Part shown: in pieces, positions 1-35,202 of the stretch | Layout of the letters: every line of letters begins with the position of its first letter | Position numbering within the stretch: the stretch's first letter is position 1 | NCBI GenBank assembly: GCA_021785005.1 | Contig: JAJYGT010000131.1 | Location: forward strand, 1-35,202 | Reading direction: 5' to 3' | DNA: 35,202 nt | DNA from: Actinomycetes bacterium | Lineage (GTDB): Bacteria > Actinomycetota > Acidimicrobiia > Acidimicrobiales > Acidimicrobiaceae | The notes under the pieces: generated by a model | Seen by the model: the letters and a program-made list of their open reading frames with translations, nothing else | Database searches by the model: none | Told to the model about the DNA's origin: nothing | Program-made: the position numbers and the translations under genes

Positions 1-60
1 GGCAAAGACTCAATTTTGGTTCTAGAGTGCGATTTGGCGCGGATTGCTGAATTGATCTAA
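1..60 (+). CDS. C-terminal tail of an unidentified protein (partial)
   Basis: Frame 1 is open from the window edge to a TAA at 58-60 and reads GKDSILVLECDLARIAELI. The composition (alternating hydrophobic and charged residues, ordinary codons) is compatible with the end of a real protein. Nineteen residues are too few to name a family, and chance open frames of this length are common. The gene would lie on the same strand as the block that follows but is separated from it by about 515 bp. Confidence 0.3.
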   Translation, partial: GKDSILVLECDLARIAELI

Positions 61-275
61 ACGGGGAGCGGTTTTATTTTCGAATGAACGTTTCGATTTG
101 GAATCTTCGCCTTTTATCTCATGAGACGTTAGAAAAATGCTTTATCGTGCCTATTTGACTTAAAATTGAAAAAAGCAATTTATGCGCTGAGAATTAAGTG
201 TTTCGTAGTTGCGTGTCGATTTGGATTTTGCGAGAGTTGGGTTTCTTTCTCTTGCTAAATTTTCTTGTTAGGCCC

Positions 276-292
276 GCTAAATGATATTTAGC
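276..292. repeat. Perfect 17-bp palindromic element, operator-like
   Basis: GCTAAAT and ATTTAGC flank GAT, giving a perfect 7+3+7 inverted repeat. A further copy of the half-site GCTAAAT lies at 254-260. Such a short symmetrical site could bind a dimeric regulator or form a tiny hairpin. No regulator gene lies next to it. Confidence 0.35.
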
Positions 293-349
293 AACACGCT
301 GCTTTCTTGTGCCATATTCGCTTCCGCTTGAACAGAAATTGCCCAATTC

Positions 350-376
350 TTACCCCACTGTTGGTAGTGGCGGTAA
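350..376 (+). repeat. Stem-loop, 9 bp with one bulge
   Basis: TTACC + CCAC (350-358) pairs with GTGG + GGTAA (367-376) with C371 bulged and an 8-nt loop. No T-run follows, so it is not a classical intrinsic terminator. It is the most GC-rich hairpin in this leader. Confidence 0.4.
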
Positions 377-466
377 TTTAAAGGTAACTCTTTGCAAAAA
401 GGTCGGTTATTTTTCGCTACCTAGAGACTGTGCCCGTCTCAAGCTGAGCATTTAGCTTATAGAACC

Positions 467-501
467 TAGCCAACATTGGTTGCACGTCTCATTGTTGGCT
501 A
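467..501 (+). repeat. 9-bp inverted repeat with alternative inner hairpin
   Basis: TAGCCAACA (467-475) is the exact reverse complement of TGTTGGCTA (493-501), separated by 17 nt. The left arm also lies in a small competing hairpin CCAA-CA-TTGG (470-479). It sits 75-110 nt upstream of the DUF3107 start, where a leader switch or operator could act. No known riboswitch consensus was recognised. Confidence 0.4.
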
Positions 502-575
502 AGCTCTAAGGTCACATGCGATAGCAACTTGCTAAGGTTGAATTCGATAATAAAATAACAACTTGGAGGTCGAGT

Positions 576-806
576 GTGGACGTAAAAATTGGGTTCTCAG
601 ACTCTTCTCGCGAGCTTGAATTAGAAATGGCCGACGATATGTCTCAGGACAAGGTGATCGAATCTCTAAAGAAGGCGACTGCTAGTGACTCTTTATTTTG
701 GATTGAGGACAAAAAGGGTCGTGCAGTTGGTATCGTGGCGAGCAAAATCGCATATATCGTGGTCGGTGCCCAACGCGAGGAGCGTCGGGTAGGCTTCGGG
801 GCTTAA
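576..806 (+). CDS. DUF3107 family small protein
   Basis: This 76-residue protein matches the small actinobacterial DUF3107 family (Rv3208A/TB9.4-like) in length and in its tail, which ends IAYIVVGAQREERRVGFGA. The family is acidic at the N-terminus, has a short alpha/beta fold and has no established biochemical role that I know of. The GTG start at 576 is chosen because GGAGG lies at 565-569 with normal spacing. It has no signal peptide or membrane segment, so it is probably cytosolic. It is the first gene of the co-directional run that continues with two Get3/ArsA-like ATPases, and the gap to the next start is only 21 bp. The family call is fairly sure; the function is unknown. Confidence 0.85.
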   Translation: MDVKIGFSDSSRELELEMADDMSQDKVIESLKKATASDSLFWIEDKKGRAVGIVASKIAYIVVGAQREERRVGFGA

Positions 807-827
807 ATGTTGGCGCTGGTCTGACAG

Positions 828-1811
828 GTGGAACCTTCCTCGCAAGGACTGGGTCCTCTCGGTGTGTCTTTATTCGAGAAAAAGCTTGTTTTTGTTACCG
901 GCAAAGGTGGCGTGGGGAAATCTTCTGTGACCGCCGCCTTAGCCCGACTATCTAGTCAGGCGGGGTTGCGAACACTTGTCTGCGAGGTCGACAGCAGTGG
1001 TGACGCCTCAAATTCTCTCGGTATCGAAGATATTGGCTTCAAGCCAAAAAACGTCTCACCGAATCTTTATGCGATGGCAATGAATACCGAAGAAGCCCTT
1101 GCGGAATATCTTCGCTTGAATCTGAAGCTGCCTCGAATCACAACACTTGGACCTTTGGCGAGAGCGTTTGACTTTGTCGCTAATGCAGCACCTGGCATCA
1201 AGGAAATCTTAATTGTAGGCAAGTTATGCTTTGAGGTGCGCGAGCATAACTGGGATATCATTTGGGTTGACGCAAGTGCTTCGGGCCATATTGTATCCCA
1301 GCTGGTATCCCCGAAAGGGATCGCGGAATTGGTCAAAATTGGTCTGGTCAAGGAACAAACTGACTGGATGCAAGATATCTTATCTGATCCAGTTCAGACT
1401 GCACTGATTTTGGTGGTCACACCGGAAGAGACTCCGGTTGCTGAATCGTTAGAACTCGTTGCCCGCCTGCGCACTGAAACGTCGATTTCATTGCCCATGT
1501 GCATTGTCAACAAAGTCTTCGGCGAGCCGTTCTCGTTCGAAGAATCACAGATCTTTGACGAAATTTATGGGGGAGATCTTCGGGAGAGATTTGAGGCCGA
1601 AGTCGGGAGTAGTGCTGCAAGTCTGTTGCAGGTTTCAAGGCTGTCATCTGGCTTGCGGTCATCGCGCGCACGACATACCACCGACCTGCTAATGGGGCTT
1701 GACTCATCGATTTCGACGGTGTTTATACCGTATTTTATGGGATCGGAAAATGGTGTTCGGCTGACCTTGGAAATGGCCGAGGCTCTAGTAGCGGAGTTGA
1801 GCGGTTCATGA
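828..1811 (+). CDS. ArsA/Get3-like ATPase, first subunit (Rv3679/BagA-like)
   Basis: A 327-residue SIMIBI-class P-loop ATPase of the ArsA/Get3 family. The deviant Walker A motif GKGGVGKS is at residues 25-32, including the signature lysine K26 that in Get3/ArsA/MinD reaches across the dimer. A switch-like Asp follows (EVDSSGDA, about residues 53-60) and a Walker B-like DIIWVDASASGH lies around 142-153. There is no arsenic operon or arsB nearby, so arsenite export is unlikely. In mycobacteria the equivalent adjacent pair Rv3679/Rv3680 forms a Get3-like complex linked to envelope and glycerol phenotypes. The GTG start at 828 has no good ribosome site; GTG at 864 is an alternative. It overlaps the next gene by 4 nt, suggesting coupled translation and a heteromer. 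Confidence 0.85.
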   Translation: MEPSSQGLGPLGVSLFEKKLVFVTGKGGVGKSSVTAALARLSSQAGLRTLVCEVDSSGDASNSLGIEDIGFKPKNVSPNLYAMAMNTEEALAEYLRLNLKLPRITTLGPLARAFDFVANAAPGIKEILIVGKLCFEVREHNWDIIWVDASASGHIVSQLVSPKGIAELVKIGLVKEQTDWMQDILSDPVQTALILVVTPEETPVAESLELVARLRTETSISLPMCIVNKVFGEPFSFEESQIFDEIYGGDLRERFEAEVGSSAASLLQVSRLSSGLRSSRARHTTDLLMGLDSSISTVFIPYFMGSENGVRLTLEMAEALVAELSGS

Positions 1812-2956
1812 ATGATACACTGGCTACGCTGCTCAATGAGAAGAGAATTGTTATTGTGGCTGGTGCGGGAGGGGTGGGTAAGACCACTACGGCGGCATCG
1901 CTGGGGCTCTTAGCGGCGCAACAGCTAGGAAAAAGGGTTTTGGTTCTTACTGTGGATCCCGCGCGCCGACTAGCCGACGCAATGGGTCTTGCTGATTTTG
2001 GAAACGTAATTACCAGGGTTGACTTAACCGGGACGACGCGAACTCGCAGCGACGGTGCTCTATTTGCTGCGATGCTAGACACAAAGTCATCGTGGGATGA
2101 TCTTGTTGCGCGATATGCCCCAAACTTGAGGGTACGTGAGGAAATATTATCGAATCCAATTTACAAAAATATTTCCACTCGATTTGTGCAAAGTCACGAT
2201 TACATTGCAATGGAAGCTTTGTTTGACCTGCACAACAAGGGAGATTACGACCTAATTGTGGTCGATACACCACCTAGTAGAAACGCTATCGACTTTTTAG
2301 ACGCTCCCAAGCGAATGGCCGAATTCTTTTCGTCCCGACTCTTGCGTTGGATTATAGCACCATACAGAAACCGATTAGTGGCCAGCGCTTTTAAGCCTTT
2401 TTACCAAGTGGCTGACAGGATCATCGGGTCGCAATTTTTAGCAGAGGTTGCAGAATTCTTTATGCTCTTTCAGAGTATGTATGAGGGATTCGTACAAAGA
2501 GCAGATGCTGTAAGTGCGCTTTTAAAGAGCCCAAAAGCTTCATTTATTGTGGTAGCGACCGCTGAGTACTTGCCGGTTCGAGAGGCGGAATTTTTTCTTG
2601 GAGCCCTAAAGGATCGGAATCTCAATTGTGGAGCGTTGCTGATAAATCGCGCATTGCCAAGTTATCTGGGAGATCGAAACGTATACGAATCAGCAGTATC
2701 GTTGACCACAGATCAGGGGAGGCTAGCAAAAGTAGGGGACGGTGAGACTGAACGGAAGCTACTGCAATCTGTGCTGACACAAATTGGACGCACTTTTATC
2801 GAGTTTTCTGAGATGTATCAGCAAGAGAGAACCCTACTTTCGACCCTCTCGTTGGACTCGACCAAGATTTTGCAGGCTCCGTACATCGAGGGTGACGTTG
2901 CGGATATTAAGGCCCTTGAGTTGTTAAGCTCTAGAGTCGACTCAATAATCTTTTAG
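1808..2956 (+). CDS. ArsA/Get3-like ATPase, second subunit (Rv3680/BagB-like)
   Basis: A 382-residue partner of the preceding ATPase. The P-loop is GAGGVGKTT at residues 19-27, a switch-like DPARRL follows near residue 50, and a conserved block DTPPSRNAIDFLDAP lies near 155-170. These are hallmarks of the Rv3680-type subunit. The Get3 signature lysine position (residue 20) is alanine here, so this subunit has a normal Walker A lysine (K25) but cannot supply the trans-acting lysine. The ATG start overlaps the upstream TGA (ATGA at 1808-1811). No membrane segment is seen. The likely role is an asymmetric ATPase complex handling membrane proteins or an envelope-linked process; the substrate is unknown. 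Confidence 0.88.
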   Translation: MNDTLATLLNEKRIVIVAGAGGVGKTTTAASLGLLAAQQLGKRVLVLTVDPARRLADAMGLADFGNVITRVDLTGTTRTRSDGALFAAMLDTKSSWDDLVARYAPNLRVREEILSNPIYKNISTRFVQSHDYIAMEALFDLHNKGDYDLIVVDTPPSRNAIDFLDAPKRMAEFFSSRLLRWIIAPYRNRLVASAFKPFYQVADRIIGSQFLAEVAEFFMLFQSMYEGFVQRADAVSALLKSPKASFIVVATAEYLPVREAEFFLGALKDRNLNCGALLINRALPSYLGDRNVYESAVSLTTDQGRLAKVGDGETERKLLQSVLTQIGRTFIEFSEMYQQERTLLSTLSLDSTKILQAPYIEGDVADIKALELLSSRVDSIIF

Positions 2957-2973
2957 AACGTGAGAGTATAAGT

Positions 2974-3864
2974 TTGATCGATTATCATTTGCATCTTTGG
3001 CCACACGGTGAAGCTGATCTAGAGCCAACGATAGAGGAACTTGCTAGATATGTCGAGGTGGCAAAATTGCACGGCGTTGTGGAGATTGCTATAACGGAAC
3101 ATTTATTTCGATTTTCGCAGGCCGAGAAAGTTTTAGGTAAATTTTTCAGGCGTTATCCTGATTCTCCGATGCGTAGGCTTATGGAAAACTATTGGCGAGA
3201 TCATGCAAAAGCCGATTTGGATAAATACGTCGAAGTTGCGTTGGCCGCTAAGTCGGCTGGGCTGCCTGTTGTGGTCGGTCTTGAGGTTGATTACTACCAA
3301 GATAAAATGGATGTCGTAAAGGAACTTCTAAAGGGCTATCCTTTTGATGTGCTGCTTGGTTCCGTGCACTGGATCCAGGATTGGCCGTTCGATCACGTAT
3401 CCGATGAATTTGTGCAAGCGAATTGGGATAGTGTCGGAGTTGAGAACGCGTGGGATTCATATACAAGATCTCTTGAGGAGCTTTCGTCTAGCCAAGCAAT
3501 CGACGTGTTAGCGCACCCTGATCTGGTCAAAGTTGCGGGTCGGTATCCAGCGATACCGGAAGAGTTTTTCGACCGAATGGCACAGGCGGCTAGGGATTGT
3601 AAAATTGTTGCTGAGGTGTCCAGCGCAGGATACAGAAAACCTGTTGCCGAAGCTTACCCGGCACCCTATTTGCTGCGCAAATTTAAAGAATATGACGTGA
3701 AAATTACTACAGCATCTGACGCACATAGAGTTGCTGATACCGCATGTAGCTTCTCAGATATCAAGACCTTTGTCACGGAGGCCGGATACTTGGAATTAGC
3801 TGGATTCAAAGACCGAACTTTGCACACTATTCCAATTTCGGGCAAATCCCCGGTCCTTAGCTAG
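2974..3864 (+). CDS. PHP-domain phosphoesterase, histidinol-phosphatase (HisJ/HisK) type
   Basis: A 296-residue PHP-superfamily TIM-barrel hydrolase. Metal-binding motifs appear in family order: DYHLH at residues 3-7, AITEH near 40, GLEVDYY near 102, GSVHW near 129, DVLAHPD near 177 and a terminal ASDAH near 248. This arrangement is typical of HisJ-type histidinol-phosphatases, which dephosphorylate L-histidinol phosphate in histidine synthesis. No other his genes are present, so another phosphate ester could be the substrate. The TTG start at 2974 is 18 nt after the upstream stop, has a weak GAGAG ribosome site and is followed at once by the conserved DYHLH, so little else is possible. Confidence 0.82.
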   Translation: MIDYHLHLWPHGEADLEPTIEELARYVEVAKLHGVVEIAITEHLFRFSQAEKVLGKFFRRYPDSPMRRLMENYWRDHAKADLDKYVEVALAAKSAGLPVVVGLEVDYYQDKMDVVKELLKGYPFDVLLGSVHWIQDWPFDHVSDEFVQANWDSVGVENAWDSYTRSLEELSSSQAIDVLAHPDLVKVAGRYPAIPEEFFDRMAQAARDCKIVAEVSSAGYRKPVAEAYPAPYLLRKFKEYDVKITTASDAHRVADTACSFSDIKTFVTEAGYLELAGFKDRTLHTIPISGKSPVLS

Positions 3865-3902
3865 GCAAATTTGCTTACGCTCCTCAAGATAGGATTTGTG
3901 TT

Positions 3903-5387
3903 TTGACGACTCTGGCGGAATTGGTTCGAGAGGTAGGTGTTGCTCCTGACGAAGCCGCGCACCTCCAGAAATTGACAGCGTCGTGGGGATTGTTAGCCGA
4001 TCTGTGCTTTTCTGACCTGATACTTTACGTTTCTACTTCGACTAGCGATCGACTTGATCCTGCAGGAGCAAATGTGCCAAGTTATCTTGTGGTAGCCCAA
4101 GCAAGGCCGGCGACTTCCAGGACGTTGTATCCACGCGATTTAGTTGGTACAGTCGTGCCAATTAGTGCGGCCCCTGGCATAACTCAATGTTTGAATTCTG
4201 GTCATATCGCATTCAAAGAGAGCCGTTTGATGCATGCCGAAGAACATCGGGTGTCATTTTGTATTCCAGTTCGTTACAAGGGACGCGTTATTGCCGCAAT
4301 GGTGCGTGAGTACGAGTTGAATTCCAAGCGCGTGCGCGGGGAGTTGGAGCGTGTCTACGTATCACTTTTTGAGCGATTTGCTGAAATGATTACCCACGGG
4401 GAGTTTCCTTTTGAAACTGATGATCCAGCTGAGGCTCCACGGGTTGGTGACGGCGTGTTGGTAATTGACAGCAATGACTGTATTACTTTTACGAGTCCCA
4501 ATGGAGCGTCTGCCCTTCACCGCCTAGGTCGGCATGTGGCACGAGTGGGTGAATGCTTTGAGGATTTAGGGATTGGTACCAACGCATTATCTAGGGCAAA
4601 GTCGATTTTAGAGCCGATCGTGGAAGAAGTCGAACGCCGTCCCGATACCACCGTAATGTTTCAGGCAATTCCATTGCTTGACAAGGGGGAATACTCAGGT
4701 GCACTGATTTTGGTCAGAGATGTGTCCGAATTACGAAGACGAGACAGGCTGCTTTTGTCAAAAGATGCAACCATTCGTGAAGTTCATCATCGGGTGAAAA
4801 ATAATCTGCAGACGATATCCTCACTATTGCGCCTTCAGGCACGTAGACTCGATTCTGATGTAGGACGCGAAGCGTTAGGAGAAGCCGAGCGGCGGATACG
4901 TTCAATGGCTCTCGTTCACGAGATACTTTCGCGTGACGTAGGCGATCAGGTGGATTTCCAAGAAGTTGTTGCTGCGATTGTTCAATTGGCGCATGAATCT
5001 ACGCCTCCGAATCTTCATATAGAAATTACTGTAAAAGGATCAGCAGGAGAGCTTCAGGCAGCCGTTGCAACGCCGCTAGCATTAGCTTTGACCGAGTTGA
5101 TTCAAAATTCCATTGAACACGCATTCTCCTCACGTGATGAGCTGCAAGAAGATCGATACGGGAGCATTGATGTGAGTCTGAATCGAACCCCAAACGACCT
5201 GACAATTGACGTGCGAGATTCGGGGGTTGGTTTTTCGAGTAATTTCGATCCGTCGGATTTATCGTCATTGGGGTTGTCAATTGTGCAAAGTTTAATTACT
5301 TCACAATTGGAAGGTGAGATTAGTTTCAATTCCTATAATGGCGCGCATGTTGAAATCAGGGTGCCAGTAACTAGTCGTATCGATTAG
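3903..5387 (+). CDS. PdtaS-like sensor histidine kinase (HisKA_2)
   Basis: This 494-residue soluble kinase has the layout of actinobacterial PdtaS: an N-terminal GAF-like domain (about 1-160), a PAS-like domain (about 175-285), a HisKA_2 dimerisation helix with the phosphoacceptor block HHRVKNNLQ (H295/H296), and a HATPase_c domain with an N-box (ALTELIQNSIEHAF, near 397), G1 (DSGVGFS, near 438) and G2 (LGLSIVQSL, near 455). PdtaS phosphorylates PdtaR, an ANTAR-type antiterminator that binds RNA; no pdtaR is in the window. There are no membrane segments, so the signal is probably cytosolic. The TTG start at 3903 is 38 nt after the PHP gene, with AGGAT upstream. A perfect 10-bp palindrome GCAAATTTGC (3865-3874) lies in that gap. 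Confidence 0.85.
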   Translation: MTTLAELVREVGVAPDEAAHLQKLTASWGLLADLCFSDLILYVSTSTSDRLDPAGANVPSYLVVAQARPATSRTLYPRDLVGTVVPISAAPGITQCLNSGHIAFKESRLMHAEEHRVSFCIPVRYKGRVIAAMVREYELNSKRVRGELERVYVSLFERFAEMITHGEFPFETDDPAEAPRVGDGVLVIDSNDCITFTSPNGASALHRLGRHVARVGECFEDLGIGTNALSRAKSILEPIVEEVERRPDTTVMFQAIPLLDKGEYSGALILVRDVSELRRRDRLLLSKDATIREVHHRVKNNLQTISSLLRLQARRLDSDVGREALGEAERRIRSMALVHEILSRDVGDQVDFQEVVAAIVQLAHESTPPNLHIEITVKGSAGELQAAVATPLALALTELIQNSIEHAFSSRDELQEDRYGSIDVSLNRTPNDLTIDVRDSGVGFSSNFDPSDLSSLGLSIVQSLITSQLEGEISFNSYNGAHVEIRVPVTSRID

Positions 5388-5411
5388 ACGAGAGATTATA
5401 GAGAGGCAATT

Positions 5412-6125
5412 GTGGAAAATCAAAGAACTCCACTCGTACTCGCGCATCGCGGTGCATCGTACGACCTATTAGATAATTCAAGAGCGGCTTTCGAGAAGGC
5501 GGTTGGCCTAGGTTGCGACGGTGCTGAACTCGACGTACGAGCCACCTCGGACGGTCAAATTGCTGTAATTCACGACGCTACTGTCAAGGGCTTTGGAGCT
5601 GTCGCAGAACATACGTTTCAGGCTCTCAACGAAGCGCTAGGCGGTGAATTGTTACAACTAGAACAGGCCTTAGACGTTCTCAATGGTCTTTTCGTCAACA
5701 TAGAAATCAAAAGCGATCCCAAAGAGGCGGGGTGGGTGCCAGCAGAATTGACGTCGCGCCTTTTAGCTAAATTTCTGTCAGGGTTTGAAACGCGTTCCAC
5801 CTATCTTGTTTCGAGTTTTTCTGAAAGGGCGGTGGAAGTATTTGCTGATTTGGCGCCCGGATTTGCTATTGGCCTGCTGGCCAACATAGGGTCTGATTTC
5901 ATAGCACGATGCCATGCTGCCAAAGAGCTCGGAGCGAATTACATTTTGCCACACCATAGTAGTTTGGATCCGAAATTAGTAAAAGAAGCTCACGACCTTG
6001 GCTTGGGCGTGATAACTTGGACTGTTGACCAACCTGAGCGCGTTGTCGAAGTTGCAAGGTGTCAAGTGGATGGGATCATTACCAACCGTATTGATGTTGC
6101 AATCCAGGCGCTCAAGACATTTTAA
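5412..6125 (+). CDS. Glycerophosphodiester phosphodiesterase (GDPD)
   Basis: A 237-residue TIM-barrel phosphodiesterase. Family motifs are VLAHRGAS (near 9-16), ELDV (near 38-41, metal-binding Glu/Asp), TSDGQIAVIHD (near 44-54, catalytic His), NIEIKSD (near 95) and the C-terminal ITWTVDQPERV and GIITNRID. The usual PENT segment after HRG is replaced by LDNS, a mild deviation. The enzyme hydrolyses glycerophosphodiesters to glycerol-3-phosphate and an alcohol. There is no signal peptide, so it is cytosolic. GTG at 5412 follows GAGAGG (5401-5406) with ideal spacing. Its position behind the Get3-like pair is notable because that pair is tied to glycerol metabolism in mycobacteria. Confidence 0.88.
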   Translation: MENQRTPLVLAHRGASYDLLDNSRAAFEKAVGLGCDGAELDVRATSDGQIAVIHDATVKGFGAVAEHTFQALNEALGGELLQLEQALDVLNGLFVNIEIKSDPKEAGWVPAELTSRLLAKFLSGFETRSTYLVSSFSERAVEVFADLAPGFAIGLLANIGSDFIARCHAAKELGANYILPHHSSLDPKLVKEAHDLGLGVITWTVDQPERVVEVARCQVDGIITNRIDVAIQALKTF

Positions 6126-6182
6126 GAGCACTGGCAGCACGTTTATAGATGCCTGGTCTCACAATTTCACGAGAGGACCAAT

Positions 6183-6959
6183 ATGAAAATTGCTGTTTGT
6201 GTCAAGCAAATTCCTGATCCTGCGTCGGAGCTGTTCTTGGACCCTAAGAATCGGCTTGACCGAACTGGAAAGCTCGTTTTGGATGATGCCGATACCTACG
6301 GCATCGAAATGGCTTTGCGCTTGGTCGAAGATGGAAATGAAGGCGAAGTGGTTCTTTTTTCAATGGCACCTCATAACGAGGTTGCAGGCTTGAGAACCGG
6401 ATTGTCATTGGGAGCTTCAAGAGCGGTTTTGATAAGTGACGATGTCTTGAGTAATTCGGACTCGTTATCGACTGCAAAAGTACTATCGGCGGCGATATCG
6501 CAGGAAGATTTTGATCTTGTAATAACTGGGACAGAGTCTACCGACGGCTATAGCGGGATTATGGCCGCCCAGCTTGCCGAGTTGATGCAGCTACCATCAG
6601 TTACGTTCGTCAAGAAAGTTACGCGCACACAGGGTGATTTACTTGTGGAACGACAGACTGAGCTTGGTTTTGATGAAGTAAAACTCAAACTGCCAGGTCT
6701 GATTTCTTTGACCGCCGGGAGCGTGGAGCCTCGATACCCAAACTTCAAGGGCATTATGGCTGCCAAATCAAAACCAATAAAACAACTTTTGCTTTCAGAT
6801 TTGGGTATAGACGCAAGCGAGGTTGGAACCAATGGTGCCAGACAGGAAATTGTGGATGTAACTGTAGCTCCAACTAGAGCTTCAGGTGACGTAATTGAAG
6901 ATACCGGAGAAGGTTACGTGAAGATTGTGGAATATCTTGAGGCGCTCAAAATAGTTTAA
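6183..6959 (+). CDS. etfB: Electron transfer flavoprotein beta subunit
   Basis: A 258-residue EtfB. It opens with MKIAVCVKQIPDP, has LDDADTYGIEMALRL near 33-47, GLSLGASRAVLI near 76-87 and TGTESTDGYSGIMAAQLAELM near 117-137, the AMP/FAD-contacting region. With EtfA it carries electrons from acyl-CoA dehydrogenases and related flavoenzymes to the respiratory chain via ETF:quinone oxidoreductase, which is not in this window. The ATG start has GAGAGG 8-13 nt upstream. It heads an etfB-etfA pair; the gap to etfA is about 110 nt and contains a GC-rich hairpin. Confidence 0.95.
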   Translation: MKIAVCVKQIPDPASELFLDPKNRLDRTGKLVLDDADTYGIEMALRLVEDGNEGEVVLFSMAPHNEVAGLRTGLSLGASRAVLISDDVLSNSDSLSTAKVLSAAISQEDFDLVITGTESTDGYSGIMAAQLAELMQLPSVTFVKKVTRTQGDLLVERQTELGFDEVKLKLPGLISLTAGSVEPRYPNFKGIMAAKSKPIKQLLLSDLGIDASEVGTNGARQEIVDVTVAPTRASGDVIEDTGEGYVKIVEYLEALKIV

Positions 6960-6979
6960 GTGCTTTGACGATTTCGGGC

Positions 6980-7002
6980 GTCGAGGCGCACGTTCGCGCG
7001 AC
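6980..7002 (+). repeat. GC-rich stem-loop between etfB and etfA
   Basis: GTC + GCGC (6980-6982, 6986-6989) pairs with GCGC + GAC (6996-7002), with GAG bulged on the 5' side and a 6-nt loop. No T-run follows, so read-through into etfA is expected. It may stabilise the etfB end of the transcript or mark a processing site. Confidence 0.4.
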
Positions 7003-7068
7003 ATGTTCAAAAGTAGCGGGCATTGGTTGTGTTGTTCAATTAGAAATGTTTTCGTTTGGAGTATGGAA

Positions 7069-8043
7069 ATGGCAATAGATAGCGTTTGGGTATTCGTTGA
7101 ACTCCGTGGTGATAGTCTGAGCACTGCTTCTCTTGAACTGGTAAGCCAAGCATCGCGAGTAGCGCACACTGTGACTGCTTTTCTGGGAAAGCAAGGAGAT
7201 GTTTCGGTCTTTGAGTTATTATCAAAATACGGTGCAAACAAAATAATCGAGATTAATCGTGCGCCAGAAATCGCCCTCGGCGGTGCGGCAGCGTTTGTAA
7301 TGGCGTCGAAAATATCAAAAGAAAAATCACCAAGTGCTATTTTTTTTGAAGCCTCTTACGAGGGCAGAGACGCTGCTGGTCGACTGTCTGCCAAATTAGA
7401 TCGGCCGATACTCACAAATATTACTGCCCTTGAATTGAAAGACAATGAATTATTAGCATCTAACGCAATTTTTGGCGGCAACATGATGGTGTCTACACGG
7501 TTTACAGGCGCTGGTCCTCAGCTGTTTGTGATTCGTGCAAAATCCTTTGTACTTGAGCCGAATCCTGTCGAGTACGCAACTGAAGTGGTGGGGTTAGAAG
7601 AACCTAGACATTTAACCAATGCACAGATTCTCAATTCGTACCAGGAAGTTAGAACTGGTCCAAAGCTAGAAGATGCCACTGTTGTGGTAGCAGGTGGACG
7701 AGGTCTTGGATCAAAGGATCAGTTCTCGCTCGTTGAGAATCTTGCCCAACTTTTGAATGGCGCGGTGGGAGCCTCAAGAGCTGTCGTGGATGCTGGATGG
7801 GTGCCTTACGCGTTTCAAGTTGGCCAAACCGGTAAAACTGTAAAACCGATGCTTTACATAGCACTGGGAATTTCTGGCGCGACTCAACATATGGTGGGGA
7901 TGAAAGGTGCTCGTAATATTCTCGCGATTAACAAAGATCGCAGCGCCCCGATATTTTCTATCGCAGACTTAGGGGTCGTGGGGGACGTTAACAAGGTCGT
8001 GCCTGCACTTATTGAGGCATTAAAAGAGAAAATTGCGAAGTGA
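7069..8043 (+). CDS. etfA: Electron transfer flavoprotein alpha subunit
   Basis: EtfA of 324 residues from the chosen start. The C-terminal FAD domain is textbook: GGRGLGSKDQFSLVENLA, then VVDAGWVPYAFQVGQTGKTV, YIALGISGATQHMVGMK and ADLGVVGDVNKVVPALIEAL. The N-terminal half carries the ETF Rossmann-like fold (ASYEGRDAAGRLSAKLDRPILTNI). The reading frame extends upstream to ATG 7003, but ATG 7069 has GGAG at 7058-7061 with 7-nt spacing and gives the normal family length, so I prefer it; ATG 7063 is too close to that site. It acts as a heterodimer with EtfB. Confidence 0.95.
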   Translation: MAIDSVWVFVELRGDSLSTASLELVSQASRVAHTVTAFLGKQGDVSVFELLSKYGANKIIEINRAPEIALGGAAAFVMASKISKEKSPSAIFFEASYEGRDAAGRLSAKLDRPILTNITALELKDNELLASNAIFGGNMMVSTRFTGAGPQLFVIRAKSFVLEPNPVEYATEVVGLEEPRHLTNAQILNSYQEVRTGPKLEDATVVVAGGRGLGSKDQFSLVENLAQLLNGAVGASRAVVDAGWVPYAFQVGQTGKTVKPMLYIALGISGATQHMVGMKGARNILAINKDRSAPIFSIADLGVVGDVNKVVPALIEALKEKIAK

Positions 8044-8403
8044 ACGACCCGTGTTTTTACTTGCTAAATGAGCATATTGGTTGCTATGAAAATTCAGCGG
8101 GCGTTCAAAAGCGCGCAGAGATTAATATCGGACCAGTGTGTCGCATGTTATCATTTAAATAGTGCGCTATTTTACTATATTTCGTCGCGAATTTAGGTAG
8201 TATTGACGTACTGGTACAACAATATAGAGATTAGTGCGAGATTCTGTGTTTTGTTTAACTGATGCGTATGATTATCTTGGAGAAGATAAGCACCAGAGAA
8301 TGACGCTATGTCGATAAATTATTATTGATTTTGTAGCAAAGTTTTACTGCGGGATACTTCAAGTATTGTTCGGGATGTCAGCAGATCAGGGAGGGAGTGC
8401 GTA
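8044..8403. other. 360-bp AT-rich gap with leader-like hairpins
   Basis: No gene seen. It contains GTAC-TG-GTAC (8208-8217), a perfect 7-bp hairpin TTATCTT / AAGATAA presenting GGAG in its loop (8272-8289), and a 7-bp hairpin with one G-T pair (8311-8328) followed by TTTT. I found no match to the c-di-GMP (GEMM) riboswitch consensus although the downstream gene is a c-di-GMP enzyme. A TTGACG at 8203 could be a -35 box, but no well-spaced -10 is obvious. Confidence 0.4.
8272..8289 (+). repeat. Perfect 7-bp hairpin with GGAG loop
   Basis: TTATCTT (8272-8278) and AAGATAA (8283-8289) pair exactly, leaving GGAG as a tetraloop about 115 nt before the start of the GGDEF-EAL gene. GNRG-type loops are targets of CsrA/RsmA-like proteins in other phyla, but actinobacteria generally lack CsrA, so the role is open. 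Confidence 0.4.
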
Positions 8404-11400
8404 TTGGTCCCAAATTTACTTGCGAAAGATACCTATCTGCACGAAGTCTTGTCGACTCGACTAGCAGCACTTTTCGGTGACCTTTCTCAAGCAGATGATT
8501 TAGTGCGCGTGTATTTTTGTGCTGATAATAAAAACCAAGCTCAAGGAATACAGTTTTCACTATCAAGCAAGCTTTTAGGCGATGAAGATCGCAGCCCCGA
8601 GGTTATTTTTGAGGGGCCAAGGTCAAAGTTTATTCAAAGTTTAAAGTTGCAGAGCGAAACTTTGGCCACGGGCATGCCAGTGGTTCTTCATGGATTTGAC
8701 GATGATGAGCGGGTCGCCATTGGAGTTGCTCTATCTGATCACGAGACGTCATTAATGGTGATTGTCGTTTCATCTAGACTTGCTATGAATTTGGGACGCC
8801 AGGCGTTGCTCATCGCGGTCGATGAACTCGCTCGAAAGGTTGAGCACGTAATTGCGGATCTAGAATTTGAAAAAGGCGAAAACTTGCTTGACGAGCTTTC
8901 GAATTTGAGTTCTGAGTTTCATGCGGTAACCAATTTGGACGAATTGCTCGACGTTGCTTCGAAGAAATTAAACGAGGTCCTTTCGTGCGATTACGCGGAG
9001 GTGAGGCTTGAATTCTATGGTTATCCAAGCAAATCTCGGACCATTAATTCAGCAGTGACTCCGCCGGCGAGTGATTTGGAATCCATTGATCGGCTCGTTG
9101 AATACTGCAAAAACAGCGCGGATTGGATTCGAATCGATGATATTGCAATCGAATCCATTGAGTCGTCGTTGGCGCATATACCCCGACATCTTTTAAATCT
9201 TAGTTTTTTTGGATCACTTATGATTGTGGGACTCGATGCCAACTTAGGTTCAGCCGCAGGCGCATTCGTACTTGCCTCCAGGAACAAATTTAGCTATAGC
9301 CAACGGATGTTGGCCCAACTTCGTAGGGTAGCTCACCAAGCATCCTCTTCGCTCAAACGCCTACACAAAGATGAGAAGCTTCAAACTAACTGGGATTTTT
9401 CAAAAGAATTAGTAGGGAAGACTTCACTTTCTAACTTATTTGAGCGAACTCCTAGTCTTTTGAAAAAATTATCAGGGGCAAATGAGCTTGTATTGCTCCT
9501 GGAGCAAGATGCATTTACTGAGCAACCCACGCATTGCAACGAATTGACAATTGTATTTGTTAGCAATGCCGAACAATACGCAAATGCGGATCACTGGAGA
9601 ATGAAGCTGGAATCATTAGCGGTTGTTGGGGATGCTTTAATCGACGAAGTCTTGGTCAGTGACGAAGTGCATGTTCCTTTAACCGGGTCGTACCCACTTG
9701 GCCTTTTGATTTTGGTCAAATCAGATGGCGGTCGTTTTAACGACGACGTAAGATTTGGCCTTCAAGGTACGTATTCCCACCTTGGAGCCACGTTAGGTTT
9801 AATTTCAGCGAGACAGCTTGAGTATGCTAAGGATCGCGAGCGCAAGTCACAAGATGCATTTTTTGCTTCTGTCGCAGTAAGTATTTCAGAATTGGTCTGG
9901 GCCGTTGACGCAAAAGGAACCATAATATGGGCGTCACCGAATCACGAGGAATTCACTGGAAAGTCTGCTGAATCAATTTTAGGTTCTGAGTTCGGCGATG
10001 TCGTGAGGTTCTATGCGGGCGATGACTTTAGCATTGAAAGTTGGTATTTTAGAACCGACGCCAATATTTTGTTTGAAATCGACGATAAAGAGGGTAAAAC
10101 GCACATTTTAGAAGCTGTGACAAACGAACTGTCTGAACCTGCATCTAATGGTGCAACTATGGTAATTTCGGCCCGCGATATTACCGATAAGATCGCGATG
10201 GCCCGTGACCTTGAGGAATCCGAATCTCGTTATAGGTCGATCGTTGAAGCGTCAGGTCAGGGCATATTAATGCTGGCCTTAGACGGTACTATCCAATTTG
10301 CCAATCAAGCTATGGGTCAACTTTTGGGATACGCTCCTTCGACGATGACTGGAACCTTCGTGGGCGCTTATTTAGACGCATCGAGCCTTGCTGCAGCTCA
10401 CATGTTATTCGTAGAGGCTCTAAACCTAGTAGAAGTACAGCGCGAACTACTTTTATGTCATAGTGATGGATCAATCGTACATGGCTTGACTAAAGTGTCG
10501 CTGATCCGAGATAGTGCGAGTAAACCGATTGCGCGGCTTGCTGTTATCGCAGATATTTCGCGGCATAAAGCGGCGGAGTTTGAACTTGAGGCCAAGTTGC
10601 GCCGAGATCCCCTTACTGGTTTGCTCAATCGCAGCGGCGCGGAGAAGCATTTTATGGAAATGCTCGAAGAACTCGAACCAGGAATGCTCGTGGCTATGTT
10701 TTTCCTGGATCTAGACCGGTTCAAACTGATAAATGATACCAAAGGTCATCTCATCGGGGATAAATTGCTCATCAGCGTGGCAGAACGACTAAACGTTGCA
10801 AGTCGGGCTCGCGACATTGTGGCACGACTTGGTGGGGACGAATTTCTGGTTGTCGCATCGGACTTTCACGATGCGGAAGCTGCTGAAAATTTTGGAAAGC
10901 GAATAGCCGCTAATTTTGCTCGACCATTTGTTATCGATGGTGAAGACTATTACACCACCGCGAGTATTGGGATTGCCACCGCGCCATTGGGTGCGAACTG
11001 GAGTGAATTATTGCGAGATGCCGATACGGCTATGTATCGTGCGAAAGATAGCCGCTCATCAAAAGTAACGTCGTTTGACAGCAGTTTTAGATCCCAGGTA
11101 GAACGACGAATGGTGATTGAGGGAGAGCTTCGACAGGCGATTGTCCGTAACGAAATGAGGATGGTTTTCCAGCCACTGATAGACATAGCATCGGGTTCAA
11201 TCGTAGGACTTGAATCATTAATGCGGTGGGAGTCAGCCAAGCTTGGCACCATGGGCCCGAATGAATTTATCCCAATTGCCGAGGATTCAGGGTTGATTCA
11301 ACCACTCGGTGGTTTTGCCATCAATTCTTCGATTACGAGCTATAGGGAACTTATGCGCCACGACCCATCTTTGGAGCTATTCGTGGCGGTAAATGTGTCC

Positions 11401-11907
11401 ATGCGCCAGCTGGAGACCTCATATCGCAATTCATTTATGGAGCTGATTAAAAGCGCAAGCCTTGGACCTGGCCGATTAATACTTGAGGTTACTGAGAGCG
11501 AAATGATGAGGTACCCAGAAGACTTTGGCAATCTTTTTCACGATCTCCAAAACATGGGTGTCAGAATTGGAATCGACGACTTTGGGACCGGTTACTCCTC
11601 GCTTTCTCAATTGAGTGCGTTAGCTCCCGATATTGTAAAGATTGATAAACACTTTATATCGCAACTTGGCACAGATCAGGCTCGTCAGATTGTAACAGCG
11701 GTAGTCGCGATGTGTGACGCGTTGGGTGTCTATACAGTAGCTGAAGGGGTGGAAACGTCTAGCCAGCTTGAAATACTTGCCTCGATCGGTTGTCATTTCG
11801 CACAGGGATTTTACATATCCAGGCCGATTGAGGTACCACAATTACCCTACGAACTCGCCTCCTTGCAAGGTCGCCTTCGAGAAAGCGGACGGAAATTTGC
11901 GTGGTAA
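8404..11907 (+). CDS. GAF-PAS-PAS-GGDEF-EAL cyclic-di-GMP enzyme
   Basis: A 1167-residue soluble signalling protein. The first ~480 residues look like degenerate GAF-type sensor repeats. Two PAS domains follow (about 490-600, AVDAKGTIIWASPNHEEFTG, and 605-725, FANQAMGQLLGY). The diguanylate cyclase domain has intact GGDEF at 810-814 and an RxxD inhibitory site (RARD) five residues before it. The phosphodiesterase domain has ESL (937-939) for EAL plus NVSMRQL, LEVTESE, IDDFGTGYSSL, KIDKHFI, AEGVETS and QGFYISRP, so catalytic and metal residues appear present. Both activities are predicted. No membrane segment is evident. TTG at 8404 is supported by GGGAGGGAG (8389-8397), 6 nt upstream. It is monocistronic, facing a convergent operon 31 bp downstream. 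Confidence 0.92.
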   Translation: MVPNLLAKDTYLHEVLSTRLAALFGDLSQADDLVRVYFCADNKNQAQGIQFSLSSKLLGDEDRSPEVIFEGPRSKFIQSLKLQSETLATGMPVVLHGFDDDERVAIGVALSDHETSLMVIVVSSRLAMNLGRQALLIAVDELARKVEHVIADLEFEKGENLLDELSNLSSEFHAVTNLDELLDVASKKLNEVLSCDYAEVRLEFYGYPSKSRTINSAVTPPASDLESIDRLVEYCKNSADWIRIDDIAIESIESSLAHIPRHLLNLSFFGSLMIVGLDANLGSAAGAFVLASRNKFSYSQRMLAQLRRVAHQASSSLKRLHKDEKLQTNWDFSKELVGKTSLSNLFERTPSLLKKLSGANELVLLLEQDAFTEQPTHCNELTIVFVSNAEQYANADHWRMKLESLAVVGDALIDEVLVSDEVHVPLTGSYPLGLLILVKSDGGRFNDDVRFGLQGTYSHLGATLGLISARQLEYAKDRERKSQDAFFASVAVSISELVWAVDAKGTIIWASPNHEEFTGKSAESILGSEFGDVVRFYAGDDFSIESWYFRTDANILFEIDDKEGKTHILEAVTNELSEPASNGATMVISARDITDKIAMARDLEESESRYRSIVEASGQGILMLALDGTIQFANQAMGQLLGYAPSTMTGTFVGAYLDASSLAAAHMLFVEALNLVEVQRELLLCHSDGSIVHGLTKVSLIRDSASKPIARLAVIADISRHKAAEFELEAKLRRDPLTGLLNRSGAEKHFMEMLEELEPGMLVAMFFLDLDRFKLINDTKGHLIGDKLLISVAERLNVASRARDIVARLGGDEFLVVASDFHDAEAAENFGKRIAANFARPFVIDGEDYYTTASIGIATAPLGANWSELLRDADTAMYRAKDSRSSKVTSFDSSFRSQVERRMVIEGELRQAIVRNEMRMVFQPLIDIASGSIVGLESLMRWESAKLGTMGPNEFIPIAEDSGLIQPLGGFAINSSITSYRELMRHDPSLELFVAVNVSMRQLETSYRNSFMELIKSASLGPGRLILEVTESEMMRYPEDFGNLFHDLQNMGVRIGIDDFGTGYSSLSQLSALAPDIVKIDKHFISQLGTDQARQIVTAVVAMCDALGVYTVAEGVETSSQLEILASIGCHFAQGFYISRPIEVPQLPYELASLQGRLRESGRKFAW

Positions 11908-11938
11908 AAAACATGTTCGAAAAAAAGTTAACGTTAAA

Positions 11939-12661
11939 TTAGACTAACGGCCATGGGTAGGGTCGAGCTTCAGGATCTAGTCTCGGTAGTTTTTTTCGAG
12001 AAATGATATATTGGGATCGTGCCTGGAACGCCATAATTTCTGTTTCACTTAGCAGCTGACCAAAGATGAGTTGCGCATTGCGCGATACACGGGCAATGTC
12101 ATCTAAATGATGAGCCGATAGTTCAGCGCCGCCAAATTCCCAGATTACAGTTCTAAGTTTTGGGACTTCGTGAAACATTAAACCGTGGTCGATTCCCCAA
12201 AGGTGGTCTTGTCGATCAATAAGTATATGGCCCGACTTTCGGTCGGTATTATTCCCAATGAGGTCGAATGCGCAGAACGCAATAAATTGGTCGAAGAGCT
12301 GAGAATTGGTCATAAGTGAAAAATAGTGTTCTTCGAATCGCGCGTCTATAAACAATTGCAACGACCCGAGCCCGTATGGCGCGTCGTGGCGCAGAACGGT
12401 TGGGGGAATGAGTTCCCATCCGAGGCTATTGGACAGCTCAAAAGCGGCGACTTCGCGAAAACAAAGTCCGTTAGGAAAATCCCACAAGGGACGTTCGCCT
12501 TGCAGCGGCTTGTAAATCGCCGCGAGGTGAATTCCATCTAGTTCTACTTCGACTAGTAACGTCGCGTTAGAGCTGTACGGCATTCGACCCTTAATCTCGA
12601 TCGTGCCTTGATTTAAAATTTCTAAAGTGTCGGTGCTCGGTAACCGTTTGTTCTCGGGCAA
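11939..12661 (-). CDS. SCO1664-family protein, PI3/4-kinase-like (Rv2133c type)
   Basis: The protein belongs to the actinobacterial SCO1664 family. Sequence features suggest an atypical kinase fold: AIYKPLQGE with Lys51 (nucleotide Lys), REVAAFE with Glu70, then NNTDRKSGHIL (Asp140, His145) and WGIDHG (Asp158), resembling catalytic and metal-binding loops of PI3/4-kinase and HipA-like proteins. Activity and substrate are unknown to me. The frame opens at ATG 12694, but TTG 12661 is preferred because AGAAGGA precedes it with good spacing and family members begin about ten residues before LEILNQGTIEI; this gives 240 residues. It overlaps DUF3090 by 40 nt, so the two are translationally linked. 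It is the last gene of a minus-strand operon. Confidence 0.82.
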   Translation of the reverse strand: MPENKRLPSTDTLEILNQGTIEIKGRMPYSSNATLLVEVELDGIHLAAIYKPLQGERPLWDFPNGLCFREVAAFELSNSLGWELIPPTVLRHDAPYGLGSLQLFIDARFEEHYFSLMTNSQLFDQFIAFCAFDLIGNNTDRKSGHILIDRQDHLWGIDHGLMFHEVPKLRTVIWEFGGAELSAHHLDDIARVSRNAQLIFGQLLSETEIMAFQARSQYIISRKKLPRLDPEARPYPWPLV

Positions 12662-13119
12662 GGATGTCCTTCTGGTTCGATAGGATAACCACACAATGGG
12701 CAGGTGGGACGCCCAGCTTCAATGAGCTCAGTTCCCTGAATGGCAAGTGTTCCCGCGAGTTCTTTGGATATCTGCAGCCTGACCTTTTTCGGCAATGAGT
12801 CAAGGTCAGCGTATTCAGTGAAGTCGATCAAGACCCTATCTGAATTACTTATTTGTGCAACTTCAATTTCACCTACTGCGAAATGGGGTTCGAGTGGTGG
12901 AACCACGGGAAATGCTTTGGGCAGATGACCGAGGCGATCAATTTCGCCAAGGATCATTGCAATTGACTTTACTAGACCTGCAACCTGGGTTTTCTCCAAT
13001 TTCAGTGTGAGATGTTCGCTTTGATCTCTTACTTGGATTATAAATACACGATTTCCAGGTTCTCCAAGAGCGCCCAGGGCGACCTGCTCAGGTAGTTCGA
13101 AGTTGAAATCAGAACTCAC
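12622..13119 (-). CDS. DUF3090 protein with C-terminal zinc-knuckle (Rv2134c type)
   Basis: A 165-residue DUF3090 family protein. The N-terminal part (ELPEQVALGALGEPGNRVFIIQ) is a beta-rich domain; the C-terminus has CPLCGYPIEPEGHPC (Cys140, Cys143, Cys154, plus His153), a likely zinc site. The biochemical role is unknown. It starts with GTG at 13119, only 1 nt after the stop of the phosphatase gene, with GAAGG upstream inside that gene. It runs 40-73 nt into the SCO1664-family gene. The same three-gene order occurs in mycobacteria (Rv2135c-Rv2134c-Rv2133c), near the mycothiol gene mshC, which argues for joint function. Confidence 0.88.
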   Translation of the reverse strand: MSSDFNFELPEQVALGALGEPGNRVFIIQVRDQSEHLTLKLEKTQVAGLVKSIAMILGEIDRLGHLPKAFPVVPPLEPHFAVGEIEVAQISNSDRVLIDFTEYADLDSLPKKVRLQISKELAGTLAIQGTELIEAGRPTCPLCGYPIEPEGHPCPRTNGYRAPTL

Positions 13120-13120
13120 G

Positions 13121-13765
13121 TTATGAGACCTTCATGTTAGGGTTCGGCGTTCTATTGACGTACAATGTGTAATTGCCGACACTAGTAATCGAAATTGCGC
13201 TTATTCCAGCGGTGGATATTACCAAGCGCTGAAAAGAGTCTAGATGGATTCCCAGACAGTGGGCCACGAGTGCTTTAATTGGATCCGCATGCGAGAACGC
13301 GGCAACGGTTTTCCCAGGATATTCCTGATAAACAAATTCTAGAAAGTCAACCATACGAGAAGACATTTCTCGGAACGATTCTCCATTTGGAAAGCGAAAA
13401 CGACTTGGCGAGTGTTGGACAATTCTCCATTCTGGCAGTTTAGAGAGTTCGTCTAAGCGCTTTTGTGTCCAATCTCCGAAATCGCATTCCAACAATCGAT
13501 CATCGGTAACGATGGCCTTTGATCTCGCATTTGCAAGTGGCGTGGCTGTCTCTTGGGCTCGCTCAAGTGGCGAACTAAAAACTTCGTCAATTGATTCGAC
13601 AGATGCCAACTCTTCAATCACTGATTTCGCCTGGAGTTTTCCCTCGTCAGATAAGAAAAGCCCTTTTGCTCGTCCTGGTAGCACTGTCCCTGTCGTTGGA
13701 GTTTTACCGTGCCGAATCAATATTAGAGTTGTTGATTTGTCTTCTGGCTTTTGTTTTTCTTTCAC
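13121..13765 (-). CDS. Histidine phosphatase, MSMEG_4193 family (Rv2135c type)
   Basis: A 214-residue histidine-phosphatase (phosphoglycerate-mutase-like) protein. The catalytic motif LIRHGKT has His19 as the predicted phosphohistidine; SSPLERAQETA (near 64-74) and LLECDFGDW (near 88-96) carry the supporting Arg and Glu, and AFSHADPIKAL (near 157) the second catalytic His. Family members have been annotated as probable phosphomutases, and Rv2135c as an acid phosphatase; the physiological substrate is open. The GTG start at 13765 is the only initiator upstream of the catalytic motif and has a poor ribosome site. It is the first gene of the trio, 135 nt downstream of the thiolase stop. Confidence 0.88.
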   Translation of the reverse strand: MKEKQKPEDKSTTLILIRHGKTPTTGTVLPGRAKGLFLSDEGKLQAKSVIEELASVESIDEVFSSPLERAQETATPLANARSKAIVTDDRLLECDFGDWTQKRLDELSKLPEWRIVQHSPSRFRFPNGESFREMSSRMVDFLEFVYQEYPGKTVAAFSHADPIKALVAHCLGIHLDSFQRLVISTAGISAISITSVGNYTLYVNRTPNPNMKVS

Positions 13766-13900
13766 GCCTTATGTGTTTTCTAAATTGAAGTTGTGTTGTC
13801 AATCAACATAGCCTAGGACGTATTATTGACGCACATCCCAACTTCAAGGTCGAGTAATGTATCTCAATCATATTGGCTACTTTGTCGTTAACGCCAACTG

Positions 13901-15067
13901 CTACGACAGTCGCTCAATCACCATCGCCATACCTTGACCACCACCAACGCACATAGTTTCCAACCCAATAGTTTTATCTAGTACCTCAAGATCATTGATC
14001 AAAGTTGTCATGATCCGAGCACCTGTCATTCCAAATGGATGTCCCAAAGCAATAGCACCTCCATGGGGGTTGAGCTGGCTTTCTATTGAAATACCGCTTT
14101 CTCGACACACAGGTAAAACTTGAGCCGCAAAAGCTTCGTTTAGTTCGACGATGTCAACATCACTAATACTTAGCTTTGTAATCTCTAGGACCTTGCGGAT
14201 GGCATCGATTGGTGCGACTCCCATGATTTCGGGGGCGATTCCAGTTACCGCTGATCCAAGAATTTTAGCCAACGGCGCGATGCCTAGCGACCGAGCTTTA
14301 GTCTCTGACATAACTAGGACAGCTGCGGCACCGTCGTTCAATGGGCATGAATTACCAGCCGTGACTTTTCCTTCTGTGCTGAATACTGGAGGCAGTGAAG
14401 CAAGTACTTCAATGGTGGTATTAGCTCGTGGACCGTCGTCTTTTTCAAAAACTGACCCGTTGGGCAACAGGTATGGAATGATTTCACGCGCAAAGAAGCC
14501 GTTTTTTTGCGCTTCGACTGCCCTATCTTGCGATAATTTTGCAAATTCGTCCATGTCTGCTCGGGAAACATCGAACTTAGCAGCGACGTTCTCAGCGGTC
14601 AGCCCCATCGGTATATACATATTGTTTATGAAGTCATCTCTACTCGGATCGGTGAATCGGGGATTCATGTCACTTGCAGTAAATCCAACTCCGAGTGTTC
14701 TCGTCACGCTCTCTACGCCGCCGGCAACAAAGACGTCGCCTTCGCCTGATCGAATCGCGTGCATGGCTATTCGAATTGCCTGAAGTGACGACGCACAAAA
14801 ACGGTTTACAGTTGTGCCGGGAACTGTATCTGGTAATCCTGCCAACCCAGCGACGTTTCGTCCCAGGTTCATGTTTTGTTCGCCAGCATGATTTGCTGCC
14901 CCAATAATGACATCGTCAATATCTTTGGGATCTAGTTGGGGAACCTTTTGAAGTAGGCTTTTTACGATAAATGCTGCCATATCATCTGGTCGCACATTTA
15001 TCAAAGATCCTTTGTATGCTCGCCCAATTGCGGTACGTGCCGTTGCGACAATTACAGCCTCTGGCAT
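13901..15067 (-). CDS. Acetyl-CoA C-acyltransferase (thiolase)
   Basis: A 388-residue type II-like thiolase catalysing thiolytic cleavage of 3-ketoacyl-CoA, or the reverse condensation. The nucleophile is Cys91 in NRFCASSLQAI; the second active-site block NPHGGAIALGHPFGMTGAR supplies His, and CVGGGQGMAMVIE the C-terminal Cys. The frame is open to 15157, but ATG 15067 begins the conserved MPEAVIVATARTAIGR and is preceded by GGAG, so the upstream 30 codons are rejected; a 22-bp operator-like repeat sits there instead. Together with etfBA it points to fatty-acid oxidation. It is FadA-like, but whether it is catabolic or ketothiolase cannot be fixed from sequence alone. Confidence 0.93.
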   Translation of the reverse strand: MPEAVIVATARTAIGRAYKGSLINVRPDDMAAFIVKSLLQKVPQLDPKDIDDVIIGAANHAGEQNMNLGRNVAGLAGLPDTVPGTTVNRFCASSLQAIRIAMHAIRSGEGDVFVAGGVESVTRTLGVGFTASDMNPRFTDPSRDDFINNMYIPMGLTAENVAAKFDVSRADMDEFAKLSQDRAVEAQKNGFFAREIIPYLLPNGSVFEKDDGPRANTTIEVLASLPPVFSTEGKVTAGNSCPLNDGAAAVLVMSETKARSLGIAPLAKILGSAVTGIAPEIMGVAPIDAIRKVLEITKLSISDVDIVELNEAFAAQVLPVCRESGISIESQLNPHGGAIALGHPFGMTGARIMTTLINDLEVLDKTIGLETMCVGGGQGMAMVIERLS

Positions 15068-15134
15068 ATCCACCAACTCCAATGTTTTTTGCTTTAGGAT
15101 TGTCTCTTTTAGAATGCTATCACCGAATTGTTTC

Positions 15135-15156
15135 TGACAACGTGTTGACGTTGTCA
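15135..15156. promoter_or_regulatory. 8-6-8 inverted repeat upstream of thiolase, operator-like
   Basis: TGACAACG (15135-15142) and CGTTGTCA (15149-15156) form a perfect inverted repeat with a 6-bp spacer, centred about 78 bp upstream of the thiolase ATG. On the minus strand it contains TTGACA and TTGTCA elements that could be -35 boxes, with TAGCAT further down as a possible -10. Repeats of this size are typical TetR/GntR-type operators for fatty-acid genes. The regulator is not in the window. Confidence 0.5.
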
Positions 15157-15225
15157 AAAGGTGTTCCTGTGGTTGTTGACAGTCGAATGTTGAGATCTAG
15201 GAGAAGTAACGTTTGGCGGTCAAAA

Positions 15226-16077
15226 TCAAGATGAGTACAGCTCACGATCCAGTCTACGTGCTTCGCGTTCGTCAGTCTTTGCCCATTGTGTAAAGAGAAT
15301 TGCTAGAGCCACTAACGTGAAAATTTCTCCAAATCCCCAAAGTATTGACCCCCCGGTGTGGGTGTCTGAAAGCGTGTGAGCAAAAGGAGCAATTGAGGTC
15401 TTCATTTGCATGATGGCAATTCCAAGGAACGATCCAAACGGTATACCCGACAATAGATACGCTAATTTCGTGCCGAATGATAACTTGTGTTTTAGGTGAT
15501 CCACTGCGATTACAGGGCTCCAGTAGTTGTAGCCTACGAGCAAGAATTGTAGGTGTGTGTAGTCGTGAAATAACGGATGTTTCAACGATAGCGAATATAT
15601 CGGTGTTAGAAAATAAATATACATCGTTAGCCAATTGCCAAGCCAGGCAATTATCGGTAATGTAACAAATCGAATCGACTTCGAATTGATGAACTTGAGT
15701 ATCCGAATTTTACGACTGCGTGGACTCGTCTGAAGAATAAGTGTCATGGGTGCCGACAGTACAAAAAGGATAGGAGCGGCATTCATGAGTAGGAGATGTT
15801 GGATTACGTGCATAAAAAATACGCTGTCGTCGTAACTAGCAAATCCAGATCCGGTCGCGAAAAAAACCGTGAACAGACCCGCAAGAAACGATAAAGTGCG
15901 CCAAGGCGACCAGCTGCGACCAGCATTTGTTATTTTTTTCACTGCGAACAAATACGCGATCGCACTAATAAGTAAAAGTCCATCGGCTACCAACGAGAGG
16001 CCGCTCGTCTGAAATCCCGTCAGAAGCTGGTTCAATTGAACCGCTGGAGAAATTACGCAATAGATTTGTGGCATCAA
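15226..16077 (-). CDS. ctaG: Cytochrome c oxidase assembly protein, caa3-type CtaG family
   Basis: A 283-residue polytopic membrane protein with about seven hydrophobic helices. The conserved family histidines are in FFMHVIQHLLLMNAAPILFV (near 88-107) and HDYTHLQFLLVGYNYW (near 169-184). CtaG of the caa3 type helps copper-centre assembly of haem-copper oxidases in the plasma membrane. No oxidase subunit is adjacent, so it is unlinked here. TTG 16077 is directly followed by ATG 16074; either may be used and the ribosome site is weak. It lies 45 nt after the peroxiredoxin stop on the same strand, so it may be cotranscribed with it. Confidence 0.85.
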   Translation of the reverse strand: MMPQIYCVISPAVQLNQLLTGFQTSGLSLVADGLLLISAIAYLFAVKKITNAGRSWSPWRTLSFLAGLFTVFFATGSGFASYDDSVFFMHVIQHLLLMNAAPILFVLSAPMTLILQTSPRSRKIRILKFINSKSIRFVTLPIIAWLGNWLTMYIYFLTPIYSLSLKHPLFHDYTHLQFLLVGYNYWSPVIAVDHLKHKLSFGTKLAYLLSGIPFGSFLGIAIMQMKTSIAPFAHTLSDTHTGGSILWGFGEIFTLVALAILFTQWAKTDEREARRLDRELYSS

Positions 16078-16122
16078 CCCAACGATATCTTAGAACTACT
16101 AATTACATAAAAGCGGTACCGA

Positions 16123-16596
16123 TTAATTGGTAAGTATTTGATTTAAACTTTTAATAAGACGGTTCGCGTGTCCTTTGGCTTTGACACCGTAAAGAGCCGC
16201 TTCTATTGTCTGGTCTTTGCCGATGACAAATGTGCTCCGTATGACACCTATGACAGTTTTACCGTAACTTTGCTTCTCACCGTAGGCCCCATAGTTTGTC
16301 ATCGTAGATTTTGTAGGATCGCTCAAAAGCGAAAATCCGAGGCCGTATTCGTCGATAAATTTTCTATGAACTTCCGGGGAGTCTCCAGAAATGCCTAAAA
16401 TCACATCTGCGTCAAGCTCATCGAGTTTCAAAGCGTCTCGCAGTTCGCAAGCTTGGGTCGTGCATCCAGGCGTGAAGTCTTTAGGGTAAAAATAAAGGAC
16501 GATTCGTTTACCTGCAAATTGATTTAAGGAAACTAAATTGCCGTCCTGGTCTGGCAAGGTAAAGGCTGGAGCCGGGTCTTTGACGGATAATTTCAT
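16123..16596 (-). CDS. bcp: Peroxiredoxin, BCP/PrxQ type
   Basis: A 157-residue thioredoxin-fold peroxidase that reduces H2O2 and organic hydroperoxides. The peroxidatic Cys45 lies in DFTPGCTTQACELRD, with resolving Cys50 five residues on, the classical atypical 2-Cys PrxQ pattern. LYFYPKDFTPG and GKTVIGVIRSTFVI are typical of the family. ATG 16596 is chosen over an in-frame start at 16620 because GGAGG lies just before it and the protein then begins MKLSVKDPAPAF as in the family. It is cytosolic. It may be preceded in the same transcript by a very small reading frame ending at 16613. Confidence 0.95.
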   Translation of the reverse strand: MKLSVKDPAPAFTLPDQDGNLVSLNQFAGKRIVLYFYPKDFTPGCTTQACELRDALKLDELDADVILGISGDSPEVHRKFIDEYGLGFSLLSDPTKSTMTNYGAYGEKQSYGKTVIGVIRSTFVIGKDQTIEAALYGVKAKGHANRLIKSLNQILTN

Positions 16597-16612
16597 TTGG
16601 CCTCCAAGGTGG

Positions 16613-16723
16613 TCACTCAAACATTGATGCTAATGCTTTCAAGTCGGTTAAGAGTTGTTCTGTTGGCGAAGGATTGCTCATCGGTGCTTTTGCAATTTCA
16701 AATACTCCTGCACTGAAGGGCAT
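16613..16723 (-). CDS. Possible very small gene upstream of bcp
   Basis: An open frame of 36 residues runs from ATG 16723 to TGA at 16613-16615; from the internal ATG 16681 it would read MSNPSPTEQLLTDLKALASM plus FE. The second half looks like an amphipathic helix and a natural protein start. Its stop lies 16 nt before the bcp start, with the bcp ribosome site in between, as expected for an operon partner. Neither ATG has a convincing ribosome site of its own, so it may be chance. No family recognised. Confidence 0.3.
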   Translation of the reverse strand: MPFSAGVFEIAKAPMSNPSPTEQLLTDLKALASMFE

Positions 16724-16850
16724 GCAGCTAGTGGGGAAATTTTGGTTTGATGCCAGTCGTATCGAACGTTAATGGATGTCTAGGAATTCAGCCGCGCCTT
16801 CGGTGTTAGTATCATTTGAGACATTTGTGGCTCCGAGACGATTATTTGGC

Positions 16851-16872
16851 GCTTAAGATCGCAATTTTAAGC
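16851..16872 (+). repeat. 9-bp hairpin upstream of the PIG-L gene
   Basis: GCTTAAGAT (16851-16859) pairs with ATTTTAAGC (16864-16872), one G-T pair, loop CGCA. It ends about 20 nt before the deacetylase start, in the divergent gap with the bcp side. It could be an operator or leader hairpin. Confidence 0.35.
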
Positions 16873-16892
16873 ATAAATTACCTTCGAAGGTT

Positions 16893-17639
16893 TTGAGCGT
16901 GGAAAGGAAGTTGACTGTGGCACCTCCTGAGATCACTTATCCGAAAGTTGTTTTGGTAGTTGTGGCACATCCCGACGATGCGGATTTCGGCGCTGGCGGC
17001 ACTATTGCTAAATGGATTAGTGAAGGCGTCGAGGTGCATTACTGCCTCGCTAGCAGCGGGGGAGCCGGTGGGTTTGACACCGAGATTGACCGGGATCTCA
17101 TCCCTGCGATAAGAGAATCTGAACAAAGACGCGCCGCTGAGATCTACGGGGTGCATTCAATCGAGTTTCTCGGATTTTCAGACGGATTTATAGAAGCGAA
17201 CTTAAAGTTGCGCGGCGAGATTTCCAGAGTCATCCGAACCATTCGCCCTGATACCGTTCTTTGCCAGTCTCCAGAACGCAATTATCAACGGATCCAGGCG
17301 TCGCACCCTGATCATTTGGCGACAGGTGAAGCCACATTAAGAAGCGTCTACCCTGACGCACGAAATCCTTTTGCCTTTCCAGAATTGCTAGAAAAGGGAC
17401 TCGAGCCACATATTGTCAGCCAGGTATTTATGATGGCTGGTCCAAATCACAATTTTGTTTCAGACATATCGTTGACTATCAATGATAAAATTGCCGCGCT
17501 TCTTGAACACAAAAGCCAAATCAAAGACCCTGACGCCCTTGGTAAAATGATTATGTCATCAGCGCTGAACAACGCTCGAGAGGCAAGTCTAGCGCCCGGA
17601 GTTTATGCCGAACTTTTCCAGGTTATAAAGATAGCTTAG
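16893..17639 (+). CDS. PIG-L (LmbE) family deacetylase
   Basis: Up to 248 residues. The zinc site AHPDDADFGAGGTIAKW (near 26-42) and the second metal motif ASHPDHLATGEA (near 134-145) mark the PIG-L/LmbE N-acetylglucosaminyl-type deacetylases, the superfamily of MshB and Mca of mycothiol metabolism. The motif HPDDADFGAGG belongs to a generic subgroup, so I do not assign MshB. Start choices are TTG 16893, GTG 16899 (AAGG eight nt upstream) and GTG 16917 (AGGA eight nt upstream); the last two have better ribosome sites, so the mature N-terminus is uncertain by up to 8 residues. It is cytosolic and stands alone between a divergent and a convergent gene. Confidence 0.88.
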   Translation: MSVERKLTVAPPEITYPKVVLVVVAHPDDADFGAGGTIAKWISEGVEVHYCLASSGGAGGFDTEIDRDLIPAIRESEQRRAAEIYGVHSIEFLGFSDGFIEANLKLRGEISRVIRTIRPDTVLCQSPERNYQRIQASHPDHLATGEATLRSVYPDARNPFAFPELLEKGLEPHIVSQVFMMAGPNHNFVSDISLTINDKIAALLEHKSQIKDPDALGKMIMSSALNNAREASLAPGVYAELFQVIKIA

Positions 17640-17806
17640 GGCCAGTACCTGGTAGGCGAAAGTAACTTTAGCTTAGGCTCGCATTACATTGAAATAATCA
17701 AAACATCTTCAGCTTGTCAATCAATTGGGAATTTAATTATAACTTCGCTTTCACGTGGTGGAAATGTCTCCTGCGTGCTCTGAGACTAATGCAAAGGCCA
17801 GATTTT

Positions 17807-19648
17807 TCAATTTGATTCATTCGTCATAATCTGAGCGTTGAAGAGATCTGAGTAAGGTCCAGAACGCGAGACTAATTCTTGGTGGCTTCCTATTTCGAGT
17901 ATTGTTCCACCTTTGATGACAAGTATCCGATCTGCTGACAAGATTGTTGAAAGGCGATGAGCAATTACGATCGAGGTTCTATGAGCCAAGAGATTCGTTA
18001 ATGCGTCCTGAACCGCGGCTTCATTCTCGGCGTCCAAATGCGATGTAGCCTCATCCAAGATTACAATGGAAGGTCGCTTTAGAAATACTCGCGCGATAGC
18101 GAGACGTTGGCGCTCGCCACCCGAGAGTCGATAGCCGCGTTCTCCGACTAGGGTATCGAACCCGTTCGGTAGCTCCATAATGGTGGAGTATATTTGTGCT
18201 GCCTTTGTGGCTTCGACTAGCTCGTCTAACGTTGCGTCTGGGCGCGCATACAGAAGGTTTGCCTTTACCGTATCGTGGAACAAGTATGAATCTTGACTTA
18301 CTACACCGATTTGATCCCAAAGCTGTTGCATAGCTACGCTTCGTACGTCAATGTCGTCGATCAACACCCGACCAGACGTGGGGTCGTAAAGGCGTGAGAT
18401 CAACGAGGCAATTGTACTTTTTCCCGCTCCAGATGATCCCACTAATGCAGTCATGGTTCCAGGTTCGGCAATAAAATTTACATCGGAAAGTACCTGTTCG
18501 CCAGGGGCACTTTCAAGCTGGTCAATCTTGCCAAACGGGGTGTCGACTTCAGGATAAATAAAACTGACTGCATCAAACGTTATCTTGCCCTTGATCTCGG
18601 TCAATTCGACTGGATTTTCGGGATCTTTTATGGCTGGCTCCACGTCCAGAACTTCGGCGACGCGGTCAAACGACACTAGCGATTGCGACAGATTTACTCT
18701 AGATGAGGCGAGATCCGTTATCGGTTGATATAGACGAGTAGCGTATTGGGCAAGAGCTACCAAAGTTCCAAAGCTCAAAGATCCTTGAATTGCGAGACGC
18801 CCGCCTACAAAATAGACTGAAATAGCGCCAATGGCTCCCACCAGACCCAAGGCTGCAAAATAGAGACGTCCGCCAAGCGCAAGTTTTATTCCGGCATCGC
18901 GAACCGTGACTGCTTGGCCCTGAAATTTTGAAGATTCGCGATTTGGATTTCCAAAAAGTTTCACAAGTAATGCACCAGAGACATTTACGCGCTCATTCGT
19001 AAAACTTGAAAGGTCGGCATTTGCGACCATTTGCGCGCGAGCCAAAGGGGCAATTTTTTTACCAAGAGTCCTATCTGCGATCAATAGTAGCGGAATCAAA
19101 GTGAGAGCGATTACCGTTACGGTAAATGACAGTTTCAACATAACGATCAAAGTCAAAACTAAGCCCAGTACGTCGCTAAACGATGACGAAACGGTGGATA
19201 TGACTTGCTGGGAACCCAAAACATCGCTATTTAGTCGCGATAAAATTGCACCAGACTGGCTCTTGGTGTAGAACGATATTGGCAAACTTTGAAGGTGTCT
19301 AAATAGGGCAACCCGTAAGTCAAAGATTAGGCCCTCTCCGATTCGCGCACTGAGCCAGCGCTGTACCACCGTAACAGCGGTTGATCCCAGATTGATGAGA
19401 AAATATGCTCCTACCAAAATATACAACAGTTGGTAGGACTTATGAGGTATTGCGTTGTCTAACAGCGACTTGATTATTAGCGGTGGCGCTAGGTTAATTA
19501 CTTCGCCTAGCGATATCAGCCCGACGTAACCGAGGAGCCACGGTTTATACCTTGAGCTGAATTTCCAGGCGCGCTTGAGTGACTCCCGCGAGATCGATTT
19601 GGATTGAGATGGATCTTGCGAGAGCTTTGCGTATCTCATATATTGCAT
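17807..19648 (-). CDS. ABC transporter, fused membrane-ATPase exporter
   Basis: A 613-residue half-exporter. The membrane domain spans about residues 30-330 with six predicted helices (LLGYVGLISLGEVINLAPPL, LIVMLKLSFTVTVIALTLIP, and so on). The ATPase domain has Walker A GSSGAGKST (403-411), signature LSGGERQRLAIARVF (near 507) and Walker B IVILDEATSHLD, with a downstream H-loop IVIAHRLST. It probably homodimerises in the plasma membrane and exports a lipid, drug or peptide; the substrate is not predictable. ATG 19648 has AAGG eight nt upstream. It is divergent from bluB with about 100 bp between them; its 3' end converges on the PIG-L gene. Confidence 0.93.
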   Translation of the reverse strand: MQYMRYAKLSQDPSQSKSISRESLKRAWKFSSRYKPWLLGYVGLISLGEVINLAPPLIIKSLLDNAIPHKSYQLLYILVGAYFLINLGSTAVTVVQRWLSARIGEGLIFDLRVALFRHLQSLPISFYTKSQSGAILSRLNSDVLGSQQVISTVSSSFSDVLGLVLTLIVMLKLSFTVTVIALTLIPLLLIADRTLGKKIAPLARAQMVANADLSSFTNERVNVSGALLVKLFGNPNRESSKFQGQAVTVRDAGIKLALGGRLYFAALGLVGAIGAISVYFVGGRLAIQGSLSFGTLVALAQYATRLYQPITDLASSRVNLSQSLVSFDRVAEVLDVEPAIKDPENPVELTEIKGKITFDAVSFIYPEVDTPFGKIDQLESAPGEQVLSDVNFIAEPGTMTALVGSSGAGKSTIASLISRLYDPTSGRVLIDDIDVRSVAMQQLWDQIGVVSQDSYLFHDTVKANLLYARPDATLDELVEATKAAQIYSTIMELPNGFDTLVGERGYRLSGGERQRLAIARVFLKRPSIVILDEATSHLDAENEAAVQDALTNLLAHRTSIVIAHRLSTILSADRILVIKGGTILEIGSHQELVSRSGPYSDLFNAQIMTNESN

Positions 19649-19749
19649 TTATTAGACCTTTTGTTTTCATACTATCTAACATCTGAATGCTAATTTCATT
19701 CGCGAATTTTTGGAGTAATTCCTAGAGTAGGTTTTGGCTGGAAGAAGAA

Positions 19750-20466
19750 ATGACTGGATTTAAGGAGAGAAAATTGGACCTTGCAGCCTTCTATCACGTC
19801 GTAAGTTCGCGCCGAGATGTGCGCGCTGAGTTTATCGATGAGGCCGTTGACCCGAACGTCCTGCTTAGAGTTTTAAGTGCCGCCCACGCCGCACCAAGTG
19901 TCGGGATGAGTCAACCGTGGGACTTCATCTTGATTGATTCGCCCAGGATCAAAGACGAATTTTACAATCATGTTGTCGCAGAGCGAGAGGTATTCGCTAG
20001 AAAGTTGACTGTGGAGCGTCAAGAGATATTTACGCCTATCAAAATTGAGGGTATCAAAGAGGCTGCGCTCGGAGTAGTCGTAACCTATGATCCAAGTCGC
20101 GGTGGCAACAGAATACTTGGAAGGAATACAGTTGATGAGACGGGCATTTTCTCGGCGTGTTTAGCTATTGAGAATCTTTGGTTGGCAGCGACAGCCGAGG
20201 GATATGGTGTTGGTTGGGTTTCATTTTACAGGGAAGAATTTTTAGCAAATTTGCTTGGTGTGGATTCCCCTGTTCGTCCGATCGCATGGTTATGTTTTGG
20301 GCCAGTGTCCCATCTGGAGGGGATCCCAGACCTAGAGCGATTCGGTTGGAGATCGAGACGCCCATTGGCCGACGCGGTTTATTGGAACTCATTCACGGAG
20401 CAAGATTCAAAATATTTTGGACAAATGGGATCAATCGATATCGAACGTGCCTTCCATGGAATTTGA
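19750..20466 (+). CDS. bluB: 5,6-dimethylbenzimidazole synthase
   Basis: A 238-residue flavin-destructase of the nitroreductase fold. BluB motifs: SSRRDVRAEF (near 18-27), AAPSVGMSQPWDFILID (near 49-65), YDPSRGGNRILGRNTVDETG (near 115-134) and ENLWLAATAEGYGVGWVSFY (near 141-160). It uses reduced FMN and oxygen to make 5,6-dimethylbenzimidazole, the lower ligand of vitamin B12. Other nitroreductases lack the DPSRGG/GRNT block, so the assignment is firm. ATG 19750 has GGAAGAAG upstream. No cobalamin genes are adjacent, so it is either scattered from a B12 pathway or serves ligand remodelling. Confidence 0.92.
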   Translation: MTGFKERKLDLAAFYHVVSSRRDVRAEFIDEAVDPNVLLRVLSAAHAAPSVGMSQPWDFILIDSPRIKDEFYNHVVAEREVFARKLTVERQEIFTPIKIEGIKEAALGVVVTYDPSRGGNRILGRNTVDETGIFSACLAIENLWLAATAEGYGVGWVSFYREEFLANLLGVDSPVRPIAWLCFGPVSHLEGIPDLERFGWRSRRPLADAVYWNSFTEQDSKYFGQMGSIDIERAFHGI

Positions 20467-20499
20467 GTGGGATTAAGTCATTTTGCAAAGGCTGAACGT

Positions 20500-20531
20500 T
20501 TGACAACGATAACTCAAGAACGGTCTAGAAA
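20500..20531 (+). promoter_or_regulatory. Possible promoter of the NAD-glutamate dehydrogenase gene
   Basis: A perfect -35 hexamer TTGACA (20500-20505) lies in the bluB-GDH gap. The best -10 candidates are TCTAGA (20524-20529, 18-bp spacer) and TAGAAA (20526-20531, 20-bp spacer), neither close to consensus. It would give a leader of about 95 nt. Confidence 0.3.
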
Positions 20532-20633
20532 TCTTTGTTGCGGTAACAGTGCCTTCAATCTCATTGGTTAATATGCCGATTTGAAATCCAGTCGTAGAAT
20601 AAATTGCACTACGATTGCTTAAGGGGAAAGATA

Positions 20634-23600
20634 ATGGACAGTTCGAGCACTTCCTTTTATCGAAGAGTGTCTACATCGTGGTCGCAGAAATTTATCGCAT
20701 CGCAAGGTCCAGTAAGTCAGCCTGAGCTAGATTTTATCGATACTATTTCAGCGGCATTCGATCCGTCTTTTGAAGTAATATTTGGTTCCGACCGGATTCT
20801 AGGGCATTTAAATCGAACATTGAATTTAGCACGACGGCTCGGCACGGAGCGTTTTGTTTTGGATGTCACTGTTGGCCAAACGGCCAACTTGGAAAAAAAT
20901 TCTTTGGTGCAGGTGGCGATTGACATAGCGTCGCAAGATCAAGCGTACTTAGTCGATTCGTTTTTGGCCTTATTTGCTCGCTTTAGTATCGTTCCTGCAT
21001 TGAGTTTGCATCCGTTAGTCGTGGTGCAACGCGGGACAAACGGGAATATTCTTGCCGCAGCATTTCCGGGGTCAAGGTTGGATAATGCGCGGCTCGAATC
21101 ATACGTACACTTTGACCTGCTTGTTGATGAGAATATGGTATCTGCAGCCACAATCAGTGAACAGTTAATGGAGTTATTTTCATTTTTGGCTGTTGTTAAA
21201 GATGATCAGGATTTCCTACAGGATTTAGTTTCGCGTTGTTGGGGTCCGGATTTGAAGCTGCGATCCGATGAATTTGTTGTGCTTGGGGCATACAGCAACG
21301 GTACACCACTCGGCATATTACGAAACATGTCTAGCGGAGATTTATCCAGGGTTATTGACAACGTCGATTTACCTCAAAATAAAGATACCTGGCATTTAGT
21401 GCCGCTCTTTTCCCCGCTCATCTCTGGCGAGGCTCTGATGGTTTCGCCGCGGCTGTCTTCTGGATTTGACGGTTCAATATGTGCAGAATTTGTCGTTGGT
21501 TTACCGCTACGATCACTCGATTCTTTGTCAGCAAAAACGGCACCTGCATTGGAGAAAGTGCGAAGGTCAATAGCGATTCCATTGGAAAGCTATAGCTACA
21601 GAGAACTAGGGGAGCTTCTTGTTGGTATTTCGAGCTATGAAATTGAACTTTCTGATACGAGTGACACCGATACGTTTTTGTCAACTTTGTTGCTCGCGCG
21701 CGAGACAAATCGGGTTGCGGTTTTGCCGTCTGTTTTATGCGCAAAGAGTGCACTTCGAATTTATATCTATATACCCACCAAGCGATATCGATCAAAAATG
21801 CCGGGTGATATAAGGTCTCTGATACTTCGCGCCCGAGGTGAAATTGACGTCAGCTGTCTCGAAGCAAGTGTGGATCAAAGCAGTGTTCGTCTTGACCTTG
21901 ACTTGATATCCCTTATTGGAGACGATCTATCGCGCGAACTTATTTCATTGTGTGATTTGGTTTCGACTATATCAGATGAAGTATCGCGAACTTGGAGTGA
22001 CCAGGTTGCTGAGATTTTGGCCGGTCGCCATGGTGAAGTCTTGGCAGGCGAACTTTGTCGCAAGTACCAGGGAGTATTTGATTACACCTACCAAAATGAC
22101 TATTCACCGCACACTGGAGCTGATGATATTGACCGTATCGAATCCGCTTTGTCCCATGACAATGTTTGGGTGGGATTTACTTCAGGAGAAAAACGCGATA
22201 CTCTTACAGAAATAAACCCAGGTCAGCAGGATCTTAGATTGCGCATTTTGAATCTCGGCGAGCGACGAAAACTGTCGAGCTTGTTGCCGCTGGTGGAAAC
22301 TTTCGGAATTTCCGTAGTCGATGAAATACCGTACGAGCTTCGTTTTACTACTTTGGATCAGGTCGCGTGGCTGTACGACTTAGGGGTGGAACTTGACGAC
22401 GGTCATGGTGTTCTCGTCCAGGAAGTTTTGGATAAATTTTGTATCACGTTCGCGGATGTGTTCCAGGGTGACCTGGATCAAGATCTTTTGAACTCGCTGG
22501 TTTTGAAAGCTGGTCTAAACACCAACGGTTTGGTGCTGTTGCGAACCCTTGCATACTATCAGCGATTCTGTTCGAGTGGAGCTTCGGTCAATTTGGCAAT
22601 ATCTACAATTGCCAGCTATTCAGATGTTGCACGTGCGATTGTCGAATATTTCGCGGCTCGTTTTTCAGGCGACTCGACGCAAATATTGATCGATCGATCT
22701 CATTTAGGTGTTTTAAGTTTGATCGATGAAGTACCCATACTTGAACACGATCAGTTTTTTCGTCAGCTCGTTCGGATATGTGACGCTACAGTCAGAACAA
22801 ATCTTTATGTGCGAGACCGACCATACGTGCCAGCCGTGATTAAGCTTTCCTCGCACGAAATCCCAGGATTGGGAAATCCGATTCCTTTAGTCGAAACTTT
22901 TGTATTTGCCCCAAACGTGGAGGGAATTCACATGCGCTCGGCACTTGTTGCCCGAGGTGGAATTCGATATTCAGATCGTATAGATGATTACCGAGTTGAA
23001 ATTCTTGGATTGATGAAGGCGCAATCAGTTAAAAATGCCGTCATCGTACCCCACGGCGCAAAAGGTGGATTCGTACTACGCGGAAACCACCGCGCCAACC
23101 AAAGCGTCGAACTCGGGTACGACGCGTTCATTTCCGCGCTTTTGTCTATAACTGACAATATTGTCGACCAGACCGTAATCCATCCCAACATTGGCCCCAT
23201 TTACGATGGGGACGATCCATATCTTGTAGTAGCTGCAGATAAGGGAACAGCTAGTTTTTCGGACCGAGCTAATGCGATCGCATTGGGGATGAATTATTGG
23301 CTGGGCGACGCTTTTGCATCAGGAGGATCGTCAGGGTTTGACCACAAAGAGCTGGGGATAACCGCGAAAGGAGCATGGGTTTCGGTCCAACACCATTTTT
23401 CAAAACTAAAGAAAAACCCTCATGTCGATCCAATTATTACCGTAGGAATAGGCGATATGAGTGGGGATGTGTTTGGAAATGGAATGCTGTTGTCAAATTC
23501 TTTGAAATTGGTAGCCGCTTTTGATCATCGCGACATATTTTTGGATCCGAATCCTTCTGCAAGCGTGAGCTATCAGGAACGTAGGCGTCTCTTCGAGCTT

Positions 23601-25295
23601 CCTAAGTCAAGCTGGCAGTTATATTCAAGCGACTTGATCAGTGCCGGTGGAGGCGTTTTTTCGCGCAAATCCAAATCTATTACTCTTTCTAGGCAAGCAG
23701 CCAACGTGTTAGGTGCCACGCCAGGATCTTATTCTCCGTCCGACCTGATAAAGATAATTTTGACTGCTCCGGTGGACTTGATATGGAATGGTGGAATAGG
23801 GACCTATATCAGGTCATCTTCTGAAGAAAATAGTGCAATTGGCGACAAGTCGAACGATTTGGTTCGTGTCGAAGCCTCCAAGATTCGCGCAAAGGTGATT
23901 GGCGAAGGAGGTAACCTTGGTATCTCGCAATTAGCTCGCATGGAGCTTGCGGCTCGCCACGTACTTTTGAACACCGATGCCATTGATAATTCAGCGGGTG
24001 TTGACACGTCTGACCACGAGGTGAATCTAAAGATTCTGTACGATAATTCGAAGGAACTACGCAGTACGGATCGAAATGACCTTTTGCGGTCGCTTGCAAC
24101 CGATGTGGAGGAGCTTGTTTTGTCGGATAACGTTTGGCAAAATTGGTCTCTTACTGTCGCTGAAACTGAATTCGACCAAATGCGTGGAGCGTATAGTGAG
24201 CTCATTGAGCTTCTTGAAGCTAACGGTGGGCTGAATCGCGAAGTGGAGTTTGTCACTGCACCCGAGACTCTTTTGAGTGGGTACACCCTAACGCGTCCTG
24301 AGCTCTCGGTTCTTCTTGCGTATGAAAAACTGCGCCTGAAGGAGGAATTTCTGCGTCTAGATGTCGCGATGCCTAACTCATTATCGAGCTTGGGGCTTGA
24401 GTATTTTCCAAACAAAATTCGCGTTGCCATTGAAAAGGATGTTACTTTGCATCCTCTTTGGAGGGAACTGGTTTCAAACTACCTGGTCAACACAATTGTC
24501 AATATAGCTGGTCCGACGTACATGATGCGTACTGTGGAAGAGTCGTCCCACGACTTTTTGGATGTGTCATCGTGTTTCTTCCTGACTGATCGTATTTGTG
24601 GCACGCGTCGAAAACTTCTCGATTTGATAAATGACGATGAGCTCACCTTTGATCAAGCATTGCAGGGTTTTTTGGGAACTGTCCGCTTTCATGAAAGAGC
24701 TACACGCTGGATGTTGAGAGACGTTGGTCGCGTAAATGCGATCAAACCCGAACGTCTAAAGGAGTGCGTTACGCTCTTATTGAGTAGTTTTTTTGATCTT
24801 GTTCCACCTAAATATAAAGATCAAATCGTATTAGATGGTGAGTTGGCGTTGCATGATTCACGCTTTTGGCTCGGCGCGTACGCGCCGTTTGCAACGTCAA
24901 TTATGGAAATCGCTGCACTCGTTGTAGAGAAGAATCTGCCAGATGTAAGCGAGTTCGCCAAGCGCTATTTTTCGGTCGGTGAGCTACTCGAAATACCCAA
25001 CTTCTTATCAGCCGCAAGTATGCTGCCGAGAACGACCAATTGGGAAAGACAAGTAAGAATTGCCGTGCGAGACGAAATTGATTCTGTCCATATTCAAGCC
25101 CTGAATATGCTGTTGAAGCTACAAAACAGTGACCAGATTAAAGACGCCGAGACTCGCTTGGCTGAAGCGGGCAGTCGAATTATCGATACTGATCATGCAT
25201 TTAACAATCAGGAAAAAGTTATGCCGGCACGTGATCTTTTGGCGATGCTGGTTGTCGGAGCGCGAAATCTAAAGGCAGCTGTAGAAGGTAGATAG
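20634..25295 (+). CDS. gdh: NAD-specific glutamate dehydrogenase, large (180-kDa class)
   Basis: A 1553-residue enzyme of the large NAD-GDH class (S. clavuligerus/Rv2476c type), slightly shorter than the roughly 1620-1650 known in relatives. The first ~700 residues are regulatory ACT-like and accessory regions. The catalytic core follows: GGIRYSDR (near 783), VPHGAKGG (Lys810), DKGTASFSDRANAIA, GFDHKELGITAKGAW, VGIGDMSGDVFGNG (dinucleotide region), LIWNGGIGTYI and GEGGNLGISQLARMEL. It interconverts glutamate and 2-oxoglutarate plus ammonia, normally catabolic. ATG 20634 is chosen over an in-frame ATG at 20604 because AAGGGGAAAG lies just upstream. It is apparently monocistronic, with an unexplained gap downstream. 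Confidence 0.95.
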   Translation: MDSSSTSFYRRVSTSWSQKFIASQGPVSQPELDFIDTISAAFDPSFEVIFGSDRILGHLNRTLNLARRLGTERFVLDVTVGQTANLEKNSLVQVAIDIASQDQAYLVDSFLALFARFSIVPALSLHPLVVVQRGTNGNILAAAFPGSRLDNARLESYVHFDLLVDENMVSAATISEQLMELFSFLAVVKDDQDFLQDLVSRCWGPDLKLRSDEFVVLGAYSNGTPLGILRNMSSGDLSRVIDNVDLPQNKDTWHLVPLFSPLISGEALMVSPRLSSGFDGSICAEFVVGLPLRSLDSLSAKTAPALEKVRRSIAIPLESYSYRELGELLVGISSYEIELSDTSDTDTFLSTLLLARETNRVAVLPSVLCAKSALRIYIYIPTKRYRSKMPGDIRSLILRARGEIDVSCLEASVDQSSVRLDLDLISLIGDDLSRELISLCDLVSTISDEVSRTWSDQVAEILAGRHGEVLAGELCRKYQGVFDYTYQNDYSPHTGADDIDRIESALSHDNVWVGFTSGEKRDTLTEINPGQQDLRLRILNLGERRKLSSLLPLVETFGISVVDEIPYELRFTTLDQVAWLYDLGVELDDGHGVLVQEVLDKFCITFADVFQGDLDQDLLNSLVLKAGLNTNGLVLLRTLAYYQRFCSSGASVNLAISTIASYSDVARAIVEYFAARFSGDSTQILIDRSHLGVLSLIDEVPILEHDQFFRQLVRICDATVRTNLYVRDRPYVPAVIKLSSHEIPGLGNPIPLVETFVFAPNVEGIHMRSALVARGGIRYSDRIDDYRVEILGLMKAQSVKNAVIVPHGAKGGFVLRGNHRANQSVELGYDAFISALLSITDNIVDQTVIHPNIGPIYDGDDPYLVVAADKGTASFSDRANAIALGMNYWLGDAFASGGSSGFDHKELGITAKGAWVSVQHHFSKLKKNPHVDPIITVGIGDMSGDVFGNGMLLSNSLKLVAAFDHRDIFLDPNPSASVSYQERRRLFELPKSSWQLYSSDLISAGGGVFSRKSKSITLSRQAANVLGATPGSYSPSDLIKIILTAPVDLIWNGGIGTYIRSSSEENSAIGDKSNDLVRVEASKIRAKVIGEGGNLGISQLARMELAARHVLLNTDAIDNSAGVDTSDHEVNLKILYDNSKELRSTDRNDLLRSLATDVEELVLSDNVWQNWSLTVAETEFDQMRGAYSELIELLEANGGLNREVEFVTAPETLLSGYTLTRPELSVLLAYEKLRLKEEFLRLDVAMPNSLSSLGLEYFPNKIRVAIEKDVTLHPLWRELVSNYLVNTIVNIAGPTYMMRTVEESSHDFLDVSSCFFLTDRICGTRRKLLDLINDDELTFDQALQGFLGTVRFHERATRWMLRDVGRVNAIKPERLKECVTLLLSSFFDLVPPKYKDQIVLDGELALHDSRFWLGAYAPFATSIMEIAALVVEKNLPDVSEFAKRYFSVGELLEIPNFLSAASMLPRTTNWERQVRIAVRDEIDSVHIQALNMLLKLQNSDQIKDAETRLAEAGSRIIDTDHAFNNQEKVMPARDLLAMLVVGARNLKAAVEGR

Positions 25296-26137
25296 CCGTT
25301 GGATCAAATGATTTTTCAGTAGCGTTTCTATCCTTTAATTAGCTGGATGGAATTTAATTCTGGTCGCCCAACACAAACCGGAATCCCAAGTGGTGGTGAG
25401 TCGAAAAGTGATTTAAGCAATGCTTAGTTTTCAAGGTCCAACTCCCGCACTTATCCGAGATGTTTTATTAGATCGCGATAATTGTCGCCAAGAAGTTGCG
25501 TTTGAGTGGTTTTGTCTGCCCGGAGTACGGCAACCTTTTGTTCCATTCAACGCAATTTCGGCAGAGCCGTGGCTGGCATCTCGCGACACTTTCGGAAGGT
25601 ACAAGGTAATTAATCAGCCCGTGACATACAGTCTCAGTGTCTATATGCATAGCCAAATTACTCTGCCTCCAATGAAGACAACGAGTAGAGCACCAAACTG
25701 TTTTTGCTTCTTTGGCAACCCAGCCAGCAGGGAAGTTTTACAATCGTTCACAGTGGTGACCACCGTACATTGGTGCAGTAGTGAATAGTTGCGTGCCAAA
25801 GTCGTGGGTTATTATCGCATGAGTAGATTAGCTTTAATGATCAGGTGCCAACATCACAAAGAATATTGATGACCGACGTCTAGAATACGAATCGATTAGA
25901 TATTGGCAGCGTAACTTATGCGTAAACTAGATTGAAGGCGAAAAATAGCGAGCGCATTAAACGTGATGCTTCTAATGTCTTGGATGTGTTTGAGCATAAC
26001 GACTTAGAACGGTGCCTTTACTTGCGGGACTTTAAGGTTATCCGTAGGCATTCGAGTAAGTGCGGTTTGTATGTAGACATTTTTGTGCTCGGCGGTTCAT
26101 TTGTCGAGTTGCATTTAACGCGATTGCAGGTTTATTG
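25296..26137. other. 840-bp stretch with no recognisable gene
   Basis: It is anomalously long for this compact window. The longest forward frame (ATG 25420 to 25788, 122 residues) has no ribosome site and no family resemblance. A minus-strand frame (TTG 25656 to 25468, 62 residues, CQPRLCRNC) has GGAGG upstream at reasonable spacing but is otherwise undistinguished. A 75-residue forward frame from TTG 25932 lacks a ribosome site. No tRNA, IS ends or CRISPR repeats were seen. It may be a decayed gene, a long leader of tsaC, or house an RNA. Confidence 0.4.
25468..25656 (-). CDS. Doubtful small cysteine-containing reading frame
   Basis: A 62-residue frame from TTG 25656. GGAGG lies about ten nt upstream, the only argument for it. 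It contains CHGLINYL and a cluster CQPRLCRNC that could bind metal, then a basic tail ending KPLKRNFLATIIAI. No family recognised, and on the opposite strand a longer frame overlaps it. Chance is the likeliest explanation. Confidence 0.15.
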   Translation of the reverse strand: MAMHIDTETVCHGLINYLVPSESVARCQPRLCRNCVEWNKRLPYSGQTKPLKRNFLATIIAI

Positions 26138-26842
26138 GTGCAAACCTATCAATTTATAAAAATAATTTCAGATGATTTATACGAGCGAATATCATTTTTT
26201 CCTGAGCATTTTCCAAGAGAAGTCGTAACCACTATTCAGAACATTTTTTGGGATAACGGGGTGTTTCTTTTGCCCACCGACACAGTGTACGGACTGTGTA
26301 GTTACCTCAGCCAACCTTCGATAGACAAGATCTTTGAAATCAAACAACGTCCTAAAGACGTCGCGTTGCCAATATTGATTCATGACGTTGAAAGTGCAAA
26401 GATGATTGTTGATCTTCGAGTTTCTCGCGTGAAGGAACGTTTTGAGCGCTTGGCTAATACTTTTTGGCCCGGTCCTCTTACGATAGTTATGGACCGCGTG
26501 AGTGATTTCAAACTAGATATAGGCGGCGCTGGTGATGCATCTATTGGTGTTCGAATAAGTGCCAGCCCTATTGTTGATTTTGTAACCCGCTTGGTTGGCC
26601 CAATTACCGCGACATCGGCGAACTTGCATGGGCAGGCAACTTTGACTGAAGCCCAAGAGATCGATATGGCAATGCATGGATGGCTCCGAGGAAAACTAGC
26701 GGGCGCAATTCTGGCAGATCAATTTTATCACGGAATCGCCTCAACGGTCGTCAACATAGTTCACGAACGGGTAAAAATACTTCGCTTGGGTCCAATTACC
26801 AAGCAGCAGTTGTCTGAGTCTTTGGGCGAAATAATAATTTGA
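26138..26842 (+). CDS. tsaC: L-threonylcarbamoyladenylate synthase (TsaC/Sua5/YrdC)
   Basis: A YrdC-domain enzyme that makes threonylcarbamoyl-AMP from threonine, bicarbonate and ATP for tRNA t6A37. Motifs: FLLPTDTVYGL, EIKQRPKDVALPILI (KxR nucleotide site), FWPGPLTIVM, IGVRISASPIVDFV and ATSANLHGQA. It is a single-domain form of about 234 residues, without the Sua5 C-terminal domain. The start is uncertain: the frame opens at GTG 26060, but the first ~26 residues there are unlike the family; GTG 26138 has AGG seven nt upstream, and TTG 26135 is also possible. It lies on the same strand as glyA, 141 nt upstream of it. Confidence 0.9.
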   Translation: MQTYQFIKIISDDLYERISFFPEHFPREVVTTIQNIFWDNGVFLLPTDTVYGLCSYLSQPSIDKIFEIKQRPKDVALPILIHDVESAKMIVDLRVSRVKERFERLANTFWPGPLTIVMDRVSDFKLDIGGAGDASIGVRISASPIVDFVTRLVGPITATSANLHGQATLTEAQEIDMAMHGWLRGKLAGAILADQFYHGIASTVVNIVHERVKILRLGPITKQQLSESLGEIII

Positions 26843-26896
26843 AACTGATCAACTGAGCAGTCCATCGATCACGAATTTAAATAATTCCTGTCGATG

Positions 26897-26951
26897 TCCC
26901 ACTGTAAATTTGTTTGCTATCCAAAGTTCGTCTTGCGATACTAAAGTGGGA
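26897..26951 (+). repeat. Long-range 7-bp inverted repeat in the glyA leader
   Basis: TCCCACT (26897-26903) is complementary to AGTGGGA (26945-26951), enclosing 41 nt, and ends 32 nt before the glyA start. It could fold a leader domain. It does not match the glycine, THF or SAM riboswitch consensus as far as I can see. Confidence 0.3.
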
Positions 26952-26983
26952 GATGATAATACTCTTTTGATGGGCGGAACTGT

Positions 26984-28291
26984 ATGAGTTTAGGGGCATC
27001 GGATTTCTATCCTACGGTATCAGCAGCTGATCCCGAACTGGCTGCAATCCTTGATCGTGAACTTACCCGGCAGTCGTCGACTCTTCAACTGATCGCATCT
27101 GAGAATTTTACGTCTCGTGCAGTGCTAGAGGCAACTGGGTCAGTCTTGACGAATAAATATGCTGAGGGATACCCCGGGAAGCGATATTACGGCGGAAATG
27201 TGTTCGTGGATCGGGTCGAGGAGTTGGCTCGTGATCGGCTTAAGGCATTGTTCGGTGCAGAGCATGCAAATGTTCAACCACATGCCGGTGCTAATGCGAA
27301 TGCGGGGGTCTATATTGGACTTCTAAAGCCAGGCGATACTGTCCTTGCAATGCGTCTTGATCAAGGAGGTCATCTTACGCATGGCTCTCCGGTAAATTTT
27401 TCCGGTCAGTATTATAGATTCATTTCTTATGGCGTAACTCCGGCAAATGGCGATACTGGTGAGCGGATAGATTTAGACCAATTGTCCGATATTGCCAAGA
27501 ACGAACGACCAAGGTTGATCGTGGTGGGTGCCACGGCTTATCCAAGAATTATAGATATTGCTCCGCTACGTGAAATCGCGGATTCAATTGGTGCGATTCT
27601 GATGTTTGACGCTGCTCACGTGGCGGGTCTAATTGCTGGAGGAGTATACCCGAATCCACTTGGATCGTCGGAACATGGTCCCAATAAGGGTGCCGATGTC
27701 GTAACTTTTACCACGCACAAAACGATGCGGGGTCCTCGAGGTGGTGCGATCTTGTCAACGTCGCAATATTCGCAAGCACTTGATAAGGCAATATTCCCTG
27801 GTCTGCAAGGCGGACCATTGGAACACGTTATTGCCGCTAAGGCAGTTGCGTTTTTAGAGGCTTCCAGGCCTGAATTTGCTAATTACCAATCGCGCGTGGT
27901 GGAGAATGCCAAGGTGTTAGCATCAGCATTAGAAGTCGAAGGCTTTAGAACGGTTTCAGGTGGAACTGACACGCATCTTTTACTCGTAGATTTGACTAAA
28001 TTTGACCCCGAGCTGTCAGGGAAAGAGGCCCAAGAAGTATTGGACGCCGCTGGAATCACTTGTAATCGGAATCAGATCCCATATGATATTCGATCACCTT
28101 TCATAACGAGCGGATTGAGATTCGGAACGCCAGCGATGACCACCACAGGGATGGGAACCGATGAGATGCTCGAAGTTGCAGCGTTGATAGGCCGAGCGCT
28201 AAGAGAAAGAAATAATGAAGACACGTTGGCAGCGATCCGAAATGAAGTTGCGATCTTGTGTTCCAAGTTCCCGCCGCCACCGTTTGTTTGA
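26984..28291 (+). CDS. glyA: Serine hydroxymethyltransferase
   Basis: A 435-residue PLP enzyme interconverting serine plus tetrahydrofolate with glycine plus methylene-tetrahydrofolate. Family motifs: [18 protein letters not shown] (near 37), [15 protein letters not shown] (near 57), [29 protein letters not shown] (near 207) and the PLP lysine in [12 protein letters not shown] (Lys246). ATG 26984 is preceded by GGGCGGAA. It is full length with no defects. It sits 31 nt before the WecA-like gene, so the two may be cotranscribed and lead into the ATP synthase region, an arrangement I associate with Acidimicrobiia. Confidence 0.97.
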
Positions 28292-28322
28292 TTTGGGGAA
28301 ATTGCTAAGAGAAGATTTTTAA

Positions 28323-29501
28323 ATGGGTGGTTACCTTTTAGTATTTTTGGTTGCCTCGGTTACCACCTATTTTCTTACGTTTTCAGTCATACGATATGCC
28401 TCTAGCCGAGGGGCATTAGTTTTACCAGACGAACGACGTGTACATGATAGGCCCACACCGACAATCGGCGGTCTTGCAATGGTTGGCGGATTCGTTGTAT
28501 CGTTTGGTGTTGCGTACATGTTGCCACAATTCCATCAGGTTTTTCATTCATCGACTGAGGCAATTGGCGTTCTTTTAGCTGCGCTAACGATGGCAGCGGT
28601 GGGCTTCATAGACGATATGCGTGACGTTTCTGCGCCGGCAAAAGTTGCGGGGCAAGTCTTGGCGGCAAGCATCTTGACGTTCTTCGGAGCCACGATGTTC
28701 TACTTTAGGGTGCCGTTCGCAGGGGTGGTTGTCCTTGCGCCATCAATCGTTCCGCTGCTTACCGCGTTGTGGGTCGTCGCTATGGCTAATGCGATAAATT
28801 TAATTGACGGACTTGACGGACTTGCCTCTGGAATCGTGGGTATTGCATCGATAGCATTTTTCGTGTATGCCTACAAACTGGTCGATTTAGGGTCTCTTTC
28901 TCCAACTACCATTGGACCGCTCGTTGCGATAATAGCGGGGGCAGTATGCGTTGGATTTCTTCCCCATAATTTTCACCCCGCCAAGATTTTTATGGGTGAT
29001 ACCGGTGCTCTTTTCTTGGGATTGTTAATGGCCGCGTCCACGTCGGTGGTGGGGGGTCGTACGAGTGATGTATCGGGAGAGACCTTTTTTTTCTTTGCCC
29101 CATTATTTATCCCATTTGTGATTCTGGGTGTTCCTATGGCAGATATGTTGTTTGCAATTATCAGAAGGACTGCTAAGAGAACCAGCGTCTCTACTCCCGA
29201 TAAAGCTCACCTGCATCATCGATTACTTCAAATGGGTCATGGTCACCGCAGGAGTGTTCTTATCTTGTGGTCCTGGACGGTGGTGCTGTCTGGTACTGTC
29301 TTGGTTCCGCTTTTTACGAATCGTGGGAATGCGTTTATTCCGATTGGGTTAGCTGGCTTGGGTATTTTTCTATTTACGCTGTTCCATCCAGCAATTAGGT
29401 CTAGAACCCTGGCCAAGCCGTTGCCAGGACTGAAAAATATTTTAAAACGAACGCGAACAGTGCATGCCAGAGGTGCACACTTTAAGACTGATGGTAATTA
29501 A
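28323..29501 (+). CDS. wecA: Undecaprenyl-phosphate sugar-1-phosphate transferase, WecA/MraY family
   Basis: A 392-residue polytopic membrane enzyme with about ten or eleven helices. Catalytic motifs: RPTPTIGGLAMVGG, GFIDDMRD (Asp97, Asp98), NLIDGLDGLASG (Asp162, Asp165), IFMGDTGALFLG and HLHHRLLQMGHGHR (His296 and His298-299). The HLHHRL motif and the lack of MraY-specific features favour a WecA-type enzyme, which moves GlcNAc-1-phosphate from UDP-GlcNAc to a polyprenyl phosphate to start cell-wall linker or polysaccharide synthesis. In mycobacteria wecA (Rv1302) also stands just upstream of the atp operon, supporting the call. ATG 28323; ribosome site AAGAGAAG. Confidence 0.9.
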   Translation: MGGYLLVFLVASVTTYFLTFSVIRYASSRGALVLPDERRVHDRPTPTIGGLAMVGGFVVSFGVAYMLPQFHQVFHSSTEAIGVLLAALTMAAVGFIDDMRDVSAPAKVAGQVLAASILTFFGATMFYFRVPFAGVVVLAPSIVPLLTALWVVAMANAINLIDGLDGLASGIVGIASIAFFVYAYKLVDLGSLSPTTIGPLVAIIAGAVCVGFLPHNFHPAKIFMGDTGALFLGLLMAASTSVVGGRTSDVSGETFFFFAPLFIPFVILGVPMADMLFAIIRRTAKRTSVSTPDKAHLHHRLLQMGHGHRRSVLILWSWTVVLSGTVLVPLFTNRGNAFIPIGLAGLGIFLFTLFHPAIRSRTLAKPLPGLKNILKRTRTVHARGAHFKTDGN

Positions 29502-29584
29502 ACATCAACTTGATAATACTTCAGCTATCCCTTTTGCGCGATTTGAAGAGAACAAGAACTCGATAAGCTAATGCGCTAGAAAGG

Positions 29585-30094
29585 GTGATCGTTTTGGGAT
29601 CGGCGAGAAGAGTAACCGCAAATCGATTGGTGCGGATCATGATTGGTTCGAAAAACAACTTGCCGCCTAAGTTGAGTTCTTCTGGATCGAGTAATTCACA
29701 GAACCCGGATATGGTTGTCTGGGCGATTGAGCTCTCGTTTACCCCATTGCTAACGTTCGGCATTGGGTTTTTGATAGACCAGCATTTTCACACGTTGCCG
29801 TGGTTCGCCCTTGGCGGGATGATTTTTGGAATTACCGGCTCGATCTTGCGCGTGTACTATGCCATGGTAGGTCAAAATCAAGCCAAGATTGGACTTGTTG
29901 ACCAAACTACGGGTAGCATAAAGCGTCGATCAATTCCTCGATCATCTAAGGGTGTTGATGGCGAAATGTCGTCGAGCCATTCCTTGACGAGTGTTGACTT
30001 GTCGATATCCGATGAACTAAAAGAGGCGGCTGCAGTAGTAGACGGAGCCTCACGGGTTGAGGTTGATCGCACTTCCTTGAAGGATTTTAAGTAG
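29585..30094 (+). CDS. AtpZ/AtpI-family accessory protein of ATP synthase
   Basis: A protein of at most 169 residues. Two hydrophobic helices (VVWAIELSFTPLLTFGIGFLID and FALGGMIFGITGSILRVYYAM, about 44-98) match the AtpZ/AtpI family; a Ser/Asp-rich hydrophilic tail of about 65 residues follows, which is longer than usual. AtpZ/AtpI help c-ring assembly or ion supply to the synthase. The start is unclear: GTG 29585 has AAAGG directly adjacent; TTG 29594 would have that site at 9 nt; ATG 29639 is a third option. It abuts the next gene (TAG then ATG), so it begins the atp operon. Confidence 0.75.
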   Translation: MIVLGSARRVTANRLVRIMIGSKNNLPPKLSSSGSSNSQNPDMVVWAIELSFTPLLTFGIGFLIDQHFHTLPWFALGGMIFGITGSILRVYYAMVGQNQAKIGLVDQTTGSIKRRSIPRSSKGVDGEMSSSHSLTSVDLSISDELKEAAAVVDGASRVEVDRTSLKDFK

Positions 30095-30577
30095 ATGAAG
30101 AGAGTTCGTACTTGTGGTGTCGAAGATGGTAGAGAAAATATGTTAACAGATGGGCGAGATGACGTTCAAACGGTAGAAGCGCGAATGAGTCGATACATGG
30201 TGCGTTTAGGGACACCTGTTGCAATTGCGGTGGTAATTTTCTCTACAATTGTCGGATCGAAAGTTGGATTTATATCGTCGACGATTGCGGTATCGATAGT
30301 TTTGGTAAATCTCGGTACTGTGGGATTGGTAATTGGGAAGGCAACGAATAGCTCACCGGCTGTAGGAATGGCAGCAGCAATGGGGAGTTTTTTTGTAATT
30401 CTCATCGCGCTTACTGTTTTTGTGGTATTGGCTCATAACGCAAGTTGGCTCAATCTTCGAATCTTCGGTATTAGCATGATTTCGCTACACCTAATTGTGA
30501 CAGGTCTTGCGGCGCGTAAAGTATCTGCCAAATTGGCGTTTTCAGGGTTATTTCCAAGTAAGAAGGAGACGAAGTAA
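30095..30577 (+). CDS. AtpI-like membrane protein of the atp operon (Rv1303 type)
   Basis: A 160-residue protein with four hydrophobic helices (about 36-54, 58-80, 90-112, 121-140) and a basic cytosolic tail ending PSKKETK. By length, topology and place between wecA/atpZ and atpB it corresponds to the mycobacterial Rv1303 / ATP synthase subunit I group, though no sharp motif proves this. A likely role is helping assemble or load the c-ring. ATG 30095 follows the upstream TAG without a gap; AAGGA lies 11 nt upstream. ATG 30140 is an alternative. It stops 2 nt before atpB. Confidence 0.65.
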   Translation: MKRVRTCGVEDGRENMLTDGRDDVQTVEARMSRYMVRLGTPVAIAVVIFSTIVGSKVGFISSTIAVSIVLVNLGTVGLVIGKATNSSPAVGMAAAMGSFFVILIALTVFVVLAHNASWLNLRIFGISMISLHLIVTGLAARKVSAKLAFSGLFPSKKETK

Positions 30578-30579
30578 GA

Positions 30580-31350
30580 TTGCAATACCTGGCAATAAAT
30601 TTTCCGCCTATCTCTGAGGTATTGAATTGGAAGCCCCTATTTTTTGGTGGAAGCGCGATTGCATTCAACAAAATCGGACTCATAACACTCATTGCAGCGT
30701 TTGCGACCTTGGGTATGTTCTTTATAGCGGGTAGGCAGGCCAAACTGGTTCCGGTCGGAATGCAAAACTTTGTTGAAGCTTCTGTTGATTTCGTGAATAA
30801 TTCAATTATTCACGACGCTATGGGGCCAGAGGGAGTCACCTGGGCGCCTTATCTGACTGGACTTTTTTTCTTTATCTTATTTTCTAACTTGTTCGAAGTG
30901 ATTCCATTTTTCCAGATGCCAGCAACTGCAAGAATGGCCGTTCCCGCTCCTTTGGCCATAGGAGTTTATATAACATTTATTGTCGTTGGAATAAAACGGC
31001 AAGGTTTAAATTATTTTAAAAACTCGGTGGTACCAAGTGGCGTACCGAGTTTTGTGCTGATCATACTTATTCCAATCGAAATCCTTTCAACATTTATCGT
31101 CCGTCCCTTTGCGCTGGCAATCCGACTTTTTGGCAATATGTTGGCTGGGCACCTACTGCTGCTAACCTTCACTGTGCTGTCCGAGGCGCTATTTGTAAAG
31201 GGTATCGGGTTGATACTCCTTCCTCTTCCATTTGCGATGCTGACCGCGCTCACTGGCTACGAGATGTTTGTGGCCGCTTTGCAGGCATTTATATTTACAA
31301 CCTTGACTGCGGTCTACATCGGCGAAGCTCTAAAGGGCGAGCACGAGTAG
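30580..31350 (+). CDS. atpB: F1Fo ATP synthase subunit a
   Basis: A 256-residue Fo channel subunit with about six helices. The essential arginine is Arg182 in ALAIRLFGNMLAGHLLL; the last helix has AALQAFIFTTLTAVYIGEAL with the conserved Gln. With the c-ring it forms the proton path in the plasma membrane. It starts with TTG 30580; AAGGAG at 30563-30568 sits about 11 nt upstream and inside the previous gene. The stop is followed by an unusually long gap before atpE. Confidence 0.96.
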   Translation: MQYLAINFPPISEVLNWKPLFFGGSAIAFNKIGLITLIAAFATLGMFFIAGRQAKLVPVGMQNFVEASVDFVNNSIIHDAMGPEGVTWAPYLTGLFFFILFSNLFEVIPFFQMPATARMAVPAPLAIGVYITFIVVGIKRQGLNYFKNSVVPSGVPSFVLIILIPIEILSTFIVRPFALAIRLFGNMLAGHLLLLTFTVLSEALFVKGIGLILLPLPFAMLTALTGYEMFVAALQAFIFTTLTAVYIGEALKGEHE

Positions 31351-31677
31351 ATGTGTTTGTTCGGTAGCAGTTTTTTAAATGTCGTTTTGTGGAATTATGA
31401 AGGAGGTGTCTGACTCAGCAGACTTAATTGAATGGCATATTATTCAGTGGATGGTTATGTCAGTTGGGATTTACCACACGTACGTTCGCGCGATTGTTTC
31501 AGTTCGAATTGAGTAATGTATGTGCATTCAGAATTTCAGATAAATTAATGGGTCATTTGGTTAGATAAGCCACTAACTTATCATTCGGTCATTTATAAGT
31601 AATTACAAAGTTTTTACTTTTTTTGTATTTGTTGGAGACAATCCTGGGGATTGGTTCCCCACGGAGGAGGTATTCGG
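31351..31677. other. Structured 327-bp gap between atpB and atpE
   Basis: No recognisable gene. It contains GAAGGAGGTG (31399-31408), a near-perfect match to the anti-Shine-Dalgarno, without a properly spaced start; a hairpin GTCTG / CAGAC (31408-31423); GATAAG / CTTATC (31564-31582); and a strong hairpin at 31643-31664 beside the atpE ribosome site. A weak promoter is possible (TTGGTT 31557, TATCAT 31579, 16-bp spacer). An open frame of 45 residues (ATG 31379 to 31516) passes through the orphan ribosome site, but no family is recognised. A role in raising or timing atpE expression is the natural reading. Confidence 0.5.
31643..31664 (+). promoter_or_regulatory. GC hairpin abutting the atpE ribosome site
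   Basis: CC + TGGGGA (31643-31650) pairs with TCCCCA + GG (31656-31664), bulged C at 31662, 5-nt loop. Its 3' arm ends within the first GG of the GGAGGAGG ribosome site (31663-31670), so folding should influence ribosome access to the c-subunit start. Confidence 0.5.
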
Positions 31678-31956
31678 TTGTTTCATATGGTTTTAGCGAT
31701 TACCGCAACCATTACGCAAAATCCGGATTTGCGTAAGGGTTTGGCGGAACTTGGATCGGGCCTGGCCTATGGCCTAGCGGCTCTAGGTCCAGGTATCGGC
31801 ATTGGATTAATTTTTGGACAGGCGGTTTCTGCGATTTCTCGGCAACCTGAGACTGCGGGTCCGGTACGGAGCTTGGCCTTTGTAGGGTTTGCCCTTACAG
31901 AAGCCCTAGCACTTATTGGTTTTGTTGTATTTATTCTCTTGAAGTACACCGGATAA
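31678..31956 (+). CDS. atpE: F1Fo ATP synthase subunit c
   Basis: A 92-residue two-helix hairpin proteolipid. Helix 1 has the glycine-rich GLAALGPGIGIGLIFG; the polar loop is SRQPE; helix 2 carries the ion-binding Glu75 in FALTEALALIGFVVFILL. The residues around it suggest a proton ring, not a sodium ring, but I did not test this. The frame opens at TTG 31651, which lies inside the hairpin and before the ribosome site, so I choose TTG 31678, 7 nt after GGAGG; ATG 31687 would be too far. It abuts atpF directly. Confidence 0.95.
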   Translation: MFHMVLAITATITQNPDLRKGLAELGSGLAYGLAALGPGIGIGLIFGQAVSAISRQPETAGPVRSLAFVGFALTEALALIGFVVFILLKYTG

Positions 31957-32487
31957 ATGGCAAATATTTTTCTCGCTGTAACCCAATCTACTAATCCGAT
32001 TTTGCCGTCTATCCCAGAGATTATATGGTCGGTGATTTCGTTTACGTTGCTTATGGTTTTGCTCGTAAAGTTTGCTTTCCCTCCAGTTAAGGCTGCGATG
32101 GAGCATCGTACGAGCAAGATCCAAACAGATATCGATCATGCAGAAGCTGCACGACACGAGGCTGAAAGAGTATTGGCTGAGTACAAAGAGCAGTTGAATG
32201 AAGCAAAGAGGGAAGCAACGAGAATTTTGGAAGAGGCTCGCAAAACTTCAGAAGTGCTTCGTCGAGACTTGCTACAAAGAGCCGAAGAAGAAGCCGCTGA
32301 GTTGCGAGCGCGCCACGCCGGTGCTTTGGTGTCCGAACGTGAACGCGTGCTTCTTGAGCTTAGGCAGCAGATGGCAGGTCTAGCTATTGATATCGCCGAG
32401 CGAGTTATTCGTGCTGAAGTTGATCGCGGTGCGTCTGATGTGTTGATCGAGCAATATCTCGGGGAGATTGGAGCAATGGCACCTTGA
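31957..32487 (+). CDS. atpF: F1Fo ATP synthase subunit b
   Basis: A 176-residue stator protein. One membrane helix (IIWSVISFTLLMVLLVKFAF, about 22-41) is followed by a long charged coiled coil (KIQTDIDHAEAARHEAERVL onward to about 140) and a C-terminal delta-binding tail. It links Fo to F1 through the delta subunit. The ATG starts right after the atpE TAA. It overlaps atpH by 4 nt (TTGA), a sign of coupled translation. It is not fused to delta, unlike mycobacterial AtpFH. Confidence 0.95.
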   Translation: MANIFLAVTQSTNPILPSIPEIIWSVISFTLLMVLLVKFAFPPVKAAMEHRTSKIQTDIDHAEAARHEAERVLAEYKEQLNEAKREATRILEEARKTSEVLRRDLLQRAEEEAAELRARHAGALVSERERVLLELRQQMAGLAIDIAERVIRAEVDRGASDVLIEQYLGEIGAMAP

Positions 32488-33359
32488 GAGAGCAGCTGCG
32501 CGGATTTTCCCTTGGAGTGCAATTTGTTGCTACGTCGAACAATGTAACGACGGTGGGTCACGAAATTGTATTAATCGCGAATACGGTGTCGGCTAATGCC
32601 GACCTCCATGACGTGATTTCCGACGTGTCAATTCAACCTCGAGTAAAGACGGCGATTGTCTCACAACTTTTTGCTTCGAGTGTTTCAAAATATGCTTTGC
32701 TGGTGTTTAATGAGATAATTTTGCTCGAGCACCCTAGCAAGCTGTACGAGATCGTGTGGGCCTTAGAGAAGTTGCTAGCTGGGCCGCTCGAGAAAAGCAC
32801 AGGATCGCTCACAGATCCTTCAAGGGTTCGGGCATTTGCCCGCGCCGTGCTCAGTCTTGTGGACGATATGGATCGCCTTAAGCGAATTGAGGAAATACTT
32901 TTCGAATTTCGTAATATCGTCGAAGAAAACCCAAGGTTGCGAAGAGCACTGTCGGGAGTAGGTACGGTCGCCGAACAAAGGGTGGCAATCGTACAGGATT
33001 TGACGTCAACGATCTCTGATATTGATTTTTTAGAAATTGTTCGATTTGCCGCTTCAAGCGGAAGAATTCGTGACTACGTCGAGGTGCTTGACCTAATTGG
33101 AATTATTGCGGCGGACCTGCGTAATACCAGAATTGCAAAAATCCATGTAACAAAGCCATTGACTTTAAGGCAAATTGAGCGGGTTACGGCCGCTATTGGA
33201 GAAGCGTGTGGGTCTCCAGTTGATGTTAGAGAAATCATCGACGAGTCAGTTATTGGAGGAGTTCTCGCAGTCGTTGGCGATACTATTTTCGACGGCAGTG
33301 TGAAGTACAGATTAGACGAGTTAAGAAGTCGCCTCTCAGTGGCGAGTTCGGCTAAATAA
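32484..33359 (+). CDS. atpH: F1Fo ATP synthase subunit delta, extended form
   Basis: A 291-residue delta (OSCP) subunit, against about 180 in most bacteria. The C-terminal ~185 residues fit the classical domain ([68 protein letters not shown]). The N-terminal ~105 residues look like another copy of the helical OSCP region, as in the ~270-residue Streptomyces form. It connects the b stalk to the top of F1. TTG 32484 overlaps the atpF stop; GGAG lies 10 nt upstream. Confidence 0.92.
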
Positions 33360-33375
33360 TACCGAAAGGCAACAG

Positions 33376-34911
33376 ATGACTGAGTTGTCAATTAGTGCAG
33401 AGCAAATTACCAGCGTACTTAAAGATCGCTTGGAGGGCTATGTAGCAAGTGTGACTGGTGAAACAGTTGGGCGAATTCTTGAAATATTTGATGGGATTGC
33501 CCGCGTGTCGGGTCTCCCTCAAGCTGGTGTAAACGAATTGCTTGAGTTCGAAAACAAGTCGCTTGGACTAGCACTTAACCTCGACGAGGATACAATCGGT
33601 GCCGTCATTCTGGGTAAGGGTGAGGGAATCGAAGAGGGACAAATCGTTCGTGCTACTGGGAAGATTTTGTCCGTTCCAGTAGGTGATGCACTTTTGGGAC
33701 GTGTAGTAAATGCACTTGGCGAGCCAGTCGATGGTAAGGGACCTGTTGTAGCTGAGGCTTTTCGTAGACTAGAGGTGCAAGCCCCTGGAATTGTTGATCG
33801 TCAGCCAGTCAAAGAACCTATGCAGACTGGCATAAAGGCCATCGACGCTATGACTCCAATCGGGCGTGGTCAGCGTCAGCTCATTATTGGAGACCGCAAG
33901 ACGGGAAAGACAACCGTGGCGCTCGATACGATAATCAACCAAAAGGGTCATAACGTAAAGTGTATATATGTTGCCATTGGACAGCGGAACTCGACGGTTG
34001 CGGCTGCGGTAGCGATTTTGGAAGAACACGGCGCGATGGAATATACGGTTGTCGTTGACGCCTCGGCTTCCGACGGAGCTCCGTTTAAATACTTGGCTCC
34101 CTATGCAGGATGTGCCATGGGTCAACATTGGATGGATAATGGTGGACATGCACTGATTGTGTACGACGATCTTTCAAAACAAGCCGACGCATATCGTCAG
34201 CTTTCACTACTATTGCGACGTCCACCCGGTCGCGAGGCCTATCCGGGAGATGTTTTTTATCTTCATTCAAGACTTTTGGAGCGAGCAGCCAAGCTGTCGG
34301 ACGCTAAAGGCGGCGGTTCATTAACTGCGTTGCCGATTGTTGAGACAAAGGCTGGAGACGTATCGGCTTACATTCCTACGAACGTAATCTCTATTACTGA
34401 CGGACAGGTTTATCTGGATAACAATTTGTTTTATTCTGGCGTGCGTCCTGGCATAGACGTTGGTATTTCGGTTTCCAGAGTGGGTGGGTCAGCACAAATA
34501 AAAGCAATGCGTACAGTATCGGGAACATTAAAGCTGGATCTTGCTCAGTTTCGTGAACTAGAAGCGTTTGCTACATTTGGCTCCGAATTAGACAAGGTGT
34601 CACAAGCACAGTTGGATCGCGGATATCGTTTGACTGAAATATTAAAGCAGGATCAAAATGCGCCTGTGCCAGTTGAGGAACAGGTACTTTCCATTTTTGC
34701 AGGTACTTCTGGCTTGGTCGATGACGTTCCTGTTCCTTTGGTACGCAAATTCATAGAAGAGTTAATTCTCTATAGCAGAGTAAACGGCGCGCCACTTTTG
34801 GAAGAAATTCGAGACAAAGGTTCGTTGCCCGATGTTGAGGCTCTAAAGGCGCTGATCGTTAGGTTCAAGGCTGGATTTGACGCGACTATTCCAACCGATA
34901 CTGAGGAGTAA
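33376..34911 (+). CDS. atpA: F1Fo ATP synthase subunit alpha
   Basis: A 511-residue non-catalytic nucleotide-binding subunit of F1. Walker [10 protein letters not shown] is at 172-180 (the usual family form is GDRQTGKT), the alpha hallmark [23 protein letters not shown] near 286, and the arginine finger Arg368 in [15 protein letters not shown]. Length and ends are normal. ATG 33376 has CGAAAGGCAAC upstream. It forms the alpha3beta3 ring with beta (outside the window). Confidence 0.98.
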
Positions 34912-34917
34912 TATCTC

Positions 34918-35202
34918 GTGGCTGGTGGACAGGAGCGTATTCTAAAACGCCGAATCAAAAGTATACAATCGACTAAGAAGATTACAAAAGCTTTTGAATT
35001 GATTGCCGCGTCAAGAATTGTAAAAGCTATGGCGCGCATGAACGATGCAAAGCCTTATTTTGAGGCAATGACGTCTGTGATTGATGAATTTAGTGTGTCA
35101 GCAGGACTGCCAAAAAGCAAGTACTTAGCGGATCCAGGTCCAGGAGACAGACCGCTAGTTGTGATAAGCGCCGATCGTGGCTTGTGTGGCACATTCAATT
35201 CT
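34918..35202 (+). CDS. atpG: F1Fo ATP synthase subunit gamma (5' part)
   Basis: The first 95 codons of the central rotor shaft, cut by the window edge. The N-terminal coiled-coil helix is typical (ILKRRIKSIQSTKKITKAFELIAASRIVKAMARM), and the last residues PLVVISADRGLCGTFNS match the family's DRGLCG motif. The GTG start at 34918 has GAGGAG (34903-34908) 9 nt upstream, inside the atpA end, 6 nt after its stop. The remaining atp genes (atpD, atpC) presumably follow. Confidence 0.95.
   Translation, partial: MAGGQERILKRRIKSIQSTKKITKAFELIAASRIVKAMARMNDAKPYFEAMTSVIDEFSVSAGLPKSKYLADPGPGDRPLVVISADRGLCGTFNS

Follow-up and report, generated by a model that had tools for sequence, protein, structure and literature searches.

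The question raised by this locus is what a kinase-like protein, a DUF3090 protein and a histidine phosphatase, encoded side by side, might do together. The genes lie in a stretch of 35,202 nucleotides from an Actinomycetes bacterium, which was analysed as a whole and is referred to below as the window. The trio is a core chromosomal trait of many Actinomycetota and of more than half of the sampled Chloroflexota genomes and, going by family names, M. tuberculosis is presumably among its carriers. To our knowledge, no joint function has been described for it. The kinase belongs to the same clan as the eukaryotic phosphoinositide 4-kinases, the Fam20 secretory kinases and HipA, and its substrate would inform the origin of that clan. 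The reading preferred here, for which the chances are put at about even, is that the trio is a reversible phosphorylation module in which one conserved substrate is common to the kinase and the phosphatase, and DUF3090 plays an accessory part.

Architecture of the Locus

The whole trio lies on the minus strand at 11939–13765, and its open reading frames and family-model matches give the gene order phosphatase, DUF3090, SCO1664 family. The first gene of the operon (13121..13765, minus strand) encodes an MSMEG_4193-like branch 1 histidine phosphatase of 214 amino acids. This is followed by the gene for the 165-amino acid DUF3090 protein (12622..13119, minus strand) and by that of the 240-amino acid SCO1664-family (TIGR03843) atypical kinase, which has a TTG start (11939..12661, minus strand). 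The junction between the phosphatase and DUF3090 genes is a gap of a single nucleotide, position 13120, while the kinase-gene start (12661) overlaps the DUF3090 stop (12622) by 40 nucleotides. The kinase start falls within the codons of the DUF3090 zinc site, and an AGAAGGA motif resembling a ribosome-binding site can be read in the DUF3090 gene 5 nucleotides upstream of the TTG (12662..12673, minus strand). Gene fusions among the three families were absent from the 148 loci compared.

The upstream neighbour of the trio is a thiolase gene and the downstream neighbour is a convergent GGDEF/EAL gene. The uracil-DNA glycosylase and DUF6183-like genes that commonly flank the trio in Acidimicrobiia are both absent from this locus. 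The three families are those of the known trio Rv2133c–Rv2135c (TIGR03843/TIGR03847/TIGR03848), from which this copy differs in that it does not adjoin mshC and scores under two of the three curated cut-offs. Judged by sequence, it plainly belongs to that trio, though with some divergence. An earlier note on this DNA had named the same three families and described 1-nt and 40-nt junctions, and the family models on the minus strand and the coordinates agree with it on both counts. The interval under which it placed the trio, 12622–13765, spans two genes only, although the full span that it also gave, 11939–13765, is right. Its residue numbering (Lys51, Glu70, Asp140 and Asp158 in the kinase, His19 in the phosphatase) is correct for these starts.

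The Kinase

The SCO1664-family protein matches TIGR03843 over its whole length at 234.3 bits, against a curated cut-off of 172.4. The PI3/PI4 kinase model PF00454 gives it 26.7 against a gathering score of 27.1, and matches 60 of 64 relatives (E up to 1; best 7.7e-14). HipA_2 and the Fam20C model PF06702 weakly match 20 and 9 of the 64, respectively. An AlphaFold2 model built from an alignment of these 64 relatives (A1) has a pLDDT of 91.5 and a pTM of 0.90. Foldseek places PI4KII-alpha first (4hne, E 6.9e-9, TM 0.61), along with PI4KII-beta, Fam20A (5wrr, E 1.4e-6, TM 0.61) and a further Fam20 structure, 5xoo (TM 0.62); CtkA and PI3K/PI4K are lower in the ranking. A sequence-only profile search of the PDB returns PI4KII-beta first (E 6e-4) and Fam20A next (E 1e-3).

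The residues expected of an active kinase are all found on this fold. The ATP-binding lysine is Lys51 of a YKP motif (12509..12511), and Glu70 of helix C pairs with it (12452..12454). The catalytic loop DRKxGH runs from Asp140 to His145 (12227..12244), and the metal-binding aspartate is Asp158 of a DHG motif, the equivalent of DFG (12188..12190; all minus strand). Lys51, Glu70, Asp158 and the D, R, K and H of the loop are each conserved in 156 of 156 relatives from two phyla, which covers Arg141 and Lys142; Arg170 and Thr171, which follow DHG, are likewise invariant. By its predicted fold, the SCO1664 protein is a kinase with an intact active site, and it is probably catalytically active. A literature search turned up no kinase assay for any member of the family. 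The loop after DHG (KLRT..W) is nearly invariant, which favours, as the most likely class of substrate, either a small metabolite or a macromolecule that is itself conserved, as opposed to a fast-diverging protein.

The one departure from the usual set is His145, a family signature present in all 156 relatives. It occupies the slot of an asparagine that serves as the second metal ligand in most kinases. Kinase folds can also perform AMPylation or glutamylation, and SelO and SidJ are examples of atypical kinase-fold enzymes that catalyse other transfer reactions. Together with the missing asparagine, this allows a reading in which the SCO1664 fold catalyses a different transfer, AMPylation for instance, with the phosphatase serving a neighbouring step of a pathway. 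The normal kinase set of Lys, Glu, Asp, Lys and Asp is nevertheless complete and normally spaced, and such a reading is thought improbable.

Compared with PI4KII-alpha and -beta, the protein shares the motifs YKP, E-A-AYLV, NTDR and D, but at 240 amino acids it lacks their large insertions as well as their palmitoylated CCPCC loop, has His in place of the catalytic-loop Asn, and reaches a TM of only about 0.6. The fold is also like that of Fam20A/B/C and hydra Fam20, to which the weak PF06702 matches point as well; here, however, the protein is much smaller and its reading frame starts immediately before the kinase domain, which leaves no room for a secretion region. HipA- and CtkA-type kinases belong to the same clan, as reflected in the HipA_2 matches and the CtkA structure match, but the trio does not have a toxin–antitoxin layout, as the partners of the kinase are a phosphatase and a zinc protein.

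These resemblances to HipA and CtkA suggest a second alternative, in which a HipA-like protein kinase targets a conserved protein, e.g., an enzyme resembling class I synthetases (CysRS or MshC), and is opposed by the phosphatase or by DUF3090. MshC is a neighbour in Actinomycetes, and CysRS adjoins the trio in one Chloroflexota lineage (L203, L207 and L224). The latter adjacency is confined to a single lineage outside Actinomycetes and could have arisen by chance. There is also no antitoxin-like partner, and the trio behaves as a stable chromosomal trait and not as a mobile toxin module. A protein kinase of this type is accordingly considered unlikely.

The earlier note had read the protein as kinase-like from its motifs and had proposed a structural comparison with PI4K and HipA folds. 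The predicted fold and the invariant catalytic residues bear out that reading, with PI4KII and Fam20A as the best matches and CtkA among the fold neighbours. It had also named three results that would speak against it; none of these was seen, as a fold with an ATP site is predicted, the Lys and Asp residues are kept, and the genes are co-inherited.

The Histidine Phosphatase

The phosphatase matches PF00300 at 149 bits (cut-off 21.7). With TIGR03848 it scores 178.3 bits, below the curated cut-off of 203.85, although this is the best of 13 models and the gene is syntenic. The RHG motif at His19, the catalytic arginine, the acid residue and the second histidine of branch 1 histidine phosphatases are all present. 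The catalytic R, H, R and H are invariant in 137 of 137 relatives, and the acid residue is E in 133 and D in 4. The PF00300 match and these residues uphold the earlier assignment of a histidine phosphatase. The nearest relative in the PDB is the phosphoserine phosphatase PspA (4ij5).

The M. tuberculosis homologue, Rv2135c, has been described as a tetramer that works as an acid phosphatase and is devoid of phosphoglycerate mutase activity (PMC3866925). Its Km for pNPP is about 10 mM, its activity on PEP, glycerol-phosphate and fructose-6-phosphate is low, and it occurs in membrane fractions (PMC3866925). Such kinetics mark none of these compounds as its natural substrate. This weak acid phosphatase activity is the described function within the known trio (PMC3866925).

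Co-Occurrence and Gene Order

An evenly spread sampling of Actinomycetota comprised 159 genomes; 73 of them carry both the kinase and DUF3090, and none has one without the other. Among 151 Chloroflexota genomes, 80 have both, 5 the kinase only, 21 DUF3090 only and 45 neither (Fisher p 1e-16, kinship ignored). The order phosphatase–DUF3090–kinase on one strand is kept in 133 of 148 loci. The remaining 15 comprise six loci cut by contig ends, five Micrococcaceae pairs and four Chloroflexota loci without an adjacent phosphatase. A reversed gene order occurs in some Chloroflexota genomes (G198, G207). Chance is ruled out by the invariant order together with the co-occurrence, and the joint inheritance that had been proposed for the genes is borne out by the profiles of both phyla and by the same order.

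A fixed operon is an alternative account of the co-occurrence, save in genomes where the genes are unlinked. The kinase and DUF3090 appear to be unlinked in 25 of the 80 Chloroflexota genomes that have both. Seven of these cases were inspected: one is a contig break (G215), and in six the genes are truly apart. In five of the six (G178, G188, G219, G291 and G307) the genes lie at least 2 kb inside contigs, and in G318 they are 46 kb apart on one contig. Inheritance of the operon as a block thus cannot explain the co-occurrence in at least six genomes. Mirror-tree correlations among the three genes are moderate (0.67, 0.63 and 0.54) and, with no control gene, carry little weight.

Natural Variants

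In Arthrobacter and Citricoccus (Micrococcaceae), the phosphatase and kinase genes form a pair with no DUF3090 gene between them, separated by only 45 bp in locus L211. In two of these genomes (G171 and G172) the pair is a second copy, and a separate DUF3090 gene with its own phosphatase is present too; in Citricoccus G170, DUF3090 is absent from the genome. The Micrococcaceae copies nest within Acidimicrobiia as sister to locus L178 in both the kinase and the phosphatase trees. Support for this grouping is 0.95–0.99 in the former and 0.91–0.99 in the latter, where the deeper placement has 0.72. The simplest reading is that the kinase and phosphatase were transferred jointly into Micrococcaceae and that DUF3090 was lost. 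Their joint acquisition without DUF3090 marks the two enzymes as a transferable unit, which strengthens the case for a reversible cycle.

Four Chloroflexota genomes (the related G164, G165 and G167, and G166) have DUF3090 and the kinase with no adjacent phosphatase, and the rest of each genome yielded no full family-level match for it. The phosphatase is therefore not obligatory. In five kinase-less Chloroflexota genomes, DUF3090 is followed by an unrelated phosphatase of the PTP/dual-specificity type, with the two genes overlapping by one base in locus L242. It appears from these variants that the tie between kinase and phosphatase is the best supported, that DUF3090 is a frequent but separable component, and that a phosphatase of another fold can fill the slot. 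The pair without DUF3090, DUF3090 and the kinase without phosphatase, and DUF3090 with a PTP-type enzyme should each help to dissect the contribution of the parts.

In weighing the module as a whole, the 21 Chloroflexota genomes, out of 151, that have DUF3090 but no kinase were counted against it, as were the four Chloroflexota loci without the phosphatase and the moderate tree correlations.

Relation to Mycothiol and Inositol Metabolism

SCO1664 has been reported as invariably near mshC in Actinomycetes (PMC4255298). In the present sample, this linkage is limited to Actinomycetes families, and the non-Actinomycetes loci compared are not beside mshC. MshC was distinguished from CysS by a dividing line of about 340 bits, as CysS reaches 315 in most genomes; three genomes (G057, G158 and G122) are ambiguous at 331–345 bits. 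On this basis, the trio is present in 32 of the 33 Actinomycetota genomes with an MshC-level match, whereas 41 of the 73 trio genomes are without one. Only CysS-level scores were found in 8 of 10 Chloroflexota trio genomes checked. Mycothiol makers thus sit within the trio genomes and not vice versa.

The earlier note had taken the linkage as a hint of mycothiol or inositol metabolism. As a general role this fails, given the 41 of 73 trio genomes and most of the Chloroflexota tested that have no MshC-level match, and mycothiol as the general function of the trio is rejected on its phylogenetic profile. In its makers, the trio may have been recruited to mycothiol at a later stage. The note had further stated that mshC was absent, which is true of the window. 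Elsewhere in the source genome, contig C101 carries an MshC-like gene (372 bits versus 354 for CysS) that is cut by the contig end, and there is a separate CysS as well. The PIG-L deacetylase gene to which it pointed is real (16893–17639), but its product scores 36 against an MshB cut-off of 224 and is rejected as MshB.

A more specific proposal would make the phosphatase the enzyme MshA2, which dephosphorylates GlcNAc-inositol-phosphate, with the kinase acting on inositol or its derivatives. MshA2 is a step named in the mycothiol pathway without a gene (PMC2628429, PMC9736012), and both the near-complete presence of the trio in MshC-level Actinomycetota genomes and its linkage to mshC in Actinomycetes fit this proposal. 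An MshA2 candidate should occur only with other mycothiol genes, and the counts given above for both phyla show that the phosphatase's trio does not. The trio also lies away from mshC in the non-Actinomycetes loci compared, and a phosphatase of the same fold is missing from some kinase-bearing genomes. An MshA2 role is therefore given little chance. The Ino1 profile (PF07994), run on both phyla, gave no match in Corynebacterium glutamicum, which we take to have Ino1, so the model misses an expected positive.

Genomic Neighbourhood

No fixed fourth partner gene was found among the loci compared, and the neighbours change by clade. In Acidimicrobiia, 31 loci have a divergent uracil-DNA glycosylase gene upstream, and in 21 a DUF6183-like protein of approximately 330 amino acids is encoded directly downstream; etf genes are also found. 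Other neighbours are ACS, ppx-like and eno genes in clade f7, pst/phoR in clade f13, mshC/uppP in Actinomycetes, and RarA, CysRS and others in Chloroflexota. DNA-repair genes recur beside the genes of the trio in separate clades. They encode uracil-DNA glycosylases, both in Acidimicrobiia and in those Chloroflexota that have only the kinase, as well as a UvrC-like nuclease, RarA, MGMT and RecO. This recurrence was noticed post hoc, and its enrichment is estimated at about twofold at most.

The DUF3090 Protein

The middle protein matches PF11290 at 103 bits (gathering score 27). With TIGR03847 it scores 106.5 bits, below the curated cut-off of 117.25; the PF11290 match and synteny identify it, at the level of sequence, as a divergent member of that family. 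Its C-terminal Cys3His cluster is a putative zinc site of the form CX2CX8HXC (Cys140, Cys143, His152 and Cys154; 12658..12702, minus strand), which falls in invariant columns of alignment A2. In domain numbering, C136 and C139 are conserved in 163 of 163 sequences and C150 in 162. The Cys/His cluster noted earlier is thus present; it had been called a zinc knuckle, but its spacing is closer to that of a zinc ribbon than to CX2CX4HX4C. The CxxC..HxC motif and the suggestion that it binds metal have been published (PMC9425974).

An AlphaFold2 model from alignment A2 (pLDDT 91.5) consists of a strand-rich repeat and a helix, twice over, followed by the CX2CX8HXC tail. In Foldseek the best match is PUR-alpha (E 5.7e-4), with Whirly next to it and the trypanosome MRP1/2 proteins lower, all at a TM of 0.34–0.47; the top twelve PDB matches are all PUR-alpha or Whirly (probability 0.93–1.00). 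We take PUR-alpha, Whirly and MRP to be binders of ssDNA or RNA that belong to one fold class. Two beta-sheet/helix repeats are predicted for DUF3090, which differs from these proteins in the low TM, in having no sequence similarity and in the extra Cys3His site. Its sequence profile found no match in the PDB, and a viral structure library returned only weak, mostly uncharacterised matches. The model thus weakly suggests a PUR/Whirly resemblance, which is a lead and not an assignment.

The recurrent DNA-repair neighbours fit this lead. Together, they raise a further alternative in which RNA or DNA is bound by the PUR/Whirly-like sheet of DUF3090, which guides the kinase and phosphatase, as writer and eraser, to a hydroxyl or phosphate of the nucleic acid, perhaps in repair. 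Set against it are the weak fold matches, the post hoc nature and small size of the repair-gene recurrence, and the close relatives of the phosphatase, which are mostly small-molecule enzymes. Such a system is judged quite unlikely. The chance is slightly slimmer that, as the fold model might be taken to imply, DUF3090 would form a bacterial lineage of its own among nucleic-acid binders of the PUR/Whirly fold, with the kinase and phosphatase writing and erasing an RNA or DNA phosphate across Actinomycetota and Chloroflexota.

A Proposed Phosphorylation Cycle

In the preferred module, the SCO1664 kinase, as a minimal member of the PI4KII/Fam20/HipA clan, would move the gamma-phosphate of ATP to a hydroxyl of one conserved substrate. 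The histidine phosphatase would undo this step or strip a phosphate from the same metabolite. DUF3090, with its PUR/Whirly-like domain and zinc site, could recognise the substrate, tether the enzymes or set their balance. The kinase fold, its invariant active site, the phosphatase family, the metal site, the co-inheritance and the co-transfer of kinase and phosphatase are computed results; to these we add, as what we infer, the activity of the kinase, a substrate common to both enzymes and the role of DUF3090. The open annotation is in this way converted into testable predictions: that the kinase is active, that its substrate is also that of the phosphatase, and that mycothiol is unaffected.

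Two mycobacterial screens touch on DUF3090. Transposon mutants of BCG Rv2134c were depleted under rifampicin, with a tabulated change of -1.42 (PMC11329110). Rv2134c is taken here as DUF3090 from its place between Rv2133c and Rv2135c. In M. smegmatis, MSMEG_4192 was overrepresented after dibucaine (+1.49, p 0.045; PMC10127668), and gene order suggests that it is the same gene as Rv2134c. Both the rifampicin and the dibucaine results are screen-level pointers towards the envelope.

Distribution of the Trio and its Parts

The histidine phosphatase and the SCO1664-family kinase are paired without DUF3090 in the Micrococcaceae (loci L211, L214, L220, L222, L228 and L281). The simplest reading is the acquisition of this pair from an Acidimicrobiia-like source. 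A MoxR-like ATPase/VWA-type gene pair adjoins it in L211, L214 and L281, the Micrococcaceae loci in which those genes were called.

In five Chloroflexota genomes that lack the kinase, the gene after DUF3090 encodes a phosphatase of the PTP/dual-specificity type (L242, L245, L251, L256 and L254, the last counted by cluster membership), and the Pfam matches of the phosphatase at this position are PTP-SAK and CDKN3. A D-2-hydroxyacid dehydrogenase gene precedes DUF3090 in nine genomes of one kinase-less Chloroflexota group (L243, L247-L249, L257-L261).

The trio is also present in three metagenome-assembled genomes labelled Rokubacteria (L163, L172 and L195). As all three of their genes cluster with Actinomycetota copies, these occurrences reflect either transfer or wrong binning.

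Neighboring Genes and MshC

In several distinct clades the full trio, or some of its genes, has DNA-repair genes as neighbors, an adjacency uncorrected for background frequency; these include two uracil-DNA glycosylase types, UvrC-like, RarA, MGMT and RecO genes (L208:693-1358, L262:6904-7572, L280, L196, L119 and L108). At 21 Acidimicrobiia loci the kinase gene is directly followed by a protein of approximately 330 amino acids with weak likeness to DUF6183 (e.g., L072:120-1115), which is absent at the window locus. There, a 1167-amino acid GGDEF/EAL-type signaling protein (8404-11907) converges with the trio, the stop codons being only 31 bp apart.

The genome of the window carries an MshC-like gene that lies at the end of contig C101 (C101:4265-5233; L137), this fragment scoring 372 bits for MshC vs. 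354 for the cysteinyl-tRNA synthetase CysS, which is encoded separately on contig C132. An MshC-like gene occurs in a genome without DUF3090 or the kinase in one Actinomycetota case (G039, C3:173980-175122; L138).
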